Origin: Paenibacillus sp. 1781tsa1
Lineage (GTDB): Bacteria > Bacillota > Bacilli > Paenibacillales > Paenibacillaceae
Assembly (NCBI RefSeq): GCF_024159265.1
Contig: NZ_JAMYWY010000001.1
Span: forward strand, 1,798,001 to 1,862,000
Length of the DNA stretch: 64,000 bases
Direction: 5' to 3'
The notes beneath the pieces were generated by a model. The model saw only the letters and a list, made by a program, of their open reading frames with translations. It ran no database searches and was not told the DNA's origin. The position numbers and the translations under genes are program-made. The stretch's first letter is position 1, and each line of letters begins with the position of its first letter. Positions 1-64,000 of this stretch are shown here, piece by piece.

Positions 1-240
1 TTTTTACTTAAAAAGCCACATGAATCCATGTATGATAGATATCCGATTTTAGTATGTCCCTGGTGTGGGGATGAAGAATGTGGGTTTATTTCTGTGAAGA
101 TTGATAGAGAAGATGATGTGGTGATCTGGAGAGATTTCATATTGAATGACAAGAAACTGCAGGTGGGCCCATTCTTTTTTGATTGGGATAGTTATAAATA
201 TGCCATTGAAAATACGTTTGGTACGGCGGGAATTCAGTAA
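1..240 (+). CDS. Hypothetical protein with Cys knuckle (5' end probably outside window)
   Basis: The reading frame is open from the first base. The first ATG, at 28, has no Shine-Dalgarno sequence, so the true start is probably upstream of the window. From that ATG the 70-residue tail carries CPWCGDEECG (residues 10-19), a Cys-rich knuckle that could bind zinc, followed by a soluble acidic and aromatic region ending in GTAGIQ. No family recognised and no function assigned. Confidence 0.5.
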   Translation, partial: FLLKKPHESMYDRYPILVCPWCGDEECGFISVKIDREDDVVIWRDFILNDKKLQVGPFFFDWDSYKYAIENTFGTAGIQ

Positions 241-372
241 GGGAAAATAGTGATATCCCTAAACATATCGAAATTATATTAAAAGTCCTAGGCACCATTA
301 TGGTGATCCTGGGGTTTATATGGTTTTGGTTTTCAGAAGAGTTTTACAATTTAGTTTTTTGACAGCAAGGAG

Positions 373-600
373 TTGGACACCATTTTCGAATTTATCTGGG
401 CTATAGTGATCTCAATTATAAGTATTATTGTAGTTCTTATCTTTGCGGCAATCATACGGTATGCCGTAGATTCATCCAAAACATCGAAAAAGTTGGACGC
501 ATTAATTAAAGAAGTACACTATCTTAAAACTGAAATCAAAAAACAGCAACACCATAAGCAGCAAGATGATCGCAAGCATATAATTGATGAGAAAGTATAG
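373..600 (+). CDS. Small membrane protein with C-terminal coiled coil
   Basis: 75 residues. A single strongly hydrophobic segment (about residues 5-30) is followed by a charged, heptad-like tail rich in Lys, Gln and His, which suggests a membrane anchor plus cytoplasmic coiled coil. The start is uncertain: AAGGAG (367-372) abuts the TTG at 373 with no spacer, which is too close for normal initiation. The real start may be a later weak codon, or the leader may have lost a few bases. Just upstream, 300-362 encodes a 20-residue hydrophobic ORF ending at TGA, possibly a leader or a remnant. Confidence 0.4.
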   Translation: MDTIFEFIWAIVISIISIIVVLIFAAIIRYAVDSSKTSKKLDALIKEVHYLKTEIKKQQHHKQQDDRKHIIDEKV

Positions 601-660
601 GGAAATAATTTTAGATCAGAGGCGAGAGATCCAATAATATGTTCTCGGAAAGGAACAGAC

Positions 661-1209
661 ATGCTGAAAGCAAATGGGAATGTACAAGCTGTTTTTATAG
701 ACAGAGATGGAACCATCGGTGGTACAGGACATTTTATTCATCCGAGAGATTTCAGATTATACCCCAATGCTCAAGAAGCCATTATGTGTTTGAAACGAGA
801 AGGAATTATGGTACTGGCGTTTACGAATCAATATCGAATCTCACGTGGAGAAGCAAGTGTTCAGGATTTTGAAGCGCAATTTCGCGAGTATGGATTCGAT
901 CATTCCTATATATGTCCACATGAGCAAGAATGCAGTTGCCGAAAGCCGAAACCCGGAATGTTACTGCAAGCTTCCGAGGAACACGGTCTGGATTTATCCA
1001 AATGCATCGTTATTGGAGATGTGGGAGATACAGACATGCTTGCTGCCCATGCCGTAGGAGCGACCAAGATCATGGTGAGAACAGGCTGGGGAGAGTCTTC
1101 ATTAACGAAATTCAGAGACAAATGGGCGGAGACCGAACCTGATTATATCGCAGAGGATATTTGGGATGCCGTACAGTGGATCATTCATGGAAAGGAATTT
1201 AGAAAATAA
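661..1209 (+). CDS. HAD-IIIA phosphatase, GmhB-like
   Basis: 182 residues. Motif I is FIDRDGT (nucleophile Asp14, acid/base Asp16). A CPHEQECSCRKPKPGM segment resembles the zinc-binding loop of heptose-1,7-bisphosphate phosphatases, and the last motif is VIGDVGDTDMLAA. The family removes phosphate from sugar phosphates or histidinol phosphate; the substrate here cannot be told. AAAGGA (649-654) lies 6 nt before the ATG. The broken Nudix gene follows after 20 nt, probably in the same transcript. No heptose pathway genes are nearby, so a general sugar-phosphate or repair role is equally likely. Confidence 0.75.
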   Translation: MLKANGNVQAVFIDRDGTIGGTGHFIHPRDFRLYPNAQEAIMCLKREGIMVLAFTNQYRISRGEASVQDFEAQFREYGFDHSYICPHEQECSCRKPKPGMLLQASEEHGLDLSKCIVIGDVGDTDMLAAHAVGATKIMVRTGWGESSLTKFRDKWAETEPDYIAEDIWDAVQWIIHGKEFRK

Positions 1210-1229
1210 AAGACAGGAGGTAGACCTGT

Positions 1230-1701
1230 ATGGGCATGTCAGACTATTACAAAAACCTCAGGGGAAAGATCGGCAATGAGCTTATTTTTATGCCGGGTGT
1301 CGCTGGGATTATTCGAAATGAACAAGGGGAGATCCTGTTCGGTCGTAAACATAACGAATCAACCTGGGGGTTAATTGCTGGAGCCATCGAGCTTGGTGAC
1401 ACCAGCGCAAGCGATGGCGAGAGAGGCACTGGAAGAGACAGGTCTGGTCGTTGGACCCGAGAAGATTATCGGAGTATACGGAGGTGAAGCGAGACGGTTT
1501 ACATACCGTAACGGTCATCAGGTCGAATATTTGACTATCGTATTTGAATGCAGGATCCAATCTGGGCAACTCACGCCCGATAATGAAGAGATGAAGGATC
1601 TGCAGTTTTTCCCCGAGGATCAGCTTCCAACCATGGCAAACCAGTATCCGGATTATATTTTTAGCTCCAAACAAGAAGAACGAGCCCATTTTGAAAGATA
1701 A
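1230..1701 (+). pseudogene. Nudix hydrolase broken by a 2-nt deletion inside the Nudix box
   Basis: Frame 1 (1230-) encodes the N-terminal half up to GAIELG (codon GGT at 1395-1397). The frame starting at aca (1399) continues with TPAQAMAREALEETGL and the C-terminal half to 1701. Restoring two bases between 1398 and 1399 gives GAIELG-E-TPAQAMAREALEETGL, a perfect GX5EX7REUXEEXGU Nudix signature, in a 157-residue protein. As written, frame 1 stops at 1487 without the catalytic helix, so the product would be inactive. AGGAGG precedes the ATG. Either a recent pseudogene or an assembly error. Confidence 0.8.
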
Positions 1702-1779
1702 CTTCCTGTGCAATTGGAATCTAACCTCACCTTATGTCTATCAAATGAATCAAGATCCTAGTTATATGAGGAGAACTAT

Positions 1780-2643
1780 ATGTTAATCAATCCAACGGTA
1801 AATGAGATCAATAACTTATTCAAGATACATCATATCAACGAAGTGATCACTGAAATTCAACGTTTGTCAGGTACCACCGCTGGATGTGTTTATCGGTTGA
1901 GTACAAGTCTGAATAAGCATTATATTCTGAAATCAGATGAACCCGAACAGATTCACATCGCCCAGCAGTTTTTGGAGACGTATAAGAATTCTTCGTTATT
2001 GCCTGAAGTTTTGTTGACTGCTCAGGACCACACTTATCTAATTTACTCCTATATTGAAGGCACAACCCATTTCAACCGTGGACTGAAGAAAGAATGGTTA
2101 ACTCGTCTGGTGAAAGAGCTGTTCAATACCTATGTGCGTTCTACAGATACGAAATCATGGGGCAGAATGGAGTTCTCGCAGAGGACATGGAAAGAATTCA
2201 ATCAGATTAGCATTCATGAAGCGAAGATGAATATCGGAAGTATTTTAACGACAGATGATTATCATCTGGTTCAATCCAAAGTGGATCGCCTGTTTCTCGA
2301 GGAAGAAGAGAAGTTTCTTTTGCATGGCGATACGGGGGTTCATAATTTTGTATACAATCAAAATGCACTCATCGGCGTTATTGACCCTTCTCCAATGGTT
2401 GGACCTATTCTCTATGATTTCTTGTATGCTTTTAGCTCCTCGCCGGATGATATCAACACCGAAACCTTATTTGCTGCGTTTGAACTTCTGGAACAGGTGG
2501 AAATGGACAAATCCAGATTGATCGAGGAAGCTCTGGTTCATCTCTATTGCCGAATTGGGCTGAGTAACAAACATCATCCTGATGATCTGCCTGAATACTT
2601 GAAGGCATGGGATGGATGGAAGCGATTATGTGAGGAACTCTGA
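1780..2643 (+). CDS. Aminoglycoside phosphotransferase (APH)-family kinase
   Basis: 287 residues with the protein-kinase-like fold of the APH/choline kinase superfamily. The catalytic loop is LLHGDTGVHNFVY (Asp as base, Asn for Mg) and is followed by GVIDPSPMVGP, the DxD/DFG-like metal-binding segment. The N-terminal half contains a YRLSTSLNKHYILK strand that fits the nucleotide-lysine motif. A GAGGAG site lies upstream of the ATG. Many Bacillota paralogues act on unknown small molecules, so resistance to aminoglycosides should not be assumed. Confidence 0.75.
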   Translation: MLINPTVNEINNLFKIHHINEVITEIQRLSGTTAGCVYRLSTSLNKHYILKSDEPEQIHIAQQFLETYKNSSLLPEVLLTAQDHTYLIYSYIEGTTHFNRGLKKEWLTRLVKELFNTYVRSTDTKSWGRMEFSQRTWKEFNQISIHEAKMNIGSILTTDDYHLVQSKVDRLFLEEEEKFLLHGDTGVHNFVYNQNALIGVIDPSPMVGPILYDFLYAFSSSPDDINTETLFAAFELLEQVEMDKSRLIEEALVHLYCRIGLSNKHHPDDLPEYLKAWDGWKRLCEEL

Positions 2644-2978
2644 ACAAGCAAAGTTTCTACAGCTATCACGGAATGCCTTAGTTCAGACTAAACGATATCG
2701 TATCGGATCAAGGAAAAGGTGGCAAGTGCGCCATACGTGTGTATCCGCCTACAAGGAACAATTGAATTTTGATCAAGCCCGGGCACTCTATGACACCCAA
2801 CGATTGAAGTAAGTGAAACAACCCCAGCATCTCCAGGTTCTTTTCCTCCGTATTTCTGCTTTCACCGATCTTCTCGGCATATCTCCTCTAATCGTTACTT
2901 CCCAGTACTGAAGCGTGTGTTATGTCCTGCATTTGTTGAAAATAGTGATCAGTTGAATTATTTTTTTGAAATTTGTGC
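2644..2978 (+). other. Gene-free stretch with coding-like remnant
   Basis: About 335 nt without an intact gene. Positions 2643-2812 are open in one frame (reading ...QLNFDQARALYDTQRLK) and, over 2684-2770, also coding-like in another (...SDQGKGGKCAIRVYPP...). There is no start codon with a ribosome binding site. It looks like the decayed end of a gene, but I do not recognise the family. The remainder (2815-2975) shows no clear structure. Confidence 0.3.
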
Positions 2979-3009
2979 TTGCCTTAATGTGAACATGAAG
3001 CTTTAGGAT
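2979..3009 (+). promoter_or_regulatory. MerR-type promoter with 19-bp spacer and dyad operator
   Basis: The -35 TTGCCT (2979-2984) and -10 TAGGAT (3004-3009) are separated by 19 bp, the over-long spacer typical of promoters activated by MerR regulators. The spacer holds the imperfect dyad CTTAATGT-GA-ACATGAAG (2983-3000). It sits about 55 nt before the MerR gene, so the merR-aldo/keto reductase pair is probably autoregulated from here. Confidence 0.7.
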
Positions 3010-3064
3010 GTAAAAGAACCGGCCAAATGCATCCAAAAATGAACATAAAGGAGGAGTCAGCATT

Positions 3065-3481
3065 ATGGCTTTTTCGATAAAAGAAGCTTCGGAGCGGCTG
3101 GGTTGTCCTGCACATAAAATTCGTTATTACGAGAAGGAGGGACTACTCCCTTACATTAGGCGGGATCAACATGGAAATCGGATGTTCGAGGAAGAACATT
3201 TGGATTGGATGAGATTGATGTCTTGTTTCCGGGCAACGGGTATGAAGGTATCTACATTGAAACATATGGTTAGTCTGGCGCTGGATGGTGATTCAACAAT
3301 TCCACAACGGAAAGCGATACTTCACGAATATAAAGAGGAATTACATCGCCGCCAAAGTGAAATTGCCGAGGCACTTGCAGCGGTGGATAACAAATTGACG
3401 ATCTATGAAGACATAGAGACAGGAAAGCTTCCTTCAGAAAGCAAGCTGCTAGACCAAATGGAAAGCATCGGCAAAGACTAG
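3065..3481 (+). CDS. MerR-family transcriptional regulator (AdhR-like)
   Basis: 138 residues. The N-terminal winged helix-turn-helix is typical of the family (IKEASERLGCPAHKIRYYEK, then the wing around RRDQHGNRMF). It is followed by a dimerisation helix rich in Glu and Arg. It resembles AdhR/YraB-like regulators that sense aldehyde or electrophile stress, often through a Cys; candidate cysteines occur at Cys14 and in the MSCF segment. GGAGGA precedes the ATG. It lies 30 nt before an aldo/keto reductase gene, the expected target. Confidence 0.8.
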   Translation: MAFSIKEASERLGCPAHKIRYYEKEGLLPYIRRDQHGNRMFEEEHLDWMRLMSCFRATGMKVSTLKHMVSLALDGDSTIPQRKAILHEYKEELHRRQSEIAEALAAVDNKLTIYEDIETGKLPSESKLLDQMESIGKD

Positions 3482-3511
3482 ACTAATACTAACGGACGGA
3501 GAGATGGAGAA

Positions 3512-4483
3512 ATGAAGCAAAGAGTGCTGGGAAATAGCGATATCGTCGTATCTTCGATTGGATTGGGAATAATGGGCATGTCTCCAGGGATGTACGGAGA
3601 AACCAATGATGAGGAGTCAATAAAGACCATCCATCATGCGCTGGAGATTGGCGTTACACTGCTAGATACAGCTGACGTGTATGGTAATGGTCATAATGAA
3701 GAACTACTGGGGAAAGCGCTGAAGGGTCGTCGCGATCAGGCGATTATTGCTACCAAATTTGCGTACACCCCGAACTATGAGACGTTGAATGGTCATCCAG
3801 ATTACGTGAAAAAGGCTGTAGAAGCAAGTCTTCACCGGCTGGACACCGACTATATTGATCTGTACTACCAACACAGGGTAGATCCTCAGATTCCGATTGA
3901 GGAAACTGTCGGCGCAATGGCTGATTTGGTTAAAGAGGGGAAAGTCCGCTGCCTTGGCTTGTCGGAAGCATCGGCTTCCACTTTACGCCGGGCACACGCC
4001 GTTCATCCGATTTCTGCGTTGCAGAGCGAATATTCCCTGTGGAGCCGGGATATTGAGGACGAGATTCTGCCTACTGCGAGAGAACTGAATATTACACATG
4101 TTGCATACAGTCCATTAAGCAGAGGATTTATCTCAGGTGAGATACGGAAATTCGAAGATTTGCATGTTAATGATCTGCGCAGATATATGCCGAGGTTCCA
4201 AGGAGAAAATTTTGCCAAAAATATAGAAGTTGTGGATAAAATCAAAGAGATCGCGATGGAGAAGGAGTGTACTCCTGCACAATTGGCTTTAGCCTGGACA
4301 ATAGCTAATAACGCACTGCCGATTCCGGGAACGAAACGAATCAACTATTTGGAGGAAAATGCGAACGCTGTAACAATTGAACTGACACCCGATGACTTAG
4401 CTCGCATTGAAAAGGTAAGTCCTCAAAATGAGGTTCATGGAACACGTTATATGAAAGAAATGATGACACAGCTTAACGGGTAA
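3512..4483 (+). CDS. Aldo/keto reductase
   Basis: 323 residues, NAD(P)H-dependent TIM-barrel oxidoreductase. The catalytic tetrad is visible as LLDTADVYG (Asp, Tyr), ATKF (Lys) and YYQHRVD (His). The C-terminal cofactor-binding segment [13 protein letters not shown] is typical of the AKR13-like group (YhdN/IolS relatives). It probably reduces reactive aldehydes or ketones and is co-transcribed with the upstream MerR regulator. The start ATG is preceded by GGAGAGATGGAGA. Confidence 0.85.
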
Positions 4484-4544
4484 ATCATGTGGGTGTAACT
4501 TGTTATCCGCAGCGAAATAGTTGCTCAGTAAAATACAAATATGG

Positions 4545-4588
4545 AATACAAAAGAGACTCTCCTTTAGTGAAAGTCTCTATTTGTATT
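4545..4588. terminator. Bidirectional intrinsic terminator
   Basis: AATACAAAAGAGACT (4545-4559) pairs with AGTCTCTATTTGTATT (4573-4588) over a 13-nt loop. A-rich and T-rich flanks allow it to work on both strands. It lies between the reductase and the convergent lipoprotein gene. Confidence 0.7.
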
Positions 4589-4729
4589 CATCTCCAATCG
4601 TTCTTCATTTATTTCAGAGATAACTTATATACAAAAATAATGGAGTCCCACTTAAGATAATAGTTATTGGGGTAGGGCGGTTCCTTTATCAAAAAAATAT
4701 TTTCGTTAATTAAATGATTTAAATCGATC

Positions 4730-5158
4730 TTACTCGTTCGTAATATTTATTGTCTTATCTGTAATAGTCTTACCGTCACTCCCTAATGCTTGAACAGTCA
4801 TGTGGTGATGCACAGACTTACCCGCAATATTCCAAGTTATTTTCCAACCATCGTTCTCATTGGTATCGTATCCGATCAGTTCTCTTTCTCCCCAAGTCTC
4901 TGTTCCTGTTGGAACGGCCCAGAAAAGAAGTGTTTCCGCGTTGGTCGCCTCTACTGTGATATTTATCTCTGTGCTATCAGTAGGAAGTATAATCCAACCT
5001 TCTTTTTCGGGAAAGTTAGTCTCAACATTCGTAATAATGGGCAAAGCTTCATTTGTTAGGATAACTTCAGTATCATGATTTTCAGCAGGAGCTTCTGAAG
5101 CACAGGCTGTGAGAAGAAGGAAGAGCAGAAGAGACGGGAAAAATGGTCTATTTGTCAT
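4730..5158 (-). CDS. Predicted lipoprotein
   Basis: 142 residues with a short basic N-terminus, a hydrophobic core and the lipobox LTAC, so it should be lipid-anchored outside the membrane after cleavage by signal peptidase II. The mature part is acidic and looks like an Ig-like beta sandwich (NITVEATNAETLLFWAVPTG). No known family recognised. It lies 15 nt downstream of a 54-residue membrane microprotein on the same strand, probably in one operon. Confidence 0.7.
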   Translation of the reverse strand: MTNRPFFPSLLLFLLLTACASEAPAENHDTEVILTNEALPIITNVETNFPEKEGWIILPTDSTEINITVEATNAETLLFWAVPTGTETWGERELIGYDTNENDGWKITWNIAGKSVHHHMTVQALGSDGKTITDKTINITNE

Positions 5159-5173
5159 GATTATTACCCCTTT

Positions 5174-5338
5174 CTATTCCTTCAAAGTAATTCTGTCGCA
5201 GTCGGTTTGACAATTATATATACCATTGATGATGATGTTTTGTAGTCTATTGTTTTCTCTTAGCTCCTGGTAGTTAAGAAATAGAAGAAGCGTTACCAGT
5301 ACAAGGATCACTGAAATGAACTTACGGAAGTTTCCCAT
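5174..5338 (-). CDS. 54-residue membrane microprotein
   Basis: Starts MGNFRKFISVILVLV: a basic N-terminus, one transmembrane segment (about residues 6-22), then a short polar tail with NCQTDCDR that carries two cysteines. A strong GAGGAGG lies about 12 nt before the ATG on the minus strand, which supports real translation. It is followed after 15 nt by the lipoprotein gene. Function unknown; it could be a partner of that lipoprotein. Confidence 0.6.
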   Translation of the reverse strand: MGNFRKFISVILVLVTLLLFLNYQELRENNRLQNIIINGIYNCQTDCDRITLKE

Positions 5339-5453
5339 GAGTAGATATAACCTCCTCGTTATATTAAGAAAATGACGGTGTAAAACCGGTTAATTCGATA
5401 ATGCTATGTGTATTACATAACACCTGAAAGGCATTAAAGTTACGTGGAAAATG

Positions 5454-5494
5454 AAAACAGGACTATTCCACTACCGGGAATAAGTCCTGTTTTT
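5454..5494. terminator. Bidirectional terminator after czcD-like gene
   Basis: AAAACAGGACTATTCC pairs with GGGAATAAGTCCTGTTTTT. It ends the minus-strand CDF transporter transcript just before the microprotein promoter region. Confidence 0.7.
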
Positions 5495-5511
5495 ATTTAC
5501 AGCTATTCATC

Positions 5512-6483
5512 TTAATGGTGATGATGCGCGTGGGCATCAGGTGCGTCGCCTTTGACAGTGCATAGTACCGAGGTGTCATGCAGATGTTTCTCAGACTCCA
5601 CTTGGAGCGTTACATGTTTGATTTCTTTATGCTCCAGCATATGTTCAATCTTCTGAACCAGGGTCTCGGATGCATACACATCCATCGTTCCATCTACGAC
5701 GATATGAGCAGTCAGTGCGTTCAGGTTACTCGTAATGGACCAGACATGCACATCGTGTACGCCTTTGACACCATCCACTTGTTTGATGGTCTGCACCAGC
5801 TCATTCACATCCACATTGGCCGGAGTACCTTCCATCAAGATATGCAGAGATGATTTGGTGACATAGAACCCACTACGCAATACCAGTGCCGCGACAATGA
5901 CACTCGCCAGTGGATCGGCCCAACCCCAGCCAAAGAACATCATCAGCAATGCCGCAGCAATGGCTCCAACCGATCCCAGCATGTCACTGATGACATGCAG
6001 ATAAGCACCGCGCATGTTCAGGTTATTCTCCGTATCGCTACCACGCATCATGATCCAGGCTACCAGAATATTGACGAGCAATCCGATGACGCTGATGATT
6101 AACATGCCTACGGTTGCGACTTCTGGCGGGTTAATGAATCGACCAATGGCTTCGTAGAAAATGTAGAGCGCAATGGCGATTAACGTAATTCCGTTTAACG
6201 TGGCAGCCAGAATTTCAAATCTTCTGTATCCGTATGTTTTGCCGGTATTCACGGCTTTTTCACCAAACGTGAACGCCAGCAAAGCGATCCCGAGTGCAAT
6301 GGAGTCGGACAACATATGGCCTGCATCCGAAATAAGTGCGAGACTGTTGGTAATAAATCCACCAATGGCTTCAACGATCATATAGACGGTAATAATAATG
6401 AAGGAAAACAATAATACTTTTTTGTTATTGGTGGTGTGAGCGTGATCGTGCCCATGGTTATGACTGTGTTGATGTCCAGACAT
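5512..6483 (-). CDS. czcD: Cation diffusion facilitator (Zn/Cd/Co exporter, CzcD type)
   Basis: 323 residues. A His-rich N-terminus (HQHSHNHGHDHAH) and C-terminus (HAHHHH) flank six transmembrane segments. The transport-site motifs SDAGHMLSD (helix 2) and HVISDMLGS (helix 5) supply the HxxxD/DxxxD zinc ligands. A cytoplasmic dimerisation domain follows. It exchanges cytosolic zinc, cadmium or cobalt for H+ or K+. AAAGGAGAG precedes the ATG. A perfect promoter with a palindromic operator lies 120-160 nt upstream, implying metal-responsive repression. No regulator gene is adjacent. Confidence 0.9.
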   Translation of the reverse strand: MSGHQHSHNHGHDHAHTTNNKKVLLFSFIIITVYMIVEAIGGFITNSLALISDAGHMLSDSIALGIALLAFTFGEKAVNTGKTYGYRRFEILAATLNGITLIAIALYIFYEAIGRFINPPEVATVGMLIISVIGLLVNILVAWIMMRGSDTENNLNMRGAYLHVISDMLGSVGAIAAALLMMFFGWGWADPLASVIVAALVLRSGFYVTKSSLHILMEGTPANVDVNELVQTIKQVDGVKGVHDVHVWSITSNLNALTAHIVVDGTMDVYASETLVQKIEHMLEHKEIKHVTLQVESEKHLHDTSVLCTVKGDAPDAHAHHHH

Positions 6484-6583
6484 ATTAAATCCTCTCCTTT
6501 GGAGCGAAGCTCCGTTATGTAATATGATTTCTAGTGTGGCTATAAATGAATCTTTAGCAAAGGTTACTCACTAACAAATGAAT

Positions 6584-6603
6584 ATATGAGCGTTCGTTCA
6601 TAT
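6584..6603 (-). promoter_or_regulatory. Palindromic operator for the CDF gene
   Basis: ATATGAGCGTTCGTTCATAT is a near-perfect inverted repeat (8 of 10 paired positions) placed directly downstream of the -10 box of the czcD-like promoter. Its form fits both ArsR/SmtB (CzrA-like) metal repressor sites and TetR-family sites; the sequence alone does not decide between them. Confidence 0.6.
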
Positions 6604-6614
6604 GTTATGGTTTT

Positions 6615-6643
6615 ATTATAGTTGCGCCTCATAGTAGTGTCAA
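6615..6643 (-). promoter_or_regulatory. Consensus sigma-A promoter for czcD-like gene
   Basis: On the minus strand TTGACA (6643-6638) and TATAAT (6620-6615) are separated by exactly 17 bp. Such a perfect promoter normally needs a repressor, which fits the palindrome just downstream. Confidence 0.85.
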
Positions 6644-6774
6644 CCAGATTTAAGGAAATGTAAACATACCAAGGTATCTCCATGCACGTGCTGGCGAATG
6701 AGATTGCTTTTGTGCTACCATCTGTGCAGGATCATAGTGAGATGTTCTCGCTACATAGAAGGGCGGATAACGAT

Positions 6775-7452
6775 ATGAAACATCTGCTGCTGGCAGACGA
6801 TGATGCGAATATTCGAGCACTCCTGCGGCATGTCATGACCAAGGAAGGCTATCGGGTTCATGAAGCGCAGGACGGACTGGAAGCAGTCAAACTGATGCAA
6901 GAAACACCGATCGATCTGGCAATCTTAGATGTGATGATGCCAGGCATGGACGGATTGGAGTTATGTGATTACATTCGGCAGCATTATGATATTCCAATTA
7001 TGTTGCTGACGGCACGAGATCAGCTATCTGACAAGCGAGACGGTTATCTGAAAGGAACGGATGAATATGTGACCAAGCCGTTTGAACCGGAAGAATTAGT
7101 CTATCGGGTAAAGGCGTTATTTCGTCGGTACCATCGCACATCCAGCGATATCATCCGCATGAATCGAATCGTCATTGACCGTAATAATGTGGAGGTTACG
7201 GACGGGCAATCCATTCTATTTTTACCAATGAAGGAATTTGAATTACTCTCACAGCTTGCCCAGTTTCCGGGACGTTTGTTCTCTCGGGATGAACTCATTC
7301 GACTTGTCTGGGGAGCAGATTACGAAGGAGATGACCGCACTGTTGATGTACACATCAAGCGGTTGCGCGATCGATTTGCCGATTATACGGAGGATTTCGT
7401 CATCCAAACGGTCCGGGGCATTGGTTACAAGATGGAGGTGAAAGCACCTTGA
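6775..7452 (+). CDS. hssR: Haem-response regulator HssR
   Basis: 225 residues from the ATG at 6775; an upstream in-frame ATG at 6682 would add 31 residues before the receiver domain and looks wrong. Receiver domain with acidic pair DDD (8-10), phospho-acceptor Asp52 in LDVMMPGMDG, then TARD and KPF. The C-terminus is an OmpR/PhoB winged helix with DYEGDDRTVDVHIKRLR, closely resembling staphylococcal HssR. It should bind the direct repeat before hrtB and activate haem efflux. The kinase gene overlaps by 4 nt. Confidence 0.8.
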   Translation: MKHLLLADDDANIRALLRHVMTKEGYRVHEAQDGLEAVKLMQETPIDLAILDVMMPGMDGLELCDYIRQHYDIPIMLLTARDQLSDKRDGYLKGTDEYVTKPFEPEELVYRVKALFRRYHRTSSDIIRMNRIVIDRNNVEVTDGQSILFLPMKEFELLSQLAQFPGRLFSRDELIRLVWGADYEGDDRTVDVHIKRLRDRFADYTEDFVIQTVRGIGYKMEVKAP

Positions 7453-8825
7453 GAACGTTGTACGTCCGGGTATTCCTCATTACGGTGGCGGTGATTGTGG
7501 TCAGCGGCATGCTCGGTTTCCTTTTGTCGAATATCTACTATCATGCCAAGCTCAAGGATTTCAATGATGAGAAGCTGGTGGGCATTGCAACGCAAATGAA
7601 GCAATTTGTGGAGCAGCAACCTGGGACGATGGAGCAGTATCTGAACAATGCCGCCGCACTCGGATACGAAATCTATGTGACAGATGGAAAGGAAAATGAC
7701 CGATTCTACGGCCGCGAATTCCGAGAGAAAGATCTGGACAAACAAGCTGTAGAACTGGTGCTGCGGGGTGAAGTGTACCACGGTGTCGCGCAGTTTCCAA
7801 GCAAACCGTTCATTACCGGGTTTTTCGATAATCAATTAAGTAACACCGTGGGTGTTCATCTAAAGTTGGGCAATACCAATTACGCTCTCTTTATGCGCCC
7901 GGATGTAATTCTGCAGTTCGGTGAGCTGCGTATCTTTTTTGCACTGATTGGCGCATTTACCATAGGCATTAGTATTCTGATCTTTCTGATCAGTACCCGA
8001 TATCTGGTCAATCCGATTGAACGTCTGTCCGAGGCGACCAAGCGGATTGCACAAGGAAAGTATAATCTGAAACTGCCTACCGCACGGCGTGACGAGATTG
8101 GACAATTGGCCCAGCATTTCATGACCATGAGTCGTGAATTGGAGAGGGTCGATCAGGCGAGGCAGCAGTTTGTATCCAATGTATCCCATGAGATTCAATC
8201 GCCGTTGACATCCATTCAGGGGTTTGCCCAATTAGTGGCAGATCGGGATCTGCCTGAACAGGAACGGGAGCACTATGCGTCGATCATTGAGGAGGAGAGC
8301 CGTCACCTCTCCTTGTTGAGCAAGCAGCTGCTTCTTCTGTCCTCTCTTGAACAAGGCAACGAAGATCTGACCAAAGTAAAGTTCTCTTTGCGAGACCAGT
8401 TCCGGCAAGCGGTTCAGGTGCTGCAATGGCAACTGGAAGAAAAAGAACTGCTACTTCGGATTTCGGTGCCCGAATCCATCCAGCTGATTGGCAATGAAGT
8501 GCTGCTCATGCAAGTCTGGATGAATCTTCTCGGTAATGCGGTGAATCACCTTCCACAAGGAAGAAGCATCGAGATTCATGCCGAGCAGATGGATAACCAG
8601 TGTGTGATTCAGATTCGGGATACAGGGGACGGGATTGCTGCGGAGCATCTGCCTTTCCTGTTTGATCGATTCTATAGGGTGGACCGTGCGCGGGAACGTT
8701 CTTCCGGCCGAACCGGGCTTGGACTTGCCATTGTGCAGAAAATTATCCGAATCCATGACGGTACAATTGAGGTTGCCAGTTCGACTGAGGGTACGGTCTT
8801 TACCGTGACCCTTCCGCAGATGTAA
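7449..8825 (+). CDS. hssS: Haem-sensing histidine kinase HssS
   Basis: 458 residues from a TTG that overlaps the hssR stop; GGAGGTG is correctly spaced. Order: TM1 (about 7-27), extracellular sensor (28-160), TM2 (163-182), HAMP, HisKA with His247 in NVSHEIQSPL, HATPase with GRTGLGLAIV. The sensor shares landmark segments with S. aureus HssS: SNIYYH, RFYGREFRE, ITGFFDNQLSNTVGV and LFMRPD. It should phosphorylate HssR in response to haem-related membrane stress. The assignment rests on remembered family motifs, not on an alignment. Confidence 0.8.
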   Translation: MRTLYVRVFLITVAVIVVSGMLGFLLSNIYYHAKLKDFNDEKLVGIATQMKQFVEQQPGTMEQYLNNAAALGYEIYVTDGKENDRFYGREFREKDLDKQAVELVLRGEVYHGVAQFPSKPFITGFFDNQLSNTVGVHLKLGNTNYALFMRPDVILQFGELRIFFALIGAFTIGISILIFLISTRYLVNPIERLSEATKRIAQGKYNLKLPTARRDEIGQLAQHFMTMSRELERVDQARQQFVSNVSHEIQSPLTSIQGFAQLVADRDLPEQEREHYASIIEEESRHLSLLSKQLLLLSSLEQGNEDLTKVKFSLRDQFRQAVQVLQWQLEEKELLLRISVPESIQLIGNEVLLMQVWMNLLGNAVNHLPQGRSIEIHAEQMDNQCVIQIRDTGDGIAAEHLPFLFDRFYRVDRARERSSGRTGLGLAIVQKIIRIHDGTIEVASSTEGTVFTVTLPQM

Positions 8826-8831
8826 TCTGTT

Positions 8832-8864
8832 ATTCATTTTCCGTTCATTTTCGCCTCTTATACT
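8832..8864 (+). promoter_or_regulatory. HssR direct repeat and hrtBA promoter
   Basis: ATTCATTTT-CC-GTTCATTTT (8832-8851) is a tandem 9-mer with a 2-nt gap (11-bp period). It matches the geometry and most of the sequence of the HssR site known from S. aureus (GTTCATATT-N2-GTTCATATT). A TATACT -10 box follows at 8859-8864. There is no good -35, as expected when the activator replaces that contact. Confidence 0.75.
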
Positions 8865-8892
8865 TGGGTTATCAAGAGGGAGGTCACACAAC

Positions 8893-10023
8893 ATGTACTT
8901 GGCTATTCGGGAAATGAGGTATGCCAAAGGGCGGTATGCCTTAATTGCTACAATCATGGTACTGGTTTCATTTCTGGTACTGTTTGTTACAGGTCTTGCA
9001 CAGGGGCTGGCGTATGATAACGCAGCTTCGGTCAAAAATATGGCAGCAACCCACTTTGTGATGGAACAGGATTCGAATCATCGGTTTACCCGGTCACAAG
9101 TGGATCAGGATCAGCTTAATCAAGCTCGCTCCGTAGTGGGGCAAGAGAACGCTGAGCCACTCGGTGTGAAAATGACAACCGTCAGTCCAATGGGCGACAC
9201 GAAAAAGATCGATGTCACGTTGTTCATGGTGAATCCGGAAGGCTGGCTTGCTCCAGCGGTTACCGAAGGAACTCCGATTACGGATCAGACCAACGGGCAG
9301 GTTGTGGTGGATCATAAGTTAGCTGAATCCGGTGTGACGATTGGCACCGTTCTGGTCGATCAAGCTTCCGGGATGAAGTGGACCGTTGGCGGATTTGTAC
9401 AAAATGAGTCTTTCAGTCACTCTCCGGTCGTGTTCCTGAATGAAGAAGAATGGCTTACGCTTCAAGGAGGGACACGGACTACACAAGGTTCGGCCGACAC
9501 CAATGCTAATGCTCCGATATACAATGCCATTGCGGTAAAGGACGCGGGTGAGCAGGTAGACGAACTAAGTGCTGCAATGCCTAATACGGAAGTCATCACG
9601 AAGTCGGATGCCGTATCGGCCATTCCTGGATATAAGGAAGAGCAGGGATCGTTGCTTATGATGATCGCTTTTCTATATGTCATCTCAGCGTTTGTACTTG
9701 CTGTATTTTTCTATGTCATCACGATTCAGAAAACAAGTCAGTTCGGCATATTGAAAGCGATCGGAACGCGGAATGGATATCTGGCGGGTAGTGTTTCGTT
9801 ACAAGTGTTCATTCTATCGGTTGGCAGTTTGGTCATTAGCGTACTGTTGGTTCGACTGTTTGAGTCCATCTTGCCAGCATCAATGCCATTTCAATTAGGC
9901 TTATCCACGCTTGCCTTAACCTGCGTATTGTTCATCCTGATGTCTATGGCGGGTTCATTATTTTCAGTGTGGAAGGTTACCAAAATTGATGCGCTTGATG
10001 CGATTGGGAGGACAGCAGCATGA
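8893..10023 (+). CDS. hrtB: Haem exporter permease HrtB (FtsX family)
   Basis: 376 residues. TM1 near residues 16-38, a large extracytoplasmic domain, then three C-terminal transmembrane helices in the FtsX/MacB layout. The N-terminus (MYLAIREMRYAKGRYALI, then FVTGLAQGLAYDN) is typical of HrtB/DevC-like permeases. With HrtA it should export haem or haem-damaged molecules from the membrane. GGGAGG lies before the ATG, and the last codons overlap hrtA in ATGA. The order hssRS-hrtBA on one strand differs from the divergent hssRS/hrtAB of staphylococci. Confidence 0.8.
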   Translation: MYLAIREMRYAKGRYALIATIMVLVSFLVLFVTGLAQGLAYDNAASVKNMAATHFVMEQDSNHRFTRSQVDQDQLNQARSVVGQENAEPLGVKMTTVSPMGDTKKIDVTLFMVNPEGWLAPAVTEGTPITDQTNGQVVVDHKLAESGVTIGTVLVDQASGMKWTVGGFVQNESFSHSPVVFLNEEEWLTLQGGTRTTQGSADTNANAPIYNAIAVKDAGEQVDELSAAMPNTEVITKSDAVSAIPGYKEEQGSLLMMIAFLYVISAFVLAVFFYVITIQKTSQFGILKAIGTRNGYLAGSVSLQVFILSVGSLVISVLLVRLFESILPASMPFQLGLSTLALTCVLFILMSMAGSLFSVWKVTKIDALDAIGRTAA

Positions 10024-10697
10024 GAAACCGATTGGTATTACAGGGAATTACCCAGACCTTTGAAGATGGTAGCAGTAAACGCACGATTCTGAATAAGCTC
10101 GACCTTGAGGTGGCCGAAGGGGAACTTGTAGCTGTGATGGGGCCTTCCGGCTCTGGCAAAAGTACATTCCTGTCCATTGCTGGCGCACTTCTTGAACCAA
10201 CGGAAGGACAGGTTCTGCTGGACGGGTCTTCTATTATGGGCAAAAGTAAACAAGACATATCTGATGTACGGCTTCAACAGCTTGGTTTTATATTTCAAAG
10301 TGCCAACCTCATTCCTTATCTGAAAGTAGAAGAACAACTGATGGTGGTCGCGAAGCTCGCCGGAACGGATAAAAACAAGGCGGAGAAACGAGTAGATGAG
10401 CTATTGGATACCGTAGGGCTGACCCATCGGCGGAAGGCATATACGGAGAAGCTGTCTGGTGGGGAGCGTCAGCGGGTCGCTATTGCACGGGCCTTGATGA
10501 ACGATCCGGCTGTCCTGCTCGCGGATGAACCGACAGCCAGTCTGGATGCAGAGCGCGGGCTGGATATCGTAGGCATGATTGCGCGGCTCGTGAAAGAGCA
10601 GGGCAAGAGTGCAGTGATGGTTACGCATGATGAGCGGATTTTGCCGCTCTGTAGCCGGGTTCTTTTTTTGGAAAAGGGAAAACTGGTGCAGCATTAG
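10020..10697 (+). CDS. hrtA: Haem exporter ATPase HrtA
   Basis: 225 residues, ABC ATPase of the LolD/MacB type: Walker A GPSGSGKS, Q-loop FIFQSANL, signature LSGGERQRVAIARAL, Walker B VLLADEPTASLD, H-loop VTHDE. Start overlaps the hrtB stop by 4 nt, implying translational coupling. It energises the HrtB permease. A terminator follows within 100 nt, closing the cassette. Confidence 0.82.
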   Translation: MRNRLVLQGITQTFEDGSSKRTILNKLDLEVAEGELVAVMGPSGSGKSTFLSIAGALLEPTEGQVLLDGSSIMGKSKQDISDVRLQQLGFIFQSANLIPYLKVEEQLMVVAKLAGTDKNKAEKRVDELLDTVGLTHRRKAYTEKLSGGERQRVAIARALMNDPAVLLADEPTASLDAERGLDIVGMIARLVKEQGKSAVMVTHDERILPLCSRVLFLEKGKLVQH

Positions 10698-10749
10698 ACG
10701 ATTAGGTGAGTTTGTCAGGAACGGAACGATCTGATGTGGTTAAGGACGA

Positions 10750-10788
10750 GAAGGTCATGTATTCCCGGTGGGAAGGTGGCCTTCTTTC
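10750..10788 (+). terminator. Terminator of the hss-hrt cassette
   Basis: GAAGGTCA (10750-10757) pairs with TGGCCTTC (10777-10784), one G-U pair, followed by TTTCTT. Confidence 0.6.
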
Positions 10789-10857
10789 TTCGTTTTCATC
10801 TATAATTGGGAGAGAAGTATATAGGTGAGAGATTTTATTTTACATAGAGAGGAACGG

Positions 10858-11403
10858 ATGCGGATGAGCAGCTTGAATGCAGAACAATTCCCGGCACTGA
10901 GTACGTCGATTCATTGGGGCATTGTTGAGGCAGAGTTCAGATTAAACGACATCGTGGATGAAAAGCTGGTGAGCAATATTAGCATCATTCCATTTGTCGG
11001 GGATCAATGTGTCGTCTTTCAACTGGATAATGGAGACTGGGAGCTGCCTGGGGGGACGCTTGAAGCAGGTGAGCCGTATATGGCTGGACTGAAGCGTGAA
11101 CTGATGGAGGAACTTGGGGCTGAAATGCGTTCCTATCAGATCTTTGGCCAATTCCGCTGTACATCCAGTGCGTTGGAACCGTATCGACCGCATATCCCGC
11201 ATCCCCATTTTGTGCGAATCATCGGATATGGAGACGTTGAACTTGTCGGTGATCCACTGAATCCAGAGGATGGCGAGCAGGTGGTTGCGGTGGAAGTGGT
11301 AGAGATCGACGAGGCAATCCGAAGATTCCAGGAACAGAACAGACATGACATTGCGGAGATGTACCAACTGGCTCATATGCTGCGAGAAGAAGCTAAAGGA
11401 TAA
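10858..11403 (+). CDS. Nudix hydrolase
   Basis: 181 residues from the ATG at 10858, which has AGAGGAACGG upstream; an in-frame GTG at 10825 has no better site. The Nudix box is GGTLEAGEPYMAGLKRELMEEL, with REL-EE intact for Mg binding. The protein hydrolyses a nucleoside-diphosphate-linked substrate that cannot be inferred. TATAAT at 10801-10806 could be its -10 box. Single-gene unit. Confidence 0.75.
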   Translation: MRMSSLNAEQFPALSTSIHWGIVEAEFRLNDIVDEKLVSNISIIPFVGDQCVVFQLDNGDWELPGGTLEAGEPYMAGLKRELMEELGAEMRSYQIFGQFRCTSSALEPYRPHIPHPHFVRIIGYGDVELVGDPLNPEDGEQVVAVEVVEIDEAIRRFQEQNRHDIAEMYQLAHMLREEAKG

Positions 11404-11487
11404 GGCGATGTTGCCTCCGAACTGTATGAGAAATCCGAAGGTATTGTACAGCAATTGGACAGCGTTTTTGCCGAGCACGGAATGTAA
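11404..11487 (+). pseudogene. C-terminal remnant of an unidentified gene
   Basis: Directly after the Nudix stop, one frame reads GDVASELYEKSEGIVQQL followed by DSVFAEHGM and a stop. It looks like a genuine helical C-terminus but has no start or upstream body. Family not recognised. A fragment left by deletion is the simplest reading. Confidence 0.35.
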
Positions 11488-11572
11488 TCTTTAATTCAGA
11501 CAAATAGCCCAAATGAGGATGTCCTGTCCAAGGCGAGGAATATGATCAATACAAAATGAAAGGCGATAACAT

Positions 11573-11677
11573 ATGAACGATACTCAATATAATTTAAATT
11601 TTGAAAAACTGTGTAATGAATTACAGCTCGGTGAATTGATCATGATTTTAGATGTTAAGAATTGGTTGGGAAATTAA
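11573..11677 (+). pseudogene. N-terminal stub of a kinase-like gene
   Basis: 34 codons from an ATG with GAAAGGCG upstream: MNDTQYNLNFEKLCNELQLG, then a sequence that soon ends at TAA. The first 20 residues resemble the start of aminoglycoside phosphotransferase family proteins as I remember them. The rest of the gene is missing, and 11699 begins an unrelated gene. Could instead be a real 34-residue peptide. Confidence 0.35.
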
Positions 11678-11698
11678 TGAGTAAGGAGAGATGCCCAT

Positions 11699-11992
11699 AT
11701 GGTAAACGATAAAGGAACACTCAGGACATGCGAACAAGGACATTCATATTATAAAAAAAGTGATTACCCAACCTGCCCGACGTGCGAAGCTGAACGTAAA
11801 CCGACAGATGGATTTCTAGCCTTGCTGTCAGCTCCCGCCAGACGTGCCTTGGAGAATGAAGGCATTGCGACACTACTGCAACTTGCAGAGTACACGGAAA
11901 AAGAGATCCTGAAACTCCATGGAATCGGACCATCTGCCATACCCAAACTGCGAAGCGCTTTAGAAGAAGAGGGATTAACGTTTAAGAAGTAA
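11699..11992 (+). CDS. Zinc-ribbon + RNA polymerase alphaCTD-like HhH protein
   Basis: 97 residues. The N-terminal half has Cys-His spacing of a small zinc ribbon (CEQGH ... CPTCE). The C-terminal half matches the helix-hairpin-helix fold of RNA polymerase alpha CTD (LENEGIATLLQLAEYTEKEILKL, then GIGPSAIPKLRSALEEEG). It therefore probably binds DNA or the transcription machinery. AAGGAGAG is 8 nt before the ATG. It is not rpoA: the N-terminal domain is missing. Confidence 0.7.
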   Translation: MVNDKGTLRTCEQGHSYYKKSDYPTCPTCEAERKPTDGFLALLSAPARRALENEGIATLLQLAEYTEKEILKLHGIGPSAIPKLRSALEEEGLTFKK

Positions 11993-12011
11993 CCCTCTTC
12001 AGAATACTCTG

Positions 12012-12956
12012 CTAATCCAAACCAGAAGCTGAAATAATCTCCTCCATCGTTACCCGATACAACAAGTTACCTTCACTGAGTAGCAGACGATGTTGGCGAA
12101 AATCCTGCCTTGCCTGCTTGAAGGGCTTATCATCTTCATTTAGTAAATCAACTCTCTGCCCCTTGCTGAATCTTTCGGGCTTCTCCATCTTCTTAAGCAC
12201 AAACGTCCCATGTTTACCATACCCGGCATCGAACAAAAAATGATAACCATCCGTACTGAAGCCGGAGGAACCGGAGATGTTTGGATTCATGAATGTAACG
12301 TTGGGTTCACGGGTGCCCCCTGAGATACAACCGAGTTCGAAATCGGTATAGAAGTAGAACCAAACCTGCTTCTCATTCACCACATTGAGTGCGTAACAAT
12401 CCGCAATGTCAGCTTCATGATTTTCATATAGTTTATTCCCATGCTCATCCCAGGCCAGCAGACCACATGATCCAATCGGATCGCTCCATCCGTAGTTACC
12501 AAATACCCCTTCATCGAAGTAACTAGTCCAGATCGTTCCCTTTTCGGTGACCTGTACACTCTGAATACCGTCTCCCAACAAAAACTCGCGAATGGTATTT
12601 CCGTCTAAATCACACACTTTGGCGTTCAGATCAACCTGTTCATTCCCATAATTCGCACACCGTGCTCCGACCAGCAGCAGATGATCATGTAAGGGTTGTA
12701 CGTAATGATAATTGAATGTCTGCCCCCAGATGACAATTTCCTCGATAGTTTGATCAGTCACAATAAGAACTTTGTACGTATAGCTTTGATTAAATTTACT
12801 TTGGACGAACATACCTCGTTTTCTTTCGGGAATCTGATTCATCAACAGCACATAGACAAGGCCATCCCCGCCCCACTGGGTGGAAACGATATCGAAGCCT
12901 TCGACATAATTTGAAATATCGGCAAAAGGCAAAAGGTTTACTTTGGGATTGGACAT
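12012..12956 (-). CDS. Hypothetical protein, probable beta-propeller
   Basis: 314 residues from the ATG at 12956, which has AGGAGG 8 nt upstream; an in-frame ATG 6 nt earlier is too close to that site, and the longer extension to 13079 has none. Repeated segments such as GDGIQSVQVTEKGTIWTSYF and LLAWDEHGNKLYENHEADIADC alternate strands with short turns, as in WD40/NHL-like propellers. No signal peptide, so cytoplasmic. Function unknown. Convergent with the alphaCTD-like gene, with only 19 nt between stops. Confidence 0.65.
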   Translation of the reverse strand: MSNPKVNLLPFADISNYVEGFDIVSTQWGGDGLVYVLLMNQIPERKRGMFVQSKFNQSYTYKVLIVTDQTIEEIVIWGQTFNYHYVQPLHDHLLLVGARCANYGNEQVDLNAKVCDLDGNTIREFLLGDGIQSVQVTEKGTIWTSYFDEGVFGNYGWSDPIGSCGLLAWDEHGNKLYENHEADIADCYALNVVNEKQVWFYFYTDFELGCISGGTREPNVTFMNPNISGSSGFSTDGYHFLFDAGYGKHGTFVLKKMEKPERFSKGQRVDLLNEDDKPFKQARQDFRQHRLLLSEGNLLYRVTMEEIISASGLD

Positions 12957-13330
12957 ATCCATATCCTCCTTTGTAGTCAAATGCTGAGTCACCATCTGCA
13001 TCTGTATAAGAGGATTATGACGTGCACGTACTAAACTGAACATGGCGGAAGTATAGCGAAGGTCTTCTTTGGCTTTCACGGTGTATAAGTACGGTGTTTT
13101 TGAAATAGAGGGTTTGTCCTTGACACACGTAGTACAATAAGGAAGTTGTGTAAAATTCTATATAAGAGGAGGATGGAGAGGTAGCTATAAGAAGGGTGTG
13201 AGAATACATACAACGCACGTGTAGTAAGGGGAAAGCAGTACCCGTAGATTTGATTTGCATGAGTACGATTACGTGGAAGACTCATCTCTGAAAAACTAAA
13301 AAACTAAAATGGTTAAGGAAGTGTTAGCAA
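12957..13330. other. Intergenic region between divergent genes
   Basis: 374 nt separating the propeller-like gene (minus) from the DUF2569 gene (plus). I see a TTGACA at 13113-13118 without a well-spaced -10, and A/T-rich TATATAAG at 13160-13167. No convincing ORF with ribosome binding site on either strand and no RNA gene signature. Confidence 0.4.
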
Positions 13331-13837
13331 GTGGAACCACATATTCCAGAGCAAAAAACAGATTACCGTCCACTAGGCGTATCGGGCTTGGGTGGTTGGC
13401 TGATTCTCGTCCAGATCGGATTATTTCTTACAGTGATTTTCCTTGCACTCCAATTGGTTCTGTATTGTTTGCCCACACTTACAACAGAGACTTGGGAGTT
13501 GCTAACTTCGAAGCAATCTGAATATTATCACCCGCTATGGGGACCGGTCGTTATTTTTGAAACGGTATATAACGTGCTCTTTTTAGTGTTTGGCATTTAT
13601 ACGATCATTGCTTTTTATAGTAAAAAATCAATCTTTCCTCGTCTTATGATCATGTTTTATAGCGTCAGTCTGGCCGTGAGTATCATTGATTATCTGTTGC
13701 TGCTCCAGATTCCAATGGCAAGAGAACTTGAGGATGGAAGCTCGTTAAGAGATATAGGTAAATCGATACTCACTTGTGCCATCTGGATTCCTTACTTTAT
13801 CAAGTCGGAACGAGTTCATAACACTTTTGTAAGATAA
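13331..13837 (+). CDS. DUF2569 membrane protein
   Basis: 168 residues from a GTG with AAGGAAG upstream. Soluble N-terminus with GVSGLGGWLILVQIGL, the conserved opening of the DUF2569 family, then four transmembrane segments and a cytoplasmic tail. Function of the family unknown. Single gene, followed by the histidine phosphatase in the same direction. Confidence 0.7.
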   Translation: MEPHIPEQKTDYRPLGVSGLGGWLILVQIGLFLTVIFLALQLVLYCLPTLTTETWELLTSKQSEYYHPLWGPVVIFETVYNVLFLVFGIYTIIAFYSKKSIFPRLMIMFYSVSLAVSIIDYLLLLQIPMARELEDGSSLRDIGKSILTCAIWIPYFIKSERVHNTFVR

Positions 13838-13974
13838 ATGGATCGCAGGAAATGCCCGATCTTGGATAGAAGCTATCTGAGATCGTTTTTTTGTTTCCAT
13901 TGAGAGCAGCTGTAAAAGTATCGATATATGTTAAGGAATCTGTTGCAGTGGAATCTGAAAAGGAGGAGAAATCC

Positions 13975-14589
13975 TTGAAAATTTATCTGGTAAGGCATGG
14001 GATGGATGAGGAAGGCTATCGAGGCGGATGGAGTGAGCGTGGACTCACGGAACAGGGGATCAATCAATCGAAGAGGCTGGGAGAGTATTTGCATCTTCAT
14101 GCTGAAGAGTATGACATACATAGCATCATGAGCAGTGATCTTGCTCGTGCTGCACAGACAACACGGGAATTGGAGAAGAAATTAAACATGCAGGCGATCT
14201 TCATGGAAGAATGGAGGGAGATGAATAACGGAGAGTTGGCAGGTATGCTTCATAAGGATGCAGAAGTTCATTACCCAGGAGTGTATTTCAACACCCTTGA
14301 GATGGATTCTCCTTTTCCGGGAGGAGAAAGTCCAAGAGATTTTTATAGCCGGATAAGCACTGCTTTCGAGAGTCTTTTCAGAAGCTTAGAGGAGAATACA
14401 CTCAAGTCCAATGTTCTGTTAATTACTCACGGCGGAGTGATTAACATCCTGTATTATCTGCTTGAGAAGAAGGAATGGAGCAATAAGTCCAAATTCTATC
14501 CCATGGACAACGCCAGTGTACATACCGTTGAAAAGGGAAGGTATGGTTGGAGAATTAGCAGTGCAAATGTGTTAAGTCATCTAGAGTAG
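13975..14589 (+). CDS. Histidine phosphatase (phosphoglycerate-mutase-like)
   Basis: 204 residues from TTG at 13975, chosen because AAGGAGG lies just upstream and because the protein then begins MKIYLVRHGMDEEG, with the RHG catalytic His near the N-terminus as in the family. The second catalytic His is in LITHGGVINIL. Substrates of this superfamily range from phosphosugars to proteins. No pathway context here. Confidence 0.75.
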   Translation: MKIYLVRHGMDEEGYRGGWSERGLTEQGINQSKRLGEYLHLHAEEYDIHSIMSSDLARAAQTTRELEKKLNMQAIFMEEWREMNNGELAGMLHKDAEVHYPGVYFNTLEMDSPFPGGESPRDFYSRISTAFESLFRSLEENTLKSNVLLITHGGVINILYYLLEKKEWSNKSKFYPMDNASVHTVEKGRYGWRISSANVLSHLE

Positions 14590-14698
14590 TTATTTATTAG
14601 ATCCAGAGCTGATAAGTCGACTTAATCAGGAAAGGATGAACAAACTCATAGATACCAATGTAATACATTGGTATAAAATAGAAGGCGGAGGCGATGAC

Positions 14699-15355
14699 AT
14701 GAGTAATCAACCCATTGAACTGCTACAACATTTGAAGTCTTTATCTGGACCATTTCCAACGTGGGATATGGGGCAGTTGCTGGAACGGCCAGGGAAGCTA
14801 TTTTTGGAGTGGTTGAGATTGGCGGTTGAGAACGAAGTGAAAGAACCTCATGCCATGACGATCTCCACCGTGGATCACGATGGTTATCCTGATGCGAGGG
14901 TGTTGATTTTGAAAAACGTAATCGACGAAACGTTCTATTTTGCCTCCAGTTCGGAGAGCCGAAAAGGGCAGCAGTTGAAGGAGAACCCTCATGTGGCGCT
15001 CACCTTCTACTGGCCATCACTTGGAAGACAGATTCGGATAAAGGGAGTTGCTGAGGATCAGGGAGATCAAGCGGGCGCTGATGATTTCCGCAAACGTTCA
15101 GCTGGAGCGCGAGCAGTTGCCATGACAGGGCATCAGAGTGAGGTTTTGGATAGTGAGGAAGTGCTGGATAGTGCCATTGAAGCTCAGAAAGAACGCATCC
15201 AACGTGATCCCGATGTCGTTACACCTCAATGGCGTTTATATGCCGTGAATGCACAAGAGGTGGAGTTCTGGCAGGGAGATTCAGAGCGAAAGCATGTGCG
15301 AGTCCGATATGTGATGCAGGATGGGCAGTGGAAGACACGCAGATTGTGGCCTTGA
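14699..15355 (+). CDS. Pyridoxamine 5'-phosphate oxidase family protein (PdxH/PhzG-like)
   Basis: 218 residues from ATG 14699, preceded by GGAGG. FMN-binding split-barrel: ARVLILKN, FYFASSSESRKGQQLKENP, LTFYWPSLGRQIRIKG, and the C-terminal REV-type end KTRRLWP, matching PNPOx (usually ends RLxP). It would oxidise pyridoxamine/pyridoxine phosphate to PLP. Most Paenibacillus make PLP through PdxST, so a PhzG-like or salvage role is equally possible. Confidence 0.75.
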   Translation: MSNQPIELLQHLKSLSGPFPTWDMGQLLERPGKLFLEWLRLAVENEVKEPHAMTISTVDHDGYPDARVLILKNVIDETFYFASSSESRKGQQLKENPHVALTFYWPSLGRQIRIKGVAEDQGDQAGADDFRKRSAGARAVAMTGHQSEVLDSEEVLDSAIEAQKERIQRDPDVVTPQWRLYAVNAQEVEFWQGDSERKHVRVRYVMQDGQWKTRRLWP

Positions 15356-15434
15356 TTTTATAACAGATGAGTATGCAGCGCGGATTGAACGGTTATGTAT
15401 TTCTTTTCTTAACAATCTCAGGGAGGGCAAATCT

Positions 15435-16004
15435 ATGAAAACGATTGAATGTTTCTTCGAACCATTTCCTGTGTTGGAAACCGAACGGACGTTACTCCGG
15501 CCTCTTACCTATGATGATCTGGACGATATGTATAGTTATTGTGTTGTACCTGCTGTCTCGGAGTTCACCACCTGAGAAGCGCATCAGAGCAAAGAAGATA
15601 CCAAAGCTTTTTTGGATTTTGTCATGAGCCGGTATGATGTGAATTTAATAGGCCCATGGGGCATTGAAGATAAACAAACCAAGAAGCTGATAGGTAGTTG
15701 TAATTATCTAGGGTGTGATAGCGATAACAGGAGAGTTGAGCTGGGATATGTGTTATCTGATCAATATTGGAATCAAGGCTACATGACCGAAGTGGTGAAA
15801 CGAATCATCCAATTTGGATTTGACGAAGTGGGATTAGAACGAATTCAGGCCCAATGTTTAGTGAAGAACACGGGCTCCGCGAAAGTCGTGGAAAAGGCCG
15901 GCATGCAATTTGAAGGTGTTTTAAGGAAGTACATGAGGGTGAAAAATGAACATCAGGATCTGAAGATGTATGCCATTGTAAAAGAAGATTTCTATACTCA
16001 ATAG
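15435..16004 (+). pseudogene. GNAT acetyltransferase with in-frame TGA
   Basis: One continuous frame of 190 codons is interrupted once, by TGA at 15573-15575: EFTT-stop-EAHQSKEDTKAFL. RimJ/RimL-type acetyltransferases normally have Trp here (TTWEPH-like), so a single TGG to TGA change explains it. Downstream the acetyl-CoA fold is intact (LGYVLSDQYWNQGYMTEVV, then VKNTGSAKVVEKAGMQ). GGGAGG precedes the ATG. Internal restart at TTG 15612 is possible but would lack the first strands. Confidence 0.75.
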
Positions 16005-16061
16005 TGACATACAATAAAGATTCTATATTGTTTAATCCAATAATCATATGACAAGTGTTGG

Positions 16062-16100
16062 CCCGTTCCTGATCGTTAAGGAAATGGGGTTTATTTTTTT
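16062..16100 (+). terminator. Intrinsic terminator
   Basis: CCCGTTCCT pairs with AGGAAATGGG with a small internal bulge, followed by TTTATTTTTTT. Confidence 0.6.
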
Positions 16101-16204
16101 AAAACCAACGTACATAATGTCATATCGTCACATAGGTGCCATCCGCTATAATCTTCAAGTTATCCAAATGTGGATTAAGTGAAGTAACCAGGAGGTACAA
16201 CGAA

Positions 16205-17161
16205 TTGATAGCCAAAAACAAATATAAATCACTCGAACTGGAGACCCCGGGCTTATATGAGCTGGAAGGGCTTGAGGTGGGAGTGACATCGAACTGCAAT
16301 TATAAATGCGACTACTGCTGCGCCTACAATCGGGACGATGGAGCGTGCATCGATAGTCAGGAAGTCATCCGTATTATTAGTGAGCTTCCTCGTCTTAAGC
16401 GAGTGCGATTGTCCGGGGGAGAAGTTACCCTGAAATACCAGGATTGCCTGGAGATCGTGACGTATTGTGCGGCACATGGCATCGATACACAATTGAACAG
16501 TAATGCCAGTCTGCTGACAGAAGAACGGATTCTTGCATTGCGTGATGCAGGCTTGTCCAACATTCATATCTCGTTTAATTATACAGATGCGGAGTCGTAT
16601 GCTGCGTACTACCGTGTGCACCCTCGCATGTATGAGAGACTGGAGCAGAATATCCGATTGTGTACGGAAGCCGGTCTGGAGACGGTGCTGGAAACGTTAC
16701 TGTTTGAAGGGAACCAAGCGAACATGCAGGACATTAGCGATAAGGTGTATGATCTGGGTGTGCGCATCCATGAGATCCAGAACAGCATTAAAATGCCGCA
16801 TACCGACTGGAGCCAGATTGTATCCAAAGAGTCCCTCATTCGATCTGTAACGGAGCTGATTGAAAATAGAAAGCCAGATACAACGCTCTATTTCACCTGT
16901 ATGGACCGGTTCGCTGAACAGTTGAATTTGCGGGAGCAACCTGGCGTGTATTTCTCTAATTGCGTGGATGGCACGAAACAGCTGCACTTGCATGGCAACG
17001 GGGATATTCTCATCTGTGAGTTATGCCATCCTGTCGTGATTGGCAACATCTATAACGGAACGTCGTTGAAGGATATCTATGCCCAGCAGCCACCGGCGTT
17101 AATAGAATTCCTGGAGAAGCTGCCTTGTCCTGCGTACGATGCCCTTTTTGCAGAGGCATAA
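16205..17161 (+). CDS. Radical SAM protein with SPASM-like C-terminus
   Basis: 318 residues from the TTG at 16205, selected because AGGAGGT lies 8 nt upstream; the longer frame from 16136 has none. The SAM-binding 4Fe-4S motif is CNYKCDYC (Cys31, 35, 38), followed by the GGE-type strand LSGGEV. The C-terminal region CVDGTKQLHLHGNGDILIC and GNIYNGTSLKDIY follows the SPASM pattern that binds auxiliary clusters in peptide-modifying enzymes (PqqE/AlbA kin). No partner enzyme or convincing precursor peptide is adjacent, so substrate is unknown. Confidence 0.75.
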   Translation: MIAKNKYKSLELETPGLYELEGLEVGVTSNCNYKCDYCCAYNRDDGACIDSQEVIRIISELPRLKRVRLSGGEVTLKYQDCLEIVTYCAAHGIDTQLNSNASLLTEERILALRDAGLSNIHISFNYTDAESYAAYYRVHPRMYERLEQNIRLCTEAGLETVLETLLFEGNQANMQDISDKVYDLGVRIHEIQNSIKMPHTDWSQIVSKESLIRSVTELIENRKPDTTLYFTCMDRFAEQLNLREQPGVYFSNCVDGTKQLHLHGNGDILICELCHPVVIGNIYNGTSLKDIYAQQPPALIEFLEKLPCPAYDALFAEA

Positions 17162-17252
17162 CAGGAAGCTCTGACGAAGATGTTTTGATCTGTAAGCTGA
17201 ACGAAACATGTACACGATAACAGCGACATTTAAGGTTATATAGATTAAAAAT

Positions 17253-17298
17253 AAAGGTGATCTGATTTCCTCAGTGGGAAAACGGATGGCCTTTTTTT
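17253..17298 (+). terminator. Terminator after radical SAM gene
   Basis: AAAGG pairs with CCTTT around an inner TTTCC-tcagtg-GGAAA hairpin; a T7 run follows. Its T-tract abuts the left end of the structured repeat copy A. Confidence 0.55.
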
Positions 17299-17517
17299 AT
17301 TGAACTATACGTTCACACAATAACGGAGAGGACAGAAAAAACCTGAAAAAGCGAAGCTAAAAGCTTTCTGCAAGAAAGCTACTTCGGAAGCATACGCTTC
17401 GCCTTTATCCCCGGATTTTCCCCTTTAGAAAAGGGAATCAGAAAAATCTGGGGGTAACAGCGATTGGAAGGTTGTTCTGTCATCGTAGTGTTTAGTGTGA
17501 ATATTCTTTAGTTCAAT
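17299..17517 (+). repeat. Structured intergenic element, copy A
   Basis: About 219 bp, bounded by the 9-bp inverted repeat ATTGAACTA / TAGTTCAAT, then TTCACAC / GTGTGAA. Inside: GACAGAA..AACC pairs with GGTT.TTCTGTC; GCGAAGC (17351-) encloses the hairpin AGCTTTCT-gca-AGAAAGCT and pairs with GCTTCGC; CCCCGGATTTT pairs with AAAATCTGGGG around CCCTTT-AGA-AAAGGG. No ORF. Two further copies lie at 42364 and 43263. Sits between the radical SAM terminator and the glycosidase gene. Confidence 0.85.
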
Positions 17518-17592
17518 TATTTGGTTTCAGATTCATTTAAGCTACCCGGCCTAATATGGCCTTAAGAACTTAGATGAAGAGGTGAGCTTCAC

Positions 17593-18606
17593 ATGATGAA
17601 GATATATCAGAAACCAACCCGGAAAGACCCACATAAAAGACCGTTCTCCCCAAGAAAGCGAAGATGGCTCATCATCACACTTGTCATGGTGCTCGCAGTA
17701 GGTGGAATCCTGTACAGCCTAGCTGACCGTTACCTGATCCGGCATGTGCAGGTAGTTGTAGCGGATGAGAGCACGGTCACAGCAGCAACGGGCAACACGA
17801 ATGACTCCACCAGCTCTTCAACCACCGCAACTAAAGTGAATGCAACGTCAGATGATTGGAATTATTCAAGTGATGATATGAAGGTCAATATTGAAAAGGT
17901 ACAGACAGGTTCTGGCTCGGATCAGATTACGTATTATGTCGCTGATGTTCAGCTAACGGATGCAAGCAGCCTGCGATCCGCGCTGGCAGATAATAGTTTT
18001 GGAACGAACATTACCGAGAATACGTCAGAGATTGCCGCAGCCAATAATGCGATCTTTGCCATTAATGGTGATTATTATGGATTCCGTGATGATGGTGTCA
18101 TTATCCGAAATGGAACATTGTATCGGGACAGCCCGACACGGGATGCACTTGCCCTCTTCAACAATGGGACCATGAAAACATATAACGAGAACGAGATTTC
18201 CTCCTCGGAACTGATGGCAGAAGGTGTCACCAATACGTTATCCTTTGGGCCCATTCTGATTCAGGATGGAGAGATTGTCAGTGATTTTAGCAGTGTGAAA
18301 ATTGACAACAACTTCGGTAATCGCTCCATCCAGGATGCGAATCCAAGAACTGCGATCGGCATGATTGCTCCGAATCATTACGTCTTCGTGGTGGTGGACG
18401 GACGGCAGGACGACAGCCGTGGCATGACCTTGGCAGAACTGGCCGATGTCATGAAAGGCCTCGGAGCAACCGAAGCCTACAATCTGGACGGCGGCGGTTC
18501 ATCCACGATGTATTTTATGGGCCGAGTCGTCAATAATCCACTGGGGCGCAACCAGGAACGTGGTGTAAGTGACATTTTATATCTGACGGAGGGACAAGGA
18601 TCATGA
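17593..18606 (+). CDS. Membrane-anchored phosphodiester glycosidase (NAGPA domain)
   Basis: 337 residues. Basic cytoplasmic N-terminus, one transmembrane helix (about 27-45), Ser/Thr-rich linker (55-85), then the NAGPA/DUF2233 domain with FAINGDYYGFRDDG, NPRTAIGMI and YNLDGGGSSTMYF. Family members cleave or form GlcNAc-1-phosphodiester bonds and often act on exopolysaccharide or teichoic acid. The next gene, a GT2-GtrA transferase, overlaps the stop by 4 nt, so both probably act on one envelope glycan. GAGGTG precedes the ATG. Confidence 0.8.
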   Translation: MMKIYQKPTRKDPHKRPFSPRKRRWLIITLVMVLAVGGILYSLADRYLIRHVQVVVADESTVTAATGNTNDSTSSSTTATKVNATSDDWNYSSDDMKVNIEKVQTGSGSDQITYYVADVQLTDASSLRSALADNSFGTNITENTSEIAAANNAIFAINGDYYGFRDDGVIIRNGTLYRDSPTRDALALFNNGTMKTYNENEISSSELMAEGVTNTLSFGPILIQDGEIVSDFSSVKIDNNFGNRSIQDANPRTAIGMIAPNHYVFVVVDGRQDDSRGMTLAELADVMKGLGATEAYNLDGGGSSTMYFMGRVVNNPLGRNQERGVSDILYLTEGQGS

Positions 18607-19616
18607 CGATATTAATTCCATCATATGAACCCGATGTGCGTTTGCTAAATCTTGTTCTGCAGTTACAGACATTTAAGCTTGGACCTATTGTGATTGTGGA
18701 TGATGGTAGTGGACCCGGTTACCGTGGCATTTTTGAAACAGCAGAAGCCTATGGCTGTACGGTCCTGACACATCCCGTCAATCTGGGTAAGGGCAGGGCG
18801 TTGAAGACAGGCTTCCAATACATTAAGGAGTACGGCCCTCAGGGCGGTATCGTGTGCGCAGATAGTGACGGGCAGCATCTGCCGCATGATATTAAGCGTA
18901 TCTTCGAAGTTCTGCTCGCACAAACGACACCAGGAATTGTACTCGGCAGCCGTCGCTTCAGTGGTAAAATTCCAGCACGCAGCCGTTTTGGCAACACCAT
19001 CACACGGGCGGTCTTTTCCCTCACAACAGGTACCAAAGTATATGACACGCAGACGGGTCTACGCGGTTTTCCTTACTCCATGCTGGACTGGCTGAATCAG
19101 ATTCCCGGGGATCGGTTTGAATACGAGATGAACATGCTGTTAACAGCACACAAGGAAGGGTATGAGATTACGGAGGAGTTTATTGATACGGTGTATCTGG
19201 ATCACAATGAGTCCTCCCATTTCCGCCCGCTGGTTGATTCATTCCGGATCTATATGCCAATCCTGATGTTCAGCACATCTTCGGTGCTGTCTGCTCTGAT
19301 TGATTTTGGACTACTATTCGTCATTCAGTATTTCACACACAATCTGTTTATGTCGGTCCTCGCAGCAAGACTATGCAGCTCCATCTTCAACTATACGATT
19401 AATCGGAAGTACGTATTTTCCGCTGGGCGAACCTCGAAGGTGCGACAGTCTTTGCCCAAATATTTCTCGCTTGTCCTACTGGTGCTGTTATTAAACTACG
19501 GTTTACTGTATTTTTACAATGAAAAACTGATTATTCCGCTGCTCGCTGCCAAACTGTTGACCGAGGTGTCCATCTTCCTATTCAGCTATTGGGCGCAGCG
19601 CAGATTTGTCTATTAA
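18603..19616 (+). CDS. GT2 glycosyltransferase fused to GtrA
   Basis: 337 residues. GT-A fold in the first 215 or so (VIVDDGSGPG; CADSDGQHLP with the metal-binding DxD; LGSRRFSGK), similar to polyprenyl-phosphate sugar transferases. The last 120 residues form the four-helix GtrA domain (SALIDFGLLFV ... NYTINRKYVF), a likely flippase for the lipid-linked sugar. Start overlaps the glycosidase stop (ATGA). Together the pair suggests sugar modification of a cell-surface polymer. Confidence 0.85.
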   Translation: MTILIPSYEPDVRLLNLVLQLQTFKLGPIVIVDDGSGPGYRGIFETAEAYGCTVLTHPVNLGKGRALKTGFQYIKEYGPQGGIVCADSDGQHLPHDIKRIFEVLLAQTTPGIVLGSRRFSGKIPARSRFGNTITRAVFSLTTGTKVYDTQTGLRGFPYSMLDWLNQIPGDRFEYEMNMLLTAHKEGYEITEEFIDTVYLDHNESSHFRPLVDSFRIYMPILMFSTSSVLSALIDFGLLFVIQYFTHNLFMSVLAARLCSSIFNYTINRKYVFSAGRTSKVRQSLPKYFSLVLLVLLLNYGLLYFYNEKLIIPLLAAKLLTEVSIFLFSYWAQRRFVY

Positions 19617-19626
19617 CCTTGAAGAG

Positions 19627-19654
19627 AGAGTAAGCCTATGGCTTGCTCTTTTTT
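19627..19654 (+). terminator. Terminator of the glycan pair
   Basis: AGAGTAAGCC-tat-GGCTTGCTCT with one wobble, then T6. Confidence 0.7.
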
Positions 19655-19657
19655 GGT

Positions 19658-19692
19658 TGAAACGGTTTCATATGTACCCCGTTATAGGGTAC
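19658..19692. promoter_or_regulatory. Two palindromes before the ATPase gene
   Basis: TGAAACGGTTTCA (19658-19670) is a perfect 13-nt odd palindrome of the LacI-operator kind but one base short of a CcpA cre site. It is followed by GTACCC-cgttata-GGGTAC (19674-19692), a perfect hairpin. Together they lie 60-95 nt before the ATPase start and may be operator elements. Confidence 0.35.
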
Positions 19693-19752
19693 GATGGAAA
19701 GGGAATGAATTTGAGCGTTAGATTGAAATAGAACACATAGGGGAGGACGATT

Positions 19753-20463
19753 ATGTATCTTCGAAGTGTAGAACTCATGTCAGCCAAAATTGAGAATCGG
19801 AACCAATATCCTTTTGACATCCCCGCGATACGATCCTTGGAACGATTGGAGCTCACGAATAACATTACTTTTTTTGTAGGTGAAAATGGTTCAGGGAAAT
19901 CGACGCTGCTTGAAGGCATTGCTCATCAATGTGGATTCAATACCGCAGGGGGCGGCAGGAATAATGCCTATGAGACACATGCTTCCGAATCCTCGCTCGG
20001 GAATTATCTAAGACTTGCATGGTTGCCCAAAATAACGAATGGTTTCTTCATGCGCTCTGAATCATTCTATCAGTTTGCATCACATGTGGATGAGATGCCA
20101 GAGTCGCTTCCGTATTATGGTGGGCGTTCATTACATGAACAATCGCACGGGGAATCTTTTCTCAGTCTGTTCGTCAATCGGTTCAGTTCCAAAGGCATCT
20201 ATCTGCTCGACGAGCCCGAAGCCGCTTTGTCTCCAGCAAGGCAGCTCTCCTTGTTGCGCATCCTCCACGATCTGTCAGGCACTTCGCAATTCATAATTGC
20301 GACGCACTCCCCCATTTTGCTGGGGTATCCGGGGGCAGAGATTTTAAGCTTTGACGATAGCCATATTCAAGAGGTAACCTATGAGGAGACCGATCACTAT
20401 CAGATTACCCGCAGCTTTCTGGAGAACCGCGACCGGATGCTGAATGAATTATTTAAGGATTAA
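19753..20463 (+). CDS. Small ABC/SMC-like ATPase (AAA_21 type)
   Basis: 236 residues. Walker A FVGENGSGKST, signature-like SHGESFLSLF, Walker B/D-loop GIYLLDEPEAALSP, H-loop IIATHSPILL. This composition (no permease, long insert, EPEAALSP) is typical of free-standing OLD/RecF-like ATPases rather than transporter subunits. The role of the family is poorly known. No nuclease or effector gene is adjacent, so a defence function is not supported. GGGAGG precedes the ATG. Confidence 0.75.
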   Translation: MYLRSVELMSAKIENRNQYPFDIPAIRSLERLELTNNITFFVGENGSGKSTLLEGIAHQCGFNTAGGGRNNAYETHASESSLGNYLRLAWLPKITNGFFMRSESFYQFASHVDEMPESLPYYGGRSLHEQSHGESFLSLFVNRFSSKGIYLLDEPEAALSPARQLSLLRILHDLSGTSQFIIATHSPILLGYPGAEILSFDDSHIQEVTYEETDHYQITRSFLENRDRMLNELFKD

Positions 20464-20535
20464 GTTAAGTTATCCGTGTAAACAAGGGAAGATACTAAAT
20501 CATGCGCGTAAAATTGATTTTTGAGGAGAGATTGG

Positions 20536-21024
20536 ATGAAGGTAGGTTTGCTGATTGTTGATATGCAAGAGAGTATTGTGCGGAAAAAGATGGACCAGAA
20601 TTCGATAGACCATGCTTGCGAGTACATTAATCATGTTGCAGGAGTGCTGCGCTCGAACGACCATGTGGTCGTTCACGTTCAGGATGTGGAAGGTATGGAA
20701 GAGGCGGCGCCAGATGAGTATCGCATTATTCCCGAGGTGGATGTGAATGAGAAGGATCTCACGGTTACGAAGGAAGCTTCCAATGCCTTCTGGCAGACCG
20801 ATCTGGAGCAGGTGTTAAAGAGTCATGGCATTAAACTAGTGATCATCGCCGGCTTTGCCGCAGAGGAATGTGTACTATTCACCTACAACGGAGCGATGGA
20901 GCGAGGTTTTCGGCCGGTAATGTTGCAAAATGGAATTCTTAGCATACATCACGAATCAGTGACTTCTACGTACAGAGACCGCAATGTGATCTCATACCCT
21001 GTGGTTGATTATTTAATCCATTAA
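20536..21024 (+). CDS. Isochorismatase-family cysteine hydrolase
   Basis: 162 residues from ATG 20536, with GAGGAGA 6 nt upstream. The catalytic triad is visible: Asp9 (LLIVDMQ), a Lys in TVTKEASNAF, and the Cys in GFAAEECVLF. Members hydrolyse amides such as nicotinamide or carbamates; the substrate here is unclear. A terminator follows at 21081. Confidence 0.8.
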   Translation: MKVGLLIVDMQESIVRKKMDQNSIDHACEYINHVAGVLRSNDHVVVHVQDVEGMEEAAPDEYRIIPEVDVNEKDLTVTKEASNAFWQTDLEQVLKSHGIKLVIIAGFAAEECVLFTYNGAMERGFRPVMLQNGILSIHHESVTSTYRDRNVISYPVVDYLIH

Positions 21025-21080
21025 GTGTTGGCCACATGCCAGTGGATACTTGGCGGAAAATAAAGATAAGATCAATAAAT

Positions 21081-21104
21081 GGACTCTGTAGGAGTCTTTT
21101 TTTT
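21081..21104 (+). terminator. Intrinsic terminator
   Basis: GACTC-tgtag-GAGTC followed by eight T. The stem is short but the T-tract is strong. Confidence 0.6.
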
Positions 21105-21282
21105 GTACATATGTGCATGTCGACCGTGAAAGTAAGGTTACTCTATGGTTTAAACCAAACTTTGCCTATATCTGCTAGGGTTGAAACGATATATTGAGAA
21201 CTGGGCCTAGCAAGCTCGTTGTGGATATCGGGAAAGTCCTGTATGGATCACTAACCAACTCATTAACTAAGGGAGATGTGGA

Positions 21283-21810
21283 ATGAAGATGAATGTACAA
21301 ATTATGAGTATTTTGGCAGAACAAAAGGAATTGTTTCTCAACCTGTTCAACTTGTACTTATATGATCTGTCTGAATTTTCTGGTGAGGATCTGCTAGAAG
21401 AGGGGAAATATGATCCAACGAACACCTATCTATATCTGGAGCGCGATGAATTACATCCGTTTTTGATTCAGTATGAAGGGAAGGTTATTGGATTCGTACT
21501 GGTGTGCTCACCTCCATATGTGTCGGAAGAAGTGGATTATACCGTGCAAGAGCTGTTCTTGGTCAAAAAATATCGCGGGCAGGGGCTGGCAGCACAAGCG
21601 GTTGACTTGGTTTTTGCTCAATTTGAGGGTAGATTCAAAGTAGAACAACTCGCTAACAATGCAGCCGCAGTTTCCTTCTGGAAAAAGTATTATGAACAAC
21701 ATCAGATTGAATATACCGAGTCTGCATATCACATTGAGATTGACAACATACCGGGCAGCCACCGGATTTTGTCTCAGACTTTTGTAATGGATGACGATAT
21801 AGACATATGA
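21283..21810 (+). CDS. GNAT N-acetyltransferase
   Basis: 175 residues. The acetyl-CoA loop is YRGQGLAAQAV (Q/RxxGxG/A), preceded by the beta-4 strand VQELFLVKK and followed by the EQLANNAAAVSFWKKY helix of the fold. Similar to GNATs that open with LFNLYLYDLSEF. Substrate unknown. GGGAGATG precedes the ATG. Preceded by about 180 nt without a gene after the isochorismatase terminator. Confidence 0.75.
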   Translation: MKMNVQIMSILAEQKELFLNLFNLYLYDLSEFSGEDLLEEGKYDPTNTYLYLERDELHPFLIQYEGKVIGFVLVCSPPYVSEEVDYTVQELFLVKKYRGQGLAAQAVDLVFAQFEGRFKVEQLANNAAAVSFWKKYYEQHQIEYTESAYHIEIDNIPGSHRILSQTFVMDDDIDI

Positions 21811-21828
21811 AGGGGGCAAGTATGTTTA

Positions 21829-22296
21829 ATGTCTAAAGAGCAATATTTCAAGAACCTCGAAGAAATTATTCATGATGTGATCTATATAAGTTCTTCTAAA
21901 TCTGAACTTCAGAAAGAAATACAAACGAATATGTGGTGTATTTCAATTTCAGAAGAAATGTCTAATGAGGTGAGGGTGAGTGATTTTCATGGTTTTATAA
22001 TGGACGTCATAGCCAACCGCCAGAATCAGATTAATCGTTCGACTATGCAGAGCGGAATGATATTTTATCTATGGTATGATTTTATGGCGAGTCAACTAAG
22101 ATTTAATCTAATCTCAGATAGCAATAAGGAGCTACCTTTCAGATGCAAGATTCAGAATGTGAGTGAGCCTGATGAAGTTATAGAACTTTTTTTGAAGTCA
22201 AATGTTTATGGCGAGATAACTCAAAATACTAATGAAAAAAATGGAGGTGATGAATACGTATTAAAGGTATACACACGATATTTGGATAAACAGTAA
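21829..22296 (+). CDS. Hypothetical protein
   Basis: 155 residues, acidic, soluble. The AGGGGGCAAG site overlaps the end of the preceding GNAT gene, so it may be co-transcribed. Features are a Lys/Glu-rich N-terminal helix and a beta-rich centre (MIFYLWYDFMASQLRFNL). No recognised family. With the next two genes it forms a run of small unknown cytoplasmic proteins; some such clusters are orphan immunity genes, but no toxin is present. Confidence 0.55.
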   Translation: MSKEQYFKNLEEIIHDVIYISSSKSELQKEIQTNMWCISISEEMSNEVRVSDFHGFIMDVIANRQNQINRSTMQSGMIFYLWYDFMASQLRFNLISDSNKELPFRCKIQNVSEPDEVIELFLKSNVYGEITQNTNEKNGGDEYVLKVYTRYLDKQ

Positions 22297-22337
22297 CCTG
22301 TTTATCATAGAAATATTTAAATTAGAAGGTGATTAGC

Positions 22338-22748
22338 TTGTTTATTATCATAGCAACCAAGGGGAATTGGAAGTGGGTTTCAGGTATATTTCAGGCAGAA
22401 GATGTAGCTAGACAGTACATGGATCTTATACCTGATGAGCTTAAGGGATACCAGGAATTTGTTGAGGTAGAGAACATCACATATCCTTTTTATATTATAG
22501 AGCGTCAGGAACCTCCATTTAGGTTTCTCGGTAAAGATGAAGTGATTTCACTTTTTGATCATACAGATGTGTCAGATGACGAAGATGAGGTACATTTCAA
22601 TATCTACACGATTGATTCCGATTATAGACCAAAGAAACCTGGAACAGATTATATGGGAATACTGAGGCATGATCATGTGACCAATGAATGGATAGAGATG
22701 TATCGTAAGGAAGGGGCAGAGTTTCTGAGTAAACGAAAGGTTTTTTGA
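22338..22748 (+). CDS. Hypothetical protein
   Basis: 136 residues from a TTG at 22338, chosen over GTG 22329 because AGAAGGTG then sits at the right distance. The N-terminus MFIIIATKGNWKWVSGIF is followed by YPFYIIERQEPPFRFL and an acidic DVSDDEDEVHF stretch. Soluble alpha/beta protein, function unknown. Confidence 0.55.
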   Translation: MFIIIATKGNWKWVSGIFQAEDVARQYMDLIPDELKGYQEFVEVENITYPFYIIERQEPPFRFLGKDEVISLFDHTDVSDDEDEVHFNIYTIDSDYRPKKPGTDYMGILRHDHVTNEWIEMYRKEGAEFLSKRKVF

Positions 22749-22895
22749 ATGTAATTTATTTTTTTTAGGTCCGGTTTGCTTCTCCTGCGTTGGGAGGTGG
22801 ATAGGATCTTTTTCAATTTCCATTTACCAATACATGGGTTATGATGAAGAAAGAGGAGCCTGTGGGAGTGGCCGTGTAAGGGGGAAGTGTTAGGT

Positions 22896-23267
22896 ATGTC
22901 AAAACATCATTTTGTGATTGAAAACAAATCGCGAGTAAACGGGAATATTCATACCTCCTACTCATGGGATTCTCATGGCAACATACATAAAAGTGGGCTG
23001 AACAACTGTGGAATAACCGTTATTGAAGAGCAGGATGCATTGTTGAAGTTTCATCAATTGATTCAAGCCTGGATAGATCTATTTAGTCATGCGACAGATC
23101 CGATTGTTCTAACAGGGAGTTACGGTTTTGATGGAGAAGAACAGAAGGGCTGCTACGAGAAACTCTTGTACAACAAAGTTGAATTAATCAACGAATTACA
23201 TAAGCTTGCGAACATGGCAAAGTATGCTGAGGTAAATGGGAAGTGTATTGTGCATTTTGGAATTTAA
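22896..23267 (+). CDS. Hypothetical protein
   Basis: 123 residues from ATG 22896, preceded by AAGGGGGAAG; an in-frame GTG at 22887 falls inside that site. Begins MSKHHFVIENKSRVNGN, has a beta-rich N-terminal half and a helical C-terminal half (LLYNKVELINELHKLANMAK). Family not recognised. Followed by a weak hairpin (AATCA.. GGAA cg TTCC TGATT) and the Nudix gene. Confidence 0.5.
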   Translation: MSKHHFVIENKSRVNGNIHTSYSWDSHGNIHKSGLNNCGITVIEEQDALLKFHQLIQAWIDLFSHATDPIVLTGSYGFDGEEQKGCYEKLLYNKVELINELHKLANMAKYAEVNGKCIVHFGI

Positions 23268-23336
23268 ATCAATAGGAACGTTTCCTGATTAAAATTGTGA
23301 TCTTGAGAAGCAACCTAATAGAAAGGAGCAAGAGTA

Positions 23337-23801
23337 ATGACTAGTCGTATTGTTGTTACGGGTGGAGCTATTATTCGAGATCATATGGGGAGGGTTCTGC
23401 TGCAAAAGAGATCAGATTATGGAGATTGGGGATTACCCGGTGGTGGTATGGAGCCAGGTGAACGAATCGAAGAAACCATGATTAGAGAAGTGAAAGAGGA
23501 AACAGGGCTCGAGGTGAGTTCTTATGAATTGGCCTCCATCTACACGGGCGAGAGGATGCACTATACGTATCCGGATGGAAATGAAGTAGTATTTGTAATG
23601 TTTTTATTTGACGTTATTGCGGAGTTGGAAGGAAAACTCTGTGATGATCAAGTAACTCTTTTATTTGAAGATGAACAAAAGGAGTCATTACAGCTTATTT
23701 TTAAAAGTGTGGAAGAGATTGATATTGCCACAATTAACAATGTGCAGAAGCCTATATTTGTAGACTTGAAGCAAGGAGAGTCTAAATTGCTACGCGAGTG
23801 A
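23337..23801 (+). CDS. Nudix hydrolase (MutT-like)
   Basis: 154 residues. Nudix box GGGMEPGERIEETMIREVKEETG is complete, preceded by LLQKRSDYGDWGLPGG. Acts on nucleoside-diphosphate derivatives such as oxidised dNTPs or ADP-sugars. AAAGGAG precedes the ATG. Confidence 0.8.
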   Translation: MTSRIVVTGGAIIRDHMGRVLLQKRSDYGDWGLPGGGMEPGERIEETMIREVKEETGLEVSSYELASIYTGERMHYTYPDGNEVVFVMFLFDVIAELEGKLCDDQVTLLFEDEQKESLQLIFKSVEEIDIATINNVQKPIFVDLKQGESKLLRE

Positions 23802-23841
23802 TAGCCTTAAGAGTAGTTTAGATACAGAAAGGAGTATGTAA

Positions 23842-24495
23842 ATGCCCTGGCCTATGGTCCATTTTGCAATTGCATCGGAATTGATATCCAAGCCATCCTC
23901 TGAACTGTTGTTGGGAAGCCTAGCTCCTGATTCCATCCATGTAAGAACTAATCTTCGTACCGAAAAGGCAAAAACCCACCTCATGCCAGAGGCAGGAAGG
24001 TTTGCAACAGACGAAGAACTTAAAGAGTTTTTTGAGTCCAACAAGAAGTTAGCTTATAGAGATCCCAAATTCATGCAATATCTGTGCGGTTACATCGCCC
24101 ATATCTATACGGACCGCGTGTGGACATTCGATATATATCCTGCCTATGAAGTTCACCCCAATGGAAGAAGCATGTATACACAGGATGTCACGAAGCTTGA
24201 ATTTCTGATTTTACGGAATTGGAACAGGGCCAACGATTGGTTAAGTGAGCTGAACGTGGGAAAAGCATATGATTTAGGTGGATTGCTGGAAGCTGAGGTG
24301 TATCAGTATAGGGGAAAGAAACTGGGGTTTTTAGCTAACCCTGACAACGAACCTTCGGGTGAATTAAATATTATATCCATGGAAGCTATGGAAGAATTCA
24401 TACATACAACAGGATTAGCGCTAAAACAATTGTATACGAAATGGGATGTTTATAAGGATTTACGCAGCATCACTGACGCTTTTAGGTCTGGCTGA
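23842..24495 (+). CDS. Zinc-dependent phospholipase C-like protein (paralogue 1)
   Basis: 217 residues. Opens MPWPMVHFAIASEL and continues LLLGSLAPDSIHVRTN; later GYIAHIYTDRVWTFD. His and Asp in these segments match the metal ligands of the bacterial phospholipase C / S1-P1 nuclease-like fold, where the N-terminal residues help to bind zinc. No signal peptide, so intracellular and probably not a classical toxin. A related protein sits at 37165. AAAGGAG precedes the ATG. Confidence 0.7.
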   Translation: MPWPMVHFAIASELISKPSSELLLGSLAPDSIHVRTNLRTEKAKTHLMPEAGRFATDEELKEFFESNKKLAYRDPKFMQYLCGYIAHIYTDRVWTFDIYPAYEVHPNGRSMYTQDVTKLEFLILRNWNRANDWLSELNVGKAYDLGGLLEAEVYQYRGKKLGFLANPDNEPSGELNIISMEAMEEFIHTTGLALKQLYTKWDVYKDLRSITDAFRSG

Positions 24496-24567
24496 AGATG
24501 ATACAAAAGAGGGTCCGAAGACCCTCTGAATCTGGTTGAAAATAAAAATAGTGAGGTGAGTGACAAG

Positions 24568-25092
24568 ATGGAACAAAGGAATGCGCCAGAGATAAGAATT
24601 GAACAATGGGACGAAGGAGATCTAGGTTTGCTTCGCCAATTAAATTCGCCTGAGATGACAGTACACTTCGGAGGACCAGAGACTGAGGAGAAAATCTTAG
24701 CACGCCATAAGCGCTATTATGAAATTGCACAAAATGGAACTGGGAAAATGTTCAAGATTCTCTTGCTTCCGCATCTTGAAGTCGTGGGTAGTGTAGGGTA
24801 TTGGGATCAGATCTGGAAAGAAGAATCTATTTACGAGATAGGTTGGAGTGTTTTATCTGAATATCAAGGTAGAGGAATAGCGACAGAAGCAACAGCGAAG
24901 GCCATAGCTTCTATTCGTTCTGAAAAGAAGAAACATAAATTTATTCACGCTTTTCCTAAAACCAAGAATCCTGCTTCGAATGCCATTTGTCGTAAGCTGG
25001 GCTTTTCGTATATTGGTGAGTGTGATTTTGAATACCCTGTGGGGACGACCATACAATGTAACGACTGGAGATTGGCAGTGGGGGGAAATTGA
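24568..25092 (+). CDS. GNAT N-acetyltransferase (RimJ/RimL-like)
   Basis: 174 residues from ATG 24568; GAGGTG lies 9 nt upstream. Core GWSVLSEYQGRGIATEAT and TKNPASNAICRKLGFSYIGE are the acetyl-CoA and helix-4 motifs. The FGGPETEEKILARHKRY segment is typical of a broad Bacillus subfamily. Substrate unknown. The hairpin AGAGGGTC-cgaa-GACCCTCT at 24508-24527 separates it from the preceding gene. Confidence 0.75.
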   Translation: MEQRNAPEIRIEQWDEGDLGLLRQLNSPEMTVHFGGPETEEKILARHKRYYEIAQNGTGKMFKILLLPHLEVVGSVGYWDQIWKEESIYEIGWSVLSEYQGRGIATEATAKAIASIRSEKKKHKFIHAFPKTKNPASNAICRKLGFSYIGECDFEYPVGTTIQCNDWRLAVGGN

Positions 25093-25175
25093 AGTCTAAG
25101 GACAATAGAGGCGTTCGAAAGATAGGCATCCATGGTCGGCAATTAATTTTGCATAATAGAATCACATAAAGGAGG

Positions 25176-25292
25176 ATGAAGATCGAGGGTCATATAATTA
25201 AAGAGGGTGTGACGACAAGCCAAGCTTTTAATATTGCTAGTAAGATCAAGTTTATTGAACGCAGGTACATGTTGGACGAGAAGGAGAAGTGA
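25176..25292 (+). CDS. Possible 38-residue ORF before DUF4188 gene
   Basis: ATG at 25176 overlaps its only ribosome-site-like sequence (AAGGAGG), so translation is doubtful. Encodes MKIEGHIIKEGVTTSQAF and a basic/acidic tail ending DEKEK; its stop is 1 nt before the DUF4188 start. Could be the tail of a lost regulator or a coupling leader. Confidence 0.25.
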   Translation: MKIEGHIIKEGVTTSQAFNIASKIKFIERRYMLDEKEK

Positions 25293-25293
25293 C

Positions 25294-25797
25294 GTGCCGA
25301 ACATATATAAGGGAAGATATTCAGCTCAAATTGAGGGAGAATTTGTGGTTTTTATCATTGGAATGAGGATCAATCGTCTGTGGGCTATACATAAATGGCT
25401 GCCTGTTCTACAGTCCATGGGCCCGATGATTAAAGAACTCTATATGAATCCGGAGACCGGATTTCTGAGTACAGAGTATTTTATAAGCTGGCGTGGGGTG
25501 ACGCTACTCCAATACTGGCGCTCTTACGATGAATTGGAGAAATACGCACGGGGCGGAATACACTTGGAAGCTTGGAAAAGATTCAACCGCTCCATTGGTT
25601 CAGATGGAACTGTAGGGATTTATCATGAAACATATAAGGCTCAGTCAGGTTCTTTCGAGACCATATACGCTAACATGCCCAAATTCGGATTAGCTAAAGC
25701 ATTTGAACATGTGCCTTCGACAGGCAAGATGGAGACATCCAGACGCAGAATGGGCGGAGAGAATGACCCGGCCGTGGATACACCAGAGAATCCTTAA
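25294..25797 (+). CDS. DUF4188 protein
   Basis: 167 residues from GTG 25294, with AAGGAG 7 nt upstream. Recognised by VVFIIGMRINRLWAIHKWLP, SWRGVTLLQYWRSYDELEKYAR and FGLAKAFEHVPSTG, the hallmark segments of DUF4188. The fold is a dimeric ferredoxin-like barrel related to antibiotic-biosynthesis monooxygenases. Substrate unknown. Confidence 0.8.
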   Translation: MPNIYKGRYSAQIEGEFVVFIIGMRINRLWAIHKWLPVLQSMGPMIKELYMNPETGFLSTEYFISWRGVTLLQYWRSYDELEKYARGGIHLEAWKRFNRSIGSDGTVGIYHETYKAQSGSFETIYANMPKFGLAKAFEHVPSTGKMETSRRRMGGENDPAVDTPENP

Positions 25798-25822
25798 ATT
25801 AGTGAATAGAGAGGAGCATGTT

Positions 25823-26323
25823 ATGAAGGCTAGAATTCGACCAGAAGATATATATTCAAAGCAATTAAGTTGGTTATGTATTGAACCGATGCTTGTTGCC
25901 GTACGGGGCAGAGATATGGCCGCCAAAACAGAGATATACCGACAGTTACATGAGGGGCAACAAGCTTTATTTATGTTCTATTCTTATCATAATCACACGA
26001 AGAGTCTGGCGGAATTTTATTGGTTTTCGGCGTATAACATCATTGAGATTAAGAGTTGGAATGGAATTAAAAAAGGGATGCACTTTTTCCGTTTAGATGA
26101 GATGGTAACTGTACTGGATCAGATCGAATACCTGATTACGGACCACAATAGAGTGGATGAAACGTGGCGTGAGGTGCTGCCAACGGATCTGGAGAAGGAC
26201 CCGACCCTACTTCAGAGAACAGAAGCATTATATGCTACTTATCAAGCCGTGGCACAAGAAGCTATTACACACATGAACGAGATGATCCTGCAAAATCAGG
26301 AGATGTATCTGGAGATTGATTAA
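25823..26323 (+). CDS. Hypothetical protein
   Basis: 166 residues from ATG 25823, preceded by GAGAGGAG; a longer frame from 25703 overlaps the DUF4188 gene and is not needed. Soluble, with AKTEIYRQLHEGQQALFMFY and a helical C-terminus. Lies 25 nt after the DUF4188 gene and is likely co-transcribed. No family recognised. Confidence 0.6.
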   Translation: MKARIRPEDIYSKQLSWLCIEPMLVAVRGRDMAAKTEIYRQLHEGQQALFMFYSYHNHTKSLAEFYWFSAYNIIEIKSWNGIKKGMHFFRLDEMVTVLDQIEYLITDHNRVDETWREVLPTDLEKDPTLLQRTEALYATYQAVAQEAITHMNEMILQNQEMYLEID

Positions 26324-26465
26324 CGTTAACCTAGCACCATTATATGAAAAGAATAACTCATGCCTTGAATGCTCCGTCATCGCTTTTTATTTTTATGCTA
26401 GAATAGATAGCAGGAAAAAAGCGGAAGAGTTAAATAACATTCTCAAGTAGGCAGGGAGTGCACGT

Positions 26466-26864
26466 ATGAACGAGGAAGAACTGTTGCAGCTGTACGGATT
26501 GGAACCTTATGAGGTTAACCGGAAGGATATCCGGCAGCTGCTTCACCAAGAGATAGAGAATCGAAACTTAGAGGATAACGAAGTTCTGAAACTATTGTGC
26601 ATTATGTTGTTCTGTATCGGAAATGTAGAGGACACCACGCTGATCTGGCAGGCCAAACAGAAAAATCAGGATACAAGCAGTTATATTGATGTGCAGTTAT
26701 TATGTGGTGCAGGGTATGAGGAGACATTGTTTTACCTGGAAAATATGGATGGGGAACAGGCGCATGAGGAGTTACTGTACCTTAGACAGTGCGAGCCGTA
26801 TGATTTTGTTAATTTTTCCAAAGTGGAATGGGTCTCGGACTATAAAAGATATTACGGTGTTTGA
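26466..26864 (+). CDS. Hypothetical helical protein
   Basis: 132 residues, acidic, nearly all alpha-helical, with HEAT/TPR-like spacing (LLCIMLFCIGNVEDTTLIWQ, then SYIDVQLLCGAGYEETLFYL). Preceded by an extended -10 (TGCTAGAAT at 26395-26403) and GCAGGGAG before the ATG. Such proteins in Bacillota often accompany a partner of the kind encoded next. Function unknown. Confidence 0.55.
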   Translation: MNEEELLQLYGLEPYEVNRKDIRQLLHQEIENRNLEDNEVLKLLCIMLFCIGNVEDTTLIWQAKQKNQDTSSYIDVQLLCGAGYEETLFYLENMDGEQAHEELLYLRQCEPYDFVNFSKVEWVSDYKRYYGV

Positions 26865-26904
26865 GGATACACGAGTTAACGGACATATTGGAAGGAGAGG
26901 GAGT

Positions 26905-27288
26905 ATGCCAAGTTTGCATGACAACATCATATTAAGTTACGAAGTAGATTTAGAGAACGGAAGAATCAAGATGCGTACTCGTTCAAGTCATGATGTGCCG
27001 AAAAATATGGATGTTTTATTCTCTGGTGTTATGGCCCATTCGTTTGATACACCGCTGCATGGCAGCATTATTTTCGATCTGGATGAGAGGGATCTAAAGC
27101 ATTTTATCCCATATAATCGCGAGTTATTGGAATCGGGGAAAGGCCAAGGCTGGCCTGTCAGTTATGAGTCCTATGACGAATTGCAAATCCGGCTAATCAA
27201 GGAGAAATACAAGTACATGGTGATCTCATCCTCGTATGGATTGAGTGGTTGGGTTCTGGCGAAGAGCGTAGAGATTCAGTGCAATTGA
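26905..27288 (+). CDS. Hypothetical beta-rich protein
   Basis: 127 residues from ATG 26905, with AAGGAGAGGG upstream; the longer frame from 26686 overlaps the previous gene. Begins MPSLHDNIILSYEVDLENG, a 'LHD' opening seen in small Bacillota proteins, several of them near immunity genes. Soluble. Pairs with the helical protein 41 nt upstream. Confidence 0.55.
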   Translation: MPSLHDNIILSYEVDLENGRIKMRTRSSHDVPKNMDVLFSGVMAHSFDTPLHGSIIFDLDERDLKHFIPYNRELLESGKGQGWPVSYESYDELQIRLIKEKYKYMVISSSYGLSGWVLAKSVEIQCN

Positions 27289-27530
27289 GACTTAACCCAT
27301 TAAGAAATAGGATATTTCCAATAAGTATGTCAGTGAAAACTTAGAATTTTGGTGTTTTCAATGTATTTGGAAGATAAGTTGGCCGTGAGTCCTCATTAGG
27401 ACGACTTATGATAATTAAATTTAGACAGCCTGCAAGTAATTGGCTGAACTAACTGGCAGGTTAGTTTAATGAAAAGGGAATAATATACCTCATATAGAGT
27501 ACTTTATCTTTAAAAAGGGAGGGGAACACA

Positions 27531-28013
27531 TTGCATAGTATGATGAACAAGAGACAATTTATTGAGATGACAGTTAAAGAACAATATTCTGTAGTATTTA
27601 AAGTTAATAATCGAGATGAATTTTTCCGTGGTGTTGCTAAAGAATTAAAGGAAGACCGCCTATTTGTTGAAACAGAAGAAGGTAAAAACTTTAAAGTTAA
27701 AATGGATGATATCATTGAGATTTATGCTATCAAGTCTTCATCTCCAGGGCATAGTGCTATCCAATCCCATAGTTTGATTAAAGGTAGCAAGGATGACCTT
27801 GAAAACCTTGTACTCCAGTTTGAAAGTTTAAATGACGATGTAAAGAAACAAATTACCTCTTCTTTATCAAAAGTGCTTAGTAAGCATGTGATCATTTCGA
27901 AAATGGATATAACTTCATACAATGTATCTGAAATTGAAATGATTACTAATACGATAAATGGATATCTACTCACTATTAAAACACTGGATATTCGTTCCGA
28001 ATTTTTCGAATGA
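27531..28013 (+). CDS. Hypothetical protein
   Basis: 160 residues from TTG 27531 (or ATG 27540/27543); AGGGAGGGG is 6-8 nt upstream of the TTG. An N-terminal beta domain (YSVVFKVNNRDEFFRGVAK), with a phrase like a small SH3 barrel (FKVKMDDIIEIYAI), is followed by a helical C-terminus. It is A/T-richer than its neighbours, hinting at a different origin. Preceded by 240 nt with only an imperfect hairpin (CCTGC ... GCAGG, 27430-27463). Confidence 0.5.
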   Translation: MHSMMNKRQFIEMTVKEQYSVVFKVNNRDEFFRGVAKELKEDRLFVETEEGKNFKVKMDDIIEIYAIKSSSPGHSAIQSHSLIKGSKDDLENLVLQFESLNDDVKKQITSSLSKVLSKHVIISKMDITSYNVSEIEMITNTINGYLLTIKTLDIRSEFFE

Positions 28014-28136
28014 TACAACCAAAAGACTTTTTTTGGGAAAGGGCTAGATCACAATTGAGAATAGCTTAAGGGAGGGGAAATTATAAACGCTAAAATAGCA
28101 GGTCCGGAACTGTCGAAAATCCTGAGAGGTGAGTAT

Positions 28137-28340
28137 GTGAAAGAAGTAATTAAAAATGTTCTATTAGGTACTGTAGTTTTTGTTGTTGGCTTTTCCATTA
28201 TTATTCTTCTTACAAGCTCCGATATTGAAGCTGAACATACATATTATGCTGCCATAGCATATGCTCTTTTATACTTAGCCAGTGTTATATCTGTCTGCAC
28301 CGCGGTTCTCCTTAAAAAGATGACTCAATTAAAAAAGTGA
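28137..28340 (+). CDS. Two-helix membrane microprotein
   Basis: 67 residues from GTG 28137, with GAGGTGAG upstream. Two transmembrane segments (about 8-27 and 38-58) joined by a short acidic loop SSDIEAEH, and a basic C-terminus KKMTQLKK facing the cytosol. Function unknown. Downstream 28352-28373 is a perfect hairpin ACTAACG-ggaaa-CGTTAGT without a T-run. Confidence 0.5.
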   Translation: MKEVIKNVLLGTVVFVVGFSIIILLTSSDIEAEHTYYAAIAYALLYLASVISVCTAVLLKKMTQLKK

Positions 28341-28541
28341 AATTATTCTTCAACTAACGGGAAACGTTAGTGAAAGAGTCAATGAGCAGTCTGTAGTATT
28401 GTAGACGGTTCATATTTCGTGAGTTATCCATTTGTTTTTGAAGATATCGAGATCATAATGAAGTGCTCATCACGTATTGGAAGCATAATTTTACCAAATG
28501 GAAAACTTATGGGTTAAGTCGCAAGAAACGGGGGGAATTCG

Positions 28542-28889
28542 ATGAGGCGTAAATATTCACAGCGAGGCGTAAAGAGGGGCGCAGGACTAAGAACGGCCAT
28601 GGTTGTATTTGTTGTTCTGCTCGTTATTCTAGTCATGACCAATCCAAACGAAGAGAAATTTGTTGCATGGCTCGCAAGTGAATATGATATCCATTCTTCG
28701 TATAATGTAAGTGAAGGCAGGATGTTCACGCAGACGATTGACGGTGAGGAAAAGATACTTCACTATAAAGGTGGACATATACGCCATATGGGAATCTTTT
28801 CAACGTATAGTTATCTTTTCTCGGATCATGAAGAAAAAGAAATCCAGATTGAAGCGGTCGGCATAATGAATATGCTATGGAATCGATAG
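28542..28889 (+). CDS. DUF4359-like membrane-anchored protein
   Basis: 115 residues: basic N-terminus (RRKYSQRGVKRG), one transmembrane helix, then LVMTNPNEEKFVAWLASEY, which matches the TNPS.E.Y/F..W phrase of the DUF4359 family. The remainder is extracytoplasmic, ending with GIFSTYSYLF and a short helix. Function unknown. Confidence 0.55.
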   Translation: MRRKYSQRGVKRGAGLRTAMVVFVVLLVILVMTNPNEEKFVAWLASEYDIHSSYNVSEGRMFTQTIDGEEKILHYKGGHIRHMGIFSTYSYLFSDHEEKEIQIEAVGIMNMLWNR

Positions 28890-28941
28890 GTAGATTGACT
28901 ATGGACAGTTAAAAAAGTTAGGAAAAAGTTCTGCTGATATC

Positions 28942-28985
28942 CACGCTCTATGCATGATGTAACTTGTGCAGAGAAGCGTGTTTTT
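28942..28985 (+). terminator. Intrinsic terminator
   Basis: CACGCTCT pairs with AGAG(a)AGCGTG, followed by T5. Confidence 0.55.
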
Positions 28986-29128
28986 GGCGTGAGATGCCTT
29001 ATACGTTGGAATGGCTAATTTCGTTCGTTCGCAAATCCCACATTATGGGTTATGATGTACCTTGAAAGAAAATTTTACATAGATAGGAAGTATTCTTATG
29101 TAGACGATTGGTGATTGGAGGACGGAAT

Positions 29129-29638
29129 ATGAAAAAGTTAACCCTAGTTTCATTATTATTTCTACTTCTGGTTGCATGTCAGAACAAGGGAAACACTGAC
29201 GATGCACAGCAATCAATAGACTCCTCACCCTTAAATGTCACAGAAAAAGAGACACAACAGAATGAAGGAATATCGACATCCCAAGAGAAGGAAGAAATCC
29301 CACCAGTGTATCTCGATGAAACAAACTATACCGGGGACCAATTGGAAATTGTCAAACTTATGAATGCACGTATGCGTTATTTATACGAAAGTGACGAAAA
29401 GGGGTATAAGAATCTGTTTGATCCACAGTCTCCTATATCGGGCATGGGAAGATACAAAATTCGAAAGATTACTTCCATAAGCGATATTGTCATTCAAGAG
29501 CAGAAGAAACTCTTCCAGGTAGCTGTAACGATTACTGAACTAAGAGAGAACGATAAGGAATATATCAATACGATGGTGTTTTGGAAAAAGAAACAAGATG
29601 GCGATTTTGCGCAATGGGTTATTGCAGATATTGATTAA
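29129..29638 (+). CDS. Predicted lipoprotein
   Basis: 169 residues from ATG 29129, with GGAGG upstream. Signal peptide MKKLTLVSLLFLLLVAC with lipobox LVAC, then a disordered Ser/Thr/Glu-rich spacer, then a soluble domain resembling small cystatin/NTF2-like folds (YKIRKITSISDIVIQE...). Function unknown. Confidence 0.65.
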   Translation: MKKLTLVSLLFLLLVACQNKGNTDDAQQSIDSSPLNVTEKETQQNEGISTSQEKEEIPPVYLDETNYTGDQLEIVKLMNARMRYLYESDEKGYKNLFDPQSPISGMGRYKIRKITSISDIVIQEQKKLFQVAVTITELRENDKEYINTMVFWKKKQDGDFAQWVIADID

Positions 29639-29706
29639 TAACATCGTCTCTGACACATGGAAGATCTATATCTTCACATTCACACAACGTAAAGGATGAT
29701 GTAATA

Positions 29707-30546
29707 ATGGCTAGACGCTTAGTGCTTATTGAAGGATTACCTGGTTCAGGCAAGTCAACAATTGCCAAAATGGTATCCGAAATTTTGATAGAAAAGGGCA
29801 AGGAGGTACAACTATTTCAAGAAGGCAACCTGGATCACCCTGCTGATTACGAAGGTGTGGCTTACTATGATGCTGGAGACTTCGAGTCCTTATTGAAAAC
29901 GCATGAAGAATACAGAGAGATTCTGGAAAGCCATGCCACTGCTCATGATCAAGGATACCTGATTCCTTATCGTAAGATGAGAGAACAATGGGGAATAGAG
30001 CTTCCCGATCACGTTGTACAGGATATTTTCAGCCGAGATATTTACGAAATTCCTTTTGAGCAAAATGTGAAGCTGATCACCGAGAAGTGGCAAGATTTCA
30101 CCCAGAACGTGTTAAGCACGAAGGATGACTGCATCACGATATTTGAGTGTTGTTTTATCCAGAATCCACTAACCATGGGTCTAGTAAAGTGCAATCAATC
30201 CAAAGAGAAGAATGTGCAGTATGTATTGGAACTGGGTCGTATCATTCATGCTCTGAATCCGCTTCTCATCTATATCGACCAGAAGAATATATCCTATACC
30301 TTTGATAAGGCAGTTCGTGAAAGACCGAAGGAATGGTCAGAAGGTTTTATTAACTATTATACGAATCAGGGTTTTGGGCAAGCGCAGGGTTATCATGGTT
30401 TTCAGGGTACGGTACAAGTTTTACAGGAAAGAAAGAAGCTGGAGTCCGAAATCTATGGCTTACTTCAGATGGATAAGGAATGGCTGGATAACTCGGATTA
30501 TGACCTGGAGGTTTGTAGACGCAAACTGGAAAAAATTCTGGAGTAA
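29707..30546 (+). CDS. P-loop kinase-like protein
   Basis: 279 residues. Walker A is IEGLPGSGKSTIA at the N-terminus, like thymidylate or adenylylsulfate kinases, but the remainder (YRKMREQWGIELPD, IFECCFIQNPLTMGLVK, NPLLIYIDQKN) belongs to a larger Bacillota family of unknown substrate. It includes an acid-base candidate in DDCITIFECC. Soluble, single gene. Confidence 0.65.
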   Translation: MARRLVLIEGLPGSGKSTIAKMVSEILIEKGKEVQLFQEGNLDHPADYEGVAYYDAGDFESLLKTHEEYREILESHATAHDQGYLIPYRKMREQWGIELPDHVVQDIFSRDIYEIPFEQNVKLITEKWQDFTQNVLSTKDDCITIFECCFIQNPLTMGLVKCNQSKEKNVQYVLELGRIIHALNPLLIYIDQKNISYTFDKAVRERPKEWSEGFINYYTNQGFGQAQGYHGFQGTVQVLQERKKLESEIYGLLQMDKEWLDNSDYDLEVCRRKLEKILE

Positions 30547-30589
30547 CCTTACGAAGCTAAGAACATCGAGAGCAGGTGAACAAAACAAC

Positions 30590-30740
30590 ATGAAAAAAAC
30601 GTTATTTGAGCTTGTAAATGAAGTCGAAGATGAAGTGACCTTTGTGGCTTTCCTGCAACAATTTTGAAACGAAGGCGGAAGCAGTTCGGTTTGCAGAACA
30701 GGTCAGAACATATATGAAAACTGCTCAGCATAATACATAA
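30590..30740 (+). pseudogene. Short frameshifted gene remnant
   Basis: MKKTLFELVNEVEDEVTF plus VAFLQQF stops at TGA 30665. Shifting by one base at 30662-30663 continues as ETKAEAVRFAEQVRTYMKTAQHNT to a stop at 30740. Both parts have coding character, so a single small protein of about 50 residues was probably disrupted, or an internal segment was lost. Family not assigned. Confidence 0.4.
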
Positions 30741-30755
30741 CGGAGGTTTATTGGC

Positions 30756-30941
30756 ATGATTTTGTTGGAAGTAGCATTGATAGTTGTAACAGCTTTATTG
30801 TTAGGGATTGGTGCAAAAAGTAAAAGGAAACTTTTGCTTAAATGGGGTATAGCCAGTTTGATTTTATTGCTCGGACTCGTTATTTTTTCATTCATCACGG
30901 GATTTATAGATGGAGTGTCCGATGGATGGTCAGCAAGATGA
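30756..30941 (+). CDS. Membrane microprotein
   Basis: 61 residues; GGAGG precedes the ATG. Two hydrophobic segments (1-18 and 27-50) separated by basic KSKRKLLLK, and ending DGVSDGWSAR. Function unknown. Confidence 0.5.
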   Translation: MILLEVALIVVTALLLGIGAKSKRKLLLKWGIASLILLLGLVIFSFITGFIDGVSDGWSAR

Positions 30942-30994
30942 GTATTTAGAGAACAAAAATATATTGGTGGAGCATCTTCAGGAATAGAGGGCTT

Positions 30995-31561
30995 ATGAAC
31001 GTTACATTTATTCGTCATGGTCACGGTGAACACTTGTTAGATTATCCTAACCAATTAAATTGCCTGCATCCTGGTCTCACTGAATTGGGAAAGAGTCAGG
31101 TTATAGCATTGCGTAAACAAGTGAATTTTTCTCCTGAAGACACCATCTTGGTTAGTCCAACGAAACGTACTATCGAAACAGCATGCTTGCTTGCCCCAAC
31201 CAGCAATCTTATGTTCAGCCCGTTGGTTGGCCCAAGAATGTTTCCTCAGAATCCGGAGTTTGTTCCTTTCGTCTGCGATCAGATCTATTCCAAGGAAGAA
31301 CTCAGCCATCAGTACACTGACATAAAAATGATTGAGTTGGGTTTGGATTGTTGGGAAGAAAGTATTAATCAGATGGATGCATGTCGATTCAAGATATTAG
31401 CTGAACAGCTTCTGGAATGGTGCAGGCAACAGAGTGGAAACACGTTTGTCATTTCCCATGATGGCACGATTACTAACTACAGGATGTTGCTCGGAGAACA
31501 AGGGTTAAGCAAAAGTGATTTTCTTGGTGAGGCCGGGCAGTACACAATGAGGAACGTTTAA
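30995..31561 (+). CDS. Histidine phosphatase family protein
   Basis: 188 residues. MNVTFIRHGHGEHLLD holds the catalytic RHG; VSPTKRTIETA is the phosphate pocket; FVISHDGTITNYR holds the second His. A distinct subfamily from the gene at 13975, sharing only the superfamily core. Substrate unknown. Confidence 0.75.
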   Translation: MNVTFIRHGHGEHLLDYPNQLNCLHPGLTELGKSQVIALRKQVNFSPEDTILVSPTKRTIETACLLAPTSNLMFSPLVGPRMFPQNPEFVPFVCDQIYSKEELSHQYTDIKMIELGLDCWEESINQMDACRFKILAEQLLEWCRQQSGNTFVISHDGTITNYRMLLGEQGLSKSDFLGEAGQYTMRNV

Positions 31562-31581
31562 CGATTGAAGGAGATCCCATC

Positions 31582-31697
31582 ATGACTTATTTTCCTAATA
31601 TAGAGACTGAACGATTGCACTTTCGAGAGTTAACCATTGCGGAACGAAGGTTGTGTATGAACATTTCGCTGAACCGGATGTAACCCGGTTTATGTAA
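31582..31697 (+). pseudogene. GNAT N-terminal remnant, frameshifted and truncated
   Basis: GAAGGAG then ATG: MTYFPNIETERLHFREL is the classic RimJ/RimL N-terminus. The frame then ends at TAA 31681; a one-base shift gives VYEHFAEPDVTRFM and a stop at 31697. The acetyl-CoA domain is absent altogether; the deaminase gene begins 50 nt later. Confidence 0.6.
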
Positions 31698-31745
31698 AAG
31701 GAATCTGTTTGTAAGTGACTATAACTGTGCTTAGGGGGTTCTTTA

Positions 31746-32258
31746 ATGAAGTTATCGGATTATGAATATTTAACTTTGGCTATGGAAGAAGCAGAGCAAT
31801 CGCTTATTGAAGGAACGTATCCGATTGGTGCGATAATCGTGGATGTGGATGGAAATGTCGTGAGTAAAGGCAGGAACAGGGTCTACTCTACGTGCGATCC
31901 CACCGCACATGCTGAAGTGGATGCCATTCGTCGAGCAGGAAAACATTTGCTGGATGTAGAGAAGAAGAGATACACGAAGAACGATCTGACACTGTATACT
32001 ACCTGTGAACCTTGTCCTATGTGTTCTTGTACCATACTAATGTCTGGTATTAAAAAGATTGTATGGGCAGCGGATGATGAAGAGTACGGAGGGCTTCGAC
32101 GGTTCAAGGAAGGACCTCATTTTATCCATATGTTTGATACGCTATCCTGTGTTGCAGCACCATACCTTGATCTGGAAAACAGACAGAGAGCCTTACTCGC
32201 CAAATGGAATATTAGTAGAGGAGTGCTTCATACAGAGTGGGAGATTCCAAAACAATGA
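31746..32258 (+). CDS. Nucleoside/tRNA-adenosine deaminase-like
   Basis: 170 residues. The zinc and catalytic signature is complete: HAEVDAI (His and Glu) and CEPCPMCSC (two Cys). Family members deaminate guanine, cytosine or tRNA adenosine-34. The C-terminal segment with AKWNISRG differs from TadA, so a free-base or nucleoside substrate is more likely. The next gene overlaps the stop by 4 nt. Confidence 0.78.
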   Translation: MKLSDYEYLTLAMEEAEQSLIEGTYPIGAIIVDVDGNVVSKGRNRVYSTCDPTAHAEVDAIRRAGKHLLDVEKKRYTKNDLTLYTTCEPCPMCSCTILMSGIKKIVWAADDEEYGGLRRFKEGPHFIHMFDTLSCVAAPYLDLENRQRALLAKWNISRGVLHTEWEIPKQ

Positions 32259-32629
32259 AATCTGTAACGTTCTCTATCCTGTTATCCAGTGTCGTTTTGG
32301 GTATCTCCTTTATCATTGGCTGTATAATTTTAACCACTCATGAGAGAAATAGTGAACTGACTCATGCAGTAGGACAAGAAGTACCTAACGATAAAGTATT
32401 ATTGACGATGCAAGAAACTGCAGAGTATCTGAGTATGACTGAAGAACAGGTAATGAGTATTATTAAGGCAGAGCAAGGGAGTTTCACGGTGGCAGGTTTC
32501 TTTGATGGAAGAATGTTTCCGTTCATTAAGGTTCAGGATAAATTTTTTGTGAGTAGGGTTGAGTTGGACTTGTGGGTTCAGGAAGCATCTGCAAATCACA
32601 GAAGATATATTAACGGGCAGATGCAGTAG
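32255..32629 (+). CDS. Membrane-anchored excisionase-type HTH protein
   Basis: 124 residues from ATG 32255, overlapping the deaminase stop (ATGA). One N-terminal transmembrane segment (about 4-26), a short linker, then LLTMQETAEYLSMTEEQVMSII followed by a wing and FVSRVELDLWV. This is the excisionase/MerR-like HTH_17 fold, here tethered to the membrane. The DNA-binding fold may be used for protein contacts. Function unknown. Confidence 0.6.
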   Translation: MKSVTFSILLSSVVLGISFIIGCIILTTHERNSELTHAVGQEVPNDKVLLTMQETAEYLSMTEEQVMSIIKAEQGSFTVAGFFDGRMFPFIKVQDKFFVSRVELDLWVQEASANHRRYINGQMQ

Positions 32630-32669
32630 TCTATGGAATGGTGGCATAATCCTAAGGAGATGAATTCAC

Positions 32670-33211
32670 ATGGAATTCGTGGGACAGAAAATTAAAATAA
32701 CTACAGTTACAGAACAAGACCTCAACTTCATGGGTCAACTTGAATGTGACACAAGCATATGGAGTTTTGAGGAAACTGTTGAAACGGATGAGGAAAAGGC
32801 CCGTGAGAAATATCGCAGCCATTTTGCTGTCGCAGATGAGAAACCGTATGCTTATGATTTCGTTATACGGCGCATGAATGATCCAGAGGATACACCCATT
32901 GTATCGTTCAGTTGTGGAGTTACGTGGATCACCGAAAAAGCTGGGAACTTGGATACGCTGTGCTTTCTGAATATGCAGGTAGAGGATACGGGAGTGAAGC
33001 TACCCGACTTTTGCTACAATTTGCATTCCAAGAGTTACAAGCTCATAAGGTCATTGGCATGTGCAATTCACAAAACGTTCGCTCAGCCGCACTGATGCAA
33101 CATGTGGGTATGACACGGGAGGCCGTCTTCCAGGAAGAACTATGGTGGAACAATCAATGGACAGACCAGTATTTTTACTCGATTTTGGATAGAGAGTTTA
33201 AGCCAGTTTGA
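32670..33211 (+). pseudogene. GNAT acetyltransferase with 1-nt deletion
   Basis: Frame 1 from ATG 32670 runs to about PEDTPIVS. The correct continuation, QLWSYVDHRKSWELGYAVLS and GRGYGSEATRLLLQ, is in another frame to 33211. Restoring one base near 32907-32910 joins both in a 180-residue GNAT with an intact acetyl-CoA motif. In the present sequence frame 1 stops at 33095 as nonsense. Recently broken gene or assembly error. Confidence 0.75.
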
Positions 33212-33231
33212 CATGTACGGGAGGAAATAAG

Positions 33232-33897
33232 ATGACTACGTTGATTCTGCTAAGTGATTTGGTCTTCGAATCTAACGATAAATTGAATCAGAAAATACGA
33301 AGCTTATTCCACAGTGAACAGCCTTCCATCGGATATATTCCTTCATGTTCCGACCCGCAGCGAAGGTATTTTGAACACACTAGACGTTACTATAATCAAA
33401 TAGGAATAGATAATATTCAATATTATGATCTTGATCTGGAGTACGAAGAGAGCGCATTTGGCTCTATTTTCGAGTGTGATGCAATTCATCTATCCGGCGG
33501 AAATACGTTTAATTTTCTAAGTTTATTACAAAAGAGAAATGTGCTTGGTTTGCTGCGTTCCTATGTGAAGAGTGGCGGCATGCTGATCGGGGTCAGCGCA
33601 GGCAGTATTCTGACGACACCTACGATAGAGATAGCCGGGTATGGGGAAGATGCAGATGAAAACAAAGTAGATCTGAAAGATATGAAAGCACTGGGACTCG
33701 TTGATTTTGAGTTTGCACCGCATTGGGATGGTTCAGAACATACCCTAAATGCACTAAGAGAATATACGCATGTTAACTGTACAGCGGTCTATGCGTGCCA
33801 AGATGGTGGCGGGCTTGTAGTTGATGGTGAAAGAGTAGAGTTACATGGAAATGTGCGTCTCGTAGATTACAGAGAAAGTGGGTCAAGTGATGAGTAA
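33232..33897 (+). CDS. Peptidase E-like (S51) serine hydrolase
   Basis: 221 residues from ATG 33232, with GGGAGGA upstream. HLSGGNTFNFLSLL and GMLIGVSAGSILT (nucleophile Ser in the GxSAGS elbow) are the family motifs; His is in the FAPHWDGSEH region. Class-I glutamine-amidotransferase-like fold; PepE cleaves N-terminal Asp dipeptides. The next gene, phzF-like, starts 8 nt before this stop. Confidence 0.8.
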   Translation: MTTLILLSDLVFESNDKLNQKIRSLFHSEQPSIGYIPSCSDPQRRYFEHTRRYYNQIGIDNIQYYDLDLEYEESAFGSIFECDAIHLSGGNTFNFLSLLQKRNVLGLLRSYVKSGGMLIGVSAGSILTTPTIEIAGYGEDADENKVDLKDMKALGLVDFEFAPHWDGSEHTLNALREYTHVNCTAVYACQDGGGLVVDGERVELHGNVRLVDYRESGSSDE

Positions 33898-34783
33898 TAT
33901 CAAGGTCTATCATTATGATGCTTTCTCTACAGTTCCCGGTCAAGGTAACCCCGCAGGAGTGGTTTTTGATGCGGATCATTTCAGTGAGACAGCAATGCAG
34001 CAGATCGCTTATCAAGTTGGTTTTAATGAGACGGTATTTGTGTTGAACTCGGAAGTAGCTGACGTCAAATTACGTTATTTTACGCCGGGTCATGAGATTA
34101 ATCTGTGTGGACATGCCACAATGGCATCACTGTATGGGTTGAAGACGCGTGGTATGTTGGGTGACCAAGAGTTAATCACGATTGAAACCAATGTAGGTAT
34201 ATTACCCATACGATTTGAGCGCAATGCCGACTCTATTTACATGGAAATGAAACAGGATCAACCGCAATTTATACCGTTCCAGGGGGATATCGAGAAGCTG
34301 GTAAGCGCCATAAACCTCACTCTGGAAGATGTTGACCTTTCTACGCCAATCGTTTATGGAAGTACGGGAGCCTGGACATTATTAATCCCCATTCGTGAAC
34401 TAAGCTCTTTTATGAAAATGAAACCGGATTCTTACCTGTTCCCAGGAATTCTAATTGAGAATCCCAAGGCTTCCCTACATCCCTTTTGTTTCGAAACTCG
34501 TGATTCTGATGCGATGATGCATGCCAGACATTTTTCATCACCTTACTCAGGTACGACGGAAGATCCAGTGACTGGAACAGCTTCCGGGGTTATGGGTGCC
34601 TATTATTTAACCTATGTGAAACCGGAGATTGATGAGGTACAGTTTGTGGTAGAGCAAGGGCATGAGATTGGAAGAGATGGAAAGGTTCAAGTGAGCGTGA
34701 TTCGGGGTGGTGAGGATATGGATGTCAAAATGAAGGGTACAGCTGTTTTTGTGTGTGAACTGAATGTTGAATTGGATACATGA
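33890..34783 (+). CDS. PhzF-family isomerase
   Basis: 297 residues from ATG 33890, overlapping the peptidase gene by 8 nt. Diaminopimelate-epimerase-like double hot-dog fold: AFSTVPGQGNPAGVVFDAD, FNETVFVL with the catalytic Glu, LRYFTPGHEINLCGHATMAS, and SPYSGTTEDPVTGTASG. Outside phenazine producers these proteins have unknown isomerase substrates. No phenazine genes are nearby. Confidence 0.82.
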   Translation: MSNIKVYHYDAFSTVPGQGNPAGVVFDADHFSETAMQQIAYQVGFNETVFVLNSEVADVKLRYFTPGHEINLCGHATMASLYGLKTRGMLGDQELITIETNVGILPIRFERNADSIYMEMKQDQPQFIPFQGDIEKLVSAINLTLEDVDLSTPIVYGSTGAWTLLIPIRELSSFMKMKPDSYLFPGILIENPKASLHPFCFETRDSDAMMHARHFSSPYSGTTEDPVTGTASGVMGAYYLTYVKPEIDEVQFVVEQGHEIGRDGKVQVSVIRGGEDMDVKMKGTAVFVCELNVELDT

Positions 34784-34859
34784 TTTATACATAAAGAGCC
34801 TTATTTCTGGAGTATGCGGAATATATGTTAAATGAGATCCATATGAAGGAGGATATGCT

Positions 34860-35450
34860 GTGAGCGAATCATTACAGGATCAGATTCAATTTCTCATTGA
34901 GATTGATAAACTCAAAACGATTGAACGAAAGACGAGAATTATGCATGGTGATAGACTTGAAAATGATGCGGAGCATTCTTGGCATCTGGCGATGATGGCT
35001 TTGGTTTTACAGAGTCATGCCAACACGGATGTGGATATGCTCAAAGTCATTAAGATGCTTCTCGTTCATGATCTGGTCGAAATTGATGCAGGAGATACTT
35101 TTGCCTACGATACGGTAGGGAATACGGATAAATATGATCGTGAACTCAAAGCGGCTCATCGATTGTTTGGAATGTTGCCTAAGGAACAGGCTGAAGAACT
35201 ACTCCAGTTATGGTTGGAGTTTGAAGAAAAGCAGACGTCTGAAGCACAGTTTGCCTCATCTCTCGATCGATTGCAGCCTATTATCCACAACCATCAGAAT
35301 GAGGGAGATACATGGCAGAAATATAACATTACAAGTGATCAGGTGTTAAACAGAAACCGTGAGATTGCGAACGGTTCCGAGACATTGTGGGAGTATGCGC
35401 AGCAGCTTATTCAGAAATCCGTGGACCAGGGAATCTTGACCAAATCATAA
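34860..35450 (+). CDS. HD-domain phosphohydrolase (YfbR/HDDC2-like)
   Basis: 196 residues from GTG 34860; AGGAGGA lies 4 nt upstream. Metal site residues: RLENDAEHSWHLAMMA (His), LLVHDLVEIDAGDTF (HD plus Glu/Asp). This subgroup hydrolyses 5'-deoxynucleotides. Single-gene unit. Confidence 0.8.
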   Translation: MSESLQDQIQFLIEIDKLKTIERKTRIMHGDRLENDAEHSWHLAMMALVLQSHANTDVDMLKVIKMLLVHDLVEIDAGDTFAYDTVGNTDKYDRELKAAHRLFGMLPKEQAEELLQLWLEFEEKQTSEAQFASSLDRLQPIIHNHQNEGDTWQKYNITSDQVLNRNREIANGSETLWEYAQQLIQKSVDQGILTKS

Positions 35451-35489
35451 GGACACGTTTTAACGTACGCACTTTGAAGAAGGGGGAGT

Positions 35490-35822
35490 ATGATGACGCA
35501 GGACTTTTATTGTGATGAGGTGCTGAGTGGTAAAACACAAGTTAAAGTTGTCATGGAAACCAATAACGTTATGGCTTATCATCACACTCGGCCATACTAC
35601 AAGCACCACATTGTTGTAATTCCCAAGATACATATTCAGTCCTTCATTTCAGAAGAGGAAGAGAATAATGATGAGCTGCTTATTGAAATGATGCGGGTCA
35701 TTAAAAAAGTAGCTGCTGACATGTTAGCTCAGACAGGCTCATCGAAGATTGTAACTAACTTGGGCAGCTATCAGGACTCGAAGCATCAACATTGGCATAT
35801 AGTCAGTGGTGAACGAACTTAG
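35490..35822 (+). CDS. HIT-family hydrolase
   Basis: 110 residues. The histidine triad is HQHWHIVSG near the C-terminus; HHIVVIPKIHIQSF is the preceding strand. Members hydrolyse nucleoside phosphoramidates or dinucleoside polyphosphates. AAGGGGGAG precedes the ATG. A strong terminator follows. Confidence 0.8.
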   Translation: MMTQDFYCDEVLSGKTQVKVVMETNNVMAYHHTRPYYKHHIVVIPKIHIQSFISEEEENNDELLIEMMRVIKKVAADMLAQTGSSKIVTNLGSYQDSKHQHWHIVSGERT

Positions 35823-35842
35823 AAAAATGTATGCCGGATTAT

Positions 35843-35882
35843 AAAACTTCCACCTTTCGCATACGGATGTGGAAGTTTTTTT
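35843..35882 (+). terminator. Intrinsic terminator
   Basis: AAAACTTCCAC pairs with GTGGAAGTTTT, with seven T. Confidence 0.75.
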
Positions 35883-35999
35883 GGTTTTGAATCAATAAGC
35901 ACACCCAGTAACCTTTACATCCACCAAAAAGTTAACTGAGGAAAAATATGCTAGAATAGGTAATGGTAATTTAATAGGTTCATAGGAGGAATAACAATT

Positions 36000-36143
36000 A
36001 TGATTACAATAATTCTAATGTTGATTAATGTGTTGTTATATGGACTCGGTGTGTATGCGCTGATCCTATTTATTAAGCTGGCCCGGCGTGGGATTCAGGC
36101 ACTGGATATCTACCTGTATGAGAAGCGCGGCGAACGGTTCTAA
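36000..36143 (+). CDS. 47-residue membrane microprotein
   Basis: AGGAGGA is 8 nt before the ATG. MITIILMLINVLLYGLGV starts a single transmembrane segment (2-25), followed by a basic amphipathic tail (KLARRGIQALDIYLYEKRGERF). A TAGAAT -10-like box lies at 35953. The strong initiation region supports translation. Function unknown. Confidence 0.6.
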   Translation: MITIILMLINVLLYGLGVYALILFIKLARRGIQALDIYLYEKRGERF

Positions 36144-36250
36144 CGTTCACTATCTCATACTCGAACAGAATTATCATTTTTCTCTCAGTGTTTTATCTTT
36201 CCTAATCTAGTATGATTAACGCATCATTCCAGTAAAGAGAGGTTCATGAC

Positions 36251-37030
36251 ATGGATGCTTTTTTAGAGCAAATTAACGAGTTAAACGAGCTTCAGAAAGA
36301 TTTGGTCAGCATACATCCTTTGTTTGCAGAACATTATCCAGTAGTTGTAGCCTATGAAGCTTTATTATATATCTATGATTATTCCTCTAAGACGCAGCAA
36401 TATGAGTGGGTAAAGACGGTGCCGGACGATTTATATATTCCAGATGAATGCCTTGCAGCAATGCCTGTGTATCATATGAACGGACGAATGTGTGCGATTG
36501 TAACGGACGCAGCGTTCAAAGATCTGGAGCAGAAAGTCTATCTGTTCCACGAATATGTTCATTGCTATGTGTAAGAGAAATATGATGAGCGGATCGTGAA
36601 TCGTCTCCAGATTAAACATAAAATGACGGAATTGAAGCGTGTGACATGGGAACTGGATTATGAATTTCCATATGAAGATGAAATTGTTGTGGAGCGGATT
36701 AACTCTTTGTTGACTGCTTTGAAAAGTAAAGACCTGACACAAGTACACACGGCTAGAAAGGCGTTGTTCACTTCATTAAATGAAGAGCAAGCCGAGTACT
36801 GGAGCTGGTTGGAGTGGAACGAGGGTTACGCGCGTTATATTGAGAATCTGATTCGGGCAAAATTTGGACAGGAAAGCAATCATATGGGAGACACAGCCCC
36901 ATTTAACCGCTTGATGTTCTATGAGTGTGGGTCGGAATATATTAGTCTGCTAGTGAAGGAGCATCCGGAGTACCATACGGATCTGGAGCAATTGTTTGAT
37001 CGAATGCAATTGGAGAGAACACAGGGTTAA
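36251..37030 (+). pseudogene. HEXXH metalloprotease-like gene with in-frame stop
   Basis: A 260-codon frame is interrupted by TAA at 36572-36574. The first part ends LFHEYVHCYV, containing the zinc motif HEYVH; the second resumes EKYDERIVNRLQIKHKM and continues to 37030 with WLEWNEGYARYIE, which would supply the third ligand (Glu). CAA or GAA to TAA would explain the stop. Intact, it would be a 259-residue cytoplasmic gluzincin-like peptidase. An internal GTG at 36596 lacks the zinc motif. Confidence 0.65.
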
Positions 37031-37164
37031 TTACGCAATTACGATGAAAAAAGGTGGAACATAGCGGAGGTTTACTATTTAAGTAATATGTACGTTGCAG
37101 CAGTAGGTTATATCATTTTTCTAAGTATAGTAGAATACTTCCCGACAAAAAGGAGATCAACTCT

Positions 37165-37845
37165 ATGCCGTTACCAATGGTTCATCTCAATATCGCTAAT
37201 CGAATTGCAGACTCGCTGCAAATGCAGGCTGATCGAAATTCATTCTATCTGGGGAATATCGCCCCGGATTCCATACATATGCGTGAAGGCACAACTAGAG
37301 AGGATAAGGAGTACACCCATTTCAACCCGACAGATGAAGGAGATTACGTCGGAGGACTGAAGGGACTCTACTTAACTTATATGCAACAACGTACAGATGA
37401 AGGATGGAAGTGGTTTGTTCGTGGGTACTTTATACATGTGATGACAGACTATTACTGGTTCCGGAGCGTGCATCCTGAATTCGTAGAACGGGTCAATAAG
37501 GCAGACTTGTCCTTAGGTACGAGTAAATCCAAGGAAGAACTGGCGCGTTTATATTACCAGGAGACGGATCAGATCGACTTTAATCTCTATCAAGGTACAA
37601 GTTGGAGCGAAGAAGTGTGGCAGATGCTCAACAGTTCACCAGGTTATGACATGACGGATCGCTTAACTGCTGATGAGATTGTACGCTGGAGGGACCACAC
37701 ATTTTCTTTTCTGAATGGGGAAGAACCTGGAATTACTCCTGAGTTCATTACGGGGGAGAAGATCCGAGTATTTGTGGAAGAGACCGTACAGCGATTGATC
37801 GCTTTGTTGTCTTCATGGGACCCGGCGTTACGTAACTGGATATGA
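37165..37845 (+). CDS. Zinc-dependent phospholipase C-like protein (paralogue 2)
   Basis: 226 residues. MPLPMVHLNIANRIAD, FYLGNIAPDSIHMREG, KEYTHFNP and GYFIHVMTDYYWFR share order and metal-binding residues with the protein at 23842. No signal peptide. AAAGGAG precedes the ATG. The two paralogues are about 13 kb apart and diverged well beyond recent duplication. Confidence 0.7.
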   Translation: MPLPMVHLNIANRIADSLQMQADRNSFYLGNIAPDSIHMREGTTREDKEYTHFNPTDEGDYVGGLKGLYLTYMQQRTDEGWKWFVRGYFIHVMTDYYWFRSVHPEFVERVNKADLSLGTSKSKEELARLYYQETDQIDFNLYQGTSWSEEVWQMLNSSPGYDMTDRLTADEIVRWRDHTFSFLNGEEPGITPEFITGEKIRVFVEETVQRLIALLSSWDPALRNWI

Positions 37846-37949
37846 CTACGAACGTTAGTTAGTGCAGCTGAGTCATTAGATGCTGTATTTATTACTTCTC
37901 TGTTCATCAGTACTTGTCTATTTAACACGAAGTCAGGGGGGCACGCAGT

Positions 37950-38372
37950 ATGGTGAGATATGCAGGAGTGTTGTTAATAGTCGTCATTGCCACGTTCATT
38001 GTAGGGTGCAACAAACCGAATGAATCGAACGCGAAAGAAGGGCTTCCTGTACTGATCACTTTAACGTGTAATCCAAACCTCACTTTGGAACCATGCCAAG
38101 ATGTTAAGTTTGATCGATCTGACGAGATTCGGATTATGATGGAGGCCATACATAAGGCTGTGCGTTTGCCGGGCATTCTCGATTATGGTACAGAGTACGT
38201 CATGAGCATAACAAATGCGGACAGCTCGATAACACGGTATGATTTTTCATTAGGAATGGATCCCAAGATGCAAGGCCTGTTAGTAAACCAGGAAGACTCG
38301 CATACTGGATATAGCATTCCTCTTGAGGATTCGAATCAACTAAGAAGACTGATTCAGCGACGTACAGATTAA
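37950..38372 (+). CDS. Predicted lipoprotein
   Basis: 140 residues. Signal peptide with lipobox IVGC, then NKPNESNAKEG and a small domain with two further Cys (LTCNPNLTLEPCQD) that could form a disulphide outside the cell. Function unknown. Likely read through to the GNAT gene 27 nt downstream. Confidence 0.6.
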   Translation: MVRYAGVLLIVVIATFIVGCNKPNESNAKEGLPVLITLTCNPNLTLEPCQDVKFDRSDEIRIMMEAIHKAVRLPGILDYGTEYVMSITNADSSITRYDFSLGMDPKMQGLLVNQEDSHTGYSIPLEDSNQLRRLIQRRTD

Positions 38373-38399
38373 GAAGGTAGATGGAACGGAGAAGAACCT

Positions 38400-38966
38400 G
38401 TGGATGACAAAATTACCATTGAACCTTTGACGCAATCAGATGCAGATGGAGTGTATCAGGTGTTCGAGACAACGATTCCCGCAGCATTTGATCAGGAGGG
38501 AATAGGCTCTCTTCTGGATGATATTCAGGATGAAATAACACACAAAAAAACGATGGTTCACAAGGCATTACAAGCAAAGGACAATATAGATGCAAGTGTA
38601 TTTTTCCTTGTCGCCAAAAGGGGAGATGTTATTGTAGGCACAATCTCGTATGGACCTTGTGGTGAGGAGATTCGAGAATGTACAGAGGGCCGGCTGAATG
38701 ATATCGGAGAACTGGGTAGCCTGTATGTGTTGCCCGATGCTCAAGGTCAGGGGATTGGTTCGGCACTCATTCTCGCACTGGTTACTGAACTGCAACGGCT
38801 GGGAATTCAGCAATTTTGCCTGGACAGTGGTTATCGAATCGCACAGAAGAAGTGGCAACGCAAATTCGGTGAACCCTATGTGGTGGCGAACAACTACTGG
38901 GGCGAAGGAACAGATCATATGGTGTGGCTGTGTGAAGTACAGGATTTTATAGAGGGTGTTCAATAA
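38400..38966 (+). CDS. GNAT N-acetyltransferase
   Basis: 188 residues from GTG 38400, GGAGAAG upstream. Core motif ELGSLYVLPDAQGQGIGSAL is intact; the C-terminus PYVVANNYWGEGTDHMVWL is shared with other single-domain GNATs. Substrate unknown. A strong terminator follows. Confidence 0.78.
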   Translation: MDDKITIEPLTQSDADGVYQVFETTIPAAFDQEGIGSLLDDIQDEITHKKTMVHKALQAKDNIDASVFFLVAKRGDVIVGTISYGPCGEEIRECTEGRLNDIGELGSLYVLPDAQGQGIGSALILALVTELQRLGIQQFCLDSGYRIAQKKWQRKFGEPYVVANNYWGEGTDHMVWLCEVQDFIEGVQ

Positions 38967-38986
38967 GCCCGCTTTTGATTACAAAT

Positions 38987-39027
38987 AAAGAGATGACGAC
39001 CTGTACTTTACAGGGGTCATCTCTTTT
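38987..39027 (+). terminator. Intrinsic terminator
   Basis: AAAGAGATGAC pairs with GTCATCTCTTTT; the inner arm CCTGT-actt-ACAGG extends the stem. Confidence 0.75.
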
Positions 39028-39120
39028 ACTAAGTGAATCTTTCTGCATCGATCGTGGACGATTATTCGTACAGTGTATTATGTATGTTTTTAAGTATCTG
39101 AAGGAAAAAGGAGTGAACAT

Positions 39121-39618
39121 ATGTCATTACAGTGGAAACCACCCGAGCAACGGCTATCCCCTCAAGCGGTAAAGCTGTGGAGAATTAGCGCCATCCTAAC
39201 GAATATAATAGGTATCCTGATCCTTGCCGTACTGTTAATACTTGACTCCATCTATGGATGGAAGACGTGGGTCGGTTGGATCCTGTGGGGTGTTACGGCC
39301 ATATCGGTGCTCTATGCAGTGTGGGATATTTTCATCCAGCCTGCATGGTTATACAAGCATTGGTACTATGAGGTGAATGAGGAGTTCCTGCAATTGAAGC
39401 GTGGGGCGCTAACCAAGGTACATCAGATTATTCCCATGGCGAAAGTACAATCGGTTACAACAAATCAGGGACCCTTGATGCGAAAATATGGGCTCTATTC
39501 CGTATCGGTTGGCACGATGGGGTCATCGCATGAGATCCCGGCATTGCCAGAGGAAGTCGCGCTTGCACTCCGTCATCAGATTGCATCCTATGCACGGATT
39601 AATGAGGTGGACGAATGA
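39121..39618 (+). CDS. bPH2-domain membrane protein, YdbS-like
   Basis: 165 residues. Two N-terminal transmembrane helices followed by one bacterial PH domain (YYEVNEEFLQLKRGALTK, QIIPMAKVQSV). In B. subtilis YdbS and YdbT work together and affect susceptibility to external peptides. Same layout here: the next gene overlaps by 4 nt. Confidence 0.8.
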   Translation: MSLQWKPPEQRLSPQAVKLWRISAILTNIIGILILAVLLILDSIYGWKTWVGWILWGVTAISVLYAVWDIFIQPAWLYKHWYYEVNEEFLQLKRGALTKVHQIIPMAKVQSVTTNQGPLMRKYGLYSVSVGTMGSSHEIPALPEEVALALRHQIASYARINEVDE

Positions 39619-41183
39619 TCGATATGAAGCGACATCATCCATTATCCATGCTGTGGAGTCTGTGGAAACTGGTGAAGAATTCGTTTGCGATCATCTTGTT
39701 TTTGTTTGTCTTCCGCCAGGGTTCAGAGTCCCAATGGCTCTACTATGGAAGAATCACCTTTTATGCAGGTATGTCCATTGGTCTTATTTCGATGATCTGG
39801 AAGTGGTTTACTTCTCGTTATACAGCAGACGTTAAGGCCTTTCACATCTACAGTGGTGTGTTCAACCGTACTCGAAGAACGATACCGTATACCAAGGTCC
39901 AGAACGTGAATCGCCACACGACTCTATTTCACCGTCTGTTCAACGTGACATCGATCCGATTCGAGACCGGGATTAAGGGAGAAGATGCTACCTTTCAGTT
40001 ACACGTTGTTTCACTTTCCGAAGCAGAACAGTTGGAGAAGCTTGTAGCGGGTTATATGGCAGAAGATGCAGAAGCAGAAACAGTAGAAGCAACAGAGGAA
40101 CATGTTACGTTGGATGCAGTTCAAGCTATGGAAGAGGGAGAGGCGCAATCCGAACCTTTTATAACGGATGAAGTCATGTCTCTACCTGCAAAAGAAAAAC
40201 AGGAACGGGTTGTTCATTATCATTCTACCCGCAAGGACATATTCAAAGCATCCTTTACCTCGCTCAGCTTTCTCGTATTGATTCCAGTCCTGGGTACACT
40301 TTATTCCTGGGTGAAAGATTTCTTCCCCGATGAAGAAGTAACGGAAAGTTTATTCTTAACCTGGCTTGATTCCTGGTGGATTGCCGGTTTGATGATTTTG
40401 GTTTTATTGATCATATCCATCGCTCTGGGGATTGTCAGAACCTTTGTGAAGTATGGAAACTTCCAGATCACCTCGGATGCCAAGCGGATCTATATCTCGA
40501 AGGGCATGATGGAACAAACGTCATTTTCAATCTTGAAAGAACGAGTTCAGGCTGTGAAAATTACACAGTCTCCGATGAAAAGGTTGCTTGGACTAGCGGA
40601 AGTAGAACTGACCACTGCAGGTAGTCTGGGGGAATCTGAGCAGGAAGTGAATTCGCTCTATCCCTTCTTGCCGGTGAAGCAAGCCTATACCATGATTGAA
40701 GAGATACTACCATCCTATCAGGTGACGCAGGAGATGGAAAAACTTCCGAGAATATCACTATGGCTGCGTCTGCTCAAACCAAGCTGGGGATGGATCATGA
40801 TTACGGGTGTATTGTGGTATTTCAAACCATTTGTTTTTGGGCAGAAGCATGCCTGGTGGATGATTTCGGCGATTCTGCTCGTGTGGATTGCAACAAGCAG
40901 AGTGATGGAATTTTTCCATACCAGATACACTTTACATCAAAATTTCATTCAACTTCGGACTGGGGCGCTCACTTCAACACTCTTTATCTCCAAACGCGAG
41001 AAAGTTATCGAAGTACAGATCACCCGGAACGTGTTACAGCGCTGGTTCGGTGTTGCTTCCATTCATACGGTAAACCGTGCCAAACCTGTACTGCATCATC
41101 GTGCACATGACATTCCCCTGGATACAGCGGAATCATTTCAATTATGGTACATGGGACGTACCCAAGATGTTCAGACCCGTTAA
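39615..41183 (+). CDS. bPH2-domain membrane protein, YdbT-like
   Basis: 522 residues. Three bPH2 repeats, each with a variant of the YTKVQNVNRHT or ERVQAVKITQSP or REKVIEVQITRN phrase, alternating with paired transmembrane helices. A long acidic linker (EDAEAETVEATEEH) lies between repeats 1 and 2. Start overlaps the YdbS-like stop, implying a complex. Terminated at 41188-41238. Confidence 0.8.
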   Translation: MIDMKRHHPLSMLWSLWKLVKNSFAIILFLFVFRQGSESQWLYYGRITFYAGMSIGLISMIWKWFTSRYTADVKAFHIYSGVFNRTRRTIPYTKVQNVNRHTTLFHRLFNVTSIRFETGIKGEDATFQLHVVSLSEAEQLEKLVAGYMAEDAEAETVEATEEHVTLDAVQAMEEGEAQSEPFITDEVMSLPAKEKQERVVHYHSTRKDIFKASFTSLSFLVLIPVLGTLYSWVKDFFPDEEVTESLFLTWLDSWWIAGLMILVLLIISIALGIVRTFVKYGNFQITSDAKRIYISKGMMEQTSFSILKERVQAVKITQSPMKRLLGLAEVELTTAGSLGESEQEVNSLYPFLPVKQAYTMIEEILPSYQVTQEMEKLPRISLWLRLLKPSWGWIMITGVLWYFKPFVFGQKHAWWMISAILLVWIATSRVMEFFHTRYTLHQNFIQLRTGALTSTLFISKREKVIEVQITRNVLQRWFGVASIHTVNRAKPVLHHRAHDIPLDTAESFQLWYMGRTQDVQTR

Positions 41184-41187
41184 TCGC

Positions 41188-41238
41188 AAGAGCGAGTGCA
41201 GGAAGACCACATCAGGTTATTCTGTACTTGCTCTTTTT
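41188..41238 (+). terminator. Intrinsic terminator
   Basis: AAGAGCGAGTGCAG pairs with CTGTACTTGCTCTTTTT (one wobble pair and one A-C mismatch). Confidence 0.7.
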
Positions 41239-41261
41239 ATTAGAGGAGGAAGGATATTTTG

Positions 41262-42035
41262 ATGAAAGCTGTATTCTTTGATGTGGATGGTACATTGCTG
41301 AGCGAAATAGATCGGAGTTTATCACCGCGTACTGCAGAGTCGATCCGGGAATTGATTCATAAAGGCGTTCAAGTCGTACTTGTCACAGGCCGGCCCTATA
41401 ACTTATGCGAAGAATTCAAAAATCTCGGAATCGAGACGATCATTTCGGCTAATGGGGCATTGATCAAAGCAGGTAATGAGGTGATACATAAGTCTGTACT
41501 TTCTGCACAGATGGTAAGAGTATTCAGTGAGTTTGCCGAGTTGCATAGGCACAGTATTTCATATTTTACAGAGTCTTTTGAGACGAACGGGTTGTGTACA
41601 GCAGATGGTCGTGTTACTGAGGCCTTAAGAGATACGCTTGGACTTATGGATTCTCCGCAGAAAATCAGCACGTTGGAACAGGATGTATACTGCATTTGTT
41701 TATATGCGGATGAAACGGAGACGGAGAAATTCCAATCCAGATTTCCTTCTTTACGATTCGTGAGATTCCATCCGTATGTAGTGAATGTGCTGGAAGCAAG
41801 CGAAGTCAGCAAATCGATAGCCGCAGAGAAAGTCCTTGATTACCTGAAGATATCTAGAGAGGATACAATGGCCTTTGGCGATGGGGAGAATGATGTGGAT
41901 CTGCTAACGTATGCGGGAATCGGAATTGCGATGGGAAATGGCGGAGAACGAATTAAACAAAGCGCAGATTATGTTACTCTACGGGCAAGTGAAGATGGCA
42001 TCACCCATGCGCTGGAGCAATTTAAGGTTATATGA
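41262..42035 (+). CDS. Cof-type HAD-IIB phosphatase
   Basis: 257 residues from ATG 41262; GAGGAGGA upstream. Motifs FFDVDGTLL, VLVTGRPYN, and FGDGENDVDLLTYAG are those of Cof/YbiV sugar-phosphate phosphatases; the type-IIB cap lies between. Substrate likely a hexose phosphate or FMN-like compound. Confidence 0.85.
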   Translation: MKAVFFDVDGTLLSEIDRSLSPRTAESIRELIHKGVQVVLVTGRPYNLCEEFKNLGIETIISANGALIKAGNEVIHKSVLSAQMVRVFSEFAELHRHSISYFTESFETNGLCTADGRVTEALRDTLGLMDSPQKISTLEQDVYCICLYADETETEKFQSRFPSLRFVRFHPYVVNVLEASEVSKSIAAEKVLDYLKISREDTMAFGDGENDVDLLTYAGIGIAMGNGGERIKQSADYVTLRASEDGITHALEQFKVI

Positions 42036-42146
42036 GGATTCTCACATAAAATAAAGATGAAGGATATCCCAATTGTGGATTTTCATGTAGAATGATATGG
42101 CACGTATTAAGCCCTAAAGCATAGGGTGTAGATCGAAGGGTGACTT

Positions 42147-42317
42147 ATGAAAAAGGTTGTTATCGTAATCCTGTCTCTTGTTGTACTTGTTGGTGTATCC
42201 TCTTCCGCTTATGCTCATCCAGGCAGACTGGATAAGAACGGTGGACATAACTGTTCTGCCAAATCCAAGCAAAAGGGTCTGTGCACGGGTTATCACTATC
42301 ATAAAAAGAAAAAATAA
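42147..42317 (+). CDS. Secreted YHYH-motif microprotein
   Basis: 56 residues: signal peptide MKKVVIVILSLVVLVGVSS with cleavage near AYA-HP, then HPGRLDKNGGHNCSAK and GLCTGYHYHKKKK. The C..C pair and terminal YHYH are the short domain found alone or fused to nucleases in Bacillota. Mature peptide of about 33 residues, probably disulphide-bonded and able to bind metal. Weak ribosome site (GAAGGGTGA). Lies 47 nt before repeat copy B. Confidence 0.7.
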   Translation: MKKVVIVILSLVVLVGVSSSAYAHPGRLDKNGGHNCSAKSKQKGLCTGYHYHKKKK

Positions 42318-42363
42318 CTGGTGCTTCTTTCATTAAAGCTGTTTTTGCACTGAGGTAGTTATA

Positions 42364-42570
42364 AGTTCAACTAAACATCACACGATAACGGAGAGGGCAG
42401 ACATAACTTGAAAAAGTGAAGCTAAAAGCTTTCTGAAAGAAAGCTACTTCGGAAGCATACACCTCGCCTTTATCCCCGGATTTTTCCTTTATAAAAAGGA
42501 ATCAAAAAAATCTGGGGGTAACAGCGATTGGAAGGTTATTCTGTCATCGGAGTGTCAGTGTCATAAAACT
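42364..42570 (+). repeat. Structured intergenic element, copy B
   Basis: Same orientation and order of stems as copy A. Differences keep pairing: inner hairpin TCCTTT-ATA-AAAAGGA replaces CCCTTT-AGA-AAAGGG; closing helix ATAAC/GTTAT. AAGCTTTCT-gaa-AGAAAGCT and CCCCGGATTTTT/AAAAAATCTGGGG are retained. The outer repeat is eroded at the right end (AGTT.../...AACT). Confidence 0.85.
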
Positions 42571-42582
42571 GGGGGAAGAGGA

Positions 42583-43245
42583 ATGAATCATATTAAAGCT
42601 GTTATTTTTGATTTGGACAATACAATTCTAAACAGAACGATGACCTTTGACGGATTCACGCAACGTTTAATGAACACTTATTTTGGTCATCTTGAATCAA
42701 CTGAAGAGATAAGCAAGCGAATTATTGAACTAGACCAGGATGGTTATAAGGACAAACGCCTCCTGTTCAACGAATTGTTGCACGAATTGCCTTGGGCAGA
42801 GCATCCGCCACATGCAGAACTGATGGAGTTCTATGGCAGAGAGTATGTGCAAAGTTCAGTTCTGATGGAACAGGCGCGAGAAGTCGTTCATCATCTGCGG
42901 GGGAAATATCAAACCGGTTTAATTACCAATGGGCAGACCGATATTCAGTATGGAAAAATCGATCAACTCGGTATCCGGGAGGATTACGACCATATTATTG
43001 TTTCAGAAGAGGCTGGAGTCAAAAAGCCCGACCCACGCATATTTCAGCTTGCGCTCGATCATTTCGGTCTAAGCCCAGAGCAATGCATCTACATTGGCGA
43101 TCATCCCGTAAACGATATTGAAGGAGCGGCAAGCGTAGGCATGAGCACCATCTGGATGAAGGTCAACCAGCCGTGGCAGGACAGGATTACGACTAGTCCT
43201 TTACATACGATTGAGCATCTAAGTGAGCTAAAGGAATTGCTGTAG
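42583..43245 (+). CDS. HAD-superfamily hydrolase (YjjG/YfnB-like)
   Basis: 220 residues. VIFDLDNTILNR (nucleophile Asp), TGLITNGQTD, VKKPDPRIF and YIGDHPVNDIEGA are the four HAD motifs. Similar to pyrimidine 5'-nucleotidases YjjG/YfnB. GGGGGAAGAGG before the ATG lies 5 nt past copy B, so the element abuts its translation start. Bracketed by copies B and C. Confidence 0.82.
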   Translation: MNHIKAVIFDLDNTILNRTMTFDGFTQRLMNTYFGHLESTEEISKRIIELDQDGYKDKRLLFNELLHELPWAEHPPHAELMEFYGREYVQSSVLMEQAREVVHHLRGKYQTGLITNGQTDIQYGKIDQLGIREDYDHIIVSEEAGVKKPDPRIFQLALDHFGLSPEQCIYIGDHPVNDIEGAASVGMSTIWMKVNQPWQDRITTSPLHTIEHLSELKELL

Positions 43246-43262
43246 AAGGCGGTTATATAAAT

Positions 43263-43473
43263 TGAATATAACATTTACACAAAACGTAGAGGACAGAAAT
43301 AACCTGAAGAAGCGGAGCTAAAAGCTTTCTGAAAGAAAGCTACTTCGGAAGCATAAACCTCGCCTTTATCCCCGGATTTACCCTTTAGGAAAGGAATCAA
43401 AAAATCTGGGGATAACAGCGATCGGAAGGTTGTTCTGTCATCGGAGTGGCTAGTGTAAATATTTTTTTGTTCA
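43263..43473 (+). repeat. Structured intergenic element, copy C
   Basis: Third copy. Terminal stem TTTACAC / GTGTAAA replaces TTCACAC / GTGTGAA of copy A, a compensatory pair of changes. The three-stem core (AAGCTTTCT-gaa-AGAAAGCT; GCGGAG with CCTCGC; CCCCGGATTT with AAATCTGGGG around CCTTT-AGG-AAAGG) is preserved. Lies between the HAD gene and the Nudix gene. Confidence 0.85.
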
Positions 43474-43524
43474 GTTTAAATAGATAAAGACTCCTATAAT
43501 CACAGTCTGGAAAGCGAGGAACAT

Positions 43525-44064
43525 ATGGAGATTAGACAGATGGCTACAGCGTTTTTGAAGAATGGCTCAGACGTGCTGATGATGAAGAAGGCGGGTAGCA
43601 GATTGTTTGATTTTGAATTTTGGGGTGGCATCGGCGGGCATCTGGAACAAGGGGAACTGAACGCACCCATGACCGCCAGCTATCGGGAGATTGAAGAAGA
43701 GACCGGGTTCAAGCAAGCGGATATCGAACACTTTCGGCTTCGATATATGCTGTTGGAGGTTAACGGTGGTGAGATTTGGCAGCAGTTTGTATATTTCGGA
43801 GAGACGAAACATCGACATTTTGTGCCCTCCGATGAAGGAGAGTTATTCTGGATACCAATGGATGAGGTGCTGGACTTACATTCGTCTATTCTAATTAAAG
43901 CAACGCTCAGGCACTATTTACAACATCCGGGAGCAGAAGACATCTGGATTGGCAACGTTCAAGGCGGAACAGACTTAAAGGGCACTCCACAGGTCATATG
44001 GAACAGAATGCAGGAAGCGAAATCATTTGAGCCAAAGGGGGTTATCGATAATATTGAAAGATAG
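43525..44064 (+). CDS. Nudix hydrolase
   Basis: 179 residues. Nudix box GGHLEQGELNAPMTASYREIEEETGF contains REIEEETG but with one extra residue in the X7 spacer. TATAAT at 43495-43500 may be its -10 box, just outside copy C. The C-terminus GNVQGGTDLKGTPQVIWNRM is unusual. Substrate unknown. The following gene overlaps the stop. Confidence 0.7.
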   Translation: MEIRQMATAFLKNGSDVLMMKKAGSRLFDFEFWGGIGGHLEQGELNAPMTASYREIEEETGFKQADIEHFRLRYMLLEVNGGEIWQQFVYFGETKHRHFVPSDEGELFWIPMDEVLDLHSSILIKATLRHYLQHPGAEDIWIGNVQGGTDLKGTPQVIWNRMQEAKSFEPKGVIDNIER

Positions 44065-44722
44065 AACTGGAAGAAAAAAATGGAGATGGATAAATTACCT
44101 GTTGATCACTGTACTGATTGCTATCATTCTTCCGAGTAGTCATGTAGAGGCAGACAGCACGATTACAGTGAAAACGAAGGTCCAATATTACAAAGGACAG
44201 CCATACATACATCTAACAGGTGGAAAGAAATCTGTGACGGATAAGTTGAACAAGACGTTTAAACTCCACGCAGTGAAAGCAGCTCGCCTGGACAAAGAAG
44301 AAAAGCAATCAAACAAAGCTTATTTCTACACTACCATGGCCAGTGTAAAATACAATGCAAAAGAAAAGTTGTCTGTAGTATATGAAGATCATGTATACAC
44401 TGGCGGAGCACATGGAATGGATGCGACAACATCATATAACTATGATTTAAGAACAGGGAAAGAACTGAAGCTAAGCGAGTATGTTAAAGATGATATTCAG
44501 ATGGAGAAGGTAGAGAAATCAATCTCCAACAGTCTATTAGCCATGTATAATGCAGGAGTTTCTATTTTTGAAGAGAATATTTATGATTTTCAGCTTGATC
44601 AAACATCTGAATTCTTTTTGTATGACAAAGGGATCGTCATCCGATTCTATCCTTATGAGGTTGCACCCTACGCTAAAGGATTTGTAGATATCAAAGTCCC
44701 ATACACTAAATTCAACCAATAG
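44054..44722 (+). CDS. DUF3298/DUF4163 secreted protein (RsiV/PdaC-like domain)
   Basis: 222 residues from TTG 44054, with AAAGGGGG 12 nt upstream; the earlier TTG 44027 has no site. Signal peptide or anchor in the first 32 residues, then a DUF4163 region, then YTGGAHGMDATTSYNYDLRTGKELKL, the DUF3298 signature also present in RsiV and PdaC. Those domains bind lysozyme or glycans. No deacetylase or sigma partner here. Confidence 0.7.
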   Translation: MKDRTGRKKWRWINYLLITVLIAIILPSSHVEADSTITVKTKVQYYKGQPYIHLTGGKKSVTDKLNKTFKLHAVKAARLDKEEKQSNKAYFYTTMASVKYNAKEKLSVVYEDHVYTGGAHGMDATTSYNYDLRTGKELKLSEYVKDDIQMEKVEKSISNSLLAMYNAGVSIFEENIYDFQLDQTSEFFLYDKGIVIRFYPYEVAPYAKGFVDIKVPYTKFNQ

Positions 44723-44733
44723 ATATATGCAAT

Positions 44734-44771
44734 AAAAGACATGATCCAGTTCAATGAGATCATGTCTTTTT
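44734..44771. terminator. Bidirectional terminator
   Basis: AAAAGACATGATC pairs with GATCATGTCTTTTT (13 bp). Separates convergent genes at 44722 and 44834. Confidence 0.8.
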
Positions 44772-44833
44772 ATGTCAATATCGTAATATCAACACATAAT
44801 ATGTTTTTGACGAATGAAGCCTTTACGACCAGA

Positions 44834-45991
44834 TCAGGCTGTAATAATTCGATCTTTCGTTTGTCTGTTCCGATGTTCTATCGCTTCCTCATAGTCCCTG
44901 ATCAGTGTATCAAAAATATGCTCCCACGACCGCTGCTCAGCCAGCTTTCTGCCTTCCAGTCCCATCATCCTCAATTGGTTCACGTGATTTTCCCAGAGAC
45001 ATATCTCCCGAATCAGTGCATCAGCATGACCTGGCTCGAACAACACACCATTGCGGTGGTGGGATACCAGATCCTTTACACCTCCGGCATTGGCCGCCAC
45101 TACAGGAAGCCCTGAAGCCATTGCTTCCAATACCACATTGCCAAATGTCTCCGTAGAGGAAGGAAACACAAACAGATCTGCCGAAGCATACATAACAGCA
45201 AGTTCTTCGCCATGCATATAGCCTGTAAAGGTGACATTGGGTGGGGTTTGCAGACGCATTTTGGGGAGAGATGGGCCGTCGCCAACGATAATCCAGTGTA
45301 CACGGGACTGCATATCCTGGGGCAACTGCTGCATGGTAGTCGAGAGTGTAGCGATATCTTTTTCCGGGGCAATGCGACCAACGTAGAGTAAAATAAGGGG
45401 AGCGGTGATGTGGTATCGTTCACGGATATCCGAGCTGCGTTTATCAGGGGAGTACAGGTTGCAATCAATTCCGCGAGACCAGAGCTTCAGACGCTGAATG
45501 CCTTGGACTTGAAGGGTGTTTAACGTCTCCTGTGATGGAGCCAGGGTTGCATCACAGGCACGGTGGAACCATTGGATATATTTCCAATAGAGAGGAATCA
45601 TACTTTTCAACCGGTAATATTCGAGATAACGATCGAAGTGGGTATGATAGGAGACAACATGCGGAAGATGATGTTTGAGCGCATACCTCAGACCAAGCAG
45701 CCCCATATTAAAAGGCGTGGCGATATGCAGCAGATCGGGTTGAAAGGTTTGCAGCTGCTTGTGAGTGCTAGCTCTGTTGGGTAGAGCAATGCGGCATTCG
45801 GGATACAGAAAAAAGGGAATGTTGGCAACCGATCTGACTTGAGTCTCATGGCTTCCTTCAATGATGGAGTTCGGAGTAAACAACAGATGTTCAATTCTTC
45901 TGCGGTTCAGATGGTTACTCAAGCGGTGGAGCGTGCCAGCAACACCATTGGTTTCCGGAAGATAGGTGTCTGTGAACAAGGCCAGGCGCAT
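44834..45991 (-). CDS. GT4-family glycosyltransferase
   Basis: 385 residues from ATG 45991 (or 45994); GGGAGGGG lies just upstream. GT-B fold: N-terminal FTDTYLPETNGVAGTLHRL, C-terminal LLYVGRIAPEKDI, FVFPSSTETFGNVVLEAMASGLPVVA and the EX7E motif. It resembles alpha-mannosyl/glucosyl transferases that act on diacylglycerol or glycolipid (MgtA/UgtP-like GT4). Faces the envelope from the cytosol. No partner gene adjacent. Confidence 0.85.
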   Translation of the reverse strand: MRLALFTDTYLPETNGVAGTLHRLSNHLNRRRIEHLLFTPNSIIEGSHETQVRSVANIPFFLYPECRIALPNRASTHKQLQTFQPDLLHIATPFNMGLLGLRYALKHHLPHVVSYHTHFDRYLEYYRLKSMIPLYWKYIQWFHRACDATLAPSQETLNTLQVQGIQRLKLWSRGIDCNLYSPDKRSSDIRERYHITAPLILLYVGRIAPEKDIATLSTTMQQLPQDMQSRVHWIIVGDGPSLPKMRLQTPPNVTFTGYMHGEELAVMYASADLFVFPSSTETFGNVVLEAMASGLPVVAANAGGVKDLVSHHRNGVLFEPGHADALIREICLWENHVNQLRMMGLEGRKLAEQRSWEHIFDTLIRDYEEAIEHRNRQTKDRIITA

Positions 45992-46201
45992 CATTACCCC
46001 TCCCAAGACTCGTGATGCCAAGATCATAACAGCGGAACATTTTCCCGAGGTCAAGTGCATGTTAACTTGACGATATTCCCTGTAAATTGGATAACAGGAT
46101 AGACAATACTAACTACTATAAGTTCAACTTGTATAGCGTATTCTGCTATGATGTAATAACGTGTCGGCGTATGTAGATAGAGATACAGGAGGCAGAGAAA
46201 G

Positions 46202-46771
46202 ATGAACAAGTTACAAGAAGAACTGCAGGAGTTGTTACCACTCGATCAGCTTGAAGAGATGTCAGGTGAAGAAATGGTGGGGAGTGTTGCCATGGACCTT
46301 TATCGGGCTGAATTCGAGACGATTCGCGAGAGTGGGCCGGTACTTCCGCAAGTATTGCGCGATATCATTCTAATCATTGATTTGGATACCGAGCTGTCCA
46401 TGAACGGTATGACCGGTTTCCTTGAGAATGCCAGCGGGCAGTATCTGGGTGAGACGATAACAGCTATGGAACGGATTGGCAATGATGCAGATGCCGTGAT
46501 CCTGAAGAAAATAGAGCAAGTGTTGTCCGAAAGCAGCGTAACGCACGGGCAATTACGAGATAATGTGAATGGCCTGTCCGAAGATGACATCACGACAAGC
46601 CTGCAAACGCATGGGGAACAGATTCATGAGGTATTGCAGCGCATTGAACTGGAAGCCGGCAACCTAAGCATGCAATCCGATAACGAAGAAAGTTTCGACC
46701 TGCTGTATCAGTATGTGGATGCCAACAAAGATCTGCTGAAACAGGAGATGGAGCACTTCTTGTCTAATTGA
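46202..46771 (+). CDS. DMP19-like (DUF4375) protein
   Basis: 189 residues, very acidic, all soluble. VLRDIILIIDLDTELSMNGM then TGFLENASGQYLGETITAM has the E..NGG/MNGM..F..N pattern of the DMP19/DUF4375 family (DNA mimic proteins in Neisseria). The high negative charge fits DNA mimicry, but most relatives are uncharacterised. GGAGG precedes the ATG. Confidence 0.55.
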   Translation: MNKLQEELQELLPLDQLEEMSGEEMVGSVAMDLYRAEFETIRESGPVLPQVLRDIILIIDLDTELSMNGMTGFLENASGQYLGETITAMERIGNDADAVILKKIEQVLSESSVTHGQLRDNVNGLSEDDITTSLQTHGEQIHEVLQRIELEAGNLSMQSDNEESFDLLYQYVDANKDLLKQEMEHFLSN

Positions 46772-46797
46772 ATGGGAAGAGGGGGGAATTGACAAAC

Positions 46798-47082
46798 ATG
46801 AACAAACGATTAGTGATGGAATCCGTTCTGGTTACCCTGTTATTCATCATCGGTTTTGCAGCTTGGAATGTCGTACAAGGCATGATCATGACCATGAATT
46901 ACGTACCTGATCTGACAAACACCGCTTCATCCGTTAACCCATTGCAATCCAAGGTTGCTTTTGGAACTATGGTTCGGTGGGATTCAACATCCATGATCAT
47001 GGCTGTTGCCGGATTCGTTTTGCTCGCCGCAGCATATTACGGTCTTCGATCTGGAATGCAGCGCTGGACACAGCGTTCCTGA
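46798..47082 (+). CDS. Two-helix membrane protein
   Basis: 94 residues from ATG 46798, with GAGGGGGG upstream. Transmembrane segments at about 8-28 and 62-82, with an extracellular loop of about 33 residues. Follows the DMP19-like gene by 26 nt, probably the same transcript. Function unknown. Confidence 0.55.
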   Translation: MNKRLVMESVLVTLLFIIGFAAWNVVQGMIMTMNYVPDLTNTASSVNPLQSKVAFGTMVRWDSTSMIMAVAGFVLLAAAYYGLRSGMQRWTQRS

Positions 47083-47197
47083 AGGATTGTCCTCATAAGC
47101 TCCATGTCACATGTTCCTTTACGGTGCCTTTGCAGCACACCAATTGAAACTCAATTACAACTGCCCTGAGTCTATTAAGTTCCCTTATTTAAAATGG

Positions 47198-47240
47198 AAA
47201 CCGTCCTTTATCAGATTTATCTGATAGAGGACGGTTTTTT
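47198..47240. terminator. Strong bidirectional terminator
   Basis: AAACCGTCCT-t-TATCAG pairs with CTGATA-g-AGGACGGTTT around a 6-nt loop, with T-tracts on both sides. Confidence 0.85.
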
Positions 47241-47254
47241 TTATAGACTATATA

Positions 47255-48028
47255 CTAGATATGTTTGGAAATGACTTCTTCCAGTCCTTGAGCGACAGAA
47301 TGCGCACCCCGTGCCAGATGTCTTTCATACAGATGCAAGCGGACAAAACTTTCATCCGTACCCATGGCTTCGGAGAATATTCCACTGAGCCCACGAGCAC
47401 GGCGGTCGATCTGTAATAACAGTTCAAGCGAATCGCCCATTGGATAAAACAGGACTTCCAGCTCATCCAGATGTCCACGGAACTTGTTTGTTGGTACATA
47501 TTCGAATTCCTGAACAAATGGCAGATTTCCGCCAAGCTTCGGCGCATAGTCGTTGGTCACTTCACGCAGTTTGAAGTCAAGGATATCGATTGCATCGAGC
47601 ACAGTATTCATGTCTTTGCTGGGAACAACATGCAACCTGTCACGATCTGATGGGTCCACCGCGCTTGAGATATCGAGGCCGGTTTCTACCCAAACTTCGG
47701 CACGATGCAGTGTAATCGGCAGGTTTTCTGGCAGGTCAAATGAGAATTCTTTCTCCAATTTGGCTCCAGGCTGTAATGTGAAACCTTCGGTGAGCAGGTA
47801 TTTGGCGATAACGGCTGTTTCTTTTACTTTGCGATCATCGTGCTCCCGTATGTAATGGGTTTTGATTGAAAGATAGATTCGATCTACGTTCTGCTCCACA
47901 TCTCCACCTTCAATGTACACAACCCCCGTGATGATTCCTCCAGGCGTGACCTCTGGTGTATGCAATTCCGTATTTACTTTGGCTGCTCCAACACCTACAC
48001 TGGCTAACATTTTCTTGAAAAATGACAT
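47255..48028 (-). CDS. spo0M: Sporulation-control protein Spo0M
   Basis: 257 residues from ATG 48028, with CTGGAGG upstream. MSFFKKMLASVGVGAAKV and GGIITGVVYIEGGDVEQNVDRI open an arrestin-like N-terminal domain, followed by a second beta-sandwich (LPENLPITLHRAEVWVETGLDI). B. subtilis Spo0M (258 residues) modulates Spo0A-stage sporulation and vegetative morphology. Its presence supports a spore-forming host. Confidence 0.88.
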   Translation of the reverse strand: MSFFKKMLASVGVGAAKVNTELHTPEVTPGGIITGVVYIEGGDVEQNVDRIYLSIKTHYIREHDDRKVKETAVIAKYLLTEGFTLQPGAKLEKEFSFDLPENLPITLHRAEVWVETGLDISSAVDPSDRDRLHVVPSKDMNTVLDAIDILDFKLREVTNDYAPKLGGNLPFVQEFEYVPTNKFRGHLDELEVLFYPMGDSLELLLQIDRRARGLSGIFSEAMGTDESFVRLHLYERHLARGAHSVAQGLEEVISKHI

Positions 48029-48211
48029 GCGCTTAACCTCCAGATCAGATGGTTTATTATAGGGGATACATACGACTTCGACCTTAATACGGAAGCTGGA
48101 AGGGAAACGTTTCAAATTTTGGCAAAGATATTCGCATATTCAAACAGGAGATTCGATTAGCCGATGTCGAATGTTAGAATAAAGGGATTTTTTGTCAGGA
48201 GATGAAGCCGA

Positions 48212-48652
48212 TTGAACACAGAATTTTCAGAACAGAAATATGGTGAGACTGGTGTCAAAACCAGCTTTGAGCAGATGGCGAACGGGGAACAGAAATATAA
48301 AATGATATCAGAAGATGGCAGTTATTATTGTAGAACCGTTGCTTCTTCCCAGGGAGCATGGCAAAACAGTCATGTACATATCAGTCTAACGGAGTTTTAT
48401 GTGGTGCAATCCGGATGGATTGCTTATGCCAGTTATGGAGACGATCAGGTGTTTTCCATTCGAGTGATGCGTGAAGGAGAGCATATGATTGTCCAACCTG
48501 GAGTCCACCACAATATATACATGTCTGCACATAGCACGATCCATACAATCAAACATGGATTAAATACATTCAGTGATTGGATGGCATCACCTGAGTTGGA
48601 TAGGGTAACTCAATCTGTAACAGAGAAGGAGCTGCTCCAGAAGTATGATTAA
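48212..48652 (+). CDS. Cupin-like protein
   Basis: 146 residues from TTG 48212, with CAGGAGATG upstream. The beta-barrel pattern includes NSHVHISLTEFYVVQSG and EHMIVQPGVHHNIYM; the two His-containing strands are positioned like cupin motifs 1 and 2 for metal binding. Soluble; substrate unknown. Confidence 0.6.
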   Translation: MNTEFSEQKYGETGVKTSFEQMANGEQKYKMISEDGSYYCRTVASSQGAWQNSHVHISLTEFYVVQSGWIAYASYGDDQVFSIRVMREGEHMIVQPGVHHNIYMSAHSTIHTIKHGLNTFSDWMASPELDRVTQSVTEKELLQKYD

Positions 48653-48672
48653 CCAGACGGAGGATCAGGCAG

Positions 48673-49221
48673 ATGCGTAAAAGAACAATATTTTGGATTA
48701 CGGGAATAACGATCATTTTTTTGGTGACTCTGCTCATCTACAGCTATGTTATTCCAAGTGTGAATGCCAAGGATGTTGTGATGGCAGGGACAATCAGACA
48801 GATTGATACAGATGCAGTGGAGGTAGAGTTAGAGATAACGCGAAAAAGAGAAGACCAGGATCAACATATGGTGTATCCCGTTGTCCCGGGCTGGGGAGGG
48901 GTCACATTCACGGATGAACTAGATGATGCGTGGTACATGCCTTCGTCTGTTGGCAGCTCCTATTTTGATCAAGTCATTCTGGAAAAGTATCTGAAGGGCC
49001 AGGGGAAAACGAGGAAATCAGCTGATAATCTGATAGGATTTGCGATACCTGATGAGTTAGGGAGTTACAAGTTGCGATTTACGCTCAGATCCTTGGATGG
49101 AACGACTCAACCGCTAAAGAATCCCATGGTGTATTATGTTCACAACGAGCAGTTGTTGGGGAAGGATCTAAGTTGGGTTACGGGTGAAAATCTGGAGATC
49201 ATTAAGGAGTATGCAGAGTGA
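48673..49221 (+). CDS. Membrane-anchored hypothetical protein
   Basis: 182 residues: one N-terminal transmembrane segment (about 7-28), then an extracytoplasmic beta-rich domain (TIRQIDTDAVEVELEITRKR ... YKLRFTLRSLDG). Family not recognised. The GNAT gene begins at the last base of its stop codon. Confidence 0.55.
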   Translation: MRKRTIFWITGITIIFLVTLLIYSYVIPSVNAKDVVMAGTIRQIDTDAVEVELEITRKREDQDQHMVYPVVPGWGGVTFTDELDDAWYMPSSVGSSYFDQVILEKYLKGQGKTRKSADNLIGFAIPDELGSYKLRFTLRSLDGTTQPLKNPMVYYVHNEQLLGKDLSWVTGENLEIIKEYAE

Positions 49222-49760
49222 TGAGAGTATATGAATCAAACGGAATCACCGTACGTTTCTTGGAAACAGAAGATGAACACCAGCTGGTGAAGTGGCTGAC
49301 TGACCCGGAAGTCCTTCAATACTATGAAGGCCGTGATCGGCCGCATGATCTGGAGCAGGTAAGAGAACATTTTTACAATCAGGATGATGATGCTACCCGT
49401 TGTATCGTTGAGTATGGAGGACATCCGATTGGATACATTCAGTTCTATGAGCTTGAGGAAGAAGAACGAACGGAGTATGGTTATGGAGACACGGATGAGA
49501 TCATCTATGGAACGGATCAGTTTATTGGTGAGATAGATTATTGGAACAAAGGTATCGGAACATTGCTGGTGCAATCCATGCTGGCTTATCTGACTCATGA
49601 AAAAGAAGCCCGTAAAGTGGTTATGGACCCTCAATCCTGGAACTTGCGAGCGATATCCTGTTATGAGAAATGTGGTTTTCAAAGGATTAAGCTGTTGGAG
49701 AAACATGAGCAGCATGAAGGACAGATGAGAGACTGCTGGCTCATGGAATATGCTCCTTAG
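49221..49760 (+). CDS. GNAT acetyltransferase, AAC(6')-like
   Basis: 179 residues from ATG 49221; AAGGAG lies 11 nt upstream. DPEVLQYYEGRDRPHDLEQV, IGYIQFYELEEEE, YGTDQFIGEIDYWNKGIGT and WNLRAISCYEKCGF recall the aminoglycoside 6'-acetyltransferase group typified by AacA4. Many environmental relatives do not confer resistance, so the substrate is open. Confidence 0.72.
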   Translation: MRVYESNGITVRFLETEDEHQLVKWLTDPEVLQYYEGRDRPHDLEQVREHFYNQDDDATRCIVEYGGHPIGYIQFYELEEEERTEYGYGDTDEIIYGTDQFIGEIDYWNKGIGTLLVQSMLAYLTHEKEARKVVMDPQSWNLRAISCYEKCGFQRIKLLEKHEQHEGQMRDCWLMEYAP

Positions 49761-49806
49761 ATAATTAAAAGTTATTTTGAATCATACAAACAAGGAGGAA
49801 TAATAG

Positions 49807-50331
49807 ATGGACGAACGATTTCCGATAGGACCATTTGTACACACAGGTGAAGTTACCTTGGCACAGCGGGAGAAGTGGATTCAGGACATTGCTGAGTTGC
49901 CTGAGCACGCGCGAGAAGCGGTAAAGGGACTGAGTGAAGAGCAATTAAGTCTGCCCTATCGAGAAGGCGGATGGATGCTCAAACAGGTCATTCACCACAT
50001 GGCAGACAGCCATATGAACAGTATGATTCGTTTCAAATTGGCACTGACAGAGGATACACCTACGATTCGACCATATTATGAAGAGCGTTGGGCTGAACTG
50101 AGTGATTCAAGGGACCTGGATGTTGAGTTCTCGCTTCAGATTCTGGATGCACTTCATCGTCGTTGGGTGTTTCTGTTAAACGCATTAACAGATGCAGATT
50201 ATGCCAAACAATTCTATCATCCCTCATCGCAAGAAACAACGAGACTGGATTATAATCTGGGCATGTATGCGTGGCATGGCAAACACCATGTTGCGCATAT
50301 CACATCGCTTCGAGATCGACTGGGAATATAG
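49807..50331 (+). CDS. bstA: Bacillithiol transferase-like DinB protein (YfiT/BstA)
   Basis: 174 residues, four-helix DinB fold. The metal triad is given by VIHHMADSHMNS and AWHGKHHVAHI; RFPIGPF and RPYYEERWAEL match the YfiT subfamily. BstA conjugates bacillithiol to toxic electrophiles. AAGGAGGAA is 8 nt before the ATG. Supports a bacillithiol-using Bacillota. Confidence 0.82.
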   Translation: MDERFPIGPFVHTGEVTLAQREKWIQDIAELPEHAREAVKGLSEEQLSLPYREGGWMLKQVIHHMADSHMNSMIRFKLALTEDTPTIRPYYEERWAELSDSRDLDVEFSLQILDALHRRWVFLLNALTDADYAKQFYHPSSQETTRLDYNLGMYAWHGKHHVAHITSLRDRLGI

Positions 50332-50364
50332 TTAGGCAAAATATCTTATTAAGGAGAATCATTA

Positions 50365-50877
50365 ATGACTGTACATATCAGATTATTAAATGAGAGTGAT
50401 CCTGTAACCATATCAAAGGCGTTTCAGGAGCAGGGGTGGGGGAGATACGCTGAGCAGTATCTTCATTACTTGGCTGAACAACAGAATGGGGACCGTGTAA
50501 CCTTGGTAGCCGAGTTGAATGGAGAATTTGCTGGGTACGTGAATGTATTGTGGCAGTCCAAATACCCGTCTTTCAGGGAACAAGGCATTCCCGAAATTAA
50601 CGATTTCAATGTGCTGATCAAGTTCCAGCGCCAAGGTATTGGTTCACGGTTGATGGAACGAGCAGAGGAAGTTATTTCGGAACGAACGGATGTAGCAGGC
50701 ATTGGTGTAGGTGTGTTTTCCGATTATGGCAAAGCGCAAATTTTATATGCCCATCGCGGATATATACCGGACGGTCATGGTGTCCACAGACACGATCATT
50801 ACATTCAGCCAGGTGAAGAAACAGTTATGGACGACGATGTTGTGCTTTATCTTACGAAGAAATTAAAAGGCATGTAA
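50365..50877 (+). CDS. GNAT N-acetyltransferase
   Basis: 170 residues. NDFNVLIKFQRQGIGSRLME is the acetyl-CoA binding core; GVGVFSDYGKAQILYAHRGY follows. Close to a Bacillus group containing SDYG/AQRLY. AAGGAG precedes the ATG. Substrate unknown. Confidence 0.78.
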   Translation: MTVHIRLLNESDPVTISKAFQEQGWGRYAEQYLHYLAEQQNGDRVTLVAELNGEFAGYVNVLWQSKYPSFREQGIPEINDFNVLIKFQRQGIGSRLMERAEEVISERTDVAGIGVGVFSDYGKAQILYAHRGYIPDGHGVHRHDHYIQPGEETVMDDDVVLYLTKKLKGM

Positions 50878-50985
50878 TAAGTGTGAGTCATGTGTACTGG
50901 TTGTTAAATATCGATTGTGTGTGACTGGCGTAAACGTGGAGTGAACCACGAGGAAGCACATATATTATATGCCGTACGCCTGGGC

Positions 50986-51020
50986 AAAGTGTTTGATCTT
51001 TTGATCAAACACTTTATTTA
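50986..51020. terminator. Perfect 13-bp terminator hairpin
   Basis: AAAGTGTTTGATC-tttt-GATCAAACACTTT, then TATTTATTATT. Lies about 110 nt after the GNAT stop. It interrupts an otherwise open frame (50938-51174) that I therefore regard as non-coding. Confidence 0.75.
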
Positions 51021-51145
51021 TTATTCGGGTACGAAAGGACTGGTGGCGGCAATGAAAATGGCGTTTGCTTTATTTGATCGAATGACAAGTATGGATTTGG
51101 CTGGATTTTATGAAGCTGTGATCTTTAAGGGGAGGGGGTGGAAAG

Positions 51146-51619
51146 ATGACTATTCGTCTTTTTCAAACGATTGATCAGCCAGCAGTGCTGAAAATGATGA
51201 CGGATCATGATTTTCAATTCCCTCCGTTTATACGCGAACAGTATCCTGCGCGCTGGGATTTATTTTTAAATATGAAGGATGAACGGATCAGTGCTTATTA
51301 TGTCATGGTTGACGAAGCAGATGTTGTGATAGGTCATGCTGGTTATATCTTTCAGCCTACGGTTAACCGATATGAAATTGTTGGCGTTGTTACATGTAAA
51401 TCACACCTTCGACAGGGTGTAGCCCGTACACTAATTACTGAAATATGTATGAAAATAGCTAAATTTGGATGTAGTGATATCATGCTTTACACACTTGATC
51501 ATGCAGAAAATGAAGCAGCGCTCGTATTTTATGAACGAATGAATTTTCAAAAGGAAGGTGTTGATATGAACTATTATACCTCGGGGTTCCATAGGCTGGC
51601 TCTTGTCAAAACACTATAA
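51146..51619 (+). CDS. GNAT N-acetyltransferase
   Basis: 157 residues; GGGGAGGGGG precedes the ATG. VGVVTCKSHLRQGVARTLI is the acetyl-CoA motif and DHAENEAALVFYERMNF the following helix. Third GNAT within 2.4 kb (49221, 50365, 51146), each of a different subfamily. Substrate unknown. Confidence 0.75.
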   Translation: MTIRLFQTIDQPAVLKMMTDHDFQFPPFIREQYPARWDLFLNMKDERISAYYVMVDEADVVIGHAGYIFQPTVNRYEIVGVVTCKSHLRQGVARTLITEICMKIAKFGCSDIMLYTLDHAENEAALVFYERMNFQKEGVDMNYYTSGFHRLALVKTL

Positions 51620-51923
51620 GTAACTTCAAGTAATCCACTTCACTCAAAATCTGATCTTGATTTGTTAAGCTAATTTAACCTATCTGTATAGTGGAGGGGA
51701 AGCTTCCATTCTCCAAAGTAGGATCGCTACATCGGTCTGATCAGAAACTTCGATCAGAGCAGTGTTTAAGTAGTGGAAGCATAAAAGTTTACTTCAGTTT
51801 AAGTGTAGTGTACTTCCAAAAAAAGATAATGAAAAAGCCGTCTTGCATGTTATACTCTATTGGAATTTGAGGAATGATAAGCAGGATGTTGAGAGATTAG
51901 ATGATCAGAGGAGTGAATGATGC
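51620..51923. other. 304-nt intergenic region with a long imperfect stem-loop
   Basis: GCTTCCA (51702-51708) pairs with TGGAAGC (51774-51780); CTAC (51727-51730) with GTAG (51770-51773); and TCTGATC (51736-51742) with GATCAGA (51752-51758) around a 9-nt loop. The structure spans 79 nt. No ORF. Could be a repeat element, a leader RNA for the VOC gene 140 nt downstream, or a processed RNA. Confidence 0.45.
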
Positions 51924-52307
51924 ATGTTTAGCAAAGTCGGCCAAATTATGTTGTATGTCAACAATCAGGATGAATCATTGGCATTTTGGACGGAAGTTGC
52001 AGGATTCCACATTGTGGATGAAGTAAACCTGGACGAGGGTATGAGATGGATTGAGATTGCGCCCACCCCAGATTCGCAGACGAGTATTATTCTCCATGAC
52101 AAAGAGTTCGTCGAACGGATGTCAGCGGGGGTAAATCTGGGCACACCTTCGTTAATGTTCTTCACCGAAAATCTGGATCAGTTATATGCCGACTTGTCTG
52201 GTAAACATGTAACGGTGGGAGAGATTGTCGAGATGCCAACCGGGCGTGTTTTCAACTTTGCTGATAATGAAGGAAATTACTTTGCAGTCTTGGAACGGGC
52301 GAAGTAA
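51924..52307 (+). CDS. VOC-family (glyoxalase/bleomycin-resistance-like) protein
   Basis: 127 residues. Two beta-alpha-beta-beta-beta modules: GQIMLYVNNQDESLAFWTEV and LMFFTENLDQLYADL, ending in FNFADNEGNYFAVLERAK. Metal or substrate site is not determinable. GAGGAGTGAATG precedes the ATG. Terminator at 52338. Confidence 0.8.
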   Translation: MFSKVGQIMLYVNNQDESLAFWTEVAGFHIVDEVNLDEGMRWIEIAPTPDSQTSIILHDKEFVERMSAGVNLGTPSLMFFTENLDQLYADLSGKHVTVGEIVEMPTGRVFNFADNEGNYFAVLERAK

Positions 52308-52337
52308 GCTACAACTTAAAACCGCTACGGTTGTAAG

Positions 52338-52367
52338 CGATCGACATTCATGTCGGTCGTTTTTTTG
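52338..52367 (+). terminator. Intrinsic terminator
   Basis: CGATCGACA-ttca-TGTCGGTCG with T7. Confidence 0.75.
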
Positions 52368-52527
52368 TTGGAAAAAAGCTTCTGTTTTGGAGTGGAAAAA
52401 CACAAGAAAAATAGAGAATTAATGGGTAAAAATGTTATAATAGAGTGTGGCTGACTTAATGAAAATGATGAGGAATGAATAGTCGGAAATGAAGGTTCGG
52501 ATGGAGAGTATAAGGAGGAATGTGGTT

Positions 52528-53247
52528 GTGGAAAGGACGATTAAAAGTGTACAGGATCTATATGATATGCTCGATGCGGACTTCAGATCTGCCAAGCAAT
52601 TTTGGGAGCCTTTTTATGAGGATCGGGACAGCCCCATCCCCTTTTTCCCTAACAAACCGGATGAGAATCTGGTAGCGCATGTGAACGCAGGTCTGCTGGC
52701 AGGCGGCAAGGCATTGGAACTGGGTTGTGGCCCAGGCAGAAATGCGTTGTATTTAACCCGCCAAGGATATCAGGTAGATGCTTATGATCTTTCCGAGACA
52801 GCTATTGCTTGGGCTAAGGAAAGGGCAACAGAAGAGCAACTGGACGTGCATTTTGAATGTCGCTCCGTGTTCGAACTGGCCCCGGAGCAAGAATATGATC
52901 TTGTCTACGACTCAGGTTGTTTGCACCATCTGTTACCTCATCAGCGGATTCCTTACATAGAGATGATTCACCAAGCGCTCAAGCCCGGAGGATACTTTGG
53001 AATGACTTGTTTTGCTCCTGGTTTTGGCGGTCAAGGTGGGCCGGAGAGCGTCATGGACGATTGGCAGGTATATCAAGAGAAGTCGATGCGAGGTGGTCTT
53101 GCGTTCACGGAGGAGAAGCTTCGTTATTTACTGCAAGATCCATTTGAATGCGTGGAATTACGCCCAATGAAGGCGATGAGCCAGGATGAGAATTGTTTTG
53201 GATTACCGATTTTGTGGGTGACCATGTGGAAGAAACCGGGCGTTTAG
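52528..53247 (+). CDS. SAM-dependent methyltransferase
   Basis: 239 residues from GTG 52528, chosen because AAGGAGG (52512-52518) is 9 nt upstream; other in-frame starts lie before or too near it. Motif I is ALELGCGPGRNALYL, with acidic YDLSETAI, and the catalytic-side loop VYDSGCLHHLLPHQRI. Class I, like TehB/thiopurine-type methyltransferases. An extended -10 (TGTTATAAT, 52433-52441) drives it. Confidence 0.8.
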   Translation: MERTIKSVQDLYDMLDADFRSAKQFWEPFYEDRDSPIPFFPNKPDENLVAHVNAGLLAGGKALELGCGPGRNALYLTRQGYQVDAYDLSETAIAWAKERATEEQLDVHFECRSVFELAPEQEYDLVYDSGCLHHLLPHQRIPYIEMIHQALKPGGYFGMTCFAPGFGGQGGPESVMDDWQVYQEKSMRGGLAFTEEKLRYLLQDPFECVELRPMKAMSQDENCFGLPILWVTMWKKPGV

Positions 53248-53316
53248 TTATAGATTTATAAAGTCATAGGTTGAAGTTTAACCAATATCGCATTGAGCGA
53301 GAGAAGGCGGGGGAAT

Positions 53317-54069
53317 ATGGGAGAGAGGTATTTTATCATTACAGGTACATCCAAAGGAATTGGCAAACAGCTCGCGGAGTTGTTGTTAGCCAGGGGAGAA
53401 TGGGTCTATGGCATTTCACGCGGGCATTCGGACGAGTTGGAATCAAGCGAGGAATGGAGCGGGCGTTACCATCATGTTCAGTACGATCTAGCCGACCTGA
53501 GCGGGATTGATGATGTGGTTACATATCTATTGGACCAAATCCCAACTCAGGAAGCTGATTGCATTGGACTCATTAATAATGCAGCGATGCTGGAGCCTCT
53601 AGGACCCATAGAACAATGCAGTGCGGCAGAGATAAGTCAGAGTCTTAACATCAGTCTTGCAGCGCCAATGATATTGACTTCATCTTTTATTCAACAAACC
53701 AATCACCTGTCCGCCAGACGTAAAATTGTTAATCTCTCATCGGGTTCGGGAAGTTATCCCGCGCCTTCAATGGCAGTGTACTGTACATCCAAGGCAGGTA
53801 TGAATATGTTCACCCAATGCGTATCTTTGGAGCAAACGGGTCGACAGAACCCTGTTGAGATCATTGCTTTTGATCCGGGGATGGTCGATACGGAGTTACA
53901 GGCTGCTGCACGAGGCAAAAGTGCAGAGGAGTTTGCGCTTGCAGGCATGTTCAATCAAGTATATGAAGCAGGGCAATTAAGATCGCCACGAGATGTAGCG
54001 ATGCAGTTGATCGAGCGGATTGACGAACACAATGATACAAGCAATGTTATACACCCTATTGAGAACTAA
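53317..54069 (+). CDS. SDR oxidoreductase, YueD-like (benzil reductase)
   Basis: 250 residues from ATG 53317, with GGCGGGGG upstream. Rossmann motif ITGTSKGIGKQLAE, NNAAMLEPLG, catalytic Ser (NLSSGSGSYP) and YCTSKAGM (Tyr, Lys). FDPGMVDTELQ follows. Resembles YueD, which reduces benzil to (S)-benzoin with NADPH. Physiological substrate unknown. Confidence 0.8.
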   Translation: MGERYFIITGTSKGIGKQLAELLLARGEWVYGISRGHSDELESSEEWSGRYHHVQYDLADLSGIDDVVTYLLDQIPTQEADCIGLINNAAMLEPLGPIEQCSAAEISQSLNISLAAPMILTSSFIQQTNHLSARRKIVNLSSGSGSYPAPSMAVYCTSKAGMNMFTQCVSLEQTGRQNPVEIIAFDPGMVDTELQAAARGKSAEEFALAGMFNQVYEAGQLRSPRDVAMQLIERIDEHNDTSNVIHPIEN

Positions 54070-54254
54070 TATGTTATACGTATTTCGGATCGTTTTCTTT
54101 ACGAAGTATGGATACCTTTTGATATAAGCCCAACTTACCTGTACACTGGAATCAGCGATCTAAAGAACGATTTGTAACGGTAAAGGTGATCCTGCAACAA
54201 CGGAGTCTAATTACCTTATTCAACCTTAGAAGATCAGAAATGTGGTGAAATCTC

Positions 54255-54944
54255 TTGTTTAAAATTATGCTCATTGAAGACGATGAATCGTTATTCAATG
54301 AAATCAAGGAACGTTTGTCCCAATGGTCGTATGACGTGTATGGTGTGCAGGACTTTGGCAAGGTATTGCAGGAGTACAGCGTAATTCAGCCGCAACTGGT
54401 TATTATTGATATTCAGCTGCCCCAATATGACGGGTTCCATTGGTGTCGGATCATTCGCTCGCATTCCAATGTGCCGATTATCTTTTTGTCCTCACGGGAT
54501 CATCCTGCGGATATGGTCATGTCCATGCATTTGGGTGCAGACGATTTTATCCAGAAGCCGTTTCACTTCGATGTATTGATTGCCAAGATTCAGGCAACTC
54601 TGCGGAGGGTGTACAACTATAATACAGAGCATATTGAACTCCGGACTTGGCGCGGTGCTGCAATTGAATATGTGAAAAATACACTCACTTGCGGGGATGA
54701 ATCTGTTCTGTTGACCAAAAATGAGATGTTCATCCTTAAAGTGCTGGTCGAGCACAAAAATCAGATTGTTACCCGTGAGGAACTCATCCGGAGCTTGTGG
54801 GATCATGAACATTTCGTGAGTGACAATACGCTGACGGTTAACGTTAATCGGTTACGGAAGAAACTTGAACCCATCGGCTTGGAGCGGTACATTGAAACCA
54901 AAGTAGGTCAGGGGTACATGGCAACGGAAGAGGCAGAAGCATGA
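54255..54944 (+). CDS. bceR: Response regulator, BceR-like
   Basis: 229 residues from TTG 54255. Receiver (MLIEDDESLFNEI, phospho-Asp in VIIDIQLPQYDGF, Lys in FIQKPF) and OmpR-type winged helix (DNTLTVNVNRLRKKL). The IDIQLP-DGF pattern and the downstream partner genes identify the BceR group that controls peptide-antibiotic transporters. Kinase gene overlaps by 4 nt. Confidence 0.8.
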   Translation: MFKIMLIEDDESLFNEIKERLSQWSYDVYGVQDFGKVLQEYSVIQPQLVIIDIQLPQYDGFHWCRIIRSHSNVPIIFLSSRDHPADMVMSMHLGADDFIQKPFHFDVLIAKIQATLRRVYNYNTEHIELRTWRGAAIEYVKNTLTCGDESVLLTKNEMFILKVLVEHKNQIVTREELIRSLWDHEHFVSDNTLTVNVNRLRKKLEPIGLERYIETKVGQGYMATEEAEA

Positions 54945-55945
54945 TCGGTAAGTACATACGAGAAAGGGCTAGTTGGTTATGGCTACTGGTAAGCATGCAA
55001 CTTATTATTTTATTGGTGGCCTACTTGGACTCGTCCATTCCATTCCAATCTGTGGTGTATATCGTAGGACTGAATGTGGTGGTATGCCTTGTTTTTATCT
55101 GGGCGAGATTCCTGAAAGAGACTCGTTTCTATAAAAAATTGAGCATCTGGGATCATACCTATGATCTGGGAGAACTCGACATCGCCGAAAGTCCATATGA
55201 GCAGATCGTACATGAGGCTCTGAGTTCCCAGACACAGCGATATCGTAAGGAGTCATCACAACATTTTATCGCCCTGGAACAGGAGAAGGACGAGATGTTG
55301 TCCTGGATTCATGAGGTGAAGACCCCACTAACTGCATTGCAACTGATGATTGAGCGTTTGCCAGATGACAAGTTACAGAGCCAAATGACATATGAATGGT
55401 TACGAATCCATCAGTTGCTGGATCAGCAGCTTCATCAGAAGCGGATTCCGTTCATGCATAATGATCTGTTCATCGAAGAGACGGAATTTGAACCGATATT
55501 GAATAGCGAGATTCGAGCGCTGAGATCATGGTGCATATCCAAGGGCATTGGCTTTGATGTATCTTTAATGGTATCGCGTGTACTTACAGACAGCAAATGG
55601 TTAGGTTTCATCCTCCGGCAGTTGTTGAGTAATGCGGTGAAATATAGTGATTCATCGGACATCCTCATTGAAAGTCGGGAACAGGATGGACATGTCATAC
55701 TGATGATTAAGGATCACGGGCGAGGGATTGAGACTCAAGATCTGCCGCGTATATTTGATAAAGGATTTACGTCTACCCGAGGCAGAATGGATGGAGCGGC
55801 TACTGGTATGGGGCTGTATCTGGTTCGTCAGGTGGTCCAGACGCTTCATATGCGCATTCATGTAGAATCTTCTCTTGGCGAGGGCACAATCGTCACACTT
55901 ATTTTTCCGCGAAAAAACGACATGGTGCATCTTGCAGGCGTGTGA
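54941..55945 (+). CDS. bceS: Intramembrane-sensing histidine kinase, BceS-like
   Basis: 334 residues. Two transmembrane helices (about 14-31 and 37-55) joined by only a few residues, so no extracellular sensor. His in SWIHEVKTPLTALQL; HATPase boxes LLSNAVKYSD, DHGRGIE and GMGLYLV. Such kinases sense antibiotics indirectly through the flux of their BceAB transporter. Confidence 0.83.
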   Translation: MIGKYIRERASWLWLLVSMQLIILLVAYLDSSIPFQSVVYIVGLNVVVCLVFIWARFLKETRFYKKLSIWDHTYDLGELDIAESPYEQIVHEALSSQTQRYRKESSQHFIALEQEKDEMLSWIHEVKTPLTALQLMIERLPDDKLQSQMTYEWLRIHQLLDQQLHQKRIPFMHNDLFIEETEFEPILNSEIRALRSWCISKGIGFDVSLMVSRVLTDSKWLGFILRQLLSNAVKYSDSSDILIESREQDGHVILMIKDHGRGIETQDLPRIFDKGFTSTRGRMDGAATGMGLYLVRQVVQTLHMRIHVESSLGEGTIVTLIFPRKNDMVHLAGV

Positions 55946-55956
55946 CAACAATGTCA
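55943..55956 (+). promoter_or_regulatory. BceR-type operator before bceA
   Basis: TGACA-ACAA-TGTCA fits the TNACA-N4-TGTNA inverted repeat of BceR-like regulators. It begins at the bceS stop codon and lies about 60 nt before a TATGAT -10 box (56010-56015). The wider GTGTGACA/TGTCACAT arms followed by TTTTT could also act as an attenuating terminator. Confidence 0.6.
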
Positions 55957-56061
55957 CATGCTTTTTGGTTTTGTTCGGTGAATCACACGATAACACTGCA
56001 CATTCCGCCTATGATATAGACATGAGCATTTTGCAGAAGTTCAAAGAGGAGTGAGTGGGAT

Positions 56062-56817
56062 ATGTGGATACTGGAAGCCAAAAAAATCCATAAAGTCTAT
56101 GGGAATAAACTGAATAAACAGGAAGTGCTGAAGGGGATTGATCTTGGGGTAAGCGAGGGAGAGTTTGTTGGTATTATGGGGCCTTCGGGTTCGGGTAAAA
56201 CGACGTTGCTTAATGTACTTTCTTCCATCGATCGGGTGAGCCAGGGCACGATTGATATTGAAGGCAAGGAATTCACCGGAATGAAGGAGAAACAGCTGGC
56301 TGAGTTCCGCAAACATCATCTGGGCTTTATTTTTCAGGAATACAATCTGCTGGATACCCTTACGGTGAAGGAAAATGTGTTATTACCACTCTCGATTACG
56401 AGCATTCCAAAGCAGGAGGCACACCGGAAGTTTGAACAGATTGCCCGTGAACTGGGAATCTACGAATTGAAAGACAAGTATCCATCTGAGATTTCGGGTG
56501 GGCAGAAGCAGCGAACTTCGGCAGCACGAGCATTTGTCCACGAGCCGAGTATCATTTTTGCGGATGAGCCAACAGGAGCGCTGGATTCCAAGTCCGCTTC
56601 GGATCTGCTAGGCAAGTTAAGTGAGATGAACAGCACCCGAAAGGCGACTATTATTATGGTTACCCATGATCCGGTTGCCGCAAGTTATTGCAGCAGAGTG
56701 ATCTTCATTCGAGACGGTCAGATCTACACCCAGCTGAATAAAGGAGACGAGTCCCGGCAATCGTTTTTCAACGATATTATCAAAACCCAGGGCGTATTGG
56801 GTGGTGTGCAGCAATGA
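56062..56817 (+). CDS. bceA: Peptide-antibiotic ABC transporter ATPase, BceA-like
   Basis: 251 residues. Walker [17 protein letters not shown]-loop [10 protein letters not shown], signature [14 protein letters not shown], Walker [18 protein letters not shown]-loop VTHDPVA. Works with the overlapping permease to remove antibiotic from lipid II-cycle targets. AGAGGAG before the ATG. Confidence 0.85.
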
Positions 56818-58739
56818 GCTTGAATTATATTATCTTCCGTAATCTCAGGAAAAATCTGAAGAATTATTATCTCTATGTTTTTGCGCTTGTGTTCAGTGTG
56901 GCCTTATATTTTTCCTTTGTGACGTTACAGTATGATCCTTCCATGGATGAGGTAGCAGCTTCAACGAAAGGTGCGGCGGCTATAGGCGCATCTTCGGTAC
57001 TGTTAATCGTCATTGTCGGCATCTTTTTGCTCTATGCCAATACAATCTTTATCAAGCGGCGTAGCAAAGAAATTGGATTATTTCAATTGATCGGACTGAC
57101 GAAAGGCAGAATTTTTGGCATTTTGAGTGCGGAGAACAGTATTCTCTATTTTGGCTCCATGGCTATCGGTGTGTTAATTGGGTTTCTTGCGTCCAAGCTG
57201 GTATTGATGATATTGTTCAAAATTCTCGGTGTGGATGCGATTACGAAACTGTACTTCTCTCCGATGGCACTGATGCAAACGGTGATTGTCTTTACGATAA
57301 TGTATTTGCTCATCATGCTGATGAACTACACTTTTATCAAGAGACAGAGCATTCTCTCACTCTTTCGGGTGTCGGCCACTACGGAACAGCAGGTGCAGAA
57401 GATGTCTGTCGGACAGATGATTGTTGGCGTCTTGGGCATTGCCCTGATTGTGTATGGATACTTCATGTCTGCACGGCTGTTCAGCGGTGAGGCAATGGAT
57501 ATGCAGCAGTTGATGTATACGATGATTCTGATTCTCTTCTCGGTCATACTGGGCACATACCTGTTCTATAAGGGTTCGGTAAGTTTTATCTTTAATCTGA
57601 TTCGCAAAAGCAAAAACGGCTACCTATCCATTCATGAGGTGTTATCGTTATCTTCAATCATGTTCCGCATGAAGTCTAATGCCTTGCTTCTCACGATTAT
57701 TACAACCGTATCTGCACTTGCGATTGGCATGTTGTCACTCAGTTACATTTCGTATTATTCGGCAGAGGCTCAGGCCAAGGAAAGCTTGCCGGAGGATTTC
57801 TCTTTTGCTCAGGCGGATGTGAAAAATCGTTTTGTAGCGGAGTTGGAACACAAACAGATTGCTTATGAAGAGAAGCATAGAGAGCCTATTTATATTGAAA
57901 TTGATGCACAAGAAGTGATGGATGACTCCATGACGGAACAATACCTGTTCAGTAGTGTGCTGAGTGACAACATGGTAGATAACATTGATGTGCAAGCGGG
58001 TGAAGTGGTCTTCATGGGATACGGAAATGCCATTCAGCAGTTAATTTCCATTCAGGAGAAAGGTCCAATCGTCTTGCACGGGTTGAAACATAGGCTGGCA
58101 CAACAACTGATCGGAACAACCAAACATGGCGTCCTTCCCGCGTACTATACTGGGGGCACGCCTGTAGCGGTCGTGGATGAGACGGTATATCAGCAACTGA
58201 AGCAGGACATCGATCCCGAGCTGCAGAAAGCCGAGTGGACTGACTACTATGGTGTACGTATTGTGAACGAGGGGCAGGCTGAAGATGCATATGCCGTATA
58301 CAAGGAGCAGCAGTTGGAAGCCCCAAGTTTCTCCCAAATTGAGTTCAGAAATAATCAACGTAACACGATGGGCCTAATTATGTTCATTGTTGGATTCCTT
58401 GGTTTGACGTTTTTAATTACATCAGGATGTATCCTGTACTTTAAACAAATGAATGAGAGTGAAGAGGAGAAGGGCAACTATACCATTCTGCGAAAGCTCG
58501 GATTTACGCAAGGCAATCTGTTGCGTGGAATTCAGATCAAACAATTGTTTAACTTCGGTATTCCACTCATCGTGGGATTGAGCCATAGTTACTTTGCCGT
58601 GAAATCAGGTTGGTTTTTCTTTGGCACGGAGCTGGCGACACCTACGGTCATTGTCATGATAGTCTATACATTGTTATATTCGATTTTTGGTCTGTTGTCC
58701 GTGTGGTACTATAAACGGGTGATTAAGGAAGCTTTGTAG
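56814..58739 (+). CDS. bceB: Peptide-antibiotic ABC transporter permease, BceB-like
   Basis: 641 residues, close to the family's usual 640-670. Ten predicted transmembrane helices with FtsX-like repeats and a large extracellular domain (about residues 320-520) between helices 7 and 8, the ligand-recognition part of BceB. N-terminus [21 protein letters not shown] is typical. Start overlaps bceA by 4 nt. Specificity (bacitracin, lantibiotic or other) cannot be read from sequence. Confidence 0.85.
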
Positions 58740-58782
58740 AATTGGGATCAGGCGTATGCTGATATAACAAAATAGTTTGAGT

Positions 58783-58820
58783 AAAGGGCAGCTGTAATAT
58801 ATACAGACTGTTCTTTTTGC
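58783..58820 (+). terminator. Terminator of the bce module
   Basis: AAAGGGCAG-CTGT ... ACAG-a-CTGTTCTTTTT, a two-part stem with T5. Confidence 0.6.
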
Positions 58821-58934
58821 TTTTTCTAAGAATATTACCTTGTGAAAAAAAGGATGATAATGGAATTGAGTCGAAATGATGATAGAGTCCATGGTTCTGA
58901 TTCATGTATAACGGGAAACGAGAGGAGATTTTCA

Positions 58935-59474
58935 ATGAATCTGGCAAATAAAATCACGTTGGCTAGAATCGCGTTGATTCCATTGTTTATGATCTGTTTC
59001 CTTAATCAGCATAGCTTGATGTTTGCACTAGTTATATTTGCAGTAGCGGCAGGTACGGATAAACTGGATGGATATGTAGCGAGAAAATATAATCAGATCA
59101 CGAATCTGGGAAAGTTGCTTGATCCACTGGCGGATAAACTGTTGATTGCGGTAGCGCTGGTCATGATGGTTCAGGAGAATATGATCAGTTCATGGATTGC
59201 TGTAATCATTATTGGGCGTGAAATTGTCATTACTGCATTACGAATGGTAGCAACAGAGCAGGGCATTGCTCTTGCAGCAGATCGATATGGCAAGATCAAA
59301 ATGGTGCTTCAGGTGGCAGCCATCATTGCCATTTTGTTATACAATGTTCCGTTCAGTTTGCTGACTGAGGTGCGGGTTGATGTAATTTTATTGTGGCTGG
59401 CGGCAGGAGTTACGCTGTTATCGGGATTGAATTATATTGTAGTAAACTATAAGTTGCTACAGACAGAAAAATAG
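58935..59474 (+). CDS. pgsA: CDP-diacylglycerol--glycerol-3-phosphate phosphatidyltransferase
   Basis: 179 residues from ATG 58935, with GAGAGGAG upstream; the longer frame from 58842 has no site. The CDP-alcohol phosphotransferase motif DG-x2-AR-x8-G-x3-D-x3-D is complete in DKLDGYVARKYN and LGKLLDPLADKL. Four or more transmembrane helices. Makes phosphatidylglycerophosphate. A housekeeping pgsA normally sits with ymfM/recA, so this isolated copy may be a second paralogue. Confidence 0.82.
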   Translation: MNLANKITLARIALIPLFMICFLNQHSLMFALVIFAVAAGTDKLDGYVARKYNQITNLGKLLDPLADKLLIAVALVMMVQENMISSWIAVIIIGREIVITALRMVATEQGIALAADRYGKIKMVLQVAAIIAILLYNVPFSLLTEVRVDVILLWLAAGVTLLSGLNYIVVNYKLLQTEK

Positions 59475-59511
59475 AAGAGCCAATCGGATAATGGTTCGAT
59501 AATCCAATGTT

Positions 59512-59541
59512 ACCCTGTACACAATGTGCAGGGTTTATTTG
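59512..59541 (+). terminator. Intrinsic terminator
   Basis: ACCCTGTAC-acaat-GTGCAGGGT then TTATTT. Confidence 0.65.
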
Positions 59542-59664
59542 TCGTTGATTTCCGTTCAAAAATATGTGGGGCATATGTATTGTTCCTTGTATACTTAGAT
59601 TATCTAAATATACATACAATGAATCGGAAAAAAGTGCACCATGGTGCTGATTCAGGAGGATCTC

Positions 59665-62334
59665 ATGCAACAGGAACATACCGCTGGTCTCCACGTGGAC
59701 TGGCTTCAATTTATGATTTTAACAACCAAACTGGAACTTCCACCCTTGCCAGCAGATACAATGGACCGTCCACGGCTAAGTTTGCAACGCAAAGAATTGT
59801 TCCAATCCAAAGTCACTTTGTTGACTGCCCCGGCGGGTTCAGGGAAATCAACACTTTTAGGTAGCTGGGTGAGAAGTGAAGCCGTTCATGCAGCCTGTGT
59901 TTGCCTGGATGATAAAGATCAGGACCCACTTCAGTTTTGGCTCTACATTATTCATGCACTGGATCGAGTGAGTAAGGAACTCTGCGGAGATGTACTGCCA
60001 CATTTTTTGCAACGGTACCCGATAGACCCCAGGTCGGCATTGATATTATTGTTGAACCGCGTTGACCAGACCAATCAACATACGCTGCTCATTCTGGATG
60101 ACTATCATGCAGTAACCCAGCCCAAGATTCATGAACAGATGCAATACTTTATTGAAAATCTTCCCTTATCCATTCATCTAGTTCTGTCTAGTCGCACATA
60201 TCCTCCGTTCAAGCTTGAAAAGCTGCGTCTGAGAGGTGAATTGAAGCAATTTACACTTCAGGAACTGGCATTTACGCCAGAAGAGGGCATTGAATTTTGC
60301 CAAGAGATTATGCAATTGGATATTGCCGGGGGAGATGCGCGTGGTTGGGTACAGCAGACGGAGGGTTGGGCTGCCGGATTGAAGCTGCTCGCTTTATCTC
60401 ATGCATGGGGTGGAAACGCGTTGGTCAGCCCTATGAATTCGATATCGTCACCTCTGTCTCGTGAAGATCATGGAGCAACTGGCGAGAGGACGATTTCGGA
60501 TTACCTGCTTGAAGAGGTATTCCAGCGTCAGTCACCGGAAATGCAGCAATTTCTGCTCCGGACAGCGATCACAAGAAGAATGAACAGCAGTTTATGTCAG
60601 GTATTAAGTGATATGCAGGAAGCTCCACAATTGTTAAGGCAACTGGAGAAGGAACATCTTTTTCTTGTTCCACTTGATCGGGAAGCGCACTGGTATCGTT
60701 ATCATCATTTGTTCTCTGCATTTCTAAAGCGTGAGCTGGATCGTTGTGGTGCTGAACAAGTTAATGAATTACATGCTCTTGCTGCACTTTGGTATGAACA
60801 ACAAGGATACCCGGCTGAAGCGCTGGATCATTATATTCTCGGACAGCACATGCAGGATGCAGCGAGACTGCTGGAAGAGTTGTTTGCCCATTTTATTATG
60901 GGAGAGTGGTGGACGCTCCGGCGATACTTTGATGTTGTGCCACTGGAGATCGTGAAATCACGTCCAAAATTATATATGTCTTACCTGTTCCTTGTTGCAC
61001 GTGAGATGCCTTATGGACAGATGGTAAAGCAGTTGGATGAACTCGAACACGTGATCCGGGTGCATCTTCAAGGGCAGCTGGAACCTGAGATTATCGGGTA
61101 TTTGTTGCAAGTTATATGTGTGATGCGAGCATACATGGCCTATTTGAACAGAGATTTGGATGGGTTGGCTCATTATTTGGTTTCCTACATTGATCAGGGC
61201 TATCCTGATGATATTGCCTTTCAATATATGGACTATGATCGGAGAGAGAGCATGCGCCTGCGCAGCTTTCATGGCGTTAATGGCTACTTGAGGCGTGGGG
61301 AAGCTTGCTTCGGAGCGATTACGGAACGTTGGTATGCTGAACATGCCTATGTAACGTCCTACTATGGTGTTGGATATGGTGAGATTTTAATGGAACAGGA
61401 TCGAATTGCAGAAGCGATAAGTTATGCGGACCGAGCGCTTGAAGTGGCTTTGCAGATCAAGGTGGCTGCGTTGCTCGTTCCTGCGTATGTACTCAAGTCC
61501 AGACTTGAACTTACACTGGGCAGACCTGAGGAAGGCTTGAAACTGCTTCAGCGGGTCTCGGGTTTATTATCTGTGAAGGATATGGATTACTGGGAACCTG
61601 CACTGTCAGCGCATCAAAACCGAATTTTAATTGAAATGAGTCCGGTGGAATCGTCCCATACCATTCTGGCTAAGCCTGCAAACGAAGGAGATGTAGCTGC
61701 TGAGATCAGCTGTGATCAGATCTTCCGATCCATGGTTCGCATACGTGCGATGATCATTCTTGAGCAGTATAATTATGCGCGAGAGGAACTGAGACGAATC
61801 CGTAAACAGGCTGAAGAACGGGACTTGCTTGCTGAACAGGTAGAGTGTGCTCTGCTAGAGTCAATCATGCTGCAAAAGCAGGCACTTACAGATGCCAGTG
61901 TTGTAGCGTTATCCCGTGCTCTGGTGCTGGGAGGGCCCGAAGGGTATATCCGTTCATTTGTTGCTGAAGGTGAACAGATGAAGCAGCTGCTACAGAGATA
62001 CCTGTCTCTGCGTCGCATGAAGGCAATACACGATGATGGTGTGAAAATGGCTTATGTAAAACAGTTATTATCTGCTTTTGCAAGTGACAAACGATTGAGA
62101 GGCCTCTCATCTGTAGGAGAGGCAAAGCTGGATACAAAGGAAGTGGGACTCAGCCCGATGGAGCAAAAAATATTCGGTCACATCGCTGAGGGCCTGACCA
62201 GCAAACAGATTGCTGCCGAGTTTGGCATCTCACCCGGAACCGTTAATACACACATTCGCCGAGTGTTCGCGAAGCTGGGTGCGAGTAGTCGAACTCATGC
62301 TGTACAAATCGCGGAGCAGCGGGGATTATTATAA
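59665..62334 (+). CDS. MalT/LAL-type LuxR transcriptional regulator
   Basis: 889 residues from ATG 59665; CAGGAGG is 6 nt upstream. N-terminal STAND ATPase (LTAPAGSGKSTLLGSW; LLILDDYHAV; GWAAGLKLLALS), a long TPR-like sensor domain, and a C-terminal LuxR HTH (LSPMEQKIFGHIAEGLTSKQ, ISPGTVNTHIRRVFAKLGAS). Family members activate transcription on binding a small inducer. The SLH surface protein 136 nt downstream is a candidate target. Confidence 0.85.
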   Translation: MQQEHTAGLHVDWLQFMILTTKLELPPLPADTMDRPRLSLQRKELFQSKVTLLTAPAGSGKSTLLGSWVRSEAVHAACVCLDDKDQDPLQFWLYIIHALDRVSKELCGDVLPHFLQRYPIDPRSALILLLNRVDQTNQHTLLILDDYHAVTQPKIHEQMQYFIENLPLSIHLVLSSRTYPPFKLEKLRLRGELKQFTLQELAFTPEEGIEFCQEIMQLDIAGGDARGWVQQTEGWAAGLKLLALSHAWGGNALVSPMNSISSPLSREDHGATGERTISDYLLEEVFQRQSPEMQQFLLRTAITRRMNSSLCQVLSDMQEAPQLLRQLEKEHLFLVPLDREAHWYRYHHLFSAFLKRELDRCGAEQVNELHALAALWYEQQGYPAEALDHYILGQHMQDAARLLEELFAHFIMGEWWTLRRYFDVVPLEIVKSRPKLYMSYLFLVAREMPYGQMVKQLDELEHVIRVHLQGQLEPEIIGYLLQVICVMRAYMAYLNRDLDGLAHYLVSYIDQGYPDDIAFQYMDYDRRESMRLRSFHGVNGYLRRGEACFGAITERWYAEHAYVTSYYGVGYGEILMEQDRIAEAISYADRALEVALQIKVAALLVPAYVLKSRLELTLGRPEEGLKLLQRVSGLLSVKDMDYWEPALSAHQNRILIEMSPVESSHTILAKPANEGDVAAEISCDQIFRSMVRIRAMIILEQYNYAREELRRIRKQAEERDLLAEQVECALLESIMLQKQALTDASVVALSRALVLGGPEGYIRSFVAEGEQMKQLLQRYLSLRRMKAIHDDGVKMAYVKQLLSAFASDKRLRGLSSVGEAKLDTKEVGLSPMEQKIFGHIAEGLTSKQIAAEFGISPGTVNTHIRRVFAKLGASSRTHAVQIAEQRGLL

Positions 62335-62470
62335 TTTTGTGAAACTGTGTCTACTCTTTTGTAGACTGTTTGCAAGCTCAGGTCTCTCCTACAATGAAGA
62401 TAATCAAATAACGCTGACAAGTCTTTGCTGACACCAGGGTTTATGTTCATGTGGGAGGTAACGTTAAAAG

Positions 62471-64000
62471 ATGTCAACACGAATATCCAAACGAGAAGTT
62501 TATACGAAAAATAAGATCCGTAAAGTCTCGCCTTATTTGGCAGCCCTTCTGTCTTTATCCGTCATTTCTGTTCCCGGGACAGTGCATGCAGCGTCCGATG
62601 CTGTAAACATTCGTGACTTGCAGCAGGCAGCACCGTGGGCCAAGCAAGCCATTGAAAGGGCTGCCGAGCGACAGATGATTCTGGCGGACAAAGCAGGGAA
62701 TTTCAACCCGAGCGCAACGTTAACAAGAGGTGACCTTGCATACACGCTGGCTCAACTATTGGAATTGAACGTGCTGTCGTCCGTCCAGCTTCCAGATCAG
62801 TTATTCAGGGATCTGGATCGTAACGCTGAGAATGGTTCCTATATTCGTGCACTTCAATTATCTGGAATTATGAATGGTTATCCGGATGGTACGTTTCGTC
62901 CTGCCGGTCTGGTAACAAGGGAAGAGCTGGCAACGACAATTATCCGTGCTTTGAAGGCTAAAGGATATGATGAAACATTAAATTTGACCAAAGAGTTGTC
63001 ATTTAAGGATACTTCCGACATTAGTGCCTGGGCTTTGCCAAGTGTACAACAGGCTGTTGAATTGGGAATCTTGAAAGGGGAAAATGGAAACTTTGCGCCG
63101 AAGCGTTCTACTTCCAGACAGGAAATGGCCGTGATCGCATTCCGCACAACTGAAGTCATTCAAGCGCTTGATGAAGCTGCGAATCAAGGAGGCACCAATT
63201 CGGAATCCAATCCTGATGAGCCAGGAAAGGGAATTGAGGTGCAGGGTACAACTTCAGGCGGCAATAACGCAGGGAACGGTATAGGGAACGCAAACAGTAA
63301 TTCCGGGGTGACACCAGGGAATGGAACTGGAAGTACGGGTGGAGGAGGTGGATCTGCGCCAACCACTCCAACGAATCCTTCCACTCCGTCCAATCCAGGT
63401 ACGGGGAACAGGGCGCCACTGGTTATTAGTGGCGGTTTGCCTGATCAGGAACTTACACTAGATCATGCCGCATTAGACTTGAATGTCTCCACGTATTTTA
63501 GTGATCCAGATGGTGATGAATTGCAATTCAGTGTCATAACCGGAGATGCAACCATTGTTTCCTCTACTGTCGTAGAAAAAGTGATTCGACTTGTACCTCA
63601 AGCTGCTGGAGAAACATTGCTGACAATCAAAGCTGTCGATGTTCGGGGCGCAAGTGTCACGGCACAACTCAAGGTTAAGGTACAGCCCAACACGATAAGT
63701 CGTCAATTTCCTGATCCATATTTGGCTGGAGCTATTGCATATTGGTTGCAAAAGGATGTAAATGATCCACTGACCAAAGATGAATTGGTGGAAGCACTCA
63801 TTCAGACCAATGGAGGATTGTATGCGAGAAATGCGGGCATTTCCGATCTGACAGGAGTCGAGATATTCAAAGGATTGAATGTAACCGAAATTGATCTGTC
63901 CGGAAACGCCATAAGCAAAGCAGATGCTTCTGGATTCGATCAATTGAATTGGCTTGATTTATCCGGTAACGAACTGACGCAAATTAATGTGACAGGACTG
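62471..64000 (+). CDS. SLH-domain surface protein with LRR region (3' end outside window)
   Basis: At least 510 residues, open to the window end. Signal peptide (to about AHAASD), three SLH repeats (GDLAYTLAQLLEL; ALQLSGIMNGYPDGTFRPAG; AVELGILKGENGNFAPKRST) for cell-wall pyruvylated polymer binding, a Gly/Asn/Thr/Pro linker, a cadherin/Ig-like domain (LDLNVSTYFSDPDGDELQFS), then leucine-rich repeats beginning ISDLTGVEIFKGLNVTEIDL. GGGAGGTAA precedes the ATG. Exported and anchored on the S-layer polymer, probably an adhesin or binding protein. A GTCTAC-tctttt-GTAGAC hairpin (62349-62366) lies upstream. Confidence 0.85.
   Translation, partial: MSTRISKREVYTKNKIRKVSPYLAALLSLSVISVPGTVHAASDAVNIRDLQQAAPWAKQAIERAAERQMILADKAGNFNPSATLTRGDLAYTLAQLLELNVLSSVQLPDQLFRDLDRNAENGSYIRALQLSGIMNGYPDGTFRPAGLVTREELATTIIRALKAKGYDETLNLTKELSFKDTSDISAWALPSVQQAVELGILKGENGNFAPKRSTSRQEMAVIAFRTTEVIQALDEAANQGGTNSESNPDEPGKGIEVQGTTSGGNNAGNGIGNANSNSGVTPGNGTGSTGGGGGSAPTTPTNPSTPSNPGTGNRAPLVISGGLPDQELTLDHAALDLNVSTYFSDPDGDELQFSVITGDATIVSSTVVEKVIRLVPQAAGETLLTIKAVDVRGASVTAQLKVKVQPNTISRQFPDPYLAGAIAYWLQKDVNDPLTKDELVEALIQTNGGLYARNAGISDLTGVEIFKGLNVTEIDLSGNAISKADASGFDQLNWLDLSGNELTQINVTGL

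Follow-up and report, generated by a model that had tools for sequence, protein, structure and literature searches.

The region 6775-10697 of the window (the whole stretch of 64,000 nucleotides analysed here) very probably carries a complete and intact HssRS-HrtBA haem-detoxification module of the standard type. This module is real but unsurprising, its gene order and its control site being common among relatives. It is made of four consecutive open reading frames of the + strand, coding for a response regulator and a histidine kinase followed by a permease of the FtsX type and an ABC ATPase, and the corresponding features are as follows:

6775..7452, + strand: hssR, OmpR-type response regulator of 225 aa, with start and order kept in relatives
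7449..8825, + strand: hssS, membrane HisKA sensor kinase of 458 aa, TTG start, overlapping the hssR stop
8832..8851, + strand: HssR-box-type direct repeat ATTCATTTT-CC-GTTCATTTT, with a period of 11 bp, within the 67 nt that separate hssS from hrtB
8859..8864, + strand: TATACT, candidate -10 element for transcription of hrtBA, read from the sequence
8893..10023, + strand: hrtB, putative haem-export permease of the FtsX type, 376 aa
10020..10697, + strand: hrtA, ABC ATPase of 225 aa, overlapping the hrtB stop
10770..10786, + strand: possible intrinsic terminator 3' of hrtA, weak

The four products are HssR, HssS, HrtB and HrtA. A sequence-only reading of this DNA had already proposed hssR, hssS, hrtB and hrtA as consecutive genes of one strand, and this was borne out by the four + strand frames and by their matching Pfam domains, namely Response_reg and Trans_reg_C in hssR, HAMP, HisKA and HATPase_c in hssS, FtsX in hrtB and ABC_tran in hrtA. 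For none of the four proteins did any of the 25 best NCBIfam models pass its cut-off or bear an Hss or Hrt name, and naming the family from that source was therefore abandoned. An alternative ATG for hssR occurs upstream, at 6682 in the list of open reading frames, the start at 6775 being favoured by relatives and by a ribosome-binding site. As for the terminator, the scan returned six such sites in the scanned stretch vs 3.3 (sd 2.2) expected by chance.

Protein identities were further assessed with Staphylococcus schweitzeri, a member of the S. aureus complex, the HssS query being the kinase that adjoins hrtBA in this species (locus L141). When searched against the host genome (7.08 Mb), this query retrieved the window kinase as its top match, over the full length and with 37% identity (301 bits, 156 for the runner-up), and the S. 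schweitzeri HrtB retrieved the window permease first (152 vs 111 bits, 32% identity); the gene identities given earlier from the letters alone are supported. The response regulator of the S. schweitzeri locus is 43% identical to HssR of the window. With a profile of Paenibacillaceae HssS (A1), the best match listed in each of six f9 genomes is a kinase that adjoins hrtBA. The phrases SNIYYH, ITGFFDNQLSNTVGV and LFMRPD, singled out in the sequence-only reading as typical of the sensor, are indeed found in the window kinase and have their counterparts in TNVYYH, VTGFFDNETDNTVGV and VFMRPD of S. schweitzeri HssS.

Alignment places the haem-pocket residues of S. aureus HssS at their published numbers in the S. 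schweitzeri protein, and F24, R92, F126, R161 and F163 of the window HssS align with F25, R94, F128, R163 and F165, all five being kept. In S. aureus, F25, R94, F128 and R163 have been reported as required for haem sensing and binding, while F165 is described as close to the haem in the modelled pocket (PMC11237747). A paralogous kinase of the same genome displays in these columns F, K (at R92), a gap (F126), V (R161) and F. The alignment comprised 112 further kinases, one of which (L135) is a gap over this portion. In the column of R163 (S. aureus numbering), an arginine is found in 85 of the 88 readable hrtB-linked kinases vs 11 of 23 without linked hrtB, figures that reflect an association only, among related sequences; R92 and R161 are replaced in certain relatives, a few of which are hrtB-linked. 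In the kinase tree, eight kinases of the type of a second, paralogous system (see below) make up one side of a 100/100 branch; all 28 hrtB-linked kinases, window HssS included, are split from the paralogous systems at 100/100 and lie on the other side of a 100/100 branch with 12 kinases without linked hrtB. By analogy with its family, the window kinase would act as the HssS haem sensor, binding haem and autophosphorylating in response.

A PDB sequence search with HrtB gave the Corynebacterium diphtheriae haem exporter (7w78_B, E 7.6e-33) as sole match above threshold, and the structure of HrtB predicted from 17 relatives (mean pLDDT 81.7) had this same exporter as its best Foldseek match (E 4.8e-22, TM 0.75/0.82), followed by MacB (E 1.3e-15), with LolCDE and BceAB also ranking behind the exporter. 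E250 of the window HrtB aligns with E219 of the C. diphtheriae protein, a position counted by hand on the PDB alignment; the organism of entry 7W7D is given as C. diphtheriae and its Glu219 as an axial ligand of haem (PMC11442138). In the E250 column, a glutamate occupies 127 of 127 rows, which stand for 125 relatives in addition to the window permease and its paralogue. The permease is therefore assigned to HrtB by sequence, predicted fold and ligand glutamate, and most likely exports haem as other members of this family do.

The presence of such a cassette had been regarded in the sequence-only reading as implying an encounter with toxic haem or a mimic and as unexpected for a soil genus, the latter of which does not follow. 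HssS homologues at E <= 1e-140 occur in 34 of the 44 genomes of the same genus (tally from the search table), and the host genome encodes a ferrochelatase (PF00762, 277 bits), so that the organism makes its own haem. Since it does, haem from within the cell is reason enough to have the pump, and neither blood nor a mimic has to be invoked; HssRS has been reported to respond to endogenous haem as well (PMC12153329). A search for NEAT-domain haem uptake came back empty, as did its control, so nothing follows from it, and a literature search found no paper tying Paenibacillus to HrtBA and HssRS or to hrtA and heme, which is no proof of absence. These data support seeing in HssRS-HrtBA a general means of haem detoxification in Bacillota, soil genera included, and not a mark of pathogens living in blood. 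They also provide, with the aligned pocket, the ligand glutamate and the operator, clear targets for tests in a soil bacterium.

It is very unlikely that this HssRS-HrtBA homologue has as its main natural ligand, instead of haem, a different porphyrin or some hydrophobic mimic (e.g. coproporphyrin or the porphyrin of a competitor). The activation of HssS by haem embedded in the membrane and a modelled pocket described without the usual axial ligand (PMC11237747) would be compatible with such a ligand, as would the published activators, which include a compound raising both coproporphyrin III and haem (PMC12153329), but the glutamate of the haem exporter is invariant in all rows and the encoded ferrochelatase puts haem on hand both as signal and as cargo.

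The gap between hssS and hrtB contains a direct repeat that reads in full ATTCATTTTCCGTTCATTTT (8832-8851), with two copies at 11-bp spacing, and is then followed by TATACT. A TA-rich ACT motif is kept in close relatives at this candidate -10 position; a consensus promoter scan that requires a -35 element did not report TATACT at 8859-8864. When the region of 150 nt upstream of hrtB was searched for TTCA-7-TTCA, the pattern was found in every locus with a linked hrtB (127/127), of which 47 are from Paenibacillaceae, 14 from elsewhere in the class and 66 from the named set, while the reversed pattern upstream and the pattern within the gene over its initial 150 nt both gave 0/127. The stricter form TTCATNTTNNNTTCATNTT occurs three times in the host genome, its reversed control being absent. 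A direct repeat of this kind has been reported as required for heme-induced activation in Listeria (PMC6305404) and in B. anthracis (PMC3968170). The repeat, present and conserved before hrtB, is thus a putative HssR operator through which HssR would activate transcription, as in other members of the family. Taking the repeat by itself as proof of HssR was given up because the same type of repeat is found at paralogous two-component systems. In the literature, the ten papers listed, of 115, for the letters of one half of an HssR box had no relation to the subject.

A second HssRS-like pair is encoded at C1:3140241-3142282 (L060). In the host genome, the near-identical repeats GTTCATACTCCGTTCATATT, GTTCATACTCAGTTCATATT and GTTCATATTCCGTTCATATT precede three genes for alpha/beta hydrolases (L060:5571, L060:6692 and L057:6102) and a variant precedes a gene for a beta-lactamase-fold protein (L062:4105); near-identical repeats also occur in some relatives of this second system, the repeat not being unique to HssR. 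With nearly the same operator in both, haem stress might be cross-wired with another signal, related to the membrane, as in the HssRS/HitRS pair of B. anthracis, with a hydrolytic output instead, a possibility that we consider doubtful.

The sharing of this operator type by paralogous systems, the cross-regulation reported for HitRS and HssRS of B. anthracis (PMC3968170) and the place of HrtB within the wide FtsX/MacB/BceB fold class might also lead one to see in the four genes a two-component system for envelope stress, of the HitRS type or some other, whose transporter handles a different substrate and which has only the HssR-type operator in common with HssRS-HrtBA. This is scarcely credible, as the pocket kept in the window kinase is absent from the paralogous kinase at R92, F126 and R161 (K, gap and V), and as the permease has its best structural matches in HrtB and retains the glutamate that serves as haem ligand.

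Another HrtBA-like pump was observed at C1:218737, behind a TetR-type regulator (permease 36% identical). An HrtR-like control of this pump was discarded, the PDB matches of the regulator being weak and of general TetR type (best E 9.5e-06); L. lactis HrtR (3vok/3vp5) was not among them.

Gene order was compared in three sets of loci whose choice was non-random: 50 loci of Paenibacillaceae, corresponding to the 30 best family matches (that of the window included) and 20 picked further down the list; 20 loci of the same class but outside this family, picked from the matches of a profile search; and 80 named loci, from a scan with staphylococcal-type kinases. The linear order hssR-hssS-hrtB-hrtA on one strand is the norm in Paenibacillaceae, where it occurs in 47 of 50 loci, the other three having no HrtB-like gene in the stretch. 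Elsewhere in the class, seven loci are linear, one is hrtBA-hssRS, six are divergent and six are without HrtB; the named loci fall into 52 divergent, 14 linear and 14 without HrtB. The linear arrangement extends to Bacillus, Gottfriedia, Marinococcus and Oceanobacillus, and the same four-gene layout is found, among named relatives, in Paenibacillus turicensis (L181) and in a Paenibacillus MAG (L184), which points to Paenibacillaceae as the family of the window. In the literature, a fused hrtBA-hssRS operon has been described in S. agalactiae and, by the authors' count, a single four-gene operon in Granulicatella and Exiguobacterium (PMC5238366). With such frequencies in all three sets, the linear order with hrtB first is not the oddity it had been taken for.

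Regarding staphylococci, the sequence-only reading was right in describing the two halves as divergent but not in placing hrtA before hrtB: each of the 58 divergent loci (52 of Staphylococcus/Macrococcus type and six elsewhere in the class) has hrtB as its promoter-proximal gene, which corrects the earlier statement. Indeed, hrtB is transcribed ahead of hrtA in 127 of 127 hrtB loci, staphylococci included, hrtA being present in every one of them, in some as a partial gene where the stretch ends.

With 47 of the 50 Paenibacillaceae loci sharing this order, the gene set is far beyond chance, and the idea that the four genes are mere neighbours and not one functional unit, which could draw on the 67-nt gap and on possibly separate hssRS and hrtBA transcripts, is practically untenable and already refuted by conservation, the adjacency persisting at protein identities down to ca. 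48% and all 47 loci having the repeat between hssS and hrtB.

For the HssRS-HrtBA module favoured here, a working scheme can be proposed on the basis of its characterized relatives. HssS in the membrane would sense haem at the membrane or its outer face through a pocket of conserved phenylalanines and two arginines, and would then phosphorylate HssR. Phosphorylated HssR would bind the repeat at 8832-8851 and activate a dedicated hrtBA promoter, after which HrtB and HrtA would pump haem out of the membrane and so turn the signal off. In this scheme hssRS would be expressed from a promoter of its own upstream, and hrtBA from the internal, HssR-dependent one.

Finally, the window system may be set against those already known. 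With the HssRS-HrtBA of Staphylococcus (S. aureus, tested here with S. schweitzeri) it shares the four proteins, the F25/R94/F128/R163/F165 pocket, a GTTCAT direct repeat of 11-bp period before hrtB and the transcription of hrtB ahead of hrtA; it differs in having all four genes on one strand, whereas hssRS and hrtBA are divergent there, and in sequences that are 37% (kinase) and 32% (permease) identical to those of S. schweitzeri. The hrtBAhssRS operon of S. agalactiae, published as haem-induced, is also collinear, but hrtBA comes first there and hssRS first in the window, and its HssS is described with an extracellular part of 19 residues whereas the sensor domain of the window HssS is full length (PMC5238366). 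The HrtBA of C. diphtheriae (PDB 7w78-7w7d) resembles that of the window in permease sequence, fold and haem-ligand glutamate, although the corynebacterial pump is reported to be under the control of ChrSA and not of HssRS (PMC11442138). Lastly, as described for HssRS/HitRS of B. anthracis (PMC3968170), the host genome has, besides HssRS, a paralogous system whose direct repeats are near-identical and which unlike its B. anthracis counterpart adjoins alpha/beta hydrolases and a beta-lactamase-fold protein, and not a HitPQ transporter.

The arginine aligned with R163, a haem-pocket arginine of S. aureus HssS, is absent from 12 of the 23 HssS copies without a linked hrtB versus 3 of the 88 with one (raw tally, kinship ignored). 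Copies with no HrtB-like gene nearby, which often lack this arginine, look as if they had departed from haem sensing. The loci L040, L049 and L050 are among those having an HssS copy but no HrtB-like gene nearby.

Outside the window, the same genome encodes a paralogous HssRS-like two-component system (C1:3140241-3142282, or 3324-5365 of the extracted stretch L060), for which 11-bp-period repeats near-identical to that of HssRS occur 5' of three alpha/beta hydrolases and a variant precedes a beta-lactamase-fold gene. The repeat sites of this system in the genome, by extracted stretch, are:
L060:5480
L060:6581
L057:6001
L062:4001
Cross-talk between this system and the HssRS of the window is possible. 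An additional HssR-type repeat match at C1:1930788 (L061:4001), located 5' of a sugar-ABC-permease-like gene, is possibly a chance occurrence.

The window also contains:
5512-6483, divergent, cation-efflux (CDF) gene
Its upstream region (window 6580-6643) carries a sigma-A-type promoter (12/12 match, minus strand, 6643-6615) adjoined by the imperfect palindrome ATATGAGCGTTCGTTCATAT, perhaps a TetR-type operator.

Finally, a second HrtBA-like transporter was found in the genome at C1:218737-219852 (L059:4312-6890). Its permease is 36% identical and retains the ligand glutamate (E219 of C. diphtheriae HrtB), and a TetR-type regulator gene precedes it, an arrangement resembling lactococcal hrtRBA.
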